DNA of 64,000 nt from Streptomyces sp. NBC_00247. GTDB lineage: Bacteria; Actinomycetota; Actinomycetes; Streptomycetales; Streptomycetaceae. Shown here piece by piece: positions 1 through 64,000 of this stretch. A program made the position numbers and the translations under genes. The notes below the pieces were generated by a model. It was not told the DNA's origin. It was given only the letters and a program-made list of their open reading frames with translations, and searched no databases. The stretch is from the NCBI RefSeq assembly GCF_036188265.1, contig NZ_CP108093.1, forward strand, positions 620,001 to 684,000. The letters are read 5' to 3'. Position 1 is the first letter of the stretch, and each line of letters starts with the position of its first letter.

Positions 1-868
1 GTGCGCCCAGCGCGATGAAGGCGACCGGTCCGCCGACGCCGACGGCGACACCCGCGAGCAGTACGGCCAGGGCGAGCGCGGCGGCGCGCACCCGGCGCAG
101 GTCGACACCGAGCGTGGCGGCCATGTCGTCGTCGAACCGCAGGAGTTGCAGGCGGTGCCCGGCGGCGAGAGCGAGCGGGACGAGGAAGCAGAGGGCGATG
201 AGGAGGGGCGTACCGGCTTCCCAGTCACGGCCGTTGAGGCTGCCGACCGCCCAGAGGAAGACTCCTCCGGCCGAGTTGTCGTTCTCGCGGGACATCACGA
301 GGTCGCTGACCGCCCCGACGAAGGTGGAGACGCCGATGCCGGTGACCAGGACGCGGTAGCCGGCGCTCCCCGCTCCGCCCGCGCACAGGACGACGAGCGC
401 CGCGGCGGCGACGGCGCCGACCGGGCCGAGCCACCACATGCCGACCATGCCGGTGGACGTTCCGGCGGCCGCGGCGACGACCGCCGCGGTGGCTCCCTCG
501 TTGACGCCCACCAGGTCCGGGGTGGCGAGCCGGTTTCCGGCCAGGGTCTGGGTGAGGCAGCCGGAGATCCCGAGCGCGGCACCGACCATGATGCCGACGA
601 AGACACGGGGCAGCCGGAATTCGCGGACGATCATCACCGTGCCCGCGTCTGAGGCGCCCAGCAGGCCGGAGAGGGTCCGCGCCGGGCTCATGCCGGACGA
701 GCTGGCCAGCACGGAGAGCGCCACGAGCAGCGCGAGTACGGGCACGAGCAGCGCCGCCACGAGGGCGCTGCGGCGCGGGAAGAGCCAGGAGAGGGCGCCG
801 GTGCGCAGCACGGTGCTGTCGGGTGGCGTGAGGTCGGGGGCGGATGCCGCCCCGGTGCGGTCGGTCAT
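1..868 (-). CDS. FecCD-family siderophore ABC permease (partial, runs off left edge)
   Basis: Integral membrane permease subunit of an iron-siderophore importer of the BtuC/FecCD/FepG family. The frame starts at the ATG ending at 868 and stays open to base 1, so the C-terminus lies outside. The visible protein begins MTDRTGAASAPDLTPP, has a first membrane helix, then the family signature segments REFRLPRVFVGIMVGAALGI and a later GVDLRRVRAAA stretch near the cytoplasmic EAA-like loop. Its start overlaps the stop of the upstream permease by 4 bases (865-868), so the two are translationally coupled and probably form the FepD/FepG-type heterodimer. No ATPase is visible; it may lie beyond the left edge. 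Family assignment is firm; substrate (catecholate siderophore) is inferred from the neighbouring enterobactin-type genes. Confidence 0.9.
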   Translation of the reverse strand, partial: MTDRTGAASAPDLTPPDSTVLRTGALSWLFPRRSALVAALLVPVLALLVALSVLASSSGMSPARTLSGLLGASDAGTVMIVREFRLPRVFVGIMVGAALGISGCLTQTLAGNRLATPDLVGVNEGATAAVVAAAAGTSTGMVGMWWLGPVGAVAAAALVVLCAGGAGSAGYRVLVTGIGVSTFVGAVSDLVMSRENDNSAGGVFLWAVGSLNGRDWEAGTPLLIALCFLVPLALAAGHRLQLLRFDDDMAATLGVDLRRVRAAALALAVLLAGVAVGVGGPVAFIALGA

Positions 869-1953
869 GCGGCTGCCCCCGCGGTGGAGAGCCTGGACGA
901 GCGCGCGATCCAGATGAGCAGGGGTCCACCGACGAAGGCCAGGAGCACACTGACCGGGGTCTCCCAAGGGCGGATGACGACCCGGGCGAGGATGTCGGCG
1001 AGGATCATGACGTCGGCGGCGATCAGCGCGGAGAGCACGAGTTGCGCACCCATGGACGCGCCGGCCAGGGCGCGAGCGGCGTAGGGCGCGAGCAGCCCGA
1101 GAAAGGCGATGGGTCCCGCCACGGCGACGGCGCAGCCGGCGAGCAGCGACACGGCGACGGCCACCACGAGGCGGATGCGCCCGGGGTGGTGGCCGAGCGA
1201 GCGGGCCCCGTCGTCGCCGAGGCCGAGGGCGGCGAGCGGCCGGACGCAGCAGCCGGCGGTGAGCAGACCGATCGCCACCAGCGGCACCAGGGGCACGAGT
1301 TGACCGGACTCGACGCCGGCGAGCGATCCGATGGTCCAGTAGCGGTAGGTGTCGAAGGTGGACTGGGTACCCAGCAGGACGTACGAGGTGAGGCCGTGGA
1401 AGGTGGCGCTGAGCGCGGCACCGGCGAGCACCAGGCGCAGCGGGGAGCCCGCGGCCCGCCCGGACGCGGCGAGCAGGAGGACGACCGCGCTCGCCGCCAT
1501 GCCGCCGAGCAGCGCCCACACCAGCAGGGCGCCGGGGGAGTCGGCGTGGAAGAAGGTGAGTCCGAGGACGACGGCGAACGCGGCGCCGGAGTTGACGCCG
1601 AGCAGCCCGGTCTCCGCGAGGGGGTTGCGGGTGGCGGCCTGGAGGAGGCAGCCGGCGGTGCCGAGGCAGAGGCCCACCAGGATCGCGGCAAGGGTGCGCG
1701 GGAGGCGTACGTCCATGACGGCGAGGCGCAGTTGGGCGTCGGCGCGGGCGGACGGGTCGCCCCAGAGGTAGTCCCAGGCCCGGCCGGGCGGGGTGGAGCC
1801 CGTGCCCGTCAGCAGGGAGGCGAGGGCCAGGCAGAGCAGGGCGACGAGGCCCACGACGGCCCAGCGGGCCGGATGCCGGTCCCCGCTGCCCGCCGCGGCC
1901 CGGTCTTCACGGGAAGACCTGGATGTTCGGGCTGGACGAGAAAACCGGGACAT
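865..1953 (-). CDS. FecCD-family siderophore ABC permease
   Basis: Second permease subunit, about 362 residues, typical length for FepD/FecD. It shows an N-terminal basic stretch, then the first helix (VVGLVALLCLALASLL) and the family motif VRLPRTLAAILVGLCLGTAG followed by NPLAETGLLGVNSGAA. I chose the ATG at 1953 (MSRFSRPARTS). An in-frame ATG at 1998 exists, but it touches the iron box at 1998-2016 and would leave no room for a promoter, while 1953 has a GGAAGGG-like ribosome site upstream. It is coupled by a 4-base overlap to the following permease and is divergent from the binding-protein gene at 2149. Iron repression through the shared box is inferred. Confidence 0.92.
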   Translation of the reverse strand: MSRFSRPARTSRSSREDRAAAGSGDRHPARWAVVGLVALLCLALASLLTGTGSTPPGRAWDYLWGDPSARADAQLRLAVMDVRLPRTLAAILVGLCLGTAGCLLQAATRNPLAETGLLGVNSGAAFAVVLGLTFFHADSPGALLVWALLGGMAASAVVLLLAASGRAAGSPLRLVLAGAALSATFHGLTSYVLLGTQSTFDTYRYWTIGSLAGVESGQLVPLVPLVAIGLLTAGCCVRPLAALGLGDDGARSLGHHPGRIRLVVAVAVSLLAGCAVAVAGPIAFLGLLAPYAARALAGASMGAQLVLSALIAADVMILADILARVVIRPWETPVSVLLAFVGGPLLIWIARSSRLSTAGAAA

Positions 1954-1997
1954 CCGGGTTTCCGCCCTTCCGGGAGAGCCCTCTTGCGCGATGAACA

Positions 1998-2016
1998 TAT
2001 GGTTAGCCTAACCTAA
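1998..2016. promoter_or_regulatory. Iron box (DtxR/IdeR/DmdR1-type operator)
   Basis: TATGGTTAGCCTAACCTAA matches 16 of 19 positions of the DtxR-family consensus TTAGGTTAGGCTAACCTAA. It lies between the divergent permease genes and the siderophore-binding lipoprotein/dhb operon, so one repressor site probably governs uptake and biosynthesis together. Confidence 0.85.
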
Positions 2017-2148
2017 GTGGCGTTGCCCGGGTCGGTGGCCCCCCACGGCCGATCCGGCCGGGGTTCGCCATGCCCGCATGTCGCCCGTCCGGGCATGACC
2101 GGGCCTCAGCACCAGTCCGCTCCACCCTTCCTACGGAGGTTTCCGGCC

Positions 2149-3132
2149 ATGACGCCGAACCAGTCCCCCACTCCCCGCCGCACCGTCCGTCCGCTCGCCG
2201 CGGTCGCCGTCCTCGGCGTCCTGGCGCTCACGGCGACGGCCTGCGGCTCCTCGGACTCGGGTACTGCGTCCGGCGACAGCGACACGAAGGGCGCCGCGAC
2301 CGTCACCGACGCGGCCGGCACCGAGGTGACGGTCCCGGCCGATCCCTCCCGCGTCGTGGTCCTGAGCGAGATGGACCTCGACTCCTCGCTCACCCTCGGC
2401 GTGAAGCCGGTGGGCATCACCGCGGGGCGCGGCCAGAAGGGCGCCCCGGCGTACCTCACGGCGAAGGCCGAGGGCATCCCGGTGGTGGGCGCGGTCACCG
2501 GCCCGGACATCGAGAAGGTCGTCCAGGCCGCGCCCGACGTGATCCTCGCCGGGCAGATGACGGACACCCAGGTGCTGGCGCAGCTGCGGAAGATAGCCCC
2601 CACGCTGGTCACCATCGGGAATGACAAGGACTGGAAGAAGTCCCTGTCGCTCACCGGTGAGGTGCTCGGCAAGTCCAACGAGGCCGACGCCTTCCTCGCC
2701 GACTACGACACGAAGGTCGCCGCCCTCAAGGCCGACCTCGGGTCGCAGGCCGGTGCCAGGGTCTCCGTCGCCCGTTACTCTCCGCAGGGCTCCGCCGTCA
2801 TGCAGCAAGGCGTGTTCATCAGCGACGTGCTGAACGACCTGGGCTTCACCCGGCCGGGCATCCAGGCCGAGAAGGGCGAGGGCCACTCCACGCCGATCAG
2901 CGAGGAGAACCTCGCCGAGATCGACGGTGACTGGCTCTTCATCGGGACCCTGACCTCGACCGGGGGTTCCGGCGTGGTCGACCACCTCTCCGAGCTCCCC
3001 GCCTACCAGCAGCTCGGCGTCGTCAAGGCCGGTCATGTGACCGAGATCGACGGCTCGATGTGGACGAGCCTCGGTGGCGCGGAGGCGGCCGTGAACGTCC
3101 TGGCCGACCTCCGGAAGGCCATGGTCAAGTGA
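2149..3132 (+). CDS. Siderophore-binding lipoprotein (TroA/FhuD fold)
   Basis: Extracytoplasmic substrate-binding protein of an iron-siderophore ABC importer, 327 residues. The start at 2149 follows an ACGGAGG ribosome site; a longer in-frame extension to 2017 has none. The N-terminus is a lipoprotein signal ([20 protein letters not shown] then TACGSS, Cys at about 31). The periplasmic-binding domain shows the usual [18 protein letters not shown] opening and two lobes joined by one long helix. The gene is first in the biosynthetic operon and its stop overlaps the dhbA GTG start (3129-3132), an unusual direct coupling of uptake to siderophore synthesis. Catecholate specificity is inferred from context. 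Confidence 0.92.
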
Positions 3133-3929
3133 GCGCCGAATTCGACGGACGGATCGCCCTCGTCACGGGCGCGGGCCGGGGTATCGGCGAGGCCGTCGTC
3201 ACCGCGCTCGTGGAGCGTGGCGCCCGGGTGGTGGCCACCGACGTCGCCCCGGACGGCATCGAGGCCCTCGCGCGGACGTACGGCCCGCGGGTGGTGGCCC
3301 GTCCGCTCGACGTCACCGACGCCGACGCCGTGGAGGCGGCGGTCGAGGAGGTAGAACAGGCCATCGGACCGGTGGAGTTCGCGGTCAACGTGGCCGGCGT
3401 GCTGCGCAATGCCGACGTGCTCGACACCAGCGACGCCCACTGGGCCGCCACCTTCGCCGTCAACGTCGACGGGGTGTTCCACGTCTCGCGTTCCGCCGCC
3501 CGGCGCATGGCGGCGCGCGGCCGGGGCAGCATCGTGACCGTCGCGTCCAACGCGGCGGGCGTCCCGCGCGCCGGCATGGCCGCGTACGCCGCGTCCAAGG
3601 CGGCCTCGGCGATGTTCACCAAGTGCCTCGGTCTGGAGATGGCCGCGCACGGCGTCCGCTGCAACAGCGTCTGTCCCGGCTCGACCATGACCGACATGCA
3701 GCGCGGCATGTGGGCCGACCTCGGTCCCGGGGACCCCGAGAGCATGGCCGCCGCCGCCGACCGCGTCGTCGCGGGCGACCTGGCCACGTACCGGACGGGC
3801 ATACCGCTGGGCCGCATCGCGGACCCCGCAGACATCGCCGACGCCGTCACGTTCCTGCTCTCCGACCGGGCCCGCCACATCACCATGCAGGACCTGTACG
3901 TCGACGGCGGCGCCACCCTCCGGGGCTGA
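3129..3929 (+). CDS. dhbA: 2,3-dihydro-2,3-dihydroxybenzoate dehydrogenase (EntA/DhbA)
   Basis: Short-chain dehydrogenase that oxidises 2,3-dihydro-2,3-dihydroxybenzoate to 2,3-dihydroxybenzoate (DHB) with NAD. It has 266 residues from the GTG at 3129, which overlaps the preceding stop. Seen directly: the TGAGRGIGE cofactor loop near residue 14, NVAG, the catalytic Ser region VASNAAG, the YAASK catalytic pair and a C-terminal [10 protein letters not shown]. The SDR family is certain; the EntA role rests on the adjacent isochorismate synthase, DHB ligase and isochorismatase. About 135 bases separate it from dhbC, with no obvious terminator. Confidence 0.92.
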
Positions 3930-4064
3930 GGCTCTCCCGGGGACCGGACCGTGACCCCGGCCGCGATCCGCCGGACACCGCCCGGCCCCGGGCCCCGCGC
4001 CGCCCCCCGCTCTCACCGTCCTGCCGCCGACCGTGGCGGGCTCCCTCCACCGCAGGAGACACCC

Positions 4065-5282
4065 ATGTCCCTCTCCGTGCACGAATCCCCCTCGGCCGCC
4101 CCCGGCCTCACCGGCCCCGCCCCCGTCACCCCCGGTGCGGCGACGGCTCTGCTCGACGCCTACCGCCCCGGCACCGACCGCTTCCTGGCGTCACCGACGC
4201 GCACCCTGTTGGGCCGCGGCGTGCTCGCCGAAGTGCCGCACGGTACGGACCCGGTGGAGGAGCGCGTACGCGGCGTCCTGCACGCCCGGCGGCGGGCCGG
4301 GGACCTCGCACCCGTCGTCGTCGGGTCCATACCCTTCGACGCGGACGCCCCCGCCACGCTGGTCGTCCCGGAGTCCGTGGAGTGGGCGCCCGCGCTGCGC
4401 CAGGACCCGCTGGTCGCCCTGCCCGCTCCCCCGGCCGAGGACGGCGACTCCTGGCAGATGCGCGAGGTCCCGGCCGCCTCGGCGTACGCCGAGGCGGTCG
4501 CCTCCGCCGTACGCCGCATGCGCGCCGGGGAGTTCGCCAAGGTGGTGCTGGCCCGCACCCTGGAGCTGACCGCGCCCGACGAGCCCGATCTGCCCGCGAT
4601 GCTGAGCCGGCTCGCCCGCCGCGACCCCGGCGGCTACACCTTCGCCGTGCCCACGGGACCGGGCCGCACCCTGATCGGGGCGAGCCCCGAACTCCTGGTG
4701 GCCCGGCAGGAGGGGCGGCTCGTCGCCAACCCGCTGGCCGGTTCCGCGCCGCGCAGCACGGACCTGGCCGAGGACGTCCGGCGGGCCGCCGCGCTGCTGG
4801 AGTCCTCCAAGGACCTGCACGAACACGCGGTGGTGGTGGCCGCCGTGCGCGAGGCCCTTGCCCCGTTCTGCACCCGTCTCGACGTGCCCGAGCGCCCCAC
4901 CCTCGTACGGACCGCCACCATGTGGCACCTGTCGACCACCCTGACCGGCGATCTGGTGGACCCGGGCACCACCGCGCTGCGGCTCGCCGCCGCCCTGCAT
5001 CCGACACCGGCCGTGTGCGGCACACCCACCCCGGCCGCCCGCGCCGTCATCGCCGAGTCCGAGCCCTTCGACCGGGGTGCCTACACCGGCATCGTCGGGT
5101 GGCAGGACGCGGACGGCGACGGCGAGTGGGTCGTCACCATCCGCTGCGCCGAGGCCGAGGGCCGCTCGCTCCGCCTGTTCGCCGGGGCCGGCGTCGTGGC
5201 CGACTCCTCGCCCGAGTCGGAGACCGCCGAGACCGGCGCGAAGTTCCGCACCTTGCTGAACGCCGTGGGAGCCCAGCTGTGA
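4065..5282 (+). CDS. dhbC: Isochorismate synthase (EntC/DhbC)
   Basis: Chorismate-binding enzyme converting chorismate to isochorismate, the first committed step to DHB. It has 405 residues; the ATG at 4065 follows an AGGAG site at 4054-4058. The C-terminal catalytic domain carries family landmarks: [42 protein letters not shown] and the terminal [12 protein letters not shown]. It is coupled by a GTGA overlap (5279-5282) to the DHB ligase, which favours the siderophore role over menaquinone synthesis (MenF). Confidence 0.94.
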
Positions 5283-7582
5283 CGGCCACCGAGCACGAAC
5301 CGCTCACCCCGGGAAGCCCGGACGCGCCGACCTGGCCCGCCGAGTTCGCCGCGCGCTACCGCGCAGCCGGGTACTGGCGCGGTGAGACCTTCGGCGACTT
5401 CCTGCGTGAACGCGCCACCGCGCATCCCGACCAGACGGCCCTGGTCGACCCGGCGCCGACGCGCCGCACCTGGACGTACCGGGAACTCGACGAGAGCGCC
5501 GACCGGCTGGCCGCCGGGTTCGCCGCCCGGGGGATCACCAAGGGCGACCGGGTCGTCCTCCAGCTCCCGAACATCGGCGAGTTCATCGAGGTCGTCTTCG
5601 CGCTCTTCCGGATCGGGGCGCTGCCCGTGTACGCCCTGCCGGCGCACCGGGAGACCGAGGTCGAGCACTTCTGCGCGTTCACCGAGGCCGTCGCGTACGT
5701 GATACCGGACCGGCACGCGGGTTACGACTACCGCCAACTCGCCACCCACGTAGGTAAACTGACGCCCAGTCTGCGCGAGGTCTTCGTGGTGGGCGATCCG
5801 GGCGAGCACACCGCGCTCTGTGACGTACCGATGGATCCCGCCGCACCGGCCGAGGGTCCTCGCTCGCACGAACTCGCCTTCCTCCAGCTCTCCGGCGGGA
5901 CCACCGGCGTCTCCAAGCTGATCCCCCGCACCCACGACGACTACCTCTACTCGCTGTGGGGGTCGAACGAGATCTGCGGGGTCGACGAGGACACCAGATT
6001 CCTCGTGGTCCTGCCGGCCGCGCACAACTTCCCCATGAGTTCGCCTGGTTGGCTGGGTGTGCTGTACGCGGGCGGCACCGTCGTGCTCAGCCCCCGCCCC
6101 GACCCGGCGACGGCCTTCCCGCTCATCGAGTCGGAGCGGGTCACCATGACCGGCATGGTGCCCCCGCTCGCCCTGGTGTGGACGGACGCGGCTCCGGCGG
6201 CCAAGGAGGACCTGTCCAGCCTGGAGCTGGTCCTGGTCGGCGGCGCCAAGTACAGCGAGCAGGCCGCCCGTCGGCTGGAGCCCGCGCTCGACTGTCGTCT
6301 GATGCAGGTCTTCGGCATGGCCGAGGGTCTGGTCAACTACACGCGACTGGACGACGACGTGGAGACGATCGTCTCCACGCAGGGGCGCCCGATCTCCGCC
6401 GACGACGAGGTCCGCGTCGTGGACGATGCCGACGAGGACGTCGCCGAAGGCGAGTTCGGCCATCTGCTCACCCGGGGGCCGTACACGATCCGCGGCTACT
6501 GGCGGGCCCCCGACCACAACGCGCGGGCCTTCACCGAGGACGGCTTCTACCGGACCGGCGACATCGTGCGCCGCACCCCGACCGGCCACCTCGTGGTCGA
6601 GGGCCGCGCGAAGGACCAGATCAACCGGGGCGGGGAGAAGATCGCCCCGGAAGAGGTCGAGAACATCATCCTGGCCCACCCGGCCGTCCACGACGTCTCG
6701 GTCGTCGCCGTCCCCGACCCGTATCTCGGTGAACGCTCCCTCGCCCACGTCATCCTCCGCGAGGGCGCCGGACCGCTGAAGTCCGTCGAGATCAAGCGGT
6801 TCGTCCGTGAGCGCGGCATCGCCGCGTACAAGGTCCCCGATCTCGTCGAGTTCGTCGACGCGTTCCCGCACACCGGGATCGGCAAGATCAGCAAGAAGAG
6901 CCAGCGGTCCGCCGCACCGGCTCGGCACCACGAGGAAAGGCCCGTTCCCATGGCACTGCCCGCCATCGCCCCGTACGCACTGCCCACGGCGGAGGAACTG
7001 CCCGCCAACCGGGTGGCGTGGACGGCCGATCCGTCCCGTGCGGTGCTGCTCGTCCACGACCTGCAGAACCACTTCCTGAAGGCGTTCCCGGCCGGCGAGC
7101 AGCCGTTGACCGGCATGCTGGACAACACCGCCCGGGTACTGGAGAAGTGCCGCGAGCTCGGCGTGCCGGTCGTGCACTCGGCGCAGCGCGGCGGCCAGAC
7201 TCCCGAGGAACGCGGTCTGCAACTCGACTTCTGGGGGCCCGGGGTGGCGGACGACCCGGCGGCGCTGTCCGGGCCGGAGCGGACGGCGCCCGTCGAGGGC
7301 GAGAGCGTCATCACCAAGTGGAAGTACTCCGCCTTCGTGCGTACCGAACTGGAGGCGCTCCTGCGGGAGCAGGGGCGTGACCAGCTGATCGTGGTCGGGG
7401 TGTACGCGCACATCGGCGTGCTGATGAGCGCGGCGGACGCGTGGCAGCGGGACATCCAGGCGTTCGTGGTCGCCGACGCGGTCGCCGACTTCTCCCGGGA
7501 CGACCACGACATGGCGCTGCGGTACGCGGCCGGCCGTTGCGCCGTGGTGACCACCGCCGACGCTCTCTTCCAGGAGGTCTGA
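5279..7582 (+). CDS. dhbE-dhbB: Fused 2,3-dihydroxybenzoate-AMP ligase and isochorismatase (DhbE-DhbB)
   Basis: One uninterrupted frame of 767 residues covers two enzymes that are normally separate. Residues 1 to about 545 are an EntE-type ligase that activates DHB as the adenylate and loads an aryl carrier: AMP-binding loop [25 protein letters not shown], and the C-terminal lysine region GIGKISKK. After a short linker (about 546-557), residues 558-767 are an isochorismatase ([44 protein letters not shown]) that cleaves isochorismate to 2,3-dihydro-DHB and pyruvate. No stop codon in any forward frame lies at the junction (about 6889-6951). A ribosome site before the internal ATG at 6950 could also yield a free isochorismatase. 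The aryl carrier domain present at the C-terminus of E. coli EntB is absent and encoded next door. A sequencing error that removed a stop cannot be fully excluded. Confidence 0.9.
6932..6952 (+). promoter_or_regulatory. Internal ribosome-binding site and start for isochorismatase
   Basis: GAGGAAAGG (6932-6940) lies 9 bases before an in-frame ATG at 6950 inside the dhbE-dhbB reading frame. It would give a 210-residue isochorismatase, the normal size of that domain, in addition to the fusion protein. Confidence 0.6.
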
Positions 7583-7586
7583 GCCG

Positions 7587-7810
7587 ATGTCCCTCACCCT
7601 TGAGCTGATCCGCGCCGACATCGCCGACTCCCTCGGTGAGGACCCGGAGGACATCCCGGTCGACGAGAACCTCGTGGACTACGGGCTGGACTCGGTACGC
7701 ATCATGGCGCTCCTGGAGCGCTGGCGCCGCGAACACGGTGTGGAGGCCGCCTTCGCGGACCTCGCCGAAGAACCCGCCGTGGAGGCGTGGCTGCCGCTGC
7801 TGGTGGCCTC

Positions 7811-7814
<4 letters not shown>
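7587..7814 (+). CDS. Free-standing aryl carrier protein
   Basis: 75-residue carrier protein that would hold DHB on a phosphopantetheine arm between the DHB ligase and the NRPS condensation domain. The attachment motif is plain: VDYGLDSVRIM, with the modified Ser at about residue 36. It begins 4 bases after the fused dhbE-dhbB gene, behind an AGGAGG site, and its stop overlaps the NRPS start (7811-7814). It corresponds to the C-terminal ArCP domain of E. coli EntB, which the isochorismatase here lacks. Some actinobacterial DHB clusters also keep it separate. Confidence 0.92.
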
Positions 7815-11754
<3,940 letters not shown>

Positions 11755-11758
<4 letters not shown>

Positions 11759-11808
11759 CCGACCCGACCGACCTGTCCGCCTTCGCCCGCGCGTCCGCCC
11801 GGTGGTGA
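11755..11808 (+). CDS. Possible 17-codon mini-ORF
   Basis: An ATG overlapping the NRPS stop opens a 17-codon frame (MTDPTDLSAFARASARW) that ends inside the PPTase start region. It resembles nothing I know, including MbtH. It may be the remnant of a lost gene, a translational bridge that couples the PPTase (its GTG at 11802 overlaps this stop region), or chance. Confidence 0.25.
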
Positions 11809-12512
11809 ATCCGACGGCCGCGGTACGGCCCTGGACGCCGGGAGACCGGCCTCCGGGGCCGTCCGCGCTGGACGGCGGGGGCCCGCTGCTCTGGTCGGTG
11901 CGGCCCCGGGGTGAGGAACCCGCCGGACCGGTCGTCCTCGACGAGTCGGAGCGGGAGCGGGCCGCGGCGTTCCGGCGCCCGCAGGACCGGGCGATGTACC
12001 TGGCCTCCCACACGGCGTTGCGCGTGCTGCTGGGCGGGGTCCTGGCACTCCCGCCCGCACGGGTGACGCTGGTCCGGCTGGCGTGCCCGGGGTGCGGCGC
12101 CCTCCACGGCCGGCCGGCGGTGGCGGGTCCCGCGGGCGGACGGGTGCACTTCTCGTTGTCGCACACCGACGGCCTGGCTCTGGTGGCGCTGGCCGCCCGG
12201 CCGGTCGGCGTGGACGTCGAGCGGCTGCCGTCGGTCGCGACGGCCATGGACGTGTCGACGGCCCTGCACCCGGCCGAGCGGGCGGAGTTGGAGCGTATGG
12301 CGGCGACGGAACGGCCGGCCGCGTTCGCGCGGTGCTGGACCCGCAAGGAGGCCTACCTCAAGGGCACCGGGGAGGGGCTCGCCGGTGAGGCGCTGGGCGG
12401 CGCCTACCTGGGGACGGGACCGTCCCCGGGGGCGCAGCCCGTCGGCTGGACCGTCGTCGACGCCGAGGTACCGGCCGGCTTCGCCGGGGCGTACGCGGTG
12501 GCGGCGGAGTAG
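11802..12512 (+). CDS. Sfp/EntD-type 4'-phosphopantetheinyl transferase
   Basis: Transfers phosphopantetheine from CoA to the aryl carrier and NRPS carrier domains. It has 236 residues from a GTG at 11802. The diagnostic motifs are present: PVGVDVERLP in the middle and FARCWTRKEAYLKGTGEGL about 60 residues later, with the metal-binding Asp/Glu and the WxxKEA lysine. It is the last gene of the siderophore operon, 43 bases after the NRPS. Sfp type is firm; partner choice follows from location. Confidence 0.93.
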   Translation: MVNPTAAVRPWTPGDRPPGPSALDGGGPLLWSVRPRGEEPAGPVVLDESERERAAAFRRPQDRAMYLASHTALRVLLGGVLALPPARVTLVRLACPGCGALHGRPAVAGPAGGRVHFSLSHTDGLALVALAARPVGVDVERLPSVATAMDVSTALHPAERAELERMAATERPAAFARCWTRKEAYLKGTGEGLAGEALGGAYLGTGPSPGAQPVGWTVVDAEVPAGFAGAYAVAAE

Positions 12513-12566
12513 GGGGTACGGCCCCGGGGGCGCGCACCCGGCCCGGGGGCGCGCGTACCGCCCCCT
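12511..12566. terminator. Possible bidirectional terminator
   Basis: AGGGGG-TACG (12511-12520) can pair with CGTA-ccg-CCCCCT (12554-12566), leaving a 3-base bulge. The loop holds two copies of a CCCGGGGGCGCGC-like element. It sits between the convergent PPTase and esterase genes. No U tract is present, as is usual in Streptomyces. Confidence 0.45.
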
Positions 12567-12648
12567 CCCACAGGTCCGGACGACGGGCCCGGGACGCCGG
12601 CTCGGGCGCCTGGCGCAGCGGCCGTCCCCTGCGCCGGAGCCCGTCGGT

Positions 12649-13911
12649 TCATGCCCCGGGTCCCAGGAGCGCGGTCAGTCCGTCCGCCATCTCCGCACGC
12701 CACCACAGGTAGTCGTGGCCGCCGTTGAACTCGCGGTAGTGGTAGTCGTATCCGGCCTCTTCGAGGACGTCCCGCAGTCGCCGTGCGGCGGGCAGCGCCA
12801 CCCATTCCTGCTCACCGAAGGAGAGCCGGAACCGCACCGGGCGGGGCGAGGCGGCGGCGATGCGGCCGGTGAGCCACTCCGGTTCCGGCCCGTCCGGCCA
12901 CCAGTAGGAGGCGGACTGGACCAGGGCGTTGCCGAATCGGTGCGGGGCCGTCAGTGCGGTGTAGGTCGCCGACAGACCGCCCAGGCTCTGCCCGGCGATC
13001 ACGGTACGCGCGGGGTCTTTGGTGAGCGGCAGGAGTCGCGCGGCCCACGGGAGCAACTCGTCGGTGAGGAAGCTCGCATGGGCGGGACGGCAGGCGAGGT
13101 CCCGCCAACGTGAGGTGGAATCGGCGGAGTCGACGAGGATGGCCACCATCGGCGGGACACGGCCGTCCGCGACGAGGTTGTCGAGGAGGTTCGCGAGCCC
13201 CAGCGGTTGCCAGTGCTCCCCGTCCAGAAGCACCAGCACGGGGAGTTCGTCGTGGCTGCCGCCGCCGGCAGCGGCCGCAGGTTCGTACAGCCAGACCCGG
13301 CGCTCCTCCCCGAGGTGCTCGCTGGGGACGCCGCACTCGGTCACCGTGCCCCGGGGCACGCCGGACCGGGGCTCCCAGTCCGAGGGCGCCCGGGACTCCC
13401 CGATCTCCGCCCAGGACACCGGCTCACCGCCCCAGCGACGTGGCAGAAGACGGGAGTTGAACGGATCGGAGCGACGCCGCGTCCGCAGCCACTGCCAGTA
13501 GCCGGGCCCGCCGGCCTCGGGACCCTCGCCCTCGTCCACGTGGAAGTCGTAGGTACCGCGCCAGTCGTGGCGCAGCCGGAACGTCCGGTGCCAGAGATCG
13601 GTGCCGGGAAGACGCTCCATCAGGTTGCCCTCGGGGGCGCGCGGGTCGCCGAGCTTGTTGGGCATGACCTGGACCGCCCGGGTCGATGCCGTGCCGCGCC
13701 ACAGGAAGGTGACGGCCGCGTGGTCGGGACTGCCCTGGGGGTCGGGGGCGACCAGCGGCGTCCCCCGCTCGCGCACCCGATCCCAGAACTCCTCGACCTC
13801 GTCCGGTTCCGGCAGATCGACGGCGGGCGCCGCCAGGAACGGAACCGCGTCGGGACGTGCCGTCCTGGGCGGACGGAGAGGAGCCCCTTCGGGCGGTGCG
13901 GACGCGAACAT
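12649..13911 (-). CDS. Enterobactin-type siderophore esterase (Fes/IroD-like)
   Basis: 420-residue cytoplasmic esterase of the Fes family, which hydrolyses ferric trilactone catecholates to release iron. There is an N-terminal Fes domain (VTFLWRG, LGDPRAPEGNLMERLPGTDLWHRTFRL, YDFHVDEG, SDPFNSRLLP), then an esterase-D fold with GQSLGG (nucleophile Ser) and the catalytic His in FNGGHDYLWWR. I chose the ATG at 13911; upstream extension would cross the iron box at 13936-13954. The gene faces the biosynthetic operon and is under its own iron box. Its presence supports a macrolactone product, since linear siderophores do not need this enzyme. Confidence 0.93.
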   Translation of the reverse strand: MFASAPPEGAPLRPPRTARPDAVPFLAAPAVDLPEPDEVEEFWDRVRERGTPLVAPDPQGSPDHAAVTFLWRGTASTRAVQVMPNKLGDPRAPEGNLMERLPGTDLWHRTFRLRHDWRGTYDFHVDEGEGPEAGGPGYWQWLRTRRRSDPFNSRLLPRRWGGEPVSWAEIGESRAPSDWEPRSGVPRGTVTECGVPSEHLGEERRVWLYEPAAAAGGGSHDELPVLVLLDGEHWQPLGLANLLDNLVADGRVPPMVAILVDSADSTSRWRDLACRPAHASFLTDELLPWAARLLPLTKDPARTVIAGQSLGGLSATYTALTAPHRFGNALVQSASYWWPDGPEPEWLTGRIAAASPRPVRFRLSFGEQEWVALPAARRLRDVLEEAGYDYHYREFNGGHDYLWWRAEMADGLTALLGPGA

Positions 13912-13935
13912 GCGGGCGGACTCCGAAGAACGACG

Positions 13936-13954
13936 ACAAGTAAGGTTTACCTTA
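13936..13954 (-). promoter_or_regulatory. Iron box upstream of the esterase
   Basis: The near-palindrome GTAAGGTTTACCTTAC (13940-13955) matches the DtxR-family box moderately (about 12 of 19). It lies 25-43 bases upstream of the esterase start, where a repressor would block transcription. Confidence 0.65.
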
Positions 13955-14019
13955 CCTCCCCCCCCCGGTCGACACACGGGCCTCGCCCGCACCTCCAGGG
14001 CACCCACCCTCTCCACCGG

Positions 14020-14038
14020 GTTGGTTAGGCTAACCTAA
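14020..14038 (+). promoter_or_regulatory. Iron box upstream of the repeat surface protein
   Basis: GTTGGTTAGGCTAACCTAA matches 17 of 19 positions of the DtxR/IdeR consensus. It lies 85 bases before the start at 14123 and 66 bases from the esterase box, so the divergent pair has separate operators of different strength. Confidence 0.85.
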
Positions 14039-14122
14039 CAAATCGTGGCGACATCCTGCCGAACCGGCCCGTGGACGCCGCCTCTCTCCCATGCACTTTT
14101 TCTTGCCCGCCAGGAGCACGCC

Positions 14123-15979
14123 ATGAGCGCAGACAGACCTTTCCGTTCCTCCATATCGCCGCTGCGCGGTCCCCGCGGCCGGGTCGCGAAGGTGGCCGCG
14201 CTCACCGCCGGGGCGACGCTGGGCCTCGGTGTGCTGTCGATGCCACTCGCGGCGGCCAGTGACGATTCCTCGGCGACCGGGACCGTGGCATCGGCCGCTG
14301 ACGAGGCGTCGGCCCCCGCCGTCGTCCTGGGGGCGACCTCGGTGAAGCCGGGCGGAGACGTGTCGTTCACCGCGACGGGCTTCCCGGCCGACAGCAAGGT
14401 CAGCGTCAAGCTCGACGACGCCACACTGCTCGCCCAGTTCACCAGCGGCTCCGACGGCAGCGTCACCGGCACCGTCACCGTCCCCGCCGACACCACCCCC
14501 GGCACCGACCACTGGCTCCGCTTCCTCGCCACCGGAACCAGCGTCAAGAGCGCCGGACTCACCGTCACCGCGGCCACCACCACGCCCGAACCGGCCGTTC
14601 CCAAGTTCCAGCTCGCCACCACCAAGGTCGCCGCGGGCGGCACCGTGTCCTTCGCCCTGTCCGGTTTCGTCCAGGGCCAGAACATCACGGTCAAGCTCGA
14701 CGACCAGACGATCCTCAAGCAGTGGACCGCCGCCGTGAAGGCGGACGGCACGTTCTCCGGCACCGTGACCGTACCGGCCTCGACCGGCGCCGGCGCGCAC
14801 TGGCTGCGCGTCCTCGCCCCGGAGCCCTCCACCAGCCTGAAGGCCGACTTCACCGTCACCTCTTCGTCCTCCACCGGCGGTTCGAGCAGCGGCGGCACCA
14901 CGGGAGGCGGTTCCACCGGCGGCTCGACCGGCGGCAGCTCGACCGGCGGTTCCACCGGCGGCAGCTCGACCGGCGGCGGCTCCGACGGCGGTACGAGCAC
15001 GGGAGGCGGCAGCACGGGCGGCTCGTCCACCGGGGGCACCGGCTCGTCCTCCGCCACCTCTGCCACCATCACCGCGGGTTCGAGCGTCGCCGCGGGCGGC
15101 AAGGTGTCCTTCCGCCTGACGGGCTTCCCCGCCGGCCAGCAGATCACCGTGAAGTTCGACGACAGCGAGATCATCGGCCAGTGGTCGGGCGGCATCGCGG
15201 CGGACGGCTCGTTCTCGGGATCGGTCACCGTCCCCGCGACCGCGACCAAGGGCGCGCACTGGCTGCGCTTCCTCGCCCCGAACCCCTCCACCAGCCTGAA
15301 GGCCGACTTCACCGTCACCTCCGGTGCGGACGCCTCGGCCACGACCGGTGGCACGGGCGGCACCGGAACGACGGCGGGCACCGGCTCCACCGCCGCGGAC
15401 GGCTCGGCCGCGGTGATCCCCGCCGCCACGGGCGCGCCCGCCAGCGCCGCCAACGCGAGCGGAGCGAAGGCGGAGATCACCGCCAGCGAGGTCCAGCCCG
15501 GCGGGAAGCTCCACTTCAAGGTCACCAAGTTCCCTGCCTCGCAGGTGGTCACCATCAAGCTCGACGACGACGGCATCCTCGGGCAGTGGGACATCGACGC
15601 CGAAGGGTCCTTCGAGGGAGACGTGGAGATCCCGGCCGAGGTGACGCCCGGTGCGCACTGGCTGCGCTTCCTCGCCCCGAACCCCTCCACGACGCTCAAG
15701 GTCGACTTCACCGTGGTCGCCGCCGACGCCGCGGCGGCCCCCTCGTCCACGTCCTCGGACGCGGCGGCGACCACCACCGACGGGGCCGTCAACGCCGCCT
15801 CGGTCCAGAGCGTCGGTACCGACGTCTCGTACGCGACGATCGCTTGGGCGGCCGGAGCGGCGGCCGTCGGAGGTGCCGTCGGAGCGGCCGGAGCCACGAC
15901 GTTCCTCCTGCGCCGCCGCAAGCCGCAGCAGGCTGAGCAGCCGCAGGCACCGACACCGGTACAGGGCGGCTCCGCCTGA
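14123..15979 (+). CDS. Iron-regulated cell-surface protein with four Ig-like repeats
   Basis: 618 residues; the start at 14123 follows an AGGAG site. Seen directly: an N-terminal signal peptide (about 1-44, ending MPLAAASDD); four related modules of about 85-90 residues at roughly 65-150, 158-247, 316-405 and 452-540, each with VKLDD or VKFDD, a GTVTVPA-like strand and AHWLRFLAPNPS; a Gly/Ser/Thr-rich linker between modules 2 and 3; and a C-terminal membrane helix (about 573-598) followed by RRRKPQQ. There is no LPXTG motif, so it is membrane-anchored. I do not recognise a named family. The iron box and flanking siderophore genes suggest a role in iron, haem or siderophore capture across the cell wall, or adhesion under iron limitation; this is inference. 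Confidence 0.85.
   Translation: MSADRPFRSSISPLRGPRGRVAKVAALTAGATLGLGVLSMPLAAASDDSSATGTVASAADEASAPAVVLGATSVKPGGDVSFTATGFPADSKVSVKLDDATLLAQFTSGSDGSVTGTVTVPADTTPGTDHWLRFLATGTSVKSAGLTVTAATTTPEPAVPKFQLATTKVAAGGTVSFALSGFVQGQNITVKLDDQTILKQWTAAVKADGTFSGTVTVPASTGAGAHWLRVLAPEPSTSLKADFTVTSSSSTGGSSSGGTTGGGSTGGSTGGSSTGGSTGGSSTGGGSDGGTSTGGGSTGGSSTGGTGSSSATSATITAGSSVAAGGKVSFRLTGFPAGQQITVKFDDSEIIGQWSGGIAADGSFSGSVTVPATATKGAHWLRFLAPNPSTSLKADFTVTSGADASATTGGTGGTGTTAGTGSTAADGSAAVIPAATGAPASAANASGAKAEITASEVQPGGKLHFKVTKFPASQVVTIKLDDDGILGQWDIDAEGSFEGDVEIPAEVTPGAHWLRFLAPNPSTTLKVDFTVVAADAAAAPSSTSSDAAATTTDGAVNAASVQSVGTDVSYATIAWAAGAAAVGGAVGAAGATTFLLRRRKPQQAEQPQAPTPVQGGSA
14873..15047 (+). repeat. Coding minisatellite (GGSTGGSS linker)
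   Basis: Imperfect tandem repeats of a GGCGGCTCGACC/GGCGGCAGCTCGACC type encode the Gly/Ser/Thr-rich spacer between modules 2 and 3 of the surface protein. Its length is likely to vary between strains. Confidence 0.75.
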
Positions 15980-16049
15980 CGCATCGTCACCACGAACTCA
16001 CCCCCGTGGGGCGGTCCCGCCACCCGATGTGAGCGACTCCCCATCCAAC

Positions 16050-16087
16050 GCGGGGCGTTGTGCGCCTTCTCGCGCACGGCGCCCCGC
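16050..16087 (+). terminator. Hairpin terminator after surface protein
   Basis: GCGGGGCG-tt-GTGCGC (16050-16065) pairs with GCGCAC-gg-CGCCCCGC (16072-16087) around a 6-base loop, 70 bases after the stop of the surface-protein gene. Confidence 0.7.
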
Positions 16088-16159
16088 GACGCACGTGACG
16101 CCCCGAAGTTTCACCCATCCCGCGCACTGTGACCCAAGCCACTCCACAACTCGCGAAAC

Positions 16160-16183
16160 TTAGGTAAGGCTAAGCTAACCTAG
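16160..16183 (+). promoter_or_regulatory. Two overlapping iron boxes before the YncE-like gene
   Basis: The 19-mer at 16160-16178 (TTAGGTAAGGCTAAGCTAA) matches the consensus at 17 of 19. A second frame at 16165-16183 matches at 15 of 19, shifted by 5 bases. Such overlap allows two repressor dimers on opposite faces, as known for DtxR/IdeR. Confidence 0.85.
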
Positions 16184-16234
16184 TGATCAACGCCTCGTCA
16201 CAAGAGGCGCACCAGTCAAGGAGATTGACGCAGC

Positions 16235-17287
16235 ATGACGTCTGTAACCCGCCGCTCCATCAGCACCGCCATCGTCCTCGCCGTGGGCGGTTCGCTGGCC
16301 CTGGCCGGCACGGCGACCGCCAGCGCCACGGGACACAAGGGCGGATCCGCCTCCACCATCACGTCCGCCTCGCTGGCGACGGGCCTCTACCAGTCCTCGT
16401 ACTCCGAGCGGAACCACGTGCTGTGGGCGACCACCGCCGTGGGCCGCCCGCCGGTCACCAACTCCAGCCTGCTGAAGGTGGACCCGCGCACCCTGAAGGT
16501 CGAGAAGACCATCGTGCCGCCGGTCACCGACGCGGCGACCGGCGCGGTCGAGGCGGTCTACGGTGTCGCGGTGGACGACGAGCACAACACCGTCTGGACG
16601 ACCAACACCCGCAACAACACCGTCTCGGTCTACAGCCAGAAGACCGGCGCGCACCTCGCCACGCTGACCGACGTCGCGCACGGCCGTGACATCGTCGTGG
16701 ACGAGAAGCACGACACGGTCTGGGCGAGCAGCTTCGCCGGCGCGAGCCTGGTCGCCTTCGACTCCAAGACCCTCAAGGAGAAGGGCCGGGTCACCATCGA
16801 GGGCTCCAGCCCGACCGGCCTCACGCTGAACGAGAAGACCGGCACGGTCTACACCGCCGACCTGAACAACGACCGGGTCATCGAGGTCGCCCCGCACAAG
16901 GCGCCGCGCTTCATCCCCGCCGGTGACGGCGCGATCTCGGTCGCCCTGTCCGCCAACGGCAAGACCGCGTACACCGCGAACCAGACCGCCGGCACCCTCT
17001 CGGTCATCGACCTGAAGAAGGGCGCCGTCACGTCGACCGTCGCCACCGGCAACGGTCCGCTGGCCGTCGCCACCGACAAGAAGTCGGGCCGCGTGGTGGT
17101 CGTCAACCGTACGGACGCCAACGTGACCGTCGTCGATCCGAAGAAGGGCGCCGTCGTCGAGACCCTCGCCACGGGCGCCAACCCGAACCACGTCACGATC
17201 GCGGACGGTGTCGCGTACGTCGTGGACAAGTCCGGCTCGGGCACGGACGGCAAGGACCTGATCCACCGCATCGTCCTGGGTCACTGA
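16235..17287 (+). CDS. Secreted YncE-like beta-propeller protein
   Basis: 350 residues; the start is set by AAGGAG 12 bases upstream. A Tat/Sec-like signal peptide (about 1-30, ending ATASATG) precedes a YVTN/YncE-type propeller of repeated blades such as VYGVAVDDEHNTVWTTNTRNNTVSVYSQKTG and DTVWASSFAGASLVAFDSKT. The gene stands alone behind overlapping iron boxes. E. coli yncE is Fur-regulated, so iron control of this family recurs in distant phyla. The biochemical role is unknown; a periplasmic or extracellular iron-related binding function is inferred. Confidence 0.9.
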   Translation: MTSVTRRSISTAIVLAVGGSLALAGTATASATGHKGGSASTITSASLATGLYQSSYSERNHVLWATTAVGRPPVTNSSLLKVDPRTLKVEKTIVPPVTDAATGAVEAVYGVAVDDEHNTVWTTNTRNNTVSVYSQKTGAHLATLTDVAHGRDIVVDEKHDTVWASSFAGASLVAFDSKTLKEKGRVTIEGSSPTGLTLNEKTGTVYTADLNNDRVIEVAPHKAPRFIPAGDGAISVALSANGKTAYTANQTAGTLSVIDLKKGAVTSTVATGNGPLAVATDKKSGRVVVVNRTDANVTVVDPKKGAVVETLATGANPNHVTIADGVAYVVDKSGSGTDGKDLIHRIVLGH

Positions 17288-17293
17288 CACCCG

Positions 17294-17326
17294 GGTCCCG
17301 CACCGGCCGCACGCCCGGCCGGGACC
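17294..17326 (+). terminator. Hairpin terminator after YncE-like gene
   Basis: GGTCCC (17294-17299) pairs with GGGACC (17321-17326), and inner CCGG elements extend the stem with a small bulge. It begins 7 bases after the stop. Confidence 0.6.
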
Positions 17327-17398
17327 GCACGCCCGACGGCCCGCCTCCTCCCGCTCCCACGGAGGGCGCGGGTCGTCGGCCGTCGCCGGCCATCCTGT

Positions 17399-17480
17399 CC
17401 TCGGACCGTCGAACCATCAGGCGGCCTCGGACGGCCGGCCCTCAGCCGTCAGGCCTCGGACCACCAGGCCTCGGACCGTC
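17399..17480. repeat. Four degenerate copies of CCTCGGACSRYC
   Basis: Copies at 17399-17410, 17425-17436, 17454-17465 and 17469-17480, unevenly spaced. The last runs into the helicase stop codon. It may be a decayed minisatellite or part of a terminator between convergent genes. Confidence 0.5.
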
Positions 17481-19617
17481 AGACCGCGCCCGCTTCGACC
17501 AGGAACGGGCTCGGCGCACCGGTCCAGGACACGTGGAGGCCGTCGCGGGCCCTGGTGCAGGCCACGAAGAGCAGGCAGCGTTCCGCCGTCAGATCCGCCT
17601 CGTGCTGGAGGGCGTCCGCATCGGCCGGTGTCACGGCGCCCGGGTAGGGCAGAGCCCCCTCGTGCACGCCGATGACGGCCACGCACCGGAACTCCAGCCC
17701 CTTGAAGGAGTGCATGGTTCCGACGCGGACGGCGGGCGTGTCATCGGAGCCCGCCGACCGCAGCCGCACGGCGGGGATGCCCGCGGCCGTCAGGCGGTCG
17801 ATCGCCTTGGCGCAGGTCTTGTTGAATCGAGCGCTGACGCCGATGTCGGCGGGGCTCACCCCGGCCTCGGTCCAGGCGGCGATCCGCGCCACGAGTGCGT
17901 CCAGTTCGTCGTCCTCCGAAGCGGCCCCGTGGAGGGCGGGGCCGCTGCCGTGGAGGGCGGAGCGGTACCCCAGGAGCGTCTCGTTGCGGTCGTCGTCCTC
18001 CAGTTGCGCGAAGGGGCGGCCGACCAGCAGCGCGGTGGACCAGCTGAGGATCTCGTGGGTGCTGCGGTAGTTCTTCCGCATCTTCGTCGAGCGGCCGGCG
18101 ACCTTGATGCCGAGCGCCTTCAGCGACACCTTCGAGTCGTAGATCCGCTGATGGGGGTCGCCGGCGATGAACAGGTCGTCGGGGCGCCTCGGGGCGGCGG
18201 CGCGCAGCAGCCGCCACTGTGCCGGGTGCAGGTCCTGCGCCTCGTCCACGACGATGTGCCGGTACGGGGGGACTCGCGTCTCCAGGATGCCGGCCGCTTC
18301 CCCGCACGTGCCCAGGTAGGTGCGGAGTCCGTCGGCGGCGAGCCCCTCGGAGAACGCCTGGACGGTGCGCCAGACGATCGCGCGCTGGGCGACGGGGAGC
18401 CTGCTCCCCCGGCCCGGCCGCTCGGCGGCTTCGTACTCCTCCTGGGTGCACAGGTTCTGCGCGAGGACGACGTGCTTGTACTCCTGCGCGAGGAATGGGA
18501 CGGTGCCGGTGAAGCCCGTCTCGCTCGCGGCCCTCTCCCAGCGTTCCTGTTCCTCGCCGCCCATCAGGGGCCGGCGTGAGGTGGCGACGATCCGGCTGGC
18601 CAGCGCGTCCACGGTGGTGACGTCCACCCGGTCACGCTGGTGCGCGTCCTCCACCAGGGTGGCGAGCCCGCTGCGCAGCGCGTCGACGAGGGCGTTGGTG
18701 TACGTGGTGAGCAGGATGCGCTCGCCGTCGCGCAGGAACCCCAGGAGGTGGCGTACGCGGTGGAGCGCGACGACGGTCTTGCCGGTGCCCGGTCCTCCGG
18801 TCACCTGCGCCGGTCCCGAGAAGCTGGCCCGGTAGGCGACCTTGTGCTGGGAGGGGTGGAGGAAGACCCGCCAGGCGGTGAACGGCTTGTCGAGGATGTC
18901 GCGGAGTTCCTCGGACGCGGTGACCAGGGCGATCCGGGTGGTGGTGCGACGGATGGCGGTCGCGAAGTCCGCGGTGTCCACGGGCGCGGTGTCCGACGGT
19001 GCGGTGGAGAAGCTGAGGGACACCACGTCGCGCCACACCTCTTCGACGGTGAAGCCCGCGGCGAGGTATTCGAGGACTTCGCGCTGGTCCTGGGGGAAGT
19101 ACGGTGCGAAGACCTCCAGTTGTTCGAGGGTGGTGAGGGCACGGGCCTGGCGCAGGGTGGCCTCGTCGATGCCGAGCGCCGTCAGGTCCCCGTCGGACAC
19201 CTTGGCGAACAGCCGCTGGTCGGGGGCGGGCGCGATGCGCTCGTAGGCGGGGGTCAGCTCGTCGAGCATCGCGATGTCGCGGATCTCGACCGCCCGGGTC
19301 ACGGTGTTGATGCTGGCCTTCTGCTGGACGGCCCAGTCGATGGCCTTGTCGTGCGGCATCACGCGCAGCAGCACGTAGGTGTCGCCCTTGTCGGGCGCGA
19401 GGACGACGCCCCGGGTCCCCTGGTCGATCCGGATGGTCCGGATGTGCGGGTCGCGGGCGCGCTTCAGGCTCTCCAGCTTCAGCCCCGGGTCCCTGAACAA
19501 CTGTTCCAGGGTGAGGCGCTCGAACTTCTCCCAGGCGTCGAACACCCCCTGTTTGACACCGCTCTGTAGTTTGCCGAGCTGGGCGCAGAAACCGACGTCG
19601 AACGCGAGGTGGGGCAT
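17479..19617 (-). CDS. UvrD/Rep-type helicase with RelE-like N-terminal domain
   Basis: 712-residue superfamily 1A helicase-like protein. Helicase motifs: Walker A GGPGTGKT (about 272-279), motif II DEAQD (about 457), FIAGDPHQRIYD, KNYRST, and the C-terminal GTMHSFKGLEF and VACTRARDGLHV. The first 115 residues are separate. They include LESLKRARDPHIRTIRIDQG, GVVLAP and YVLLRVMPHDKAIDWA, a layout like RelE/ParE toxins (Lys/Arg-rich core strands, then a His-Asp end). I infer a RelE-like fold; catalytic activity is unproven and no antitoxin is adjacent. The start ATG at 19617 has GGAGAG upstream. The gene follows the kinase by 43 bases on the same strand and is probably cotranscribed with it. 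Confidence 0.85.
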   Translation of the reverse strand: MPHLAFDVGFCAQLGKLQSGVKQGVFDAWEKFERLTLEQLFRDPGLKLESLKRARDPHIRTIRIDQGTRGVVLAPDKGDTYVLLRVMPHDKAIDWAVQQKASINTVTRAVEIRDIAMLDELTPAYERIAPAPDQRLFAKVSDGDLTALGIDEATLRQARALTTLEQLEVFAPYFPQDQREVLEYLAAGFTVEEVWRDVVSLSFSTAPSDTAPVDTADFATAIRRTTTRIALVTASEELRDILDKPFTAWRVFLHPSQHKVAYRASFSGPAQVTGGPGTGKTVVALHRVRHLLGFLRDGERILLTTYTNALVDALRSGLATLVEDAHQRDRVDVTTVDALASRIVATSRRPLMGGEEQERWERAASETGFTGTVPFLAQEYKHVVLAQNLCTQEEYEAAERPGRGSRLPVAQRAIVWRTVQAFSEGLAADGLRTYLGTCGEAAGILETRVPPYRHIVVDEAQDLHPAQWRLLRAAAPRRPDDLFIAGDPHQRIYDSKVSLKALGIKVAGRSTKMRKNYRSTHEILSWSTALLVGRPFAQLEDDDRNETLLGYRSALHGSGPALHGAASEDDELDALVARIAAWTEAGVSPADIGVSARFNKTCAKAIDRLTAAGIPAVRLRSAGSDDTPAVRVGTMHSFKGLEFRCVAVIGVHEGALPYPGAVTPADADALQHEADLTAERCLLFVACTRARDGLHVSWTGAPSPFLVEAGAV

Positions 19618-19660
19618 GGGACGTACTCTCCGAGGGGGTGGGATGAGCTGGGTGGCGGGG

Positions 19661-21250
19661 TCAGTCGGCCGGGCCGTCGAGATCGAGGCCGATCAGCGCC
19701 AGTGCCTCACCGACCTCCTGGGTCATCTCGTCCGTGGGCCCGAAGACCAGACGGAGGTCGTCGTACAGGGGCCGCAGAATCCGGTACGCGTCCGACGCCT
19801 GCCCCTGAGCGAGCAGCAGCATCCCGATGTCGCGGCGGAGTTCGACCGCTTCCTCGCTGAGATCGCCGTCGACGGCCCGTACGACGTCGAGCAAGCCGCG
19901 CAGCGCGAAGAGCGCGTCGGTGACCTGGCCGAGTTCGGCCCGGCACCGCGCCGCCTGGGCGCGGCAGGCGCGCGCGTGTTCACCGGTGGGGCCGTCGGTG
20001 CGCGCGTAGGCGTCCGCCAGAACGTCGAACTCGGGCAGCGCCGTCCGGTAATCCCCGCCGAGCACCTGGATCGCGGCGCGGCGGGTCCGCAGTTCCAGCA
20101 CCTTGCGGCTCTCCGCGCCGAGCGCGTGGGCGGCGGGTCCGACGATCTCGCCGAGCACCTCGGCGGCCTGGACGAACCGTTCCTCGTCGAGCAGGGCGTC
20201 GGAGTGCTCGTACGCCTCGTCGATCGCCGCGCGCAGCTGCGCGGGTACCGGGACGGGCGCGACCACCCCGTCGGTCGGTTCGGCGGCCTCGGGCGCGGGC
20301 CGGGCCGCGCCGGCGCGGGCGCGCGGGGCGTACGGATCGCGGAAGATGCCCGTCGGGTCCGGCGCCCCCGCCGGTCCGGCCCCACCGGGCCCGGGAGTCC
20401 GGCCGGGCGGCGGCAGGAACGGCCGCAGCCGCTCGTACACCTCCTGCACGTCGGCGGGCCGCGCCTCGGGCGCCTTGAGCAGCAGGTGCAGAACGAGGTC
20501 CTCCAGCTCCTTCGGTACCTCGGGGCGCAGGGACCGCAGTGGTGTGGGTGCGGCGTTCATGTGCTGGTGCATCACCATGTACTCGCTGTCCGCCGAGAAC
20601 AGCAGCCGCCCGCAGAGCAGTTCGTGCAGCATGCAGCCGAGCGCGTACAGGTCGGTCTGCGGGGACGTCCGTCCGCCGCGCACCTGCTCGGGCGCCATGT
20701 ACTGGTAGGTGCCGATGGGTGTTCCGGTCGCGGTCAGCTTGGTGACGTCGGTCCGCAGGATCGCGGCGATCCCGAAGTCGAGGACCTTCACCGTCCCGTC
20801 GCGGGCGACCAGGACGTTGCTGGGCTTCAGGTCGCGGTGGATGACCGGCACTTCGTGCGCGTGCGACAGCACGGTGGCGACCTGAGCTGCCACCGCCACC
20901 GCCCAGCTCACCGGAAGCGGGCGAGCGGGGTGGACGTACGCGGACAGCGGTGTCCCGTCGACCAGCTCCATGACCAGGTACAACCGCTCGTAGGTGTCGT
21001 CGAGCACCGCGTCGTACACCTGGGGCACGCCGGGGTGCTGGATGCGCGCGGTGATGCGGGCCTCACGGCGGAAGCGCTTGGCGAACTCCTCGGCCCGCTG
21101 GACCGATCCGCCGACCGCCTGTTGCCGGATCAGTTTCACGGCGACGGGCCGGTCGAGCACGGCGTCGTAGCCGCGCCACACCTCTCCCATGCCACCGCCC
21201 GCGAGCGGCTCCAGGAGCTCGTACCGGCCCGCGATCGGCTGCTCTGGCAC
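19661..21250 (-). CDS. Ser/Thr protein kinase with C-terminal helical-repeat domain
   Basis: 529 residues from a GTG at 21250. Residues about 9-265 are a complete Hanks-type kinase: glycine loop LAGGGMGEVW, VAVKLI, catalytic HRDLKPSN (about 134), DFG and APEQ. A Pro/Gly/Ala linker (about 270-335) follows, then about 190 residues of helical TPR-like repeats (ALLDEERFVQAAEVLGEIVGPA, YRTALPEFDVLADAYARTDGPTG, ALFALRGLLDVVRAVDGDLS). There is no transmembrane helix, unlike PknB, so it is soluble. It lies between the type I restriction genes and the UvrD-like gene, and soluble kinases recur in phage-defence loci (for example PglW, Stk2). A defence role is inference. Confidence 0.88.
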   Translation of the reverse strand: MPEQPIAGRYELLEPLAGGGMGEVWRGYDAVLDRPVAVKLIRQQAVGGSVQRAEEFAKRFRREARITARIQHPGVPQVYDAVLDDTYERLYLVMELVDGTPLSAYVHPARPLPVSWAVAVAAQVATVLSHAHEVPVIHRDLKPSNVLVARDGTVKVLDFGIAAILRTDVTKLTATGTPIGTYQYMAPEQVRGGRTSPQTDLYALGCMLHELLCGRLLFSADSEYMVMHQHMNAAPTPLRSLRPEVPKELEDLVLHLLLKAPEARPADVQEVYERLRPFLPPPGRTPGPGGAGPAGAPDPTGIFRDPYAPRARAGAARPAPEAAEPTDGVVAPVPVPAQLRAAIDEAYEHSDALLDEERFVQAAEVLGEIVGPAAHALGAESRKVLELRTRRAAIQVLGGDYRTALPEFDVLADAYARTDGPTGEHARACRAQAARCRAELGQVTDALFALRGLLDVVRAVDGDLSEEAVELRRDIGMLLLAQGQASDAYRILRPLYDDLRLVFGPTDEMTQEVGEALALIGLDLDGPAD

Positions 21251-21460
21251 GTCGGGCCCCCGTCTGTGCGTGTACGGGCCGGTGCGTGGACGACGGGACC
21301 GGCCTTCGGCTTGCTGCGGACAGTCTCGCTGGTGGGACGATCTTCAGTCCAGTGCCGGCGGCCCGAAACCGCACGGGCCGCCTCTTTCCGGTCACGGCGG
21401 TGCCAGAGCCCGCCGCACGCCGCACGAGCGTGGCGGCGGGCCTCTCCGAGACGTACGGGT

Positions 21461-24400
21461 CTACTCGTCCACGCCCTCTTCCCGGCGGATCATCCGCCAG
21501 GCCGCCCGGCGCGCGCTGCGGTCCAGGGTGGACTTGAAGCCCTTCTCGGGGCCGAAGTACTGCCGTCCCATGCCGGCGATCGTGTCGATGTGGTCGGCCA
21601 TCTTGTCCGCGAAGACCTTGTCGAAGACCTTGCCGAAGTTGTTCACGTCGTCGTTGGCGACCGCTGCCAGCCGGACCTTGTGGTCCGCCTTCGCCTCGTT
21701 GAAGGGCTGGATGACGTCCTGTTCGGTGAAGTCGGTGCCGAACTTGGCGTTGAACGCCTCGATCAGCTCCGACAGCAGCGACTTCTCGGCCTCCGCCGCG
21801 CCTCCGGCACCCCCCCCGAACCCCTTGAGCTCGGCCGGGCCCTCCGGGGCGAGGGACTTGTCGTGCTCGCCGGTCTTCTCCACCCGCAGGTGGCTGAGGT
21901 CGATCTCGCCTATGTCGACGCCACCGTCGGCACGCCGGGGAAGCCGGTTGAGGAGGTAGCGGCCGTAGAGGTGGAGCCGCTCCAGCTCCGCGTCGTGGTA
22001 GGGCACGATCTGGGCGAGGAACCCGTATTTGCGCACGTAGTCGTTGAGCGCGGCGCGGAAGCCCTCGGCGGTCTCCACGTCGTCGTCCTCCTCGCTCTCC
22101 AGGAGCGGGGTGAACCGGGCGACTGCGGGTGAGAGCAGGCGGTACAGCTCGGCGTGCAGCTTCTCCCACGTGGCCTGCGAACCGGCCGCCTTCTCCTTCG
22201 CCTCGAAGTAGGCGGCGGCGAACTCGTCCATCTCCGGTTCGGAGATGATCGGCGCCGACATGACCGCGCTCTGCGCCGTGTAGAGCAGGTTCGGGTCGGA
22301 GGGCAGCGTCGTCGCCTCCTCGAAGTACGGGCGGAAGGCGTCCTGTACGTCCTGGGCGTCGTTGCTGAAGTCCAGGACCGCGAGGTCCTCCTGCGACTTG
22401 CGCTCGGCGGTGCGGTTGAGCCGGGAGAGCGTCTGCACGGCGGAGATGCCGGTCAGCTTCTTGTTGACGTACATGGTGGTCAGGAGCGGCTGGTCGAAAC
22501 CGGTCTGGTACTTCTCCGCCACCACGAGGATCTTGTACTCCTGCTGCCCACGCCCGCCGGCCGCCACGGCCTTGTCGTCGGCGCGGGTGTACGCGAACGC
22601 CTTCGGCAGCGCGCTCTCCGCGATCCCGCCGTTCTCCTTCGGCTCGGTCGTCTCCTCGTCGTCGACGGTGAGCGAGCCGGAGAACGCGACCAGGACCCCG
22701 AGGTCCGGGTACTTGGTGTCGTACTCCCGGTCCTTGAGGTAGCTCTTGATCGCCCGCGCCATCTGTACGGCGGACTGCCGCGAGGCCGTCACCACCATCG
22801 ACTTGGCCCGTCCGCCGAGCCGCCCCCGGGAGTGCGCGATAAAGTGCTCGACGATCACCGTGGCGTGCTGCGAGACGGTGTGTTCGTGGGTCAGCACGTA
22901 CCGGGCGAGCAGGCTGTTGGCCCTGGAGGGGTCGACCTCGATCTCGTCCGGGTTCTGGTTCACCAGCTTCCAGTACGTGTTGTACGTGACGTAGTTGCGC
23001 AGCGGGTCGAGGATGAACCCCTCCTCGATGGCCTGGCGCATCGAGTACGTGTGGAAGGGCCGGTAGACGGGTTTCCCGTTCTCGGTGGCTTCCGTGCCGA
23101 AGAGTTCGAGGGTCTTGGCCTTCGGGGTGGCGGTGAAGGCGAAGTACGAGAGGTTCGCGGCCCGCGAGCGCTCGGTGGCCTTCCTCCTCAGCTTCTCGTC
23201 GACCGTGACGGGGACGGACACGGCGACCGCGCCCTGATCGGCCGAGTCGGAGTCCAGCCCGAGGTCCCGGAGCACCGCCCGCACGTCCGTGGCGGCACCG
23301 CCGGACTGGGAGGAGTGCGCCTCGTCCACGATGATCGCGAACCTGGTGCCCTTGATCTCGGTCGGGTTGCGCAGGATGTGGTCGATGAGCGCCGGGAACG
23401 AGTGCAGGGTGACCGTGACGATCTTGCCGGTGTCGCGGGACAGCGCGCGGGCCAGCTGCTCGCTCTTCGCCCCGTGCTTCTCGTCGATCTTCACGACCAG
23501 GCCCTCGGTCTGCGAGAAGCTGCCGACGGTCTCCCGGAGCTGGGCGTCCAGGTTGCGGCGGTCGGTGATGACGATGACCTTGTCGAAGACGGGTGCGCCC
23601 GGCTTGAGGCGGCCCTTCTGGACGGCTTCCGGGTCGAGCGTGTGCGGATCGGTGTCGGCGTGCAGGTCGCTGAGCCGGTGGGCGAGCCAGCCGATGGTGT
23701 TGGACTTGCCGGAGCCGGCGGAGGCCATGACGAGGTAGTTGTGCCCGACGCCGTGGGCCGCGGCGTGCGCGGTCAGCCTCTTCACCACGTCCCACTGGTG
23801 GAAACGCGGGAAGATCGTCGACTTGGCGGTGCCGCCGCCGGGGGTCCTGGACTTCTGCTGGTGCACGTAACGCTGGAGCAGGTCCAGCCAGTTGTCCCGC
23901 GCCCAGACCTGTTCCCAGAGGTAGGAGGTGGCGTACGTGCCGTACGCGGTCGGAGCCGGGTTTCCGGCGCCGCCGGGCAGACCGGGGCCGTTGGAGCCGG
24001 TGTTGAAGGGAAGGAAGCGGGTGCTCTGGCCCCGGAGCCGGGTCGCGACGAAGACGAGGTCCGGGTCCACCGCGAAGTTGGCGACGACGCGGCGGGTGAA
24101 GATCAGCTCGGTGGGGTCGCGCTTGGTGCGGTACTGCTCCTTGGCGTCCTCGACGCCCTGCCGGGTGAGGGGGTTCTTCAACTCGGCGGTGGCGACCGGG
24201 ATTCCGTTGAGGAACAGGGTCAGGTCGAGCTTGTTGCCCCAGTCGGCCTGCTTGGTGGCGTAGACGAGTTCACGGACGACGGTGAGGCGGTTGGCCCGGT
24301 AGCCGTCGAGGACGGAGTCGTCGGCGACGAGGTTTGGCTTGAAGTAGGCGACACGGAGGCGGACTCCCCGGTCCTTGACGCCGTTACGGAGGACGCTGAG

Positions 24401-24652
24401 CAGGCCGTCCTCGGCGATCGCCTTGTCGAGGCGACGGGCGAAGCCGTTGCGGGCCTCGTTGACGCCGCCGTAGACGGCGAGGAGGTCCTTCCACTCGTCT
24501 CGCTGCGTCGCGCCGATGAACTCGAACAGCTCGTTCATGTCCAGTCCGAGATCGGCCTGGTAGTCCTCGGGCCGCGCCTCGCGCCACCCACGCTCGGTCA
24601 TCGTGGCGACGATGGCGTCCCCGAAGGCGGACTCGCGGTGTATGGCTGTCAC
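21461..24652 (-). CDS. hsdR: Type I restriction enzyme R subunit
   Basis: 1063-residue motor/nuclease subunit of a type I system. Order: an N-terminal PD-(D/E)XK nuclease (LDLTLFLNGIPVATAELKN, with E-L-K near 155), Walker A variant SAGSGKSNT (about 308), DEAH box IIVDEAHSSQSG (about 441), FTATPK and later SF2 motifs (VAEKYQTGFDQPLL, LSRLNRT), then a helical C-terminus. I chose the GTG at 24652 (VTAIHRESAFG), whose GTGA overlaps the HsdS stop at 24649; a longer frame reaching into hsdS is a chance extension. It is the last gene of hsdM-hsdS-hsdR. Confidence 0.95.
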   Translation of the reverse strand: MTAIHRESAFGDAIVATMTERGWREARPEDYQADLGLDMNELFEFIGATQRDEWKDLLAVYGGVNEARNGFARRLDKAIAEDGLLSVLRNGVKDRGVRLRVAYFKPNLVADDSVLDGYRANRLTVVRELVYATKQADWGNKLDLTLFLNGIPVATAELKNPLTRQGVEDAKEQYRTKRDPTELIFTRRVVANFAVDPDLVFVATRLRGQSTRFLPFNTGSNGPGLPGGAGNPAPTAYGTYATSYLWEQVWARDNWLDLLQRYVHQQKSRTPGGGTAKSTIFPRFHQWDVVKRLTAHAAAHGVGHNYLVMASAGSGKSNTIGWLAHRLSDLHADTDPHTLDPEAVQKGRLKPGAPVFDKVIVITDRRNLDAQLRETVGSFSQTEGLVVKIDEKHGAKSEQLARALSRDTGKIVTVTLHSFPALIDHILRNPTEIKGTRFAIIVDEAHSSQSGGAATDVRAVLRDLGLDSDSADQGAVAVSVPVTVDEKLRRKATERSRAANLSYFAFTATPKAKTLELFGTEATENGKPVYRPFHTYSMRQAIEEGFILDPLRNYVTYNTYWKLVNQNPDEIEVDPSRANSLLARYVLTHEHTVSQHATVIVEHFIAHSRGRLGGRAKSMVVTASRQSAVQMARAIKSYLKDREYDTKYPDLGVLVAFSGSLTVDDEETTEPKENGGIAESALPKAFAYTRADDKAVAAGGRGQQEYKILVVAEKYQTGFDQPLLTTMYVNKKLTGISAVQTLSRLNRTAERKSQEDLAVLDFSNDAQDVQDAFRPYFEEATTLPSDPNLLYTAQSAVMSAPIISEPEMDEFAAAYFEAKEKAAGSQATWEKLHAELYRLLSPAVARFTPLLESEEDDDVETAEGFRAALNDYVRKYGFLAQIVPYHDAELERLHLYGRYLLNRLPRRADGGVDIGEIDLSHLRVEKTGEHDKSLAPEGPAELKGFGGGAGGAAEAEKSLLSELIEAFNAKFGTDFTEQDVIQPFNEAKADHKVRLAAVANDDVNNFGKVFDKVFADKMADHIDTIAGMGRQYFGPEKGFKSTLDRSARRAAWRMIRREEGVDE

Positions 24653-25920
24653 GGGTTGACTCCGTCCGTTGCGTTGCGGTTGCCGGCGGTGGAGACGTCG
24701 AACCGGCCGGTCACCGCGGCGGTGACGAGTGCCTGGCGGCGTTCGGTGAGCAGGTCGATCTGCCGGTTGATCGCGGGGCGCAAGGCGTCGAGCTGCTGGC
24801 GGCCGCGTGAGACGCGGTCGACCAGGTCCTGCTGCGCCCGGACCCCCACGGCCGGCATGGGCCATCCCTTGACCTCGTCGAACCTGATGTTCGCCATGGA
24901 CTGCGAGGCGCCGTTGGAGCCGGCGGCGCTCAGGGAGCGAATACGGCTTCCACGTGCGATCACGGCGACGAAGTCGGGTGTCATGCCTTCGGAGAGCCGG
25001 ACACGGAAGATCTTGTCGGAGAGCAGGAGTTTCCTGCGAACGCCGCGCACCACGGCCGTCGAGCCGACCAGCTGAGGCGTGTTCGCCCGGGTGATGAGGA
25101 GATCGCCCTCCCGCACCTCACTGGCGCGTTCGGGCCGTATGGCATCGGGAAGCCGCTTGTTCTCTTCGGGATGGAACACTCCGGGCCGCAGACAACTGAC
25201 CTTGAGGACGCCCCACTCGTCCTCGGCGGCGGGAACCGCCTCGCACTGTGGGCTGGCACCCTGGTCGACGCTCCACACGAAGCGGCGGAGCGGTACCGTG
25301 CCCGATCGGGAGATCAACTCGTCGATCGCACGGTCGAGCTGCGCCGATTCCCGTTCGTCCAGTCTGTCGATCACCCCTCGCTGAAGTTCCACGAGCCGGT
25401 CGATCCGGGCGGTCTCGGCGTCGAGGAAGTCGGCGATGCGGCGCTGCTCGTCCAGCGGAGGGAGTGCGATGCGCTCGCTCAGAACGTCCCCCGACGAAAG
25501 ATGCTTGACCGTCGTGGCGAAGGTCAGATCATTGATGATGCGCAAGGACGACGGCAGGGCGTACGCGACGAAGCGCACGTCGACCCCTGGCCGCGGCCTG
25601 AGAAGACAGAGCCGCTGATTGAGGGCGGCTCTGCCCTTGTCCCACACCTTGAGGTTGAAGTCCCCGTCCATCCCGATGACGACATCGCCGTCGCGCACGA
25701 TCGACGCGGGGGGAACCGGGCCGTTCAGGTACGTCTCGAAACCCTGGGAACCCAGGTCCCTGATCCGGACCAGCGGGATGTCGCCGGTGGGTCCGAAGCT
25801 CTCCGAAGGAAACGGGTATCCGTTGATCAGGTGAACCAGATCGCGCACACGGCGCACTCCCCATCCGGCCGGCAGGGCTTCCGCTCCTGACGCCACCCGG
25901 ACCTGCCAGGCGAGACTCAT
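24649..25920 (-). CDS. hsdS: Type I restriction enzyme S (specificity) subunit
   Basis: 423 residues with two target-recognition domains separated and followed by conserved helical spacers. TRD1 spans about residues 15-150 and ends at ALPPLDEQRRIADFLDAETARIDRLVELQ. TRD2 runs about 208-350 and is followed by the second helix (RVSRGRQQLDALRPAINRQIDLLTERRQALVTAAVTG). This arrangement sets a bipartite recognition sequence. It overlaps hsdM by ATGA (25917-25920) and hsdR by GTGA. Recognition sequence cannot be read from the protein. Confidence 0.93.
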   Translation of the reverse strand: MSLAWQVRVASGAEALPAGWGVRRVRDLVHLINGYPFPSESFGPTGDIPLVRIRDLGSQGFETYLNGPVPPASIVRDGDVVIGMDGDFNLKVWDKGRAALNQRLCLLRPRPGVDVRFVAYALPSSLRIINDLTFATTVKHLSSGDVLSERIALPPLDEQRRIADFLDAETARIDRLVELQRGVIDRLDERESAQLDRAIDELISRSGTVPLRRFVWSVDQGASPQCEAVPAAEDEWGVLKVSCLRPGVFHPEENKRLPDAIRPERASEVREGDLLITRANTPQLVGSTAVVRGVRRKLLLSDKIFRVRLSEGMTPDFVAVIARGSRIRSLSAAGSNGASQSMANIRFDEVKGWPMPAVGVRAQQDLVDRVSRGRQQLDALRPAINRQIDLLTERRQALVTAAVTGRFDVSTAGNRNATDGVNP

Positions 25921-28031
25921 TCCGTCACCTCGCCCAGGAGCGTCCGGATCTCCGCCTCAAGAGCCTTCAGCTCGGCGTCGATCTCCGCCAACGGCCGCGG
26001 CGGCTCGTACACGTAGAAGTGCCGGGTGAAGGGGATCTCGTACCCCACCTTCGTCTTCGTGTGGTCGATCCACGCGTCCGGCACGTGCGGGTGCACCTCG
26101 CGCTTGAGGTACTCCTCCACGTCCTCGCCCAGCGGTACGTTCTCGTAGTCGCGCAGGTCGCCGTCCGGCTCGGGCTCGCCCTTGACCGTCTGGACCTCAC
26201 CCTCCGGGTCCCGCACACCCACCGTGTCCCGCAGCGCCTTGGCGAACGGCGCTCCGGCCGGGCCCTGGACGCCGGCTTCCGCCATCGCGTCCCGTACCGC
26301 GACCTGGGCCTCGGACTTGGTCGCCCACTCCGTGCCCAGCAGCGGGCTCAGGGCGTCCCCCAGCACCTGCGCCTCGGCGTCCGCCAACTCGGCGAACCGC
26401 TCCTCTTCCTCCTCGGTCAGCTTCCGCCGGGCCTTCGCCTTCGCCGCCAGTTCCGCCTCGCGCGGCAGGAAGCGCTCCTCGGCCCACTTCCGCACGGGCT
26501 TCGACGCGAGCAGGGCCGCCAGCGTCTCCTCCGTCAGCGCGAAGCGCAGCTTCAACGGCCGCTCGACCGTGATGCGCCGGTAGCCGAACTCCGCGTTCTC
26601 GAAGACCTTCACCTTGCCGTGCATCGGGTGTTCGGCGTCCGCGGCAGCCGCCACCGCGTCCCCGTACAGGCGGGTGATGTCGGCGATGTGGTTCGGCTTG
26701 CCGCCGGTCCCGTCGCCGAGTTCCTTGCGCTTGTCGCCCAGGGACTTGCGCATCTTCACCCACTGGTCGCGCGCGTCCAGCAGCACGACCTTGCCCTTGT
26801 GCTGGGCGTCCTTGCGGTTGGTCAGAATCCAGAAGTAGGTCGAGATACCGGTGTTGTAGAAGAGCTGGTCCGGCAGGGCGACGATCGCCTCCAGCCAGTC
26901 GTTCTCCAGGATCCAGCGGCGGATCTCGGACTCGCCCGAGCCGGCCGCGCCCGTGAAGAGCGGGGAGCCGTTGAAGACGATGGCGATGCGCGATCCGCCG
27001 CCGCCCTTGGCGTCGACCGGCTTCATCTTCGAGATCATGTGCTGGAGGAAGAGGAGCGAGCCGTCGTTGATGCGGGGCAGGCCCGCGCCGAAGCGGCCGG
27101 AGTCGCCGAGGTTGCGGTGCTCGTACTCGACGTCCTCCTTGATCTTCTTCCACTCCACGCCGAACGGCGGGTTGGCCAGCAGGTAGTCGAACTTCTCCCG
27201 GGCGTGGCCGTCGTCCGAGAAGGAGTTGCCGAAGGCGATGTTCTCCGGGTCCTGCTCCTTGATCATCAGGTCGGACCGGCAGATCGCCCAGGACTCCGGG
27301 TTGAGTTCCTGCCCGTACACCTCCACCGTGGCGTCCGGGTTCAGGGCCTTGATGTGTTCCTCGGCCGCGCTGAGCATGCCGCCCGTGCCGCAGGCGGGGT
27401 CCATGACGGTGCGGACGACACCGGGCAGGCTGAGGGCGTCGCCGTCCGGGGCGATCAGCAGGTCGACCATCAGCTTGATGACTTCGCGCGGGGTGAAGTG
27501 CTCACCCGCGGTCTCGTTGGACTGCTCGGAGAAGCGGCGGATCAGCTCCTCGAAGATGTAACCCATGTTGTGGTTGGGCACGATCTCGGGGCGCAGGTCC
27601 AGATCCGTGAAACGGCCGACGACCTTGTAGAGCAGGCCGGCCGCGTCGAGCTTCTTGATCTGCTGGGCGAACTCGTACTTGTCCAGGACCTCGATGGCGT
27701 TCTCGGAGAAGGCCCCGATGTACGCCTGGAGGTTCTTGGCCATGTTCTGCGGATCGTCCGCGACGGTCTTGAGCGTCAGCGGGCTCTTGTTGTAGAACGC
27801 GTGCCCCGACGCCTTGCGCAGGAAGTGGTCGGTGTCGATGCCCTGGCCCGCGAAACGGGCGACCGTCTCGGCCACCTTGTCGCGGGTCGGCGCGAGGACG
27901 CACTCCAGGCGGCGCAGCACGGTGAACGGCAGGATGACCTTGCCGTAGTCCGACTGCTTGTAGTCGCCGCGCAGGAGGTCGGCGACGGACCAGGCGTGGT
28001 TCGCCAGCTCCGTGTGCTTACTGCTGTTCAA
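25917..28031 (-). CDS. hsdM: Type I restriction enzyme M (methyltransferase) subunit
   Basis: N6-adenine methyltransferase subunit, 704 residues. Motif I VMDPACGTGGML lies near 210 and catalytic motif IV LANPPFGVEW near 287, with the HsdM N-terminal helical domain before them (DLLRGDYKQSDYGKVILPFTVLRRLECVL). I chose a TTG start at 28031: AAGGGA lies 5-10 bases upstream and the protein then begins NSSKHTELANHAW, the usual HsdM beginning. The next ATG upstream (28103) has no ribosome site. A rare TTG start may limit expression of the modification subunit. Confidence 0.94.
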   Translation of the reverse strand: MNSSKHTELANHAWSVADLLRGDYKQSDYGKVILPFTVLRRLECVLAPTRDKVAETVARFAGQGIDTDHFLRKASGHAFYNKSPLTLKTVADDPQNMAKNLQAYIGAFSENAIEVLDKYEFAQQIKKLDAAGLLYKVVGRFTDLDLRPEIVPNHNMGYIFEELIRRFSEQSNETAGEHFTPREVIKLMVDLLIAPDGDALSLPGVVRTVMDPACGTGGMLSAAEEHIKALNPDATVEVYGQELNPESWAICRSDLMIKEQDPENIAFGNSFSDDGHAREKFDYLLANPPFGVEWKKIKEDVEYEHRNLGDSGRFGAGLPRINDGSLLFLQHMISKMKPVDAKGGGGSRIAIVFNGSPLFTGAAGSGESEIRRWILENDWLEAIVALPDQLFYNTGISTYFWILTNRKDAQHKGKVVLLDARDQWVKMRKSLGDKRKELGDGTGGKPNHIADITRLYGDAVAAAADAEHPMHGKVKVFENAEFGYRRITVERPLKLRFALTEETLAALLASKPVRKWAEERFLPREAELAAKAKARRKLTEEEEERFAELADAEAQVLGDALSPLLGTEWATKSEAQVAVRDAMAEAGVQGPAGAPFAKALRDTVGVRDPEGEVQTVKGEPEPDGDLRDYENVPLGEDVEEYLKREVHPHVPDAWIDHTKTKVGYEIPFTRHFYVYEPPRPLAEIDAELKALEAEIRTLLGEVTE

Positions 28032-28139
28032 CGCGTTCCCTTCGAAGCCCCGGCCCGGTCGGGACGGTTGCGGTTCAGTGTGGTCGACGGGTGTGGACGG
28101 CATCGTGGTTCGGGCGGGCCGGCCGGGGCGACAGGCCCC

Positions 28140-30287
28140 TCAGACGGACGGGCTCTCCAGGGGCGGGAGCAGCGCCCCCGCCGTCAGTCCGGTGAGCAGT
28201 GCCTGTGCCGTCTCCTCGGCGAGCGCGGCCGTCCGGCGGGCGGCGGTGCGCAGTTCGTGCGCGTGGCGGAAGGCGGCGCCGTACCGCCGCTGTTCGTCCA
28301 GCGGGAGCAGTGGTACGCGGAGCCGGCCGGGGGTGACGTGCAGGATGGTGCTCCCGGTGGAGGCGGTGGCGATGTTGTCGTGGGCGCCGAGGAACCCCGC
28401 GAGGAACCAGGAGTCGAGGCGTGCCGGGTCCGGCCGCAGCAGGTGGACGTGGTGGCCGAGCAGGGCTCCGGCGTCCGCGCCGTCCGCGACGCGGGCCATG
28501 CCGCCCTTGCCGCCGGCCACGGCGCGTACGAGGACGTCCCCGGTGGCGACGGTGTGTGCCGCGTCGGTACGCAGGTCCTCCACCGTGCCCGAGGGGGCCC
28601 CGCCGGCGCTGACGTCCGACGCGGTGAGCACCGGGCGGCGCTCGCCGTCGTCCGCCCGGGGGGTCTCGCCTCGGCTGCCGGGTACGGCCGCCCGCAGCAG
28701 AGCGAGCGCTCCGCCCCGTGCGAGGTCGGAGACCGTGGCCGTACGCCAGCTCCGCGAGGACCCCGCGACCGCCTTCCACGGTCCGTGACCCGCCGCGTTC
28801 TCCAGCGCCGCGAGGGAGGTGACGAGCAAGGCGCGGCGGTGCTCGGTGCGCCCCGCCACCTCCGCCGGGTCGATGTCGACGGGCGCGGCGCGCACCTGCC
28901 GGGCGGGCGTGAGGTCCACGAGGTCGTCGACGAGGTCGATGGTCGCTACGGCACGTGCCGTACCGGGCGCGTCGGTGAAGGACTCCGGGTGCTCGCGGAA
29001 GGCGGTCCAGTGGGTGAGGACCTCGCCCGACAGCGCGTCCCAGTCCGTTCCCGCCCCGCCGCGCCGGTTCCGGGTCTGGGAGTGGGGGTCCTGCGACGGG
29101 CTCGCGGCGCTCTCGCGCTGATCCCCGCCCATGTCCACGAAGAGGACGGACGCACTGTCGGTGCCCTGCGGCTCGGGGCGGCGCAGGACCCACAGGTGCA
29201 GTCCGACGTGCAGGGGTACGGAGGCACCGACGGGCAGCCCGACGACGGCGCGCAGCGCGCCGCTGCGTACCAGTTCGGCCCGGACGCGGCGGCCCGAGGC
29301 CCGGGTGGCGGTGGCCGGCGGGAGCAGCATCACGGCGTGGCCCCCGGGTTCCAGGTGCGCGAGGGCGTGCTGCGTCCAGGCCAGCTCCGACTCGATCCGG
29401 GGTGGCACACCGTAGGCCCACCGCTGGTCGTAGGCGAGTTCCTCGTGGCCCCATTCGCGGTCGCCGTAGGGCGGGTTGCAGAGCACGCCCGCCACGCGCA
29501 GCTCCGGGAAGGCGTCGGCGCGCAGGGTGTCGCCGGCGCGCACGGTGACCTGGGCGCCGGGCGACGACAGGTACAGGCTCACCGCGCTGCGCTGGGCCTG
29601 TACGGGAGTTACGTCCTGGCCGTACAACTCCGTGGCGCCCCGTCGTGCCGCCGCCGCGAGCAGGGTGCCGCTGCCGCACGCCGGGTCGAGTACGCGTGCC
29701 GTGTGCTCCGGCAGCAGCCGGGCCATGAGTTCCGCGAGGCCTTGGGGCGTCGGGTAGGTGCCGCTGGAGGCGGTGTCGTCGAGTTCGCGTTCGGCGAGGA
29801 CGTCCAGCGTGCTGTGCGCGCCCTCGCCGCGGACACAGCGGATCAGCGCCCGCAGGGCGGGGACGTCCTCCGTGCCGAAGCGGACCGGCCCGGTCTGCGG
29901 CATCGATCCGGCCTGTTCGGCGGCGGCCGTCTCCGCCCGGGTGACGACCTCGGAGTCGGGCAGGTCGTCGTGGGCGGTGAGTACGTCCGCGTCCGCACGT
30001 GACGCCGCCAGGACGAGCGGGAAGAGCCGGGCGGCCAGGCCGGATCCCGGCCCGTGGAGTCGCAGCACGGTGCGCAACTCCTCGGACGGGGAAGCCGCGT
30101 GCGTCTGGCCGCGCGCCTCCAGCCATGCCCGTACCGCTTCGAGGTCGTAGAGCGGGCTGCTGTCGGTACCCCCCGACGGTGCGGGGAAGTCGTCGTGCCG
30201 GCGACGCCAGTTGCTGACGGTGGCCCGCGTGACACCGGCGATCCGGGAGATCTCGGCGGCTGTCACCAGAGCTGGTGGCTGGGGCAT
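28140..30287 (-). CDS. HTH - N6-adenine methylase - specificity fusion protein
   Basis: 715 residues; the ATG at 30287 has AGGAA upstream. The N-terminus is a helix-turn-helix (AAEISRIAGVTRATVSNWRRRH, about 9-32) with an excisionase/MerR-like second part. The middle is an HsdM-type methylase: motif I VLDPACGSGTLLAAA near 198 and catalytic CNPPYGDREWG near 271. The C-terminus (about 600-715) resembles a type I S half-subunit, with LLGHHVHLLRPD and the spacer helix LRVPLLPLDEQRRYGAAFRHAHELRTAARR. There is no nuclease domain. It could be a solitary epigenetic methylase, a BREX/Pgl-like methylase partner, or a regulator that reads methylation. It is divergent from the DndB-like gene. Confidence 0.85.
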   Translation of the reverse strand: MPQPPALVTAAEISRIAGVTRATVSNWRRRHDDFPAPSGGTDSSPLYDLEAVRAWLEARGQTHAASPSEELRTVLRLHGPGSGLAARLFPLVLAASRADADVLTAHDDLPDSEVVTRAETAAAEQAGSMPQTGPVRFGTEDVPALRALIRCVRGEGAHSTLDVLAERELDDTASSGTYPTPQGLAELMARLLPEHTARVLDPACGSGTLLAAAARRGATELYGQDVTPVQAQRSAVSLYLSSPGAQVTVRAGDTLRADAFPELRVAGVLCNPPYGDREWGHEELAYDQRWAYGVPPRIESELAWTQHALAHLEPGGHAVMLLPPATATRASGRRVRAELVRSGALRAVVGLPVGASVPLHVGLHLWVLRRPEPQGTDSASVLFVDMGGDQRESAASPSQDPHSQTRNRRGGAGTDWDALSGEVLTHWTAFREHPESFTDAPGTARAVATIDLVDDLVDLTPARQVRAAPVDIDPAEVAGRTEHRRALLVTSLAALENAAGHGPWKAVAGSSRSWRTATVSDLARGGALALLRAAVPGSRGETPRADDGERRPVLTASDVSAGGAPSGTVEDLRTDAAHTVATGDVLVRAVAGGKGGMARVADGADAGALLGHHVHLLRPDPARLDSWFLAGFLGAHDNIATASTGSTILHVTPGRLRVPLLPLDEQRRYGAAFRHAHELRTAARRTAALAEETAQALLTGLTAGALLPPLESPSV

Positions 30288-30335
30288 GGGGTTCCTGGCC
30301 TCTCGGGAGTGAACAGTTAACAGCGTACGGCACAC

Positions 30336-30384
30336 GTCAAATCACTCAAGGGGTTTGACAGTGCTTTCACGCCTCTGCTTATCT
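30336..30384. promoter_or_regulatory. Divergent promoter region with inverted repeat
   Basis: GTCAAA (30336-30341) and TTTGAC (30354-30359) form an inverted repeat with a 12-base gap. Its right arm contains TTGACA (30355-30360), a perfect -35, followed after 18 bases by TTATCT (30379-30384) for the plus-strand gene. Its left arm reads TTGACG on the minus strand, a -35 candidate for the methylase gene. A repressor here, possibly the HTH domain of the methylase, could switch both directions. Confidence 0.6.
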
Positions 30385-30503
30385 GGCGGAGCTTCCGGTT
30401 GGAGGCACTCCTCTCACGGCGTGAGTTTTCGACGTGCCGTGTGGCCTGTCCGCGACGCGGTGCCGAATCGTGTGCCGCTCCTCCACGTCGAGGGAGACAC
30501 CCC

Positions 30504-31730
30504 ATGCAGATCACCCTGCCGACCGCCGTCGTCGAAGGGATCCAGCTCACCGTCATGCCCTTCCGGGCGGACGCCGTGATCGGGACCATGTCCGTGGCGA
30601 CCCTCGTCCAGCTCGTCCCCTCGCCCCGCCGGGAGGAGGACACGAAGACGCTGAGGGCCGCGTCCGGCACGGTTCGGCGCCACGCCGAGCTGCGGGCCCT
30701 GGTGCAGCGGGCGTTGAAGTCCACGCAGAAGGGACGGAACGTCGGCGCCTACGCCGAGTACATCGCCGACGGGGTGAAGGGGGAGCTGGGCGCCGGCTGG
30801 TCCACGCCGCCGGTCACCTTCTGGCACGCCGGTCCGCTCGCGGCCCTGAGCGACGAACTGGTGCCCGGAACCGGGCTGCGGACCCTGACCATCACGCCGG
30901 GCACCTGCGTGGTCGCCATCGACGGCGAGACGCAGACCACCGCCTGGCACGACCTCTACGACGACCCCGGGCGGTTCGGCCTCACCTACGCCGAACTCGC
31001 CACCGTCCGCGTCCCCTTCGAGCTCTACGTGGACCTGTCGGTCGCCGACGCGCGGCAGATCTTCTACGACCGCAACGTGCAGGGCGTGGCCGTCGCCAAG
31101 AACCTCGCCATGTCGATGGACCAGCGCGACTTCGCGACCCGGCTCGCGCACCGCCTCGCCGAGTCCGTCAAGGTCGAGGTCGACGGCCGGCTCGTACCGT
31201 TCACCAGGTTCGTCAATGCCAGCAAGCGGCAGGTCGGCATGAACGATCCGGAGGTCATCACGCTCTCCGCGCTGCGCGCCCTCGTCATCACCACGATCTA
31301 CGGGCGCTCCGGACTGACCCGTTCGGCCGAGACGGTCCACGAGGACGAGCTTCCCGCCGGAACGGATGCCGGACAGGTGGAGAACGGGGTCGTCCCGACT
31401 CTGTCCCGGCTGATCTCCGACTTCCATCCGCACTTCGCCGCGCGCAGCGCCATCACCGCCCCGGCGGTGCTCGCGGGCCTCGGGATCGCTGTCCACCGGA
31501 CCACCCCGTGGGCCGACCCGATGGGCGCCCTGGGCGTCGAGGACCTGTACCGGCTCCTCGCCGACATCCACTGGGACCGGGATCCCCGCTACTGGGACGG
31601 CGTCGCGGCCAAGGCGAGCGCCTCCGGACGCCTCAACTTCAGCGGTGGCGTCAAGGACTCCGGCGGCCGCGTGGCCGACGCGATCCTCTACCCCGCGACG
31701 GAGGCGGGCCGCAAGACCCGCGGCCGGTGA
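30504..31730 (+). CDS. DndB/DGQHR-like protein
   Basis: 408 residues from the ATG at 30504, with GAGGGAG 8 bases upstream. The layout fits the DndB/DGQHR family: VAIDGETQTTAWHDL (about 137-151) at the place of the DGQHR motif, then YVDLSVADARQIFYDRNVQGVAVAKNLAMSMDQRD, matching the family's D-x-N segment after the core. DndB regulates or supports phosphorothioate DNA modification, and relatives occur in other DNA-modification loci. No dndA/C/D/E genes are visible, so a direct sulphur-modification role is unlikely. Divergence from an orphan methylase suggests a paired modification or sensing function. Family assignment is moderate. Confidence 0.7.
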   Translation: MQITLPTAVVEGIQLTVMPFRADAVIGTMSVATLVQLVPSPRREEDTKTLRAASGTVRRHAELRALVQRALKSTQKGRNVGAYAEYIADGVKGELGAGWSTPPVTFWHAGPLAALSDELVPGTGLRTLTITPGTCVVAIDGETQTTAWHDLYDDPGRFGLTYAELATVRVPFELYVDLSVADARQIFYDRNVQGVAVAKNLAMSMDQRDFATRLAHRLAESVKVEVDGRLVPFTRFVNASKRQVGMNDPEVITLSALRALVITTIYGRSGLTRSAETVHEDELPAGTDAGQVENGVVPTLSRLISDFHPHFAARSAITAPAVLAGLGIAVHRTTPWADPMGALGVEDLYRLLADIHWDRDPRYWDGVAAKASASGRLNFSGGVKDSGGRVADAILYPATEAGRKTRGR

Positions 31731-31842
31731 CGCCGCACTGCCGCACGCCACCGGTTCGGCGGCCCGCCGCCGGGACCGCCGAGTCCACCACGACACTCCG
31801 AACCGCCGCCGCCGCGGACATACGACTCGACTGGAGCACTCC

Positions 31843-32403
31843 ATGAACTCTCCCCAGTACCAGGCGCCCGGCCCCTACGGCGCACCCTCGCACTCCCCCG
31901 CGTTCCCGCCCGCCCCGTCGCCGCGCAAGCCGTCGCGCGCCAAGGCGTGGATCACGCACGGCGCGGTCGCGTGCGTCGCCCTCTTCATCGGTACGGGCAT
32001 CGGCTCCAGCGGGGAAGCCGACGCCGACAGCACGGCCGACGGCCCCTCGAAGCCGGGGCCCACGGTGACGGTGACCGTGACCAAGACGGCCGAGGCCGCC
32101 CCCGCGCCGGCCGTCACCAAGACGGTGACGGCCGAGCCGAAGGCGACGAAGGCCCCCGGCCCGGCGAGCTCCTTCGGCGGCGACGGGGAGTACCTGGTCG
32201 GAGAGGACATCGCGGCGGGGACGTACAAGACCGCCGGCGGCGACGGACTGTTCGGCTGCTACTGGGCCCGGTTGAAGAACGCCAGCGGTGAGTTCGACGC
32301 GATCATCGCCAACAACAACCTGGACGGTCCGGGCCGGGTGACGGTCAAGAAGGGCGAGTACTTCCAGACCCAGGGCTGCCAGGACTGGAAGAAGACGGGC
32401 TGA
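31843..32403 (+). CDS. Small membrane-anchored protein with C-terminal extracellular domain
   Basis: 186 residues from the ATG at 31843 behind TGGAG. A Pro-rich cytoplasmic start (about 1-35) is followed by one membrane helix (WITHGAVACVALFIGTGIGS, about 38-57), a Thr/Val/Lys spacer (VTVTVTKTAEA, VTKTVTAEPKATK), and a domain (about 120-186) with EYLVGEDIAAGTYKT, CYWARL, NNNLDGPGRVTVKKGEYFQTQGC. The two Cys residues could form a disulfide. This C-terminal domain is common in Streptomyces and actinophage proteins of unknown function. Not clearly tied to the preceding island; it has its own strong terminator. Confidence 0.85.
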   Translation: MNSPQYQAPGPYGAPSHSPAFPPAPSPRKPSRAKAWITHGAVACVALFIGTGIGSSGEADADSTADGPSKPGPTVTVTVTKTAEAAPAPAVTKTVTAEPKATKAPGPASSFGGDGEYLVGEDIAAGTYKTAGGDGLFGCYWARLKNASGEFDAIIANNNLDGPGRVTVKKGEYFQTQGCQDWKKTG

Positions 32404-32409
32404 CCCGTG

Positions 32410-32445
32410 GGGTGTCCGGTGGCACACCAGTGCCGCCGGACACCC
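32410..32445 (+). terminator. Strong hairpin terminator
   Basis: GGGTGTCCGG-T-GGCAC (32410-32425) pairs with GTGCC-G-CCGGACACCC (32430-32445) around a 4-base loop: 15 Watson-Crick pairs plus one U-G wobble, starting 7 bases after the stop. Confidence 0.85.
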
Positions 32446-32521
32446 GGCCCGCCACGTCGCGGCGCCACGCTACGGCGGGCGGGCGCGGCGCAACGACCAT
32501 TCACCGGCCGGGGGAACCTGC

Positions 32522-32848
32522 GTGGACGCCGACGAGAATCCAGAACTGATCGTGTATCAGGCCCACTTGACCCAACTCCTCACATGTGACGACAGGGCGG
32601 CCTTCCAGGCCCTCATGGCCCAGATCCGCCACCTCACCACCCGTTCGTACGAGACCAGCCTCTACGACCACCAGCAGACCTTCCGGCTCCTCTGGCACCA
32701 CCTCGACCGGGTCGGCCACTTGACCCGCGCGCACCGGGACGCCGAACTCCGCCTCGCTTCGGGCCGCGCGGGCGCGGAGGAAACCGCGGAACTCGCACTC
32801 TTCCTCACTCTGTGCGCGCGGATCGGGACAGCCGGCGCGCCCCGGTGA
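32522..32848 (+). CDS. Small hypothetical protein
   Basis: 108-residue frame from a GTG at 32522, preceded by a weak GGGGGAA ribosome site. The sequence (MDADENPELIVYQAHLTQLL, TSLYDHQQTFRLLWHHLDRV, AELALFLTLCARIG) looks helical and soluble, with His/Leu heptad-like stretches. Codon use is typical of the host. I do not recognise it. It stands between a strong terminator and the lipoate ligase gene, so it may have its own promoter. Confidence 0.55.
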   Translation: MDADENPELIVYQAHLTQLLTCDDRAAFQALMAQIRHLTTRSYETSLYDHQQTFRLLWHHLDRVGHLTRAHRDAELRLASGRAGAEETAELALFLTLCARIGTAGAPR

Positions 32849-32970
32849 GGACCGGCCCGCCGGCCCCCTCACGGACGCCGACACCCCACGAGCGCGCACC
32901 GCCACCGCACCGCCGCCTTCCGGGGCAATAGACTCGAAGTCCACACCGCGCACCGAAAGGGAGCAAAGCC

Positions 32971-34035
32971 GTGCATGGTGAGTACAAGGTGCCCGGCGGC
33001 AAGTTGGTCGTCGTGGATCTGGACGTCGAAGCGGGCGCCCTGCGGGGTGTCCGGGTGGCCGGGGACTTCTTCCTGGAGCCCGACGAGGCCATCGCGGCCG
33101 TCGACGCCGCCCTGGAGGGGGCTCCCGCGGACACCGACGCCGCCGGACTGGCCGCCCGCGTGGAGGCGGCGCTGCCCGAGGGCACGGTGATGTACGGGAT
33201 CACCACCGAGGGCATCGCTGTGGCGGTGCGGCGGGCGCTGGCCCACGCCACGGACTGGACCGACTACGACTGGCAGTTCATCCACGAGGGCCCCCAGTCC
33301 CCCGAACTCCACATGGCACTGGACGAGGTGCTGACCGAGGAGGTGGCCGCCGGGCGCCGCGCGCCGACGCTCCGCGTCTGGGAGTGGGGCGCCCCCGCGG
33401 TCATCATCGGCAGCTTCCAGTCCTTGCGGAACGAGGTCGATCCCGAGGGCGCGGCCCGCCACGGCGTACGGGTGGTACGCCGGATCTCCGGGGGCGGGGC
33501 CATGTTCGTGGAGGCGGGGAACACCATCACGTACTCCCTGTCCGTTCCGGCCTCCCTCGTCTCAGGGCTCTCCTTCGCGGACTCGTACGCCTATCTGGAC
33601 GACTGGGTCCTGGCGGCGCTCGGCGACATGGGCATCAAGGCCTGGTACCAGCCCCTCAACGACATCGCGACCGAGGTCGGGAAGATCGCGGGCGCCGCCC
33701 AGAAGCGGGTCACCGGTCCGAAGGGCGGTCCCGGGGCGGTCCTGCACCACGTCACCATGAGCTATGACATCGACGCGGACAAGATGCTCGACGTCCTCCG
33801 CATCGGCAAGGAGAAAATGTCCGACAAGGGCACCAAGTCGGCCAAGAAGCGGGTCGATCCGCTCCGGCGCCAGACGGGACTGCCGCGCGAGGCGGTCATC
33901 GGGCGCATGGTCGACTCCTTCCGCAACCGCTACGGGCTCACCGACGGCCACGTCACGGCCGAGGAGCTCGCCCGCGCGGAGGAGCTGGCCGCCACCAAGT
34001 ACAGCGGCGACGAGTGGACCGCCCGCGTGCCGTAG
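32971..34035 (+). CDS. lplA: Lipoate-protein ligase A family with N-terminal accessory domain
   Basis: 354-residue biotin/lipoate ligase-fold protein, probably attaching lipoyl groups to 2-oxoacid dehydrogenase or GcvH subunits. The GTG at 32971 follows AAAGGGAG. Residues about 1-88 form the small accessory domain (GEYKVPGGKLVVVDLDVEAGALRGVRVAGDFFLEPDEAIAAVD) that in E. coli LplA is C-terminal. The catalytic domain follows, with RVWEWGAPAVIIGSFQS, RRISGGGAMF (about 169-178) and a lysine in EVGKIAGAAQKRV. Domain order is swapped relative to E. coli LplA, as in some archaeal and actinobacterial proteins where the small part is separate (LplB-like). Confidence 0.9.
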   Translation: MHGEYKVPGGKLVVVDLDVEAGALRGVRVAGDFFLEPDEAIAAVDAALEGAPADTDAAGLAARVEAALPEGTVMYGITTEGIAVAVRRALAHATDWTDYDWQFIHEGPQSPELHMALDEVLTEEVAAGRRAPTLRVWEWGAPAVIIGSFQSLRNEVDPEGAARHGVRVVRRISGGGAMFVEAGNTITYSLSVPASLVSGLSFADSYAYLDDWVLAALGDMGIKAWYQPLNDIATEVGKIAGAAQKRVTGPKGGPGAVLHHVTMSYDIDADKMLDVLRIGKEKMSDKGTKSAKKRVDPLRRQTGLPREAVIGRMVDSFRNRYGLTDGHVTAEELARAEELAATKYSGDEWTARVP

Positions 34036-34133
34036 CTCCCGGGGCGTCCCCGCGCCGCCGCGACCCGCCGGACCTGCGGCGGCGCGCCGTCCGCGCTTGC
34101 GTGCGCGAGCGGCCGCGACCTACCGTGACGCCC

Positions 34134-34541
34134 ATGCAGTCCTACACGATCGGCCAAGCGGCCCGCCTGCTGGGCGTGAGCCCGGACACCGCACGACGGT
34201 GGGCCGACGCCGGCCGGGTGGCCACGCACCGCGACAAGAGTGGGCGCCGGCTCATCGACGGCGGGGACCTGGCGGCCTTCTCGGTCGAGGTCGCCGGTAA
34301 TGCCGGGAGCGGCGGCGGGGGTGAGGACGAGGTCCCCTACACCTCCGTCCGCAACGCCTTCGCGGGCATCGTCACGGCGGTGAAGCTCGGCGATGTCGCA
34401 GCCCAGGTCGAGATCCAGGCCGGACCGCACCGGCTGGTCTCCCTCCTGACGCGCGAGGCGGTGGAGGAACTGGGCCTGGAGGTCGGCATGGAGGCCACCG
34501 CCCGCGTGAAGTCGACCAACGTGCACATCGACCGCGTCTGA
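34134..34541 (+). CDS. HTH-Mop molybdate-responsive regulator
   Basis: 135 residues. Residues 1-50 are a MerR/excisionase-like HTH (YTIGQAARLLGVSPDTARRWADAGRV), and residues about 68-135 are a Mop/TOBE molbindin domain (SVRNAFAGIVTAVKLGDVAAQVEIQAGPHRLVSLLT, LGLEVGMEATARVKSTNVHIDR). The combination is a compact one-component molybdate sensor, functionally analogous to ModE. It sits 300 bases upstream of modABC on the same strand and probably represses it when molybdate binds. The regulated site is likely the hairpin/promoter region at 34672-34717. Confidence 0.9.
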   Translation: MQSYTIGQAARLLGVSPDTARRWADAGRVATHRDKSGRRLIDGGDLAAFSVEVAGNAGSGGGGEDEVPYTSVRNAFAGIVTAVKLGDVAAQVEIQAGPHRLVSLLTREAVEELGLEVGMEATARVKSTNVHIDRV

Positions 34542-34671
34542 GCGGTTCTCCGCGTCCACGCCCCGGGGGCCGGGTTGCCCTCGGGACTTCGGCGTACCCG
34601 GGTATGGGCGACCGCGTGAGCCCGATCCGTAACCGCATATGCCCCACCCGAAGCATCCTCATCACGGCTCT

Positions 34672-34717
34672 TGCCAGGTAATTGGGGTCTTCCCCCTGGC
34701 ATCTGCGCCAGTATGAT
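34672..34717 (+). promoter_or_regulatory. Candidate mod promoter with overlapping hairpin
   Basis: Within the 300-base gap before modA, TGCCAG (34672-34677) pairs with CTGGCA (34696-34701), and inner GGGG-tctt-CCCC extends it, with a 6-base bulge on the left. Eleven bases on is TATGAT (34712-34717), a good -10. No clear -35 is present because the inverted repeat occupies that region, as expected for a repressor operator. The rest of the gap (34542-34670 and 34718-34838) shows nothing I can name; I see no convincing Moco riboswitch. Confidence 0.45.
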
Positions 34718-34841
34718 CGGTCGTGCGTCCACCCGCGCATGCTGCCGACCTGCCTCGTGCCGCCGGCCGGGCGGTCGCCGACAGACCAGTGCGGAGGAGT
34801 CGCTCGGCTCCTCCGCAGGACCAGAGGGAGCAGACCCCGTG

Positions 34842-35681
34842 ATGACCCGTTCCGCGCGCCGGACCCGTAGGACCCTGCAGTGGACGGGCGTGGGAGTCGC
34901 CGCGCTGCTGGCGCTGAGCGCCTGTTCCTCCTCCGACGGCTCCTCGTCGGACGACGCCACTTCCTCCGCCTCGGCTTCCGCGTCCGCCGATGTCACGCCG
35001 AAGCTCTCCGGCACGGTGACCGTGTTCGCCGCCGCGTCGCTCAAGGAGAGCTTCACGACGCTGGGCGCCTCGTTCGAGAAGGCCCACCCGGGCACGAAGG
35101 TCGTCTTCAACTTCGGCGGCAGCGACAGCCTGGCGGCCGGGATCACCGGGGGCGCCCCCGCCGACGTCTTCGCCGCCGCGAGCGCCAAGACGATGGCCGT
35201 CGTCACCGACGCGGACGACGCGGTGGGCACGCCCGCCACGTTCGTGCGCAACCAGTTGGAGATCGCGACCCTGCCCGGCAACCCGGACAAGATCGCCACC
35301 CTCAAGGACCTGACGAACTCCGATCTGTTGGTCGTGCTCTGCGACAAGACGGTGCCGTGCGGTGCCGCCGCACAGAAGGCCCTGGACGCGGCCGGGCTCA
35401 AGCTCACCCCCGTCAGTTACGAGCAGGACGTCAAGAGCGCCCTGACCAAGGTGGAGCTCAAGGAAGCCGACGCGGCCGTGGTCTACAAGACCGATGTGAA
35501 GGCCGCGGGTGACAAGGTGGAGGGCGTGGAGTTCCCCGAGTCCGCCGACGCCGTCAACGACTACCCGATCGCGCTGCTGAAGGACGCCCCCAACGCCGGG
35601 GCGGCGAAGGCGTTCATCGAGCTGGTGCGGTCCGCCGAGGGCCGGCAGGTGCTGACCGGGGCGGGGTTCATCCAGCCGTGA
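34842..35681 (+). CDS. modA: Molybdate-binding lipoprotein ModA
   Basis: 279-residue substrate-binding protein of the molybdate importer. A lipoprotein signal (RTLQWTGVGVAALLALSACSS, Cys at about 28) and a Ser-rich spacer precede the ModA fold: VTVFAAASLKESFTTLG, FNFGGSDSLAAGI, GAPADVFAAAS, LEIATLPGNP and the terminal GRQVLTGAGFIQP. An in-frame GTG at 34839 is an alternative start; AGAGGGAG lies upstream of both. The stop overlaps the modB GTG (35678-35681). Confidence 0.95.
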   Translation: MTRSARRTRRTLQWTGVGVAALLALSACSSSDGSSSDDATSSASASASADVTPKLSGTVTVFAAASLKESFTTLGASFEKAHPGTKVVFNFGGSDSLAAGITGGAPADVFAAASAKTMAVVTDADDAVGTPATFVRNQLEIATLPGNPDKIATLKDLTNSDLLVVLCDKTVPCGAAAQKALDAAGLKLTPVSYEQDVKSALTKVELKEADAAVVYKTDVKAAGDKVEGVEFPESADAVNDYPIALLKDAPNAGAAKAFIELVRSAEGRQVLTGAGFIQP

Positions 35682-36559
35682 AGCCGCGTGACGCCTCCGA
35701 CGCCGTGACGGGCCCTTCGGTGGGCCGGTCACGGCTTCGCCGTGTCCGAAGCGGTACGGGCCGGGGCGACGGTACGGTCCGGCGCGGGGCACCGCTGCCG
35801 CTGCTGCTGCCGGCCCTGGTCGGCCTGGTGTTCCTGCTGCTGCCGATGGTCGCCCTGCTCGTGCGGGCTCCCTGGCGGAACATGCCGGAACTGCTGTCCA
35901 GTACGGAGGTCTGGCAGGCGCTCCGGCTGTCCCTGGTCTCGGCCACCGCCGCCACCGCGGTGAGCCTGGTCCTGGGCGTGCCGCTCGCGTGGGTGCTGGC
36001 GCGCACCGACTTCCCCGGGCGCGGGTTCGTACGGGCCCTGGTGACGCTGCCGTTGGTGCTGCCACCGGTGGTGGGCGGTGTGGCGTTGCTGCTGGCGCTG
36101 GGCCGCAACGGCGTGGTGGGGCAGTGGCTGGACTCCTGGTTCGGCATCACGCTGCCCTTCACCACGGCGGGGGTGATCGTGGCGGAGGCGTTCGTGGCCA
36201 TGCCCTTCCTCGTCATCAGCGTGGAGGGCACACTACGGGCCGCCGATCCGCGGTACGAGGAGGCGGCCACCACCCTGGGCGCCTCCCGCTTCACGGCGTT
36301 CCGGCGGGTCACCCTGCCGCTGATCGCACCGGGCATCGCGGCGGGTGCCGTACTGGCCTGGGCCCGCGCGCTGGGCGAGTTCGGCGCCACGATCACCTTC
36401 GCGGGCAACTTCCCCGGCCGTACGCAGACCATGCCGCTGGCCGTCTACCTCGCCCTGCAGGACGATCCGGAGGCCGCCATCGCGCTGAGCCTGGTGCTGC
36501 TGGCGGTGTCGATCGCGGTGCTGGCCGGGCTGCGCGACCGCTGGATGACGGCGTCATGA
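35678..36559 (+). CDS. modB: Molybdate ABC transporter permease ModB
   Basis: 293-residue permease with a long basic N-terminus and about six membrane helices. The EAA loop that contacts the ATPase is clear: EAATTLGASRFTAFRRVTLPLIAPGI, followed by ARALGEFGATITFAGNFPGRTQTMPLAVY, typical of ModB. The start is a GTG in a GTGA overlap with modA; the end overlaps modC by ATGA (36556-36559). Confidence 0.95.
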   Translation: MKPRDASDAVTGPSVGRSRLRRVRSGTGRGDGTVRRGAPLPLLLPALVGLVFLLLPMVALLVRAPWRNMPELLSSTEVWQALRLSLVSATAATAVSLVLGVPLAWVLARTDFPGRGFVRALVTLPLVLPPVVGGVALLLALGRNGVVGQWLDSWFGITLPFTTAGVIVAEAFVAMPFLVISVEGTLRAADPRYEEAATTLGASRFTAFRRVTLPLIAPGIAAGAVLAWARALGEFGATITFAGNFPGRTQTMPLAVYLALQDDPEAAIALSLVLLAVSIAVLAGLRDRWMTAS

Positions 36560-37647
36560 CGGGGACTTCCGCCGCTTCCGGCGCTTCCGGCTCCTCCTCC
36601 GCCGCCGCCGAGGGGCTCGACGCCCGACTCGTGGTGGACCGGGGCGCCTTCCGCCTGGACGTGGCGCTGGGCGCCCGGCCCGGCGAGGTCCTCGCGCTGC
36701 TGGGGCCGAACGGCGCGGGGAAGACCACGGCGCTGCGCGCGCTCGCCGGCCTCACCCCGCTCTCCGAGGGGCATCTGCGGCTGGACGGGGCCGCGTTGAC
36801 GGGTGTCCCGCCGGAGTCGCGGCCGGTCGGGGTCGTCTTCCAGGACTACCTGCTCTTCCCGCACCTCTCGGCCCTGGACAACGTGGCTTTCGGGCCGCGC
36901 TGCCGGGGCGTCGCCAAGTCCGAGGCGCGGGCCCAGGCCGCCGCGTGGCTGGAGCGCATGGGGCTCACCGACCGGGCCGGGGCGAAGCCGCGCCGGCTCT
37001 CCGGCGGTCAGGCCCAACGCGTGGCGCTCGCCCGCGCGTTGGCGACCCGCCCCCGGCTGTTGCTGCTGGACGAGCCGCTGGCCGCGCTCGACGCCCGTAC
37101 CCGCCTCGACGTCCGTTCCCAGCTCCGGCGCCACCTCGCCGAGTTCGAGGCGGTCGCGGTGCTGGTCACGCACGATCCGCTGGACGCGATGGTCCTCGCC
37201 GACCGGTTGGTCGTGATCGAGCACGGCCAGGTCGTCCAGGAGGGCGCGCCGTCGGACATCGCCCGCCGTCCGCGTACGGACTACATCGCCCAGCTCGTCG
37301 GCCTCAACCTCTACCGGGGACAGGCCGAGGGCCACACGGTCCGGCTCGACGCCGGGCCCGCCATCACCACCACCGAGGACCTCACCGGACCGGTGTTCGT
37401 GGCCTTCCCCCCGAACGCGGTCACCCTGCACCGCGACCGCCCCACCGGTTCCAGCGCCCGCAACCTCTGGCGGTGCGAGGTCGCGGGGCTGGAGGCGCGA
37501 CGCGACCAGATCCGCGCGGACCTCGCGGGCGAACTCCCTCTCGCCGCCGACCTCACCACGGTCGCCGCCGCCGAGCTCGACCTGCACCCGGGAGCCCCGG
37601 TCTGGGCTACGGTCAAGGCCGCGCAGACGCACGCGTACCCGGCCTGA
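36556..37647 (+). CDS. modC: Molybdate ABC transporter ATPase ModC
   Basis: 363-residue ATPase with Walker A LGPNGAGKTT, Q loop VFQDYLLFPHLSA, signature LSGGQAQRVALARAL, Walker B LLLLDEPLAALD and H loop VTHDPLD. A C-terminal TOBE region follows (about 300-363). Together with modA and modB it forms a complete importer, which supplies molybdenum for the molybdopterin oxidoreductase encoded at 45330-46625 and other Moco enzymes. Confidence 0.95.
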   Translation: MTGTSAASGASGSSSAAAEGLDARLVVDRGAFRLDVALGARPGEVLALLGPNGAGKTTALRALAGLTPLSEGHLRLDGAALTGVPPESRPVGVVFQDYLLFPHLSALDNVAFGPRCRGVAKSEARAQAAAWLERMGLTDRAGAKPRRLSGGQAQRVALARALATRPRLLLLDEPLAALDARTRLDVRSQLRRHLAEFEAVAVLVTHDPLDAMVLADRLVVIEHGQVVQEGAPSDIARRPRTDYIAQLVGLNLYRGQAEGHTVRLDAGPAITTTEDLTGPVFVAFPPNAVTLHRDRPTGSSARNLWRCEVAGLEARRDQIRADLAGELPLAADLTTVAAAELDLHPGAPVWATVKAAQTHAYPA

Positions 37648-37681
37648 GGGATCGTCGGGTGGCGGGACGGCCGCCTCCCGG

Positions 37682-37751
37682 CGACACCACCGTGACACCG
37701 GCCTGGCGCGCCATGGCGCCACCTGACACCACGTGGCACCACATGGCACCA
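37682..37751. repeat. Helically phased tandem operator-like octamers
   Basis: Octamers related to TGGCRCCA start at 37682, 37693, 37704, 37714, 37724, 37734 and 37744, a spacing of 10-11 bases. The best copies are TGGCGCCA (37714), TGACACCA (37724) and TGGCACCA (37734, 37744). Further copies occur at 37783 (TGGCATCA) and 37849 (TGACACCA). They place a binding site once per helical turn, upstream of a gene for a ribbon-helix-helix protein. Confidence 0.7.
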
Positions 37752-37873
37752 CTCCGCACGTCATTCCATCGGGAACCCTCCGTGGCATCACACCCGCCAC
37801 GGGTAACTTCTCGCCGTTTCCGCAGCTCAGAGCGGTGCGGGGAAGCCCTGACACCACACAGGCGCCGCCAGGC

Positions 37874-37910
37874 TTGCGCATGGCGCCATCGTGGTGCCAT
37901 TATGGCGTCA
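37874..37910 (+). promoter_or_regulatory. Leaderless promoter with three operator octamers
   Basis: TTGCGC (37874-37879), an 18-base spacer and CATTAT (37898-37903) place the transcription start at about the ATG at 37910. No ribosome site precedes that ATG, so the mRNA is probably leaderless. Octamers at 37881 (TGGCGCCA), 37892 (TGGTGCCA) and 37903 (TGGCGTCA), each 11 bases apart, cover the whole core promoter. Confidence 0.6.
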
Positions 37911-38422
37911 TGGACCTCACCCCGTATGTCGAGACCCTCCGCCGCGAACTCGCGGTGGCCGCCGAAGCCGGCGGCGACGACGCCCGCGAGCTGGCCGAGA
38001 GGCTCACCGCTCCCCTGGAGTCGGCGACCCGCCTGACCCTGCTCAACGTGCTCTCCGCCGCGATGGACGAGGTCACCCGCGAGCTCGCCCCGGGCTCCGT
38101 CGACGTACGGCTCCGCGGGCTCGACCCCGACTTCGTGGTGACCCGGCCGCCGGCCGACTCCCCCGCGGAGCCGGCCGCTCCCGTCGAACCGCTCTCCGCG
38201 CAGGCGTCCACCGAGAGCGACGAAGGCGGCACCGCCCGCGTCAACCTGCGCCTGCCGGCCCACCTCAAGGCACGCGCCGAGGAGGCCGCGAGCCGCGAGG
38301 GCCTGTCGGTCAACGCGTGGCTCGTACGGGCCGTGTCGGGCGCCGTCGACGGTGGCAGCCGGCCGCGCGCGACGGAGAGGGTCCAGGCACTCGGGCAGAG
38401 CTTCACCGGCTGGGTCCGCTGA
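37910..38422 (+). CDS. Ribbon-helix-helix regulator (HicB-antitoxin-like)
   Basis: 170 residues. The C-terminus (about 107-155) is a ribbon-helix-helix DNA-binding domain: ARVNLRLPAHLKARAEEAASREGLSVNAWLVRAVSGAV. The N-terminus is helical (YVETLRRELAVAAEAGGDDARELAERLTAPLESATRLTLLNVLSAAMDEVTRELAPGSVDVRL), and a variable linker joins them. Such proteins are often annotated HicB-family antitoxins, but no toxin gene is adjacent. The following genes encode a DUF4097 protein and an ABC exporter. Phased octamers in front of it strongly suggest autoregulation, with an RHH dimer per octamer. Confidence 0.85.
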   Translation: MDLTPYVETLRRELAVAAEAGGDDARELAERLTAPLESATRLTLLNVLSAAMDEVTRELAPGSVDVRLRGLDPDFVVTRPPADSPAEPAAPVEPLSAQASTESDEGGTARVNLRLPAHLKARAEEAASREGLSVNAWLVRAVSGAVDGGSRPRATERVQALGQSFTGWVR

Positions 38423-38610
38423 AGCGTGTTCTGAGAGTCCCGGCGGGATCGACGCGGCACCTCGGCCACGACACCGACCGGGACCCGACCGGGACCCCGA
38501 CCATGATCCGCCGGACACCGCCCGGGGCGGCCGGCGCCACCGCACCACTTCACCCATGACCTCGTCCCACCAGCGGGGACGACCTCAAGAGCCAAGAGGA
38601 CGGGACAGCC

Positions 38611-39462
38611 ATGCCTTCTTTCGACACCCCTGAAGCGATCTCGGTCACCGCCCGCGTGGAGGCCGGATCCATCCAGTTCACGGCGGGCGACCGCCTCGAC
38701 ACCGTCGTCGCGGTGAGCCCTCGCGACCCGAAGCGGGACATGGACGTGCGGGCGGCCGGCCAGACCGAGGTGACGTACGCGAACGGCGCACTGATCGTCA
38801 GGACGCCCAAGTCCGGCCTGTTCGGCCGCACCGGAATCGTGGACGTGGCGGTCGAACTGCCCTCGGGCTCACGGATCGACATGACCGGCGCCTGGACCCA
38901 GGTAATCGGCGAGGGGCGCCTCGGCGAGGTCCGCGTGAAGACCTCGTCGGGCGACGTCCGCCTCGACTCGACCGGGCCCCTCCGACTGACCGCCTCCCAC
39001 GGTTCGGTCACCGTGGACCGGATCGAGGGGCAGGCCGAGATCACCACCAGCTCCGGGAGCCTGCGCATCGGCCTCGTCGACGGCCCGGCCGTCCTGAAGA
39101 ACTCGCACGGCACCACGACCGTCCGGGCCGTCACCGGCGACCTGCGGGTGAGCGGCGCCCACGGTGACATCGAGATCCACCGGGCGGAAGACTCGGTCAC
39201 CGCCACCACCGCCTACGGCACCTTGCGCGTCGGGGACGTGGCCCGGGGCACGGTCCAGCTGGAGACGAACTACGGGGCCATCGAGATCGGTGTCCGCGAG
39301 GGTTCGGCCGCCTGGCTCGACGCGAGTTCGGGCTCCGGCCAGGTACGCAACACGCTCACCGCGTCCGAGGCTCCGGCCGACTCCGCGAGCGCCGACACCG
39401 TCGTCAAGGTCCGCGCTCGGACCCGGCACGGCAACATCGACGTCCGCCGCGCCTCGAACTGA
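38611..39462 (+). CDS. DUF4097 beta-strand-repeat protein
   Basis: 283 residues from the ATG at 38611 with AGAGGA upstream. The protein is a run of short beta strands with repeated Ser/Gly-Asp turns: VRVKTSSGDVRLDSTG, LTASHGSVTVDRIEG, ITTSSGSLRIGLVDG, KNSHGTTTVRAVTGDLRVSGAHGDIEIH. This is the DUF4097 right-handed beta-helix pattern. There is no signal peptide, so it is probably cytoplasmic, unlike many DUF4097 proteins that are secreted. It sits between the RHH regulator and the ABC exporter. I recall this gene order from other Streptomyces genomes, which suggests a functional unit of unknown purpose. Confidence 0.85.
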   Translation: MPSFDTPEAISVTARVEAGSIQFTAGDRLDTVVAVSPRDPKRDMDVRAAGQTEVTYANGALIVRTPKSGLFGRTGIVDVAVELPSGSRIDMTGAWTQVIGEGRLGEVRVKTSSGDVRLDSTGPLRLTASHGSVTVDRIEGQAEITTSSGSLRIGLVDGPAVLKNSHGTTTVRAVTGDLRVSGAHGDIEIHRAEDSVTATTAYGTLRVGDVARGTVQLETNYGAIEIGVREGSAAWLDASSGSGQVRNTLTASEAPADSASADTVVKVRARTRHGNIDVRRASN

Positions 39463-39528
39463 CCGCGCGCAGGGCCGCCTTCGACCCTCTCACCCGCCCG
39501 CAGCCACTTCCTTCGACCGGGGGACCCG

Positions 39529-40566
39529 ATGCCTTCTCATGTCATGCCCACATCCAATCAGAGGGACGGCCGACCGTCCCCGGCCGCCGTCTCCGCCGTC
39601 GGCCTGCGCAAGTCCTACGGCGACAAGACCGTCCTCGACGGCATCGACCTGGCCGTCCCGGCCGGGTCCGTGTTCGCGCTGCTCGGTCCGAACGGGGCCG
39701 GCAAGACCACCGTCGTCAAGATCCTCTCGACCCTCATCACCCCCGACGCCGGCCAGGCCCAGGTCGCCGGCCACGACCTGGCCGCCGCGCCGCAGGCGGT
39801 ACGGGCCGCGATCGGCGTCACCGGCCAGTTCTCGGCGGTGGACGGCCTGATCACCGGCGAGGAGAACATGCTCCTCATGGCCGACCTGCACCACCTCCCC
39901 ACAACGGAGGGCAAGCGGGTCGCCGCCGGACTGCTGGAACGCTTCGACCTCACCGACGCGGCGAAGAAGCCCGCCTCCACCTACTCCGGCGGCATGAAAC
40001 GCCGCCTCGACATCGCCATGACCCTGGTCGGCGACCCCAGGATCATCTTCCTCGACGAACCCACCACCGGACTCGACCCCCGCTCCCGCCACACCATGTG
40101 GGGCATCATCCGCGAACTCGTCACCGGCGGCACCACCGTCTTCCTCACCACCCAGTACCTCGACGAAGCCGACGAACTCGCCGACCGCATCGCCGTCCTC
40201 CACGACGGCAGGATCGCCGCCGAAGGCACCGCCGACGAACTCAAGCGCCTCGTCCCCGGCGGACACGTCCGCCTCCGCTTCACCGACCCCGCCCCCTACC
40301 GCGAAGCCGCGACCGCCCTGCCCGACGCCGCCCGCGACGACGACGCCCTCACCCTCCAGATCCTCAGCGACGGCAGCCAGCGCGAACTGCGCACCATCCT
40401 CGACCGCCTCGACACCGCAGGCGTCGAAGCCGACGAACTCACCGTCCACACCCCCGACCTCGACGACGTGTTCTTCGCCCTCACCGACACCACCCGCGTC
40501 CCCCACCAGGCGGACCAGCAGGCCCCGCAGCCGCAGCCGCTCCCGTCCAAGGAGGACGTCCGATGA
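39529..40566 (+). CDS. DrrA-type ABC exporter ATPase
   Basis: 345-residue ATPase of the daunorubicin-resistance family: Walker A LLGPNGAGKTT, ITGEENMLLMADLHHLP, signature TYSGGMKRRLDIAMTLVGDP, Walker B IIFLDEPTTGLDPRSR and the C-terminal DrrA domain. The codons of its second half are almost uniformly C-ending. It is coupled by ATGA (40563-40566) to the permease. It probably exports a hydrophobic compound or envelope component; substrate unknown. Confidence 0.92.
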   Translation: MPSHVMPTSNQRDGRPSPAAVSAVGLRKSYGDKTVLDGIDLAVPAGSVFALLGPNGAGKTTVVKILSTLITPDAGQAQVAGHDLAAAPQAVRAAIGVTGQFSAVDGLITGEENMLLMADLHHLPTTEGKRVAAGLLERFDLTDAAKKPASTYSGGMKRRLDIAMTLVGDPRIIFLDEPTTGLDPRSRHTMWGIIRELVTGGTTVFLTTQYLDEADELADRIAVLHDGRIAAEGTADELKRLVPGGHVRLRFTDPAPYREAATALPDAARDDDALTLQILSDGSQRELRTILDRLDTAGVEADELTVHTPDLDDVFFALTDTTRVPHQADQQAPQPQPLPSKEDVR

Positions 40567-41354
40567 GCTCCCTCTCCCTCGCCGTGCGCGACTCGTCCAC
40601 GATGCTGCGCCGCAACCTGCTGCACGTGCGGCGCTACCCCTCGCTCACGCTGAACCTGCTGCTCACGCCGGTGATGCTGCTCCTGCTCTTCGTCTACGTC
40701 TTCGGCGACACCATGAGCGCGGGCATCGGCGGTGGCGGCGCGGACCGCTCCGAGTACCTCAGGTACCTGGTCCCCGGCATCCTGATGCTGACCATCGGCG
40801 GAACCACCATCGGCAGTGCGGTCTCCGTCTCGATGGACATGACCGAGGGCATCATCGCCCGCTTCCGCACCATGGCGATCCACCGGGGATCGGTCCTCAT
40901 CGGCCACGTCCTCGGCAGCGTGCTGCAGTGCGTGATGAGCGTGGTCCTGGTCGCCGCCGTCGCGGTGGCGATCGGATTCCGGTCCGCGGACGCCACCGTG
41001 CTGGAGTGGCTGGCAGCGGTGGGACTTCTGACGCTCGTCTCCCTCGCCCTCACCTGGATCGCCGTCGGCATGGGCCTGTCCAGCCCGAACGTCGAGGCGG
41101 CGAGCAACAACGCGATGCCGCTGATGATCCTGCCGCTCCTCTCCAGCGCGTTCGTCCCGCTCGACGCGATGCCCGGCTGGTTCCAGCCGGTCGCCGAGTA
41201 CCAGCCGTTCACCCCGGCCATCGAGACCCTGCGCGGACTCCTGCTCGGCACTGAGATCGGCGACAACGGTCTCATCGCCGTCGCCTGGTGCCTGGGCCTC
41301 TCGGTCCTCGGCTACCTCTGGTCCACGTCTCTCTACGACCGCGACCCGAAGTAG
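40563..41354 (+). CDS. DrrB-type ABC-2 permease
   Basis: 263-residue ABC-2 membrane component with six predicted helices and the family segments LRRNLLHVRRYPSLTLNLLLTPVMLLLLFVYVFG and PLMILPLLSSAFVPLDAMPGWFQPVAEYQPFTPAIETLRGLLLG. It completes the exporter with the preceding ATPase. A strong terminator 20 bases downstream ends the unit. Confidence 0.92.
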   Translation: MSSLSLAVRDSSTMLRRNLLHVRRYPSLTLNLLLTPVMLLLLFVYVFGDTMSAGIGGGGADRSEYLRYLVPGILMLTIGGTTIGSAVSVSMDMTEGIIARFRTMAIHRGSVLIGHVLGSVLQCVMSVVLVAAVAVAIGFRSADATVLEWLAAVGLLTLVSLALTWIAVGMGLSSPNVEAASNNAMPLMILPLLSSAFVPLDAMPGWFQPVAEYQPFTPAIETLRGLLLGTEIGDNGLIAVAWCLGLSVLGYLWSTSLYDRDPK

Positions 41355-41373
41355 CCCGCGCGACCGGTCCGGC

Positions 41374-41402
41374 GGCGCGTCCGACACCCCGTCGGACGCG
41401 CC
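41374..41402 (+). terminator. Perfect hairpin terminator
   Basis: GGCGCGTCCGAC (41374-41385) pairs perfectly with GTCGGACGCGCC (41391-41402) around a 5-base loop, 20 bases after the exporter permease. Confidence 0.85.
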
Positions 41403-41473
41403 GACCGCGCCTGTGCGGGAACACCGCCCGCTCATCCGACCGGAACGGCCGGAGACGGCCTAGCGTGACGCCC

Positions 41474-42568
41474 ATGCGCGTACTCGTCACAGGCGGAGCA
41501 GGGTTCATCGGATCGCACATCACCACGGCGCTGGTCGCGGCCGGCCACGAGGCGGTGGTGCTCGACGCGCTGCTGCCCTCGGCCCACCCCGGGGGAACGG
41601 CTCCGGATGGGCCGTACGAGCGGCTGGTCGTCGCGGACGTACGGGACCCAGCGGCCGTGGCCGGGGCGCTGGTGGGGGTGGACGCGGTCTGCCACCAGGC
41701 GGCGATGGTCGGACTGGGCAAGGACTTCGCCGACGCACCGCTCTACGTCGGCTGCAACGACCTGGGTACGGCGGTGCTGCTCGCCGGAATGGCGGCGGCC
41801 GGGGTCCGGGATCTGGTGCTGGCCGGGTCGATGGTCGTGTACGGCGAGGGGAAGTACGACTGCCTGCGGCACGGGCCGGTCCGGCCGGGTCCGCGCGCCC
41901 GGCACGACCTGGAGGCGGGCCGCTTCGAGCCCCGCTGTCCGTCCTGCGGTGCGGACCTCGTACCCGGGCTGGTCCCCGAGGACGCTCCGGCGGACCCCCG
42001 GAACGTCTACGCCGCCAGCAAACTCGCCCAGGAGCACCTGGCCGCCGCGTGGGCGCGCGCGACGGACGGCCGGGCGGTGTCGCTCCGGTACCACAACGTC
42101 TACGGGCCCGGGATGCCGCGCGACACGCCGTACGCCGGGGTCGCCTCGCTGTTCCGGTCCGCGCTGGCGCGCGGCGAGGCTCCCCGGGTCTTCGAGGACG
42201 GCGGGCAGCGACGCGATTTCGTGCACGTGGCCGATGTCGCCGCGGCGGCGGTGGCGGCGCTCACCGCGCTCCCGCAGCGCGCTCCGGGCGGCCTCACCGC
42301 GTACAACACCGGTAGCGGGGAGCCGCACACCATCGGGGAGATGGCGGCGGCGCTCGCCTCCGCGTACGGCGGTCCGCCCCCGGTCGTCACCGGGGAGTTC
42401 CGGCTCGGGGACGTACGCCACGTGACGGCCGACTCCCGGCGGCTGCGGGCGGAACTGGGCTGGCTGCCGCGCGTGGGGTTCGCCGACGGTATGCGGGAGT
42501 TCGCCTCCGCGCCGCAGCGGGGAGGGGCGTCCGCGCCCCCGGACGGCGCCCGTCTCGCGGATGTCTGA
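41474..42568 (+). CDS. NAD-dependent epimerase/dehydratase
   Basis: 364-residue extended SDR enzyme acting on nucleotide sugars. Motifs: VTGGAGFIGSH at the N-terminus, HQAAMVGLG, AGSMVVYGEG, the catalytic YAASK, YHNVYGPGMPRDTPYAG and FVHVADVA. An insertion around residues 153-162 has RCPSCGADL, a Cys pair not usual in UDP-glucose 4-epimerase, possibly a small metal site. It lies first in a run of envelope-sugar genes and is probably the source of an activated sugar for the next glycosyltransferase. Confidence 0.88.
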   Translation: MRVLVTGGAGFIGSHITTALVAAGHEAVVLDALLPSAHPGGTAPDGPYERLVVADVRDPAAVAGALVGVDAVCHQAAMVGLGKDFADAPLYVGCNDLGTAVLLAGMAAAGVRDLVLAGSMVVYGEGKYDCLRHGPVRPGPRARHDLEAGRFEPRCPSCGADLVPGLVPEDAPADPRNVYAASKLAQEHLAAAWARATDGRAVSLRYHNVYGPGMPRDTPYAGVASLFRSALARGEAPRVFEDGGQRRDFVHVADVAAAAVAALTALPQRAPGGLTAYNTGSGEPHTIGEMAAALASAYGGPPPVVTGEFRLGDVRHVTADSRRLRAELGWLPRVGFADGMREFASAPQRGGASAPPDGARLADV

Positions 42569-42639
42569 CGGAGGGACACGGTGGTGCGGGGCGCCCGGCA
42601 CGGGACGGCCACCCGAGAGACGTCACCGTTTCGCGGGGC

Positions 42640-42657
42640 GCATTTGCAGGCAAATGC
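42640..42657. promoter_or_regulatory. 18-bp palindrome, operator candidate
   Basis: GCATTTGC-AG-GCAAATGC is a perfect inverted repeat whose AT-rich core stands out in GC-rich sequence. It lies 18 bases upstream of the glycosyltransferase start and could be bound by a dimeric repressor. The cognate regulator is unknown. Confidence 0.55.
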
Positions 42658-42675
42658 CCGATCCGTCTTCATAGG

Positions 42676-43416
42676 GTGAGCCGGGTGACCGATACCTCGA
42701 CCACCGACTCTTCCCCCATCCCCTTCCTCGTCGACGTGGTGCTGCCCTGCCTGGACGAAGCCGCGGCCCTTCCCCGGGTGCTGGCCCGTATCCCCGCGGG
42801 CTGGCGCGCGATCGTCGTCGACAACGGTTCGACCGACGGCTCGGCGGAGGTGGCGCGTTCGCTGGGCGCCACCGTCGTGCACGAGCCGCGACGCGGTTTC
42901 GGGTCCGCGTGCCATGCGGGACTCGCCGCCGCCGAGGCGGAGTTCGTCTGCTTCTGCGACTGCGACGACTCGCTGGACCCCGGTCTGCTGCCCTCGTTCG
43001 TCACGCGGGTGGCCTCGGGCGACTGCGACCTCGTACTGGGGCGCCGCCGCCCCGAGGGGCGCGGCGCCTGGCCGTTGCACGCCCGCGTCGCCAACATCGC
43101 GCTCGCCGTGATGCTGCGGCGCCGCACGGGTCTGCGGCTGCGGGACCTCGGCCCGCTGCGCGCGGGACGCCGGACGGAGCTGCTGGCCCTCGACCTCACC
43201 GACCGCCGCAGCGGATACCCGCTCCAGATGGTGGTGCGGGCCTCCGACTCGGGGCTCAGGATCGCCGAGGCCGATGTCCCCTACCGCCCCCGTACCGGCA
43301 GGTCCAAGGTCACCGGGACCTGGCGGGGCACGTGGCACGCGGTGCTCGACATGCGGGCGGTGCTGCGGGAACCGCCGCTCGCGCGCACCGCCGTACGGAC
43401 GGAGTCCTGTCGATGA
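42676..43416 (+). CDS. Family 2 glycosyltransferase
   Basis: 247-codon frame encoding a GT-A fold transferase of the dolichyl-phosphate-mannose-synthase type: VDVVLPCLDEAAALPRVL, IVVDNGSTDGSAEVA, the DxD region CFCDCDDSLDPGL and the acceptor-loop RRTGLRLRDLGPLRAGRR. There is no C-terminal membrane helix. The start may be GTG 42676 or, more likely, GTG 42685, which has AGGGTGAG upstream. It is coupled by ATGA to the DUF2064 gene. Confidence 0.9.
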   Translation: MSRVTDTSTTDSSPIPFLVDVVLPCLDEAAALPRVLARIPAGWRAIVVDNGSTDGSAEVARSLGATVVHEPRRGFGSACHAGLAAAEAEFVCFCDCDDSLDPGLLPSFVTRVASGDCDLVLGRRRPEGRGAWPLHARVANIALAVMLRRRTGLRLRDLGPLRAGRRTELLALDLTDRRSGYPLQMVVRASDSGLRIAEADVPYRPRTGRSKVTGTWRGTWHAVLDMRAVLREPPLARTAVRTESCR

Positions 43417-44093
43417 TCCCGTCCGTACCGGCCTCCGCGGGCGCACCGCTCCCCTGCGGCCCCACCACGCTGCTGGTCATCGCGAAGGAACCGGTTCCCG
43501 GTCGCGTCAAGACCAGGCTCACCCCGCCGTTCAGCGCCGAGGAGGCGGCGGAGCTCGCCGCCGCGTCCCTCTCGGACACCCTGCTGACGGTGCTCTCCCT
43601 GCCGGCGGCGCGCCGGGTCCTCGTCCTGGAGGGCGGGCCCGGCCCCTGGCTGCCCCCGGGCATCGAGGTGGTGCCGCAGTCCTCCGGGGGACTGGACGAA
43701 CGGCTCGCCGCGGCGTTCGCGGGCTGCGACGGGCCGGCGCTCCTCATCGGCATGGACACCCCGCAGGTCGCACCCGCCCACGTGGCACCCGCGCTGGCGC
43801 CGGACGGGTGGGAGCGGTGCGAGGCCTGGTTCGGCGAGGCGGAGGACGGCGGGTTCTGGGCCCTCGGGCTCGCCGCCCCGGACCCCGCGCTCCTGCGCGG
43901 CGTCCCCATGTCCGTACCCGAGACGGGCGCGGTGCAGCGCGCGCGGCTGCTCGGCGCCGGGCTGACGGTGCGTGAGCTGCCGCGCCTGCGCGACGTGGAC
44001 ACCGCCGAGGACGCGGTACGGGTCGCCGGCCTCGCGCCGCACGGGCGGTTCGCCGCGACCCTGGACCGGCTGAACCGGGCAGCGGCCCGATGA
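43413..44093 (+). CDS. DUF2064 / TIGR04282-type nucleotidyl- or glycosyltransferase-like protein
   Basis: 226 residues with a Rossmann-like GT-A core: LLVIAKEPVPGRVKTRLTPPFSAEEAAELA, LIGMDTPQVAP, EDGGFWALGLA, LRDVDTAEDAVRVA. The K-T-R-L loop and MDTPQ pocket resemble nucleotidyltransferases of the CofC/MobA type. It follows the glycosyltransferase by a 4-base overlap and overlaps the methyltransferase likewise; this trio is conserved in actinobacteria, from memory. Function is not established. Confidence 0.85.
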   Translation: MIPSVPASAGAPLPCGPTTLLVIAKEPVPGRVKTRLTPPFSAEEAAELAAASLSDTLLTVLSLPAARRVLVLEGGPGPWLPPGIEVVPQSSGGLDERLAAAFAGCDGPALLIGMDTPQVAPAHVAPALAPDGWERCEAWFGEAEDGGFWALGLAAPDPALLRGVPMSVPETGAVQRARLLGAGLTVRELPRLRDVDTAEDAVRVAGLAPHGRFAATLDRLNRAAAR

Positions 44094-44884
44094 GCACCTC
44101 CCAGGCCGCGAGCAACGTCTCCTGGGCCGCCGACCCGTACGCGAACGCGCTGCGCTCCGGCCGCGGACCGCTCTTCCTGCGCCGGACGGACGGCCTGCTG
44201 ATGGAGCTGGACGTGGAGCGCTGGTGTCTGGGCGCCGACGACGCCGACTTGTCGGCCCTGCGCCGCTGCGAGGGCCCGGTGCTCGACATCGGCTGTGGGC
44301 CGGGCCGGCTGGTGGCGGCGCTGAGCCGGCGCGGGCACCGGGCACTCGGCATCGACGTGAGCGAGGCCGCCGTGGCCCGCACCCGAGGTCTCGGCGGGTG
44401 GGCCCTGCGGCGCAGTGTCTTCGACCCGCTGCCGGGCGAGGGCCGGTGGGGCACGGTGCTGTTGGCGGACGGCAACATCGGGATCGGTGGGGACCCGTCC
44501 GTGCTCCTGGAGCGGGTGGCGGCGCTGCTCGCCCCGGGGGGCCTCCTCGTCGTGGAGACGCACCCGCTCGACCTGGACGAACGGTCCGAGGTCCATCTCC
44601 ACGACGGAAGTACTACCGGCCCCGGGCGTCCGGACCCCCCGGAGCCGTTCCCGTGGGCCCGGCTCGGGACCCCCGCACTGCTGCGCCTCGCCCGTCCGCA
44701 GGGCTGGCGCGTGGTCGATCAGTGGGAGTCCGGCGGGCGGCCCTTCGTCTCCCTGCGCCGCCGCGCCGCCCGGCCGCTCCGGCGCAGGGCGGACAGGACG
44801 AACCAGAGTGCCGAGACGGCGAAGAGCACCCCGGTGACGAGGAGCCAGTTGCCGAGGAAGACGTCGACGGAGAGCCCGGTGTAA
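44090..44884 (+). CDS. Class I SAM-dependent methyltransferase
   Basis: 264-codon frame with motif I VLDIGCGPGRLVAAL, acidic GIDVSEAAVA and ALLAPGGLLVVETHPLD. The fold ends near WESGGRPFVSLRRR (about residue 224). The last 40 residues (RRADRTNQSAETAK and onwards) are low in hydrophobics and lie antisense to the membrane-protein gene at 44719-45333, so they may be run-on sequence. The gene is last in the epimerase-GT2-DUF2064-methyltransferase unit and is coupled by ATGA at 44090. Confidence 0.85.
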   Translation: MSTSQAASNVSWAADPYANALRSGRGPLFLRRTDGLLMELDVERWCLGADDADLSALRRCEGPVLDIGCGPGRLVAALSRRGHRALGIDVSEAAVARTRGLGGWALRRSVFDPLPGEGRWGTVLLADGNIGIGGDPSVLLERVAALLAPGGLLVVETHPLDLDERSEVHLHDGSTTGPGRPDPPEPFPWARLGTPALLRLARPQGWRVVDQWESGGRPFVSLRRRAARPLRRRADRTNQSAETAKSTPVTRSQLPRKTSTESPV

Positions 44885-45333
44885 CGCTCGTACCGTTCGG
44901 AGAGTCGTGCGATCAGCGGGAACTGGACCAGCAGGAGCAGCAGGGAGAGAAATGCCGGTACGCGTACGAAGTTGACCGCGCGGCGCCGGACACCGCCCGG
45001 GTCCGACCGCGCCCCCAGCGCCTCGCGCAGGGCGCGGTCGGCCGTCGAGTAGACGGGCAGCAGGACGAGATCGTGCACCACCGCCGCACCGGCGAACCAG
45101 AGCACGATCCGCGGGGTGTCGCCGTGCAGGAGCCGGACCCCGGCGTAGCCGGTCAGGGCGAAGGTCGCGGCCAGGAGCAGCAGGTGCAGCGGCCCCTCGC
45201 CGTACCGGCGGTGGAAGTGACCGGTGGCGCGCGGCCGGGTGCGCGGTCGCGCCGCCGTGCTCCCTCCCCCGCCCGTGCCCGTACCCCCGCCCGTGCGCGT
45301 TCCCCCGTCCGGGTCGTGCTCGCGGCCGGTCAC
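44719..45333 (-). CDS. Small integral membrane protein
   Basis: 204 residues from a GTG at 45333 that overlaps the stop of the molybdopterin oxidoreductase gene (45330-45333). A Gly/Thr/Arg-rich start precedes four hydrophobic segments (LHLLLLAATFALTGYAGVRLL, IVLWFAGAAVVHDLVLLPVY, FVRVPAFLSLLLLLVQFPLIA, VFLGNWLLVTGVLFAVSALWFVLSAL) and a basic tail. I do not recognise a family. Coupling suggests that it serves the b561/molybdopterin protein, for example as an electron-transfer or assembly partner. Its last 166 bases overlap the methyltransferase gene on the other strand. Confidence 0.75.
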   Translation of the reverse strand: MTGREHDPDGGTRTGGGTGTGGGGSTAARPRTRPRATGHFHRRYGEGPLHLLLLAATFALTGYAGVRLLHGDTPRIVLWFAGAAVVHDLVLLPVYSTADRALREALGARSDPGGVRRRAVNFVRVPAFLSLLLLLVQFPLIARLSERYERYTGLSVDVFLGNWLLVTGVLFAVSALWFVLSALRRSGRAARRRRETKGRPPDSH

Positions 45334-46625
45334 AGGGCACCGAAGGTCAGGGCGCCGACCCACTTGGTGTTCATGACGCCGGGGGCGGCCGGCACGATGA
45401 TCCGCGCCGGGTAGCCGTGGTCGGCCGACAGCGGCACGCCGTTGACCTCCAGGGCGAGGAGTGAGCGGCCGTCGCGCACCTGGTTGTCGCGCAGGGCTGC
45501 CTCGCGGAAGGAGCCGGCGCGTTGTACGGACTCCACGAGCACGCCCGGGGGCCGGTCGGGGAACCCGGCGACGGCCGCCAGGTCCCGCAGCCGCACCCCG
45601 CGCCACCACTGGTCGGAGGTGGACCATCCCTCCACGCAGGCGATGGGGAGCGCCGCGCTGTGCTGGTCCATCGCGAGGAGTGCGGCCCGGGTGAAGCGGA
45701 AGGTGCCGGCCGGTCCGCGTACGGTCAGGCGCCAGGCAGGTCCGATGTCGGCGGGGCGGATGTGGACGGAGGCGGCGGTCTTGTTGATCTGGAAGCCGGC
45801 CGGTCCGGTGCCCGGGTCCTCGACCCCGTGCGGGGTGAGCAGTGCGCTGGGGCGGAGCACGTCGGAGCTGCGCCCGGCCGTGGTGGCGAACAGGACCAGC
45901 GAACCGGCGCCCACCATGGCGAACGCACCGCGCCGGGAGAGCGTGGGCGGGGTGGGGGCCGGGGCGGCCAAGGTGTCCCTCTCCCCCGTCCCGCTCTCCC
46001 CCTTTCCGATCTCCCCCGCCGGCGTCTCCCCCGCCGGAATCCCGGCGCGCAGGACGCGTACCGCCGTGGGGAGCTTGAGGGCCGTGTGGCTGAGGAAGCC
46101 GGCCAGGAAGACCCACGCTCCGTAGAAGTGCAGCCGGTAGAAGGAGCCCGGGAAGACGTACTCCAGCTGGATGTTGAGGAGCCCGGTGACGAACTGGAAG
46201 AGCGCGCCGCCGACCAGCAGCACGACGGAGAGCCGCTCCAGCGCGTGCCCCACGGAGCGGACCGGCGGGAGCGCGAAGAGCCGGGGGATCACCGACCAGA
46301 GCTTGGCGAGGAGCACGGGGACCAGCACGGTGCCGAGGGTGACGTGGACTCCCTGTGTGAGCCGGTAGAGCCAGTGCGGGCCGGTCGGCCAGGCGAACAG
46401 GTAGAAGCCGAGCAGCCCCTTGTCCGGTGTCTTGTCGTTGACGGCCGCGAGATCCGGGTTGTACGCGGCGTACGAGAGGAGCCCGGTGACCGCCACCAGG
46501 GTCAGCCCGACGAGGAGGACGAGGCCGAGCACGGCGGTGAACCGCGCTCCCCGCAAGGGGCTGCGCCAGAAGTCGGGCCGGGTGGGTCCGGGCAGGGTAC
46601 GGAGGCGTCGCACGAGGTCACCCAT
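45330..46625 (-). CDS. Cytochrome b561-molybdopterin (sulfite-oxidase fold) fusion oxidoreductase
   Basis: 431 residues. The N-terminal half is a di-haem cytochrome b561-like membrane domain with four helices and His residues placed for haem binding (YRLTQGVHVTLGTVLVPVL, LHFYGAWVFLAGFLSHTALKL). A linker and second signal-anchor-like helix (FAMVGAGSLVLFATTAG) lead to a YedY/sulfite-oxidase-type Moco domain: LPIACVEGWSTSDQWWRGVRLRDL, with the molybdenum-ligating Cys, and DHGYPARIIVPAAPGVMNTKWV. It fuses what in E. coli are MsrQ-like and MsrP-like partners, suggesting quinone-linked reduction or oxidation at the outer face. It depends on molybdenum and so relates to modABC. Confidence 0.9.
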   Translation of the reverse strand: MGDLVRRLRTLPGPTRPDFWRSPLRGARFTAVLGLVLLVGLTLVAVTGLLSYAAYNPDLAAVNDKTPDKGLLGFYLFAWPTGPHWLYRLTQGVHVTLGTVLVPVLLAKLWSVIPRLFALPPVRSVGHALERLSVVLLVGGALFQFVTGLLNIQLEYVFPGSFYRLHFYGAWVFLAGFLSHTALKLPTAVRVLRAGIPAGETPAGEIGKGESGTGERDTLAAPAPTPPTLSRRGAFAMVGAGSLVLFATTAGRSSDVLRPSALLTPHGVEDPGTGPAGFQINKTAASVHIRPADIGPAWRLTVRGPAGTFRFTRAALLAMDQHSAALPIACVEGWSTSDQWWRGVRLRDLAAVAGFPDRPPGVLVESVQRAGSFREAALRDNQVRDGRSLLALEVNGVPLSADHGYPARIIVPAAPGVMNTKWVGALTFGAL

Positions 46626-46778
46626 GGTGCGACGGTAGGGCGCGGACTCTCCGGGTCCGGGGACGCGCTTCGCGGCGTGCGGGCCGGGTCACCCCGTCGA
46701 GTGGCCCGAATGCCCCGTCATGCGTGCGACGGCCCGGTCGGCCGGGGGAAACGTCCGCCCGCGGCTTAGCGTGCCGGG

Positions 46779-48188
46779 GTGAGGACCGAGGAGCGCGCCG
46801 GACGCGCCGGAGGAACAAAAGTCCCGGGCCGGCCCGGTGCGGTGGACCGCGCGGGACGCCGCGACCTGACCGCCGCCGCCTGCGGGGTGGCGCTGGTGGC
46901 GGTGGCGGTGCTCGTCGGCTGGGCGGTGAACGGCGACGGCGGCCTGTACGCGGGATGGCCGCCCCTGATCGCGTCGTGGGACCCCCACCTCGGGCCCGGT
47001 ACACCGGCGGCGTTCGCCCTGGCCGTGCTCGCGGTCGCCCTCGGCCCCCGGGTGGCCGGGACGACGCGGTGGCGCGGGCTGCTCGCCCTCTCCTGGGCGG
47101 TGTCGGCGGCGTGGATCTTCTCGCTCGCGATGATCGACGGCTGGCGGAGCGGCTTCGCCCTCAAGCTGACCAGCCGTCACGAGTACCTCGCGGGCGTCGC
47201 CGGGTTCCACGACATCGGCGCCGCCCTGCGCACCTTCGAGGACCACATCGTGATGGGCAGGCCGGGGAACTGGCCCACCCATGTGGCCGGGCATCCGCCG
47301 GGTGCCACCCTGCCGTTCGTGCTCCTGGACCGGATCGGTCTCGGCGGGGCCGTGTGGGCGGCGGTCTGCTGTGTCGTCCTCGCGGCGACCGCGGCGACCG
47401 CCGCTCTGGTCACCCTGCGGGTGCTGGTCGCAGAGGAGCTCGCGCGAAAGGCCGCGCCGTTCCTCGTCCTCGCGCCCGGGGCGATCTGGGCCGGGGTCTC
47501 GGCCGATGCCGCGTTCGCGGCGGTCGTCGGCTGGTCGATGGCGCTGCTCGCGGTGTCGGCGACCCGCGCGACCCGTCTGCCGGGACCGGCGGCGGCCGGG
47601 TCGGGCCTGCTGTTCGGGCTGGTGTGCTACCTGAGTTACGGGCTTCCGCTGACCGTGACACTGCTGGCGACCGTCCTCGTACTCGCCCGCACGGCCCGCC
47701 CGTTGCCCGCGTTCGCGGCCGGATCGCTGGTGGTGCCCGCCCTGTTCACGCTGGCGGGGTTCCACTGGTGGGAGGCGTATCCGCTGCTGGTGGAACGGTA
47801 CGACCAGGGGGTGGGCGGCAAGCGGCCGTACGGTTACTGGGTCTGGGCCAACCTCGCCGCCGTCACCGTATCGGCCGGACTGGCCACGGTGGCCGGCCTG
47901 CGCAGATCGGCGGTCGCGGCGCCCGGTGCCGTACGGGCGCTCCGGGCCGGCCTGCCGCTCGCCGGGGCGCAGCGGCTCGCGGTGCTCACCCTGGTGGCGG
48001 TCCTGGCCGTCATGGCGGCGGACGTGTCCGGGATGAGCAAGGCGGAGACGGAGCGCATCTGGCTGCCGTTCGTGCTCTGGCTGCTGCCCGCCGCCGCCGT
48101 GCTGCCGGAGGGTCACCGGCGCGGCTGGCTCGGCGCGCAGGTGGTGCTGGCCCTTCTGGTCAACCACCTTCTGCGGACGAGTTGGTGA
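46779..48188 (+). CDS. Polytopic membrane protein (GT-C-like)
   Basis: 469 residues from a GTG at 46779, with about ten to twelve hydrophobic helices. Between helices 3 and 4 is a hydrophilic extracellular-type loop with RHEYLAGVAGFHDIGAALRTFEDHI and WPTHVAGHPPGATLP; a second loop has FHWWEAYPLLVERYDQGVGGKRPYGY. The long first loop with acidic residues and the size fit GT-C lipid-sugar transferases, but I do not see a definite DxD motif. It is a plausible acceptor-side partner for the nearby sugar genes. It is divergent from the oxidoreductase gene, with 153 bases between. Confidence 0.75.
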   Translation: MRTEERAGRAGGTKVPGRPGAVDRAGRRDLTAAACGVALVAVAVLVGWAVNGDGGLYAGWPPLIASWDPHLGPGTPAAFALAVLAVALGPRVAGTTRWRGLLALSWAVSAAWIFSLAMIDGWRSGFALKLTSRHEYLAGVAGFHDIGAALRTFEDHIVMGRPGNWPTHVAGHPPGATLPFVLLDRIGLGGAVWAAVCCVVLAATAATAALVTLRVLVAEELARKAAPFLVLAPGAIWAGVSADAAFAAVVGWSMALLAVSATRATRLPGPAAAGSGLLFGLVCYLSYGLPLTVTLLATVLVLARTARPLPAFAAGSLVVPALFTLAGFHWWEAYPLLVERYDQGVGGKRPYGYWVWANLAAVTVSAGLATVAGLRRSAVAAPGAVRALRAGLPLAGAQRLAVLTLVAVLAVMAADVSGMSKAETERIWLPFVLWLLPAAAVLPEGHRRGWLGAQVVLALLVNHLLRTSW

Positions 48189-48195
48189 CGCGCTC

Positions 48196-48375
48196 TCAGG
48201 GGCGCGGTCCCAGCAGTTGGACGGCGGCGGCCGGCGTCTTGCACGGGGCGAGCAGGTTCGCCTCCCGGTACATCGCCTCCTGACAGGCCGACGCCGGTGT
48301 CTCGATGACGTCCGCGACCTCGGCGTACCGCTCGCGCCCGTGCTCGCGTACCCGCTGACGGGCACGCCCTCTCAC
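48196..48375 (-). CDS. 59-residue conserved-looking small protein
   Basis: Short frame beginning at a GTG at 48375. GGTGATC, a 7-base match to the extended 16S complement, lies 5 bases upstream. The protein runs VRGRARQRVREHGRERYAEV, continues with ADVIETPASACQEAMYREAN, and ends LLAPCKTPAAAVQLLGPRP. Codons are strongly G/C-ending and the composition is balanced (Cys, Met, Tyr, Ile), unlike a shadow frame. Either a genuine small gene or the 3' part of a gene truncated when the neighbouring MerR/hydrolase pair was inserted. It is too short for most gene callers. Confidence 0.55.
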   Translation of the reverse strand: MRGRARQRVREHGRERYAEVADVIETPASACQEAMYREANLLAPCKTPAAAVQLLGPRP

Positions 48376-48551
48376 CTTCTGATCACCGAGGCAGGGGGAA
48401 TTCCGGCACGGGCGGCCAGGGCTCGCGCCCCCTCCGCGACCCCCACCACTTCATCGGCACAGCCGTGCCTGCCGGACGGGCTCGCAGCCTCTGACACCGA
48501 CACGCAGCCGAAGGCTCACCACGGCCGTGCCGCACGCGTTCTCCTGCTGTA

Positions 48552-48947
48552 TCACCGGGTGATCGCCGACCGCGCGCCCCGCCCCACCAGGGCGGAACAC
48601 TCCGGGCAGTCGGAGATGACCGGGTGCACGCAGTGCTCCAGGTGGGCCAGGAACCGGTCAGCCAGTTCGAGGTTCGTGATGTGTTCGGCGATCCGGGCGC
48701 GCTTCGCGTTGACCAGGCCGACGCGGTCGGCCCGTTCCCCCGCGGCGAGTTCACCGATTTCGGCGAGTGACAACCCGGCCCGCCGGCCGATTTGGATGAG
48801 GCGGGCCCGGCCGACGGCCTGGTCGTCGTAGACGCGATGCCCGGAGGGCAGCCGGCGCGGGGTGAGCAGTCCGATGTCCTCCCAGTGTCGGAGGACATGG
48901 GTGGCCACCCCGAGCAGGGCAGCCGCATCGCCGATCTTCAACTCCAC
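48552..48947 (-). CDS. MerR-family transcriptional regulator
   Basis: 131 residues. It has a canonical MerR N-terminus (LKIGDAAALLGVATHVLRHWEDIGLLTPRRLPSGHRVYDDQAVGRARLI), a dimerisation helix and a C-terminal CPEC motif with an earlier Cys (LEHCVHPVISDCPEC), a possible metal- or redox-sensing cluster. It is divergent from the metallo-beta-lactamase-fold gene, and the 20-bp palindrome between them is its probable operator. Confidence 0.92.
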   Translation of the reverse strand: MELKIGDAAALLGVATHVLRHWEDIGLLTPRRLPSGHRVYDDQAVGRARLIQIGRRAGLSLAEIGELAAGERADRVGLVNAKRARIAEHITNLELADRFLAHLEHCVHPVISDCPECSALVGRGARSAITR

Positions 48948-48966
48948 TGGGACATCACACTCCTTT

Positions 48967-48986
48967 ACTTCAGGTCGACCTGAAGT
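48967..48986. promoter_or_regulatory. Perfect 20-bp palindrome, MerR operator
   Basis: ACTTCAGGTCGACCTGAAGT is a perfect palindrome between divergent merR and hydrolase genes. TTTACT (48964-48969) and TATACC (48987-48992) flank it as -35 and -10 candidates for the plus-strand gene, the spacer placement expected for MerR activation by DNA distortion. Confidence 0.8.
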
Positions 48987-49040
48987 TATACCGTCCCGTC
49001 ATCGAACCCACCACCCGATCGCGAGAGAGACAGGGCTGCC

Positions 49041-49964
49041 ATGTCCGACGCTGTGAGATCACCGACGCTGGCCGCATGCTGTGGCGCGGTCGCAAGCCTG
49101 GCCACGGGTCTTGTTCGTCCCCGACGCCCCGACCAGCGGTTCCTGCGCGGCTTGACCGACGCGGGGCTACCGGACACGGCGGTGTCGGTCACCGTGTCCG
49201 CACTGAGACAGGTGCCACGGTCCGTGCCCACCGCACTGATCGTGGAGGGGCTGCGGCAGCCGCGGCGCATCGCGAATTCACTGCTGTCCTTCGTGATCAC
49301 CCACCCGGAAACGACGTTCATCGTGGACCCGGGTGTCTGCCTGGATGTCGACAGCCGCGCCGTCGCGACATTGCCGCCGTTCCTGCGGGTCGCGGTGCGT
49401 CCCCCGGCGGACACCGTCGCCACCGTTACCGCGCTGCATGAACTGCCGCGTTCCGGCCTGGATTTCGCGCTGCCGACGCACACGCATTGGGACCACGTAT
49501 CCGGACTCCTCGATCTTCCCGAACTGCCGGTACATCTGCACCGACGCGAACACGACTGGGTCATGCAGGGCCCGATCGCGCCCGTGGGTGGCGTCCGCGA
49601 GGCCCTGCGTGGCCGGGACATCGTCCCGTACGAACTGGACGGCCCGCCGATCCTCACCTTTACCGCCAGCCACGACCTCTTCGGCGACGGTTCCGTCGTG
49701 CTCGTCGACCTCGCGGGTCACACCCCTGGCAGCATCGGAGTGCTGGCGCACACGGCAACGGGCTGGGTGCTGCTCGCCGGCGACGCTGCCTGGCACACCG
49801 ACCAGATCGACCTCATCCGGCAGAAGGCCGGCTACCCCGGCAAGCTCGCCGACGAAGACCGGCACGAGACCTTCCGGACGCTGCACCGCCTGCACGCCGT
49901 CAAGGACCGGGTCACGATCATCCCGACGCACGACCACCGCGCGGCCCAGCAGCTGCCGACTTGA
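49041..49964 (+). CDS. Metallo-beta-lactamase-fold hydrolase
   Basis: 307 residues. The metal site is explicit: THTHWDHVSGL (HxHxDH), VDLAGHTPGSIGV, GDAAWH and the final THDHRAAQQL. It begins at the ATG at 49041 behind a GAGAGACAGGG stretch. The N-terminal 40 residues contain CCGAVASLATGLVRP, a weak hydrophobic patch. The fold is certain; substrate is unknown (lactone, glyoxalase or nuclease-type). Its expression should follow the divergent MerR regulator. The locus interrupts a region with a possibly truncated small gene. Confidence 0.9.
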   Translation: MSDAVRSPTLAACCGAVASLATGLVRPRRPDQRFLRGLTDAGLPDTAVSVTVSALRQVPRSVPTALIVEGLRQPRRIANSLLSFVITHPETTFIVDPGVCLDVDSRAVATLPPFLRVAVRPPADTVATVTALHELPRSGLDFALPTHTHWDHVSGLLDLPELPVHLHRREHDWVMQGPIAPVGGVREALRGRDIVPYELDGPPILTFTASHDLFGDGSVVLVDLAGHTPGSIGVLAHTATGWVLLAGDAAWHTDQIDLIRQKAGYPGKLADEDRHETFRTLHRLHAVKDRVTIIPTHDHRAAQQLPT

Positions 49965-50082
49965 TCACTCAGAGGGACTCCTGGGGGCACAGAGGTTTCC
50001 GGACGACGCGCGCGTCACCCTCTCCCGATCCGCCGCCATGTCCTGGAGAAGCCGAGCCCGGTCGTCGCCGACACCCCGACGC

Positions 50083-50490
50083 TCACATAACGTCACCAGA
50101 GAGAGGGGCCCACGGAGAACGGGCGACAGTTGAATACGCGAGCCCGGCAGTGCCGGGGCCGTCGTCGCTCCAGGAACAGACTTCCACCCACGACAGGTAG
50201 CCGGCCCGCGCGAAGGCCAGGACCTCGCCGACGCACTCACCGGACGCGGCGAAGAGCTGCGCTTCCGCCGCCACGACGGTGCCGGGGCCCGTGGGGGCGG
50301 GCTCCACCTCGGCGGGGTCGAGTGCGAAGTGGGCGGTACCGCATCCGCAGGTGCAGCGGGAGGTCACGCCGAGGTGGGGCACCTGCCTGCGGAGAGCGGC
50401 ATGGACGGGGTCGTCGGGGTTCAGGATCAGGTCGAGGACATCGGCCACGTCCGGGGGCAGGCCCCCGGACGTTCCGCTCCTTTCCGTCAC
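50083..50490 (-). CDS. Small Cys-rich hypothetical protein
   Basis: 135 residues from a GTG at 50490 that overlaps the stop of the luciferase-like gene (GTGA 50487-50490); an ATG at 50505 is an alternative. The protein has a predicted helical start (PPDVADVLDLILNPDDPVHAALRRQVPH), a CTCGCG cluster (TSRCTCGCGTAHFALD) and a beta-rich end (LAFARAGYLSWVEVCSWSD). I do not know the family. Coupling implies co-production with the oxidoreductase. The CxCxC cluster could bind a metal. Confidence 0.75.
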   Translation of the reverse strand: MTERSGTSGGLPPDVADVLDLILNPDDPVHAALRRQVPHLGVTSRCTCGCGTAHFALDPAEVEPAPTGPGTVVAAEAQLFAASGECVGEVLAFARAGYLSWVEVCSWSDDGPGTAGLAYSTVARSPWAPLSGDVM

Positions 50491-51515
50491 TGCGCGGGCT
50501 TCCATCCCAGTGCGGGCCCGAGGACGTTCGCCACGTCGTGGAGGATCTGGACGTAGTCCTCGTGCGCGAAGCTGAACGGCAGCGCGAACGCGACCTCGTC
50601 GATCTCCCGGAACGCGGCGTGGGCGTGCAGCTGTTCGGCAAGCTGCTCCGAGGTGCCGACCAGGTCGGGGGCGAACATCATGCGCGCGGGTCCCTGCGGG
50701 GCGGTGGTGCGGGGCGCCCGGCTGCGGGCGTACTCCTCGTACGTGGCGCGCTGCGCGGGGGTGGCGGAGTCGGTGGGGATGACCACGAGCCCCTGGGAGA
50801 CGCGGGCGGCGTCTCCGTCGGGGTGGTGCGCGCGGAAGGTCCGGATGTGGGAGAGCTGGATCTCGGCGAAGTCCGGCGACCCGGCGGCGTCCTCCGCCTT
50901 CACCACGCTGCTCGTCAGCAGGTTCATCCCGTTCTCGCCCGCCCACCGGGCGGAGCGGAGGCTTCCGGCGCCGTACCACATGCGCTCGCCGAGGCCCGGG
51001 GAGTGCGGTTCCACGCGGTCGGAGAACACCTCGATCCCCTCGGTGCCGCTGAAGGCGGTGACCCGCTCGCCGCGTACGAAGTCGAGCAGCCGGCGTACCC
51101 GGTCGTGGCCGAAGTCCTCGTCGGCGGCCGTGTCCGGGTAGAGCGCGTCCTTGACCCGGTCGAAGTGCATGGGCGGGCCCACGCTGACGCCCGGCTCCAG
51201 GCGGCCCCCGGAGAGGATGTCCACGGTCGCCAGATCCTCGGCGAGGCGGAGCGGGTTCTCCCAGCCGAGCGGGACGACGGCGGTACCGAGGTGGATGCGG
51301 CTGGTGCGCTGGGTGGCCGCCGCCAGGACGGCCATGGGTGAGGAGATGCCGTACTGGAGGTGGCGGTGCCTCACCCACGCGCTGTCGAAGCCGAGCCGCT
51401 CACCCAGTTCGATGATCCGCAGGGTCGACTCGTGGCCGGGGCGCGGGTTCGCGCCGTCGAAGAGACCGATCGTGAGGAACCCGAGCTTGCGCAGCGGCTT
51501 CGAGGTGGTCGGCAC
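50487..51515 (-). CDS. LLM-class flavin-dependent oxidoreductase
   Basis: 342-residue bacterial-luciferase-fold protein. Features: FLTIGLFDGANPRPGHESTLRIIELGERLGFDSAWVRHRHLQ, the ATQRTSRIHLGTAVVPLGWENPLRLAEDLATVDILSGGRL segment that is typical of the superfamily, and DLVGTSEQLAEQL near the C-terminus. It likely uses FMN or F420; the two are not distinguishable here. It is followed by the coupled Cys-rich gene. Confidence 0.88.
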   Translation of the reverse strand: MPTTSKPLRKLGFLTIGLFDGANPRPGHESTLRIIELGERLGFDSAWVRHRHLQYGISSPMAVLAAATQRTSRIHLGTAVVPLGWENPLRLAEDLATVDILSGGRLEPGVSVGPPMHFDRVKDALYPDTAADEDFGHDRVRRLLDFVRGERVTAFSGTEGIEVFSDRVEPHSPGLGERMWYGAGSLRSARWAGENGMNLLTSSVVKAEDAAGSPDFAEIQLSHIRTFRAHHPDGDAARVSQGLVVIPTDSATPAQRATYEEYARSRAPRTTAPQGPARMMFAPDLVGTSEQLAEQLHAHAAFREIDEVAFALPFSFAHEDYVQILHDVANVLGPALGWKPAQ

Positions 51516-51647
51516 GCGTTCCTCCGTCGTCGTTCACAGCCTCCTGCCGGTCGGCGGAGCCGTGCCCATTCTGGCAGGCGGGGCGGGTCGGAAGGTGGCG
51601 GTGGTGTTGCGGGATCGGGCCCAGCCTGGACCGCACGCCGCCGGACA

Positions 51648-51690
51648 CGCCTCCGCCCCGGCAGGGTCATCCCTGGCCGGGGCGGAGGCG
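51648..51690 (-). terminator. Strong hairpin terminator after icd
   Basis: CGCCTCCGCCCCGG pairs with CCGGGGCGGAGGCG (14 bp), continued by AGGG/CCCT and a TCAT loop, with a one-base bulge. It lies 60 bases past the icd stop. Confidence 0.85.
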
Positions 51691-51749
51691 TCGGTACGGC
51701 GGGCGTTACGAGCACTCAGGCGGTGCGGGCACTCACCCGGGGGGCCGGA

Positions 51750-55686
<3,937 letters not shown>

Positions 55687-55860
55687 GCGGCTGGACCCTT
55701 CGCTCGGAGGTGGTGCCGTGCGGGGCGCGGGGTCCCGGGCCGGGCGTCGTGCGGGGCCCGGGACGTACGTACAGCCGGTGCGGGTGCGCGGGTCTGGTCT
55801 GGTCTGGACGCGGAACAGGTGCTCCGGTCGACGACGCGGTGCGGGTGCGGCGGTCCGGGG

Positions 55861-56862
55861 TCAGCCGGCGAGGGCGGGGATGACCGTCGATCCGTAGGCG
55901 TCGATGGTGGCCTCGCGGGCGTCGTGCATGTCGTAGACGGCGAACTGGTCGACCCCGAGGTCGCGCAGGACCCGCAGCTTCTCGATGTGCGCTTCGGCGG
56001 GGCCGAGCAGGCAGAACCGGTCGACGATCTCGTCCGGTACGAAGGCGGTGTCGGGGTTGCCGGTCCGGCCGTGGTGGCTGTAGTCGTAACCGGAGCGGCC
56101 GGCGATGTACGCGGTGAGGGCCTCGGGCACCAGTCCGGAGTGTTCGCCGTACCGGGAGACGAGGTCGGCGACGTGGTTGCCGACCATGCCGCCGAACCAG
56201 CGGCACTGCTCGCGCGCGTGGTCGAGGTCGTCGCCCACGTAAGCCGGGGCGGCGACACAGATGGTGACCGAGTCGGGGTCCCGGCCCGCCTCCGCCGCCG
56301 CGTCCCGCACCGCCTTGATCATCCACTCGGTGAGGAACGGGTCCGCGAGCTGGAGGATGAATCCGTCGGCCTTCTGCCCGGCGAGCGCCAGCGCTTTGGG
56401 CCCGTACGCGGCCATCCACACCGGGAGCCTGCCGTCCTTCACCCACGGGATGCGGACCGGCTGCCCGTCGACGGACGCCTCGCGGCCCTCGGCGAGGTCG
56501 CGGATGACGTCGATCGCCTCGCCGAGCCGGGCCAGCGTGTTGGGCCTGCGGCCCGCGACCCGCATCGCGGAGTCGCCCCGGCCGATGCCGCAGACGGTGC
56601 GGTTGCCGTACATGTCGTTCAGGGTGGCGAAGGTGGAGGCGGTGACCTCCCAGGCGCGGGTGCCGGGGTTGGTGACCATGGGGCCGACGACGAGGCGCTC
56701 GGTGTGTTCGAGGATGCGGCTGTAGATGACGAAGGGCTCCTGCCAGAGCACCGCCGAGTCGAAGGTCCAGCCGTACGTGAATCCGTTGTGTTCGGCGCGA
56801 CGCATCAGGCCGACGACGGACGAGGCGGGCGGGTCGGTCTGGAGGACGAGTCCGAAGTCCAT
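55861..56862 (-). CDS. F420-dependent LLM-class oxidoreductase (TIGR03842-like)
   Basis: 333 residues; the ATG at 56862 has GGGAG 7 bases upstream. The sequence shows DFGLVLQTDPPASSVVGLMRRAEHNGFTYGWTFDSAVLWQEPF, GIGRGDSAMRVAGRRPNT, LPVWMAAYGPKALALAGQKADGFILQLADP and GNPDTAFVPDEIVDRFCLLGPAEAHIEKLRVLRDLGVDQFAVY. This matches the subfamily usually linked to F420 and to hydantoin/pyrimidine catabolism. It likely carries out a reduction in the same pathway as the NCS1 permease substrate. No dihydropyrimidinase or ureidopropionase gene is in view. Confidence 0.85.
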   Translation of the reverse strand: MDFGLVLQTDPPASSVVGLMRRAEHNGFTYGWTFDSAVLWQEPFVIYSRILEHTERLVVGPMVTNPGTRAWEVTASTFATLNDMYGNRTVCGIGRGDSAMRVAGRRPNTLARLGEAIDVIRDLAEGREASVDGQPVRIPWVKDGRLPVWMAAYGPKALALAGQKADGFILQLADPFLTEWMIKAVRDAAAEAGRDPDSVTICVAAPAYVGDDLDHAREQCRWFGGMVGNHVADLVSRYGEHSGLVPEALTAYIAGRSGYDYSHHGRTGNPDTAFVPDEIVDRFCLLGPAEAHIEKLRVLRDLGVDQFAVYDMHDAREATIDAYGSTVIPALAG

Positions 56863-57120
56863 GTCGCTGCTCCCTGGTCCATTGCACGAAGGATGGCGCG
56901 GGGGCGGACGGCCGCGGCCGCCCCGGCCGGTGAACTTCCGCCCGTCGCGGGCGAGTCCGCCCGACAGGGGCACTGCGGGCACGACGCCCACCAGTGACGT
57001 TCTCCGGCGGAATCCTTCCATATCGGACCATGCCGGCCCCTGTACGACGGCGCCTCGGACGCGAGTCGCGGAGCGATGATTCTGGACCGCTTTCCCCACC
57101 TTGGGAAGAGGGAGCGGGGA

Positions 57121-57152
57121 GCGGGTGGTGAGGCCTGGGCCGCACCACCCGC
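57121..57152 (-). terminator. Hairpin terminator after RlpA-like gene
   Basis: GCGGGTGGTG (57121-57130) pairs perfectly with CACCACCCGC (57143-57152), 7 bases beyond the stop of the minus-strand secreted-protein gene. The rest of the gap to 56863 shows no gene that I can support. Confidence 0.75.
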
Positions 57153-57158
57153 GCGCAC

Positions 57159-58481
57159 TCAGCAGGTCGGAACGCCGGGGAGCCAGCCGGCGGCGTTGTC
57201 GATGTAGATGTTGGAGATGTAGCCGCCGTAGTCGGGCAGGTAGGACCAGGCGTCGTTGCTGTATCCGTTCGACTGGACGAGCTGGCCGTGCACCTGGCAC
57301 TGCACCCGTACGGTCGTGGGTCCCGCGAGCTGGGCGACCCGGGTGGAGGCGCTGGTGGCCTGCTGACGGATGTTGACGTCGGCGCCCCAGGTCGGGAAGG
57401 ACTTGGTCGCGGCACCGGCGCCGGTCCACAGGTATTCGACGGTGACATAGCCGTTGTTGTTCAGGCCGACGTTGTAGAACGTGCCGTCGGCGAGGTCGAT
57501 ACCGGCCGGGTTGAGCACCCTGCGTCCGGACCCGTCCAGACCGCCGTTGTACCCCTCCAGGTACGCGGCCTGCGCCTCGGGCTTGCCTTGCGGGAGGTCC
57601 TTGAAGGACTCCCGGGCGGAGGACAGGTTCCAGTAGTCGTCCTTGGTGTTCCACGGGCCGACGTCCCACACCGGGGCGGTCTCGCAGCGCACGGGGCCGC
57701 AGACCTTGACCGAGTACTGGGCGCTGCCCTTCGGGGAGAGGCCGCGCCGGGACGGCAGGGCCACGAAGTGGTCGGAGGCGGTGATCACGTGCCCGTTGGC
57801 GGTGGTGCCGCCCACCAGCCCCTCGCGGGTCGCGTAGACCGTGGTCGTGAGGGACGCGGCGGCCGTGACGGACCGGGGCGCGTCGACGTCGAGTTCGGCG
57901 CTCAGGGACAGGGAGCGGACGCTCGGCGCGGCGCCGTCCGGGGCGGCGACCAGCAGGATCCGGGTCTGCACCCGGGTGACGGCCCGCGGCAGCACGGCGG
58001 GGGCGCCCTCGCTCGCCTCCCGCCACTCGGTCCACTTGCCGAGACCGTCCTGCCCGCGCACGTCGACCACCACCTCGGACCCGGCGGGGAGCGTGACGTC
58101 GACGTCCGGGGTGATCCGGTCGACGGCCCGGTCGAGCTCGTGCACGGGGAGGAGGACCGCGGCCTGTCCCCGTGGGGAGCGCGCGGAGGCGGGCCGTACG
58201 TGGTGGTCGCGGAGGCGCAGCACCCCGTCGGCACGGCTGACGTTGGTCTCGTCACCGGTGGGCGCGGACAGGTCCGCCCGCCAGGTGACGCTGCCGAGCG
58301 GGGTGTCCCGGGGTGCGGCGTCGCGGGCCGCGGCGGGGCCGGCGGCGAGCGAGAGGGCGGCGAGGGCCAGCAGGGAGACCGCGGCGGCGGGTCCACGGCG
58401 GACGAGGCGCGCGGCGGAGCGGACATCCGGGTCGCGGGGTACGGACACGGGCAGGGGGGTGGGTCTCTGGTCACGGCGCAT
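57159..58481 (-). CDS. Secreted protein with RlpA-like domain
   Basis: 440 residues from the ATG at 58481 with AGGAGG 6 bases upstream. A signal peptide (about 25-52: AAAVSLLALAALSLAAGPAAARD) precedes a region of about 150 residues with WRADLSAPTGDETNVSRADG and DVTLPAGSEVVVDVRGQDGLGKWTEW. An RlpA-like double-psi barrel follows (VYATREGLVGGTTANGHVITASDHFVALPSRR, CGPVRCETAPVWDVGPWN), then a conserved tail (VRVQCQVHGQLVQSNGYSNDAWSYLPDYGGYISNIYIDNAAGWLPGVPTC) like an SH3-type wall-binding unit. It is probably a cell-wall-associated hydrolase or binding protein; catalytic residues are not certain. Confidence 0.82.
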   Translation of the reverse strand: MRRDQRPTPLPVSVPRDPDVRSAARLVRRGPAAAVSLLALAALSLAAGPAAARDAAPRDTPLGSVTWRADLSAPTGDETNVSRADGVLRLRDHHVRPASARSPRGQAAVLLPVHELDRAVDRITPDVDVTLPAGSEVVVDVRGQDGLGKWTEWREASEGAPAVLPRAVTRVQTRILLVAAPDGAAPSVRSLSLSAELDVDAPRSVTAAASLTTTVYATREGLVGGTTANGHVITASDHFVALPSRRGLSPKGSAQYSVKVCGPVRCETAPVWDVGPWNTKDDYWNLSSARESFKDLPQGKPEAQAAYLEGYNGGLDGSGRRVLNPAGIDLADGTFYNVGLNNNGYVTVEYLWTGAGAATKSFPTWGADVNIRQQATSASTRVAQLAGPTTVRVQCQVHGQLVQSNGYSNDAWSYLPDYGGYISNIYIDNAAGWLPGVPTC

Positions 58482-58791
58482 GGTGCGCCTCCTTCTCGGT
58501 GGGGGCGGGGAAGGACTCCCGGACGGCAGGTACGCCCGGGAGGGTGGTGGCGGTGGTGGCGGTGGCGCCCGTGTCGTCGTGGAACGACGGCCGCGGACCT
58601 CTGCGACCGGGATCCGGGACGGCGCCTCCTGCGGGGGTCCGGGCGCACCGGGCCGGCGGCCCGGTGACGGTGTGACACGTGACCGCCACGGTGGTGCCGT
58701 CCGGGGCGGCGCGCAAGCCATTCGTTCCTGGTCGAAGGAGGCCTGCGCACCCTTGCCGCCGGGGCGGGGCCCCGCTACCTTCCGCTTCTCC

Positions 58792-58807
58792 TGACATGCA
58801 TGCGTCA
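58792..58807. promoter_or_regulatory. Near-perfect 16-bp palindrome
   Basis: TGACATGCATGCGTCA, with one mismatched pair, lies in the 395-base divergent gap (58482-58876) between the RlpA-like gene and the winged-helix regulator. It could be that regulator's operator. The rest of the gap has only GGT/GGC-rich simple sequence (about 58540-58572). Confidence 0.45.
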
Positions 58808-58876
58808 GTTCCGCAATGCGCGTAGAGTTCCGCCGGGCGGGCGCCGACGAACGCCCCCGACCACCGGGGGTGGGCC

Positions 58877-59875
58877 GTGCTACGGGTGGAGTTCACACAC
58901 CAGGAGCTGGCCCGATTGCGTCTCGCCCCGGACGTGGACCCCCTGTGGGAAACCGCGCTGAGCCTGCATCTGCTCCAGAACCGCCAGGCGCCCCTCGCGT
59001 TCGGGGGATGGCGCCGTGAGGTGACCGGGGCGCTGCGGCGGTCCGGGCTCGTCCCCGCGACCCGCACCCTGATGCGGCTGTGCCCGGACCGCTCGTACTT
59101 CCCCGACTTCCTGACGCCCGGTCGCGGGGACACCGATCTCGACACCGGGCTCGAACGGCTGCTCTCCACCCCCCGACCGCGACTGCGCGCCGAACTCACC
59201 CTGCTGTACGCCCACACCGGCAGGCCCGTCCCGGCCGCCGTACACCCCCTGGCCGACGGCTCCCCCCGGGCCCTGCGCCGGCTCGCCTCCACCCTGCGCG
59301 CCTACCACCGGGTGGCCGTCGCGCCCTATCTCGACGCGATCCGCGAGCAGGCGACGGCCGACCGGGCCGCGCGCGCCGAAGCCGTCCTCAGCCACGGCGC
59401 GGAGGGCCTCCTCCTCGGGTACGACGAGCTGCCCGGGTGGCACTACCGGGACCGCACACTGTCCACTCCGTACCCGAAGGACCGCGAACTCGCCTTACGG
59501 GGGCGGGCACTGACCCTTCTGCCGGCCTTCTTCTGCGTCCGCTCCCCGATCACCCTCGCCGACGAGGAGCTGCCCCCCGTCCTCGTCCACCCGCTCTCGC
59601 CCGCGCCCGGCTGGCTCGAACGCCGGCGCCACGGCGGCGACGCCCCGGCGGCGCAGCTCATCGGAGCCTCCCGCGCCGAGCTGCTGCGGATCCTGGACCG
59701 CCCGATGACCACGATGGACCTCGCGGCGGCGCTCCGGCTCGCACCGTCGACCGCCAGCAGGCACGCCACCGTGCTGCGGGAGGCGGGGCTGCTGCTCTCC
59801 CAGCGCCAGGGAGTACGGGTGCTCCACCACCGCACCCGGCTCGGCCGGGCGGTACTGGAGGGAGCGCTGCGGTGA
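58877..59875 (+). CDS. ArsR-like winged-helix regulator with large N-terminal domain
   Basis: 332 residues from a GTG at 58877. The C-terminal 80 residues are a winged helix: GASRAELLRILDRPMTTMDLAAALRLAPSTASRHATVLREAGLLLSQRQGVRVLHHRT. The N-terminal 240 residues (LRVEFTHQELARLRLAPDVDPLWETALSLHLLQ and onwards) match the DUF5937-type or helical effector domain seen in Streptomyces ArsR proteins. It is probably a repressor of the divergent secreted-protein gene or of itself. No metal-binding Cys pair is present, so it is not a classical metal sensor. Confidence 0.88.
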   Translation: MLRVEFTHQELARLRLAPDVDPLWETALSLHLLQNRQAPLAFGGWRREVTGALRRSGLVPATRTLMRLCPDRSYFPDFLTPGRGDTDLDTGLERLLSTPRPRLRAELTLLYAHTGRPVPAAVHPLADGSPRALRRLASTLRAYHRVAVAPYLDAIREQATADRAARAEAVLSHGAEGLLLGYDELPGWHYRDRTLSTPYPKDRELALRGRALTLLPAFFCVRSPITLADEELPPVLVHPLSPAPGWLERRRHGGDAPAAQLIGASRAELLRILDRPMTTMDLAAALRLAPSTASRHATVLREAGLLLSQRQGVRVLHHRTRLGRAVLEGALR

Positions 59876-60028
59876 GGCCGGCCGGGCCGCCCCGCTCCGG
59901 ACAGTGGCCGCCACCGCCAGATCGGCGACGCCGCCCCTGTGACCTGCGGAACAATCGGAGCGGGATGCCGGTGCGGCACGACCGTGCCGACATCTCCCCG
60001 TAACGCGGCGGCCAGTACAGTTACCAGA

Positions 60029-60871
60029 ATGGTGACCCTCAGGGAGCAGATTATCGCCGACCTCGGCGTCAGGACGGCAGTGGAACCGAAGGTGGAGATC
60101 CGGCAACGGGTCGACTTCCTCAAGGACTACCTGCGGTCGACCCCGGCCAAGGGCTATGTGCTCGGGATCAGCGGCGGGCAGGACAGCACGCTGACCGGCA
60201 AGTTGTGCCAGCTCGCGGCCGAGGAACTGCGGGCCGAGGGGCACGAGGCCACCTTCCTCGCGGTGCGGCTGCCGTACGGCGTGCAGGCCGACGAGCACGA
60301 CGCGCAGATCGCGCTGGAGTTCATCCGGCCGGACCGGTCGGTCGCGGTGAACGTCAAGCCGGGCGCTGACACCGTGGCCGGGGAGGTCGCGCGCGGGCTG
60401 GCGGAGCTGTCGGAAGGGGAGCCGGAGCTCCGGGACTTCGTGCGCGGCAACGTCAAGGCCCGTGAGCGCATGGTGATCCAGTACGGACTCGCCGGACAGC
60501 TGGGGCTGCTCGTCGTGGGCACCGACCACGCGGCCGAGGCGGTGACCGGCTTCTTCACGAAGTACGGCGACGGAGGGGTGGACCTCACTCCGCTCACGGG
60601 GCTGACCAAGCGTCAGGGCGCCGCGCTGCTGAGGGAGTTGGGTGCCCCGAAGAGCACCTGGGAGAAGGTACCGACGGCGGACCTGGAGGACGGCCGCCCC
60701 GCGTTGCCGGACGAGGTCGCGCTCGGTCTGAAGTACTCCGAGATCGACGACTACCTGGAGGGCGCGGAGGTCGCTCCCGGGGTCGCGGCGAGGCTGGAGT
60801 CGATCTACCTGGCGTCGAGGCACAAGCGCACCGTCCCGGCCACCCCGCTCGACGACTGGTGGAAGGACTGA
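60029..60871 (+). CDS. nadE: Ammonia-dependent NAD synthetase
   Basis: 280 residues, the size of E. coli NadE. It amidates nicotinate adenine dinucleotide to NAD with ammonia. The ATP-pyrophosphatase P-loop is [13 protein letters not shown]. Also seen: [70 protein letters not shown] and [15 protein letters not shown]. No glutaminase domain is fused. TACAGT lies 7 bases before the ATG and no ribosome site is evident, so a leaderless transcript is possible. Confidence 0.95.
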
Positions 60872-60940
60872 CCTGGCCGGACACGGCGGAACGGCGCGCA
60901 CGCGGCTGAGACGCGTACCCGCCGATCGCCGGCGGGCGCT

Positions 60941-60977
60941 GTCCCCGGCCCCGCGGAACAGCCGCGGGGCCGGGGAC
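60941..60977. terminator. Bidirectional hairpin terminator
   Basis: GTCCCCGGCCCCGCGG (60941-60956) pairs perfectly with CCGCGGGGCCGGGGAC (60962-60977) around AACAG. It lies between convergent nadE and the secreted phosphodiesterase-fold gene, so it can serve both. Confidence 0.85.
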
Positions 60978-61018
60978 GCGCCTTCGATCCGGACGGTCCG
61001 GTCCGGTCGGGACAGCCC

Positions 61019-61966
61019 TCAGGCGACGGTCACCGTGCCGACGACGATCCGGTGGTCCGAGCAGGCCGCCACACCCGTGCAGGACGTGGAGATGGCGAGT
61101 GAGTCCTCGCTGTACGAGCCGGCCAACGCGCTCTCACGGACGAAGATCAGGTCGATCTTCGCCTTGCCCCCGCACGGCGGTGCCGCGCCGGGGGTACCGT
61201 CCGCCGTCCACTCCCCGTAGCCGAGGCAGTTGCCCGTGTCGTTGTCGTCGAGCTCCCGGTACGCGCCGGTGTTGTCGCCGTTGTTCGGCACGTCGAGGCT
61301 CGGGGCGTAGAACGGGTTCAGTCGGCCGTAGTGCGGCTGGGCGTTGAAGTCGCCCGAGATCAGGACCGTCTCACCGGCGGCGTGATAGGCCTCCAGCTTC
61401 TGCCGCACCGCGTCCAACTGGGCCACGTTGAACGACTGGTTCGTGGTGATGTGCGTCGTACAGAACCGGATCGCGGGGGTGCCGGACAGCGGCGCGCACA
61501 GCAGGTTGCGCTTCTCGGCCGAGCCGTCGTCCGGCAGCGCGATACGGGCCGCGGTGCCCGGCGGCTGCTTGCTGAACAGTGCGTTGCCGAACTCCTCGCC
61601 GTTGCACACCGAGGAGTTGCCCGCCGGGCGGCTCGGTTCGAAGCGCGCGAAGTTCTGCGTGTCCGCGGGCCAGCCCTTGGCGCGCAGCGCGGTCACCAGG
61701 GCGTCGTACTGGCCCTTGCACAGTTCGTTGAACCCGGCGAAGTCGGCCGCCCGGTTCACGATGGACGCGGCCGCCTGATCGACCATGCCGTCGGTGGTGG
61801 AGCCGTCGTGGATGGTGTTCCCCGCCACGTTCCACTGCCACACCGTGTACGCATGCGGTGTCGCCGCCTCGGCCGGTACCGCTACCGTCGCCGGCGACAG
61901 CACCGCGGCCAGCGCTCCCGCGATCACGAATCGGGCGCCACGTCGTCGGATGTCGTGAAGTCCCAT
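61019..61966 (-). CDS. Secreted endonuclease/exonuclease/phosphatase-family protein
   Basis: 315 residues; start ATG 61966. A signal peptide (about 1-34, ARFVIAGALAAVLSPATVAVPAEA|ATP) precedes a DNase-I/sphingomyelinase fold: VWQWNVAGNTIHDG, AGFNELCKGQYDAL, FCTTHITTN, ISGDFNAQPHYGRLNPFYAP (catalytic Asp-x-Asn), KIDLIFVRES and CSDHRIVVGTVTV (catalytic Asp-His). Cys pairs suggest extracellular disulfides. It may be a secreted nuclease or phosphodiesterase that scavenges phosphate. Confidence 0.9.
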   Translation of the reverse strand: MGLHDIRRRGARFVIAGALAAVLSPATVAVPAEAATPHAYTVWQWNVAGNTIHDGSTTDGMVDQAAASIVNRAADFAGFNELCKGQYDALVTALRAKGWPADTQNFARFEPSRPAGNSSVCNGEEFGNALFSKQPPGTAARIALPDDGSAEKRNLLCAPLSGTPAIRFCTTHITTNQSFNVAQLDAVRQKLEAYHAAGETVLISGDFNAQPHYGRLNPFYAPSLDVPNNGDNTGAYRELDDNDTGNCLGYGEWTADGTPGAAPPCGGKAKIDLIFVRESALAGSYSEDSLAISTSCTGVAACSDHRIVVGTVTVA

Positions 61967-62162
61967 CGTCAGTCCCCCTCCTTGTGCCCGGCCGCCCGGC
62001 GGCCGGACGCCGCACCGCGCCGGCACGGTGGTGATGGTAAAGCGTGTCGCGAAAGGAGCGCCGTCCGCCCTGAGGGCGGGTCCGGCGGCGTCCGGTGCGT
62101 GCGATCGCACGGGCCGTTCCATCGTCGCCATCTTGTGACCAGGGGTGATGTTCCACCACATC

Positions 62163-62181
62163 TAAGGGCAGGCTAACCTAA
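62163..62181 (+). promoter_or_regulatory. Iron box upstream of the importer ATPase
   Basis: TAAGGGCAGGCTAACCTAA matches 16 of 19 of the DtxR-family consensus. It ends 5 bases before the ATG at 62187, so bound repressor would block the transcription start. The short distance suggests a leaderless or very short leader transcript. Confidence 0.8.
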
Positions 62182-62186
62182 GCCAC

Positions 62187-63086
62187 ATGAAAGCTGGTGA
62201 GAGCACTTCCGGCACGGCGTACGCCCCTTCGGCTGCCGACGTGCCACAGACGCGCGGTCACGGGCTGTCCGCGAACGCGGTGACCGTCGCCTACGGCCGG
62301 ACGGACGTCGTGCACGCGGCGAGCCTGGCCCTGCGGCCCGCCGAGGTGACCGCTCTGGTGGGGCCCAACGGCAGCGGGAAGTCCACGCTGCTGCGTACGC
62401 TCGCCCGACTCCAGAACGCCCGCAGCGGCTCGCTCACCGTGGACGCGGGCACCGAGGAGGCCACCGACGGCTTCGCGCTCGGCGCCCGCGAATTCGCCAA
62501 GTGCGTCGCACTGCTGACGCAGTCCCGGTCCACGCCGGGCGGCCTCAGCGTGCGGGACGTGGTCGAGTTCGGCCGCTACCCGCACCGGGGCCGCTGGGGT
62601 CGCCCCGACCCGGACGGCACCGCCGCGGTGGACCGCGCCCTCGCCCTCACCGGTGTCGAGGACCTCGCCGATCGGGGCGTCGAACAGCTCTCCGGCGGGC
62701 AGCTCCAGCGCGTGTGGCTGGCGAGCTGTCTGGCGCAGGAGACCGGCGTCCTGCTCCTGGACGAACCGACCACCTACCTCGACCTCCGCTACCAGGTCGA
62801 ACTCCTCGACCTGATGCGCGATCTCGCCGACTTCCACGGCATCGCCGTGGGTGTCGTGCTCCACGACCTCGACCAGGCGGCGGCAGTCGCCGACCGGGTC
62901 GCTCTGCTTCACGCGGGACGCGTCGTCGCCGACGGCGCACCCGAGGACGTGTTCACACCGGAGCTGCTGTCCGACGTCTACGGCATCCGTATCGACGTCG
63001 ACACCGATCCGTCCACGGGCCGACTGCGCACCCGCGCGATAGGCCGCCACCACTCCAGATCCGAAAGGCTCAGCACCTCCTCATGA
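62187..63086 (+). CDS. Iron-siderophore ABC importer ATPase (FepC-like)
   Basis: 299 residues: Walker A LVGPNGSGKSTLL, GLSVRDVVEFGRYPHRGRWG (typical of FepC/FhuC), signature LSGGQLQRVWLASCLAQE, Walker B LLLDEPTTYLDLRYQVELLDL and the H loop VLHDLDQAA. It is directly under an iron box and coupled by ATGA to the binding-protein gene (63083-63086). It may also energise the permeases at the left edge, whose own ATPase is not in view. Confidence 0.94.
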   Translation: MKAGESTSGTAYAPSAADVPQTRGHGLSANAVTVAYGRTDVVHAASLALRPAEVTALVGPNGSGKSTLLRTLARLQNARSGSLTVDAGTEEATDGFALGAREFAKCVALLTQSRSTPGGLSVRDVVEFGRYPHRGRWGRPDPDGTAAVDRALALTGVEDLADRGVEQLSGGQLQRVWLASCLAQETGVLLLDEPTTYLDLRYQVELLDLMRDLADFHGIAVGVVLHDLDQAAAVADRVALLHAGRVVADGAPEDVFTPELLSDVYGIRIDVDTDPSTGRLRTRAIGRHHSRSERLSTSS

Positions 63087-64000
63087 AGCGTCACCTCCTC
63101 GCCGCGGCCACCGTCGCCGTCGCCGCTCTCTCGCTGACCGCTTGTGGCACCTCGGAGCCGTCCACGGACGACTCCGCCGCCTCCGCGACGCCCGCCTCCC
63201 AGAAGATCACCGTCACCGACGCCACCGGTACCAAGGTGACCCTCGACGGGCCCGCGACCAAGGTCGTCGCCACCGAGTGGAACGTGATCGAGGACCTGGT
63301 CACGCTGGGCGTCGCCCCCGTCGGCGTGGCGGACGTGAAGGGGTACGCCGCGTGGAACACCGCGGCCCCGCTCACCGGCAGCCCGAAGGACATCGGTACG
63401 CGTGGCGAGCCGAGCATGGACACGGTCGCGGCCCTCGCGCCGGACCTCGTGGTCGCCACCGACGACCTCTCCCCCGACGTCGTCGCGCAGCTGCGCAAGG
63501 TCGCCCCGGTCATCCAGGTGACCTCCGCCGACGGCGCCGACCAGGTCGGCACCATGACCAAGGGTCTCGACCTCATCGCGCAGGCCACCGGCAAGACCGC
63601 CGAGGCCGACACGGTGAAGAAGGAGTTCGAGGCGAGCATCGCCGAGAACAAGAAGGCCCTGGAGGACGCGGGTCTCGGCGGCGCCTCGATCGCCTCCGCC
63701 GACGGTTACGTCGACGCCAACCAGGTCTCCGTGCGCGCCTACACCGCCAAGTCCCTCCTGGGCGCGGTGAACGAGCAGCTCGGCCTCAAGAACGCCTGGA
63801 CCGTCGAGGGCGACAAGGCCTACGGCCTCGCGACCACCGACGTCGAGGGTCTCACCAAGCTCGGTGACGTCCACTTCACCTACGTCGCCAACGACGTGGA
63901 CGGCGACGCGTTCGCCGACAACCTGTCGAAGAACGCGGTCTGGAAGTCGCTCCCGTTCGTCAAGGACGGCAACGTGCACCGGCTGCCCGACGGCGTCTGG
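63083..64000 (+). CDS. Iron-siderophore-binding lipoprotein (partial, runs off right edge)
   Basis: Binding protein of the FecB/FhuD type, at least 306 residues before the window ends. The lipoprotein signal is MKRHLLAAATVAVAALSLTACGTS, with Cys at about 21. The fold opens with ITVTDATGTKVTLDGPATKVVATEWNVIEDLVTLGVAPVGVAD and continues with GEPSMDTVAALAPDLVVATDDLSPDVVAQLRKVAPVIQV. The linking helix and second lobe are present; the C-terminus lies outside. Permease genes probably follow. It differs in sequence from the protein at 2149, so the strain has at least two siderophore-binding proteins near here. Confidence 0.93.
   Translation, partial: MKRHLLAAATVAVAALSLTACGTSEPSTDDSAASATPASQKITVTDATGTKVTLDGPATKVVATEWNVIEDLVTLGVAPVGVADVKGYAAWNTAAPLTGSPKDIGTRGEPSMDTVAALAPDLVVATDDLSPDVVAQLRKVAPVIQVTSADGADQVGTMTKGLDLIAQATGKTAEADTVKKEFEASIAENKKALEDAGLGGASIASADGYVDANQVSVRAYTAKSLLGAVNEQLGLKNAWTVEGDKAYGLATTDVEGLTKLGDVHFTYVANDVDGDAFADNLSKNAVWKSLPFVKDGNVHRLPDGVW

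Follow-up and report, generated by a model that had tools for sequence, protein, structure and literature searches.

Dimers of the ribbon-helix-helix (RHH) repressor Arc occupy half-sites 11 bp apart. For the plasmid ParR-parC systems (R1, pSK41 and pB171), passages of PMC5016525 describe RHH proteins which place one dimer on each 10-bp repeat over many repeats, repress a promoter and form a helical nucleoprotein structure. The omega regulator of pSM19035 also uses one RHH dimer per repeat, and its polymerisation on promoter repeat arrays has been suggested (passages of PMC4803016). In RelB-relO, sections of PMC2812701 place the RHH dimers on one helix face and report that altered half-site spacing abolishes repression, which a 10-base insertion did not restore. 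An RHH factor which replaces GntR in Toastrack-ABC operons is also in print, in passages of PMC11237479 where the Toastrack protein is proposed to be a sub-membrane signalling platform; the terms "operator", "leaderless" and "palindrom" are absent from the main text of that article, and its passages with "promoter" and "binding site" deal with other systems. Passages of PMC9866976 show that an antibiotic cluster of Streptomyces lunaelactis also holds DUF4097 and DrrA-type genes, a 177-aa protein of unknown function preceding one DUF4097 gene. Both the RHH-Toastrack-ABC operon type and RHH autorepression on repeat arrays are already known. In the open-access literature, we found no account of a phylum-wide octamer operator joined to a leaderless start, of a link between an octamer operator and Toastrack-ABC genes, or of the residue-112 code described below, and searches combining the octamer with Streptomyces returned nothing relevant.

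The locus studied here lies in a 64-kb window (the whole stretch of DNA analysed), which is part of a 7.34-Mb single-contig genome. It presents, in this order on the forward strand, an RHH regulator of 170 aa (37910..38422), a DUF4097 (Toastrack) protein of 283 aa (38611..39462; PF13349, 49.9 bits for a cut-off of 22.9), a DrrA-like ABC transporter ATPase (39529..40566; TIGR01188, 315.4 bits for a cut-off of 312.45) and an ABC transporter permease (40563..41354), whose start overlaps the ATPase stop and which was named by its position and conserved synteny. This is the same gene set as that of the actinobacterial operons in the passages of PMC11237479. Like Arc and Mnt, the regulator is a predicted RHH protein, with weak family-profile matches; unlike them, it carries its RHH close to the C-terminus, after a conserved N-terminal domain, and its gene is preceded by twelve octamer-like sites, one of which overlaps the start codon. 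The array differs from that of ParR-parC in lying partly inside the promoter and in being followed by Toastrack and ABC exporter genes, with no partition motor. The omega regulator uses heptads, whereas the repeats here are octamers at 10-11 bp, and RelB-relO, in the sections cited above, has two 12-bp half-sites and a toxin as co-repressor. Comparing the upstream region, the protein and their homologues, we propose that the RHH protein encoded just downstream very probably uses the octamers as its operator, and that it would be an Arc-like autorepressor of the putatively leaderless RHH-DUF4097-ABC promoter.

The operon is conserved well beyond the window. Of 80 named loci, 79 have DUF4097 next to the RHH gene (the sole miss ends 249 bp downstream) and 71 have a DrrA-like ABC ATPase further downstream, three of the nine misses having less than 1.2 kb of sequence; among 20 chosen distant loci, tblastn detected DUF4097 in 17 and the two ABC genes in 6. 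The unit does not extend to the transporter genes that lie upstream in the window: the ATPase gene ending at 37647 has ABC_tran and TOBE matches and is of the molybdate type, judging by its neighbours. These surroundings bear on two different explanations of the locus. According to the first, the array would be centromere-like, as in ParR/parC, with repression as a secondary effect: ParR is itself an RHH protein binding 10-bp iterons one dimer each, the split array of R1 flanks a repressed promoter (passages of PMC5016525), and an RHH homologue was found on 43 plasmid records. Repeats at 10-11 bp and an RHH gene are present here, and the RHH protein is predicted to bind the repeats, but the partition reading fails because no motor gene adjoins the RHH gene; by family search, the two next genes encode DUF4097 and an ABC ATPase, not an actin-like motor, and the window sits in a 7.3-Mb contig. 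We regard this explanation as scarcely credible. The same holds for the second, a toxin-antitoxin locus of the HicAB type, suggested by the name "toxin-antitoxin system HicB family antitoxin" which some homologues bear in public databases, on some of the plasmid records among others. The regulator does match PF05534 above the cut-off (23 bits against 21), but the adjacent conserved gene is DUF4097, and HicA (PF07927) had 0 matches in the whole genome with a search that was positive in 7 of 14 control genomes; it is because the genome is without HicA that the HicAB reading fails. The name "HicB family antitoxin" is misleading for the RHH gene here, and a gene filed in databases as an orphan antitoxin can now be predicted to regulate its own Toastrack-ABC operon, an operon type which gains at the same time a searchable predicted operator.

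The twelve octamer-like sites lie in the gap between the end of the upstream ABC ATPase gene (37647) and the RHH start (37910), most of them separated by steps of 10-11 bp, and nine are exact matches to TGRYRYCA. When the 277-bp region was simulated with a first-order model, exact matches averaged 0.16 and were never more than 4 in 20,000 runs; the entire window has 16, including these nine. Seven sites form a distal phased array (37682..37751): CGACACCA at 37682, TGACACCG at 37693, TGGCGCGC at 37704 (with 2 mismatches to TGRYRYCA), TGGCGCCA at 37714, TGACACCA at 37724 and TGGCACCA at both 37734 and 37744, giving successive steps of 11, 11, 10, 10, 10 and 10 bp. Three others, starting at 37881, 37892 and 37903 and separated by 11 and 11 bp, are in the promoter. 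The initial annotation had described seven octamers every 10-11 bases followed by three every 11, which the coordinates and the simulated site density confirm, and to which two isolated copies can now be added, TGGCATCA at 37783..37790 (-127, a position where 12 of 90 same-genus loci have an exact octamer) and TGACACCA at 37849..37856 (-61). Its statement that every good copy is palindromic holds for just two of the twelve (37714 and 37881), the other ten being imperfect, even though the class TGRYRYCA is itself self-complementary.

In the promoter, a -35-like hexamer TTGCGC (37874..37879, forward strand) is followed after an 18-bp spacer by a -10-like hexamer CATTAT (37898..37903, forward strand), with the ATG (37910) 6 bp further on. 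The first octamer of this trio, TGGCGCCA (37881..37888, -29), is in the spacer, the second, TGGTGCCA (37892..37899, -18), covers the 5' end of the -10, and the third, TGGCGTCA (37903..37910, -7), begins on the final base of the -10 and ends on the A of the ATG. In 172 homologous promoters, the start codon is ATG in 168, GTG in 3 and GTC in 1, TTG is found between -40 and -27 in 151, and a Shine-Dalgarno-like word (AGGA or GAGG, -20 to -4) occurs in just 3. With a -10 directly 5' of the start codon and the Shine-Dalgarno absent, a leaderless start, as already suggested by the initial annotation, is strongly implied by the sequence and constitutes its simplest reading.

The octamer pairs are specific to this locus. 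In the 7.3 Mb genome, the tandem pattern TGRYRYCA-N2-3-TGRYRYCA was found at five places, all of them at the RHH locus, and its reversed control at none. RHH homologues are present in 90 of 150 same-genus genomes, and those 90 have a mean of 2.32 tandem pairs, at least one being found in 80, while the 60 RHH-negative genomes have a mean of 0.42, with at least one in 17; the means of the control pattern are 0.37 and 0.48, respectively, so that the pairs of the RHH-negative genomes are at control level. The tandem pairs come and go with the RHH locus, which says nothing about the regulation of other genes. Upstream of the 90 homologues, we counted a mean of 5.02 exact octamers per 300 bp (at least four in 74 of the 90 loci), compared to 0.08 over the initial 303 bp of the coding regions of the same loci; pairwise distances of 10 bp (55 cases) and 11 bp (112 cases) dominate over those of 9 bp (1) and 12 bp (4), and distal octamers are also present in many homologous loci. 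The initial annotation is supported on several points: the octamers, whose lack of conservation between related genomes it had named as a ground for refutation, are conserved there and so is their 10-11 bp phase, and their assignment to the RHH gene holds, since they are found again in front of its homologues and vary together with one residue of the predicted DNA-binding strand (see below). Such arrays had also been called rare in Streptomyces promoters, which stands within this genome, where the pairs occur only here, but not at the RHH gene, where they are common.

Beyond the genus, a class-wide sample of 296 genomes yielded RHH homologues in 101 (E <= 1e-5), representing 38 of 114 genera, and in 22 of 198 genomes of a phylum sample (E <= 1e-10), 15 of these being outside the class. 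The promoter trio is still recognisable at 35-38% protein identity and is also seen outside the class, where certain of the remotest loci (L314 and L318) show no trio at the assigned start. In the 172 distinct promoters, a site with at most one mismatch was found at -29 in 159, at -18 in 150 and at -7 in 147 (a 1-bp shift being allowed at -29 and -18); shuffled upstream sequence gave 1.4, 1.8 and 0.6%, respectively. All three sites with at most one mismatch are present in 122 of the 172 Actinomycetota homologues, the other 50 promoters being without at least one of them, and the whole trio appeared in 0 of 3,420 shuffled sequences. Judged by these comparisons, the octamer-operator design is old. 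In one genome outside the class (L311/L320), the RHH gene copy is broken and the octamer promoter still recognisable.

The regulator itself was modelled with AlphaFold2 (mean pLDDT 65). Its N-terminal part comprises helices within residues 4-59, a hairpin (63-78) and a low-confidence stretch (83-108); the RHH part consists of a strand (109-115) and two helices (117-129 and 134-147), with blocks of pLDDT 60-83 over the helices and a strand which spans blocks at 41 and 67. The strand-helix-helix of the MetJ/Arc RHH superfamily, with its alternating DNA-facing strand residues, is present at moderate model confidence, and the strand residues R110 and R114 are invariant in the 172 homologues (172/172). 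Comparison of the family profile with the PDB returned Mnt, Arc, AmrZ, KacA and others, all of them weakly (E 0.007-0.7), the weak Arc match aligning profile positions 109-150 with chain residues 7-48 over equal spans. A search of solved structures with just the 48 residues of the RHH returned no RHH repressor, and Foldseek gave no match at E <= 0.001. VIA-align matched F-plasmid relaxosome chains, which we take to be TraY, as well as CopG and Arc at Z 4-5 (4.1-4.7 for the Arc chains), tied with unrelated helical entries. With the whole protein sequence as query against solved structures, residues 11-55 matched TAL-effector chains (E from 4e-6, no stretch passing alone), and the family profile matched an apolipoprotein; both were read as due to helix composition. 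The C-terminal tail (residues 163-170, window positions 38396-38419) is also conserved, with G167 and W168 nearly invariant, and is predicted to be a low-confidence strand; it is possible that this tail is a contact point for DUF4097.

The connection between protein and octamers comes from residue 112, in the middle of the predicted DNA-reading strand, which is Asn in 120, Thr in 35 and Ser in 17 of the 172 homologues. For the loci with an exact octamer (118 Asn, 35 Thr and 17 Ser), the share of half-sites with G3/C6 is 0.82 for Asn, 0.23 for Thr and 0.42 for Ser: Asn112 pairs with TGGCGCCA, Thr112 with TGACGTCA, and Ser is intermediate. In a phylogenetic regression, residue 112 came first of 143 variable columns (dAIC 51.1, LR 55.1, p 1e-12), the runner-up for positions 3/6 being the adjacent residue 111 (12.7). 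Taking GC as a covariate left residue 112 with an LR of 53.3, upstream GC being equal in the three groups (0.68). The shift is also seen inside families: in f18, ten Asn loci have a share of 0.90 and seven Thr loci 0.40, and f47 (2 Asn, 1 Thr) and f54 (1 and 1) shift in the same direction. Outside the window's own family, the ranges overlap (Asn 0.50-1.00, Thr 0-0.67, Ser 0-0.70). Between Asn and Thr/Ser, residue 112 changed only 5 times, with a single independent pair on supported branches, which goes in the expected direction in 0.9 of pairings and shows no difference in 0.1, and a sign test cannot reach significance with only that one pair. For octamer positions 4/5, no single residue stood out clearly, the best columns being 121 (dAIC 18.6) and 113 (13.1). 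Because residue 112 co-varies with positions 3/6, there is strong indirect evidence that the RHH protein would bind the octamers through the strand 109-115; repeats and probable reading residue having changed together across actinobacteria, the system looks like an old self-control switch. The relation amounts to a natural recognition code predicted for an RHH strand, which can be tested by swapping one residue.

From these data, the following mechanism can be proposed. One RHH dimer would dock on each octamer, its two-stranded ribbon (R110, N112 and R114 from both subunits) entering the major groove, and since the sites are spaced by one turn, neighbouring dimers are predicted to be set on one DNA face by the 10-11 bp step, where they would probably touch, as Arc dimers do. 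Together, the promoter octamers extend over the spacer, the -10 and the start point, which would leave little room for RNA polymerase, and repression is predicted for that reason: their occupancy should exclude the polymerase, so that the RHH protein would repress its own transcript, predicted to be leaderless, along with the DUF4097-ABC genes further downstream. From position only, we infer repression and not activation. The distal group may raise the local concentration of the protein and sharpen the response. A third site running into a leaderless start codon, phylum-deep, would make this a good system to learn how many phased dimers a repressor needs.

The cooperative part of this mechanism can be dispensed with if the RHH protein fills its sites independently, with no dimer-dimer contacts or filament, the phase coming from promoter geometry and array duplication; the core of our explanation would be kept. 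The 11-bp promoter step coincides with the -35/-10/start spacing, duplication of repeats could produce distal arrays, and the phase between distal sites and promoter is only moderate over all 123 loci with sites upstream of -60 (R 0.37, for a null maximum of 0.22, relatedness being ignored). We nevertheless think independent filling unlikely, given that distal steps of 10-11 bp recur where the arrays differ in number and place, and that in 50 loci outside the window's family the octamers upstream of -40 are strongly in phase with the trio (R 0.70, for a null mean of 0.26, with 0 of 300 nulls reaching it, again ignoring relatedness). Going beyond autorepression by phased dimers, one may speculate that the regulator is linked through its conserved N-terminal domain to the Toastrack protein, and that the latter may pass on signals of envelope or drug stress, releasing the repressor. 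A full version of this idea, which we put forward tentatively and hold to be more probably wrong than right, would be a single-protein switch responding phylum-wide to envelope or drug stress, with cooperative RHH binding on a phased multi-site operator joined to a leaderless start codon, the Toastrack protein of the same operon as a membrane-side anti-repressor, a threshold set by array length and a recognition code arising from the co-evolution of operator and residue 112 (Asn for G3/C6, Thr for A3/T6).

The upstream region contains a separate element, TTTCCGCAGCTCAG (37817..37830, near -91 of the RHH start), with 1 mismatch to TTTYCGCAGGTCAG. The core of TTTYCGCAGGTCAG (at most 2 mismatches) is present upstream of 56 of the 90 same-genus RHH homologues and in 0 of 90 coding controls, with 46 copies oriented one way and 10 the other, a few being at scattered positions. 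Other factors may use the region through this second conserved element, and it could be argued that another regulator binds the octamers and controls the operon, the RHH protein acting elsewhere. This is very improbable in view of the first rank of residue 112 for the octamer letters after tree correction, among all 143 RHH columns, and of the control-level tandem pairs of the same-genus genomes that lack RHH, both of which favour the RHH protein as the octamer-binding factor. The element near -91 is not specific to the RHH operon but genus-wide: exact copies of TTTYCGCAGGTCAG were found in 21 of 21 same-genus genomes, with 0 for the reversed control in each, and a literature search on TTTYCGCAGGTCAG found nothing related. 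In the genome of the window, where the element occurs at many places, inspection by eye placed exact copies ahead of a TrkA-like gene and of a tRNA gene as well as close to DnaA-box-like words.
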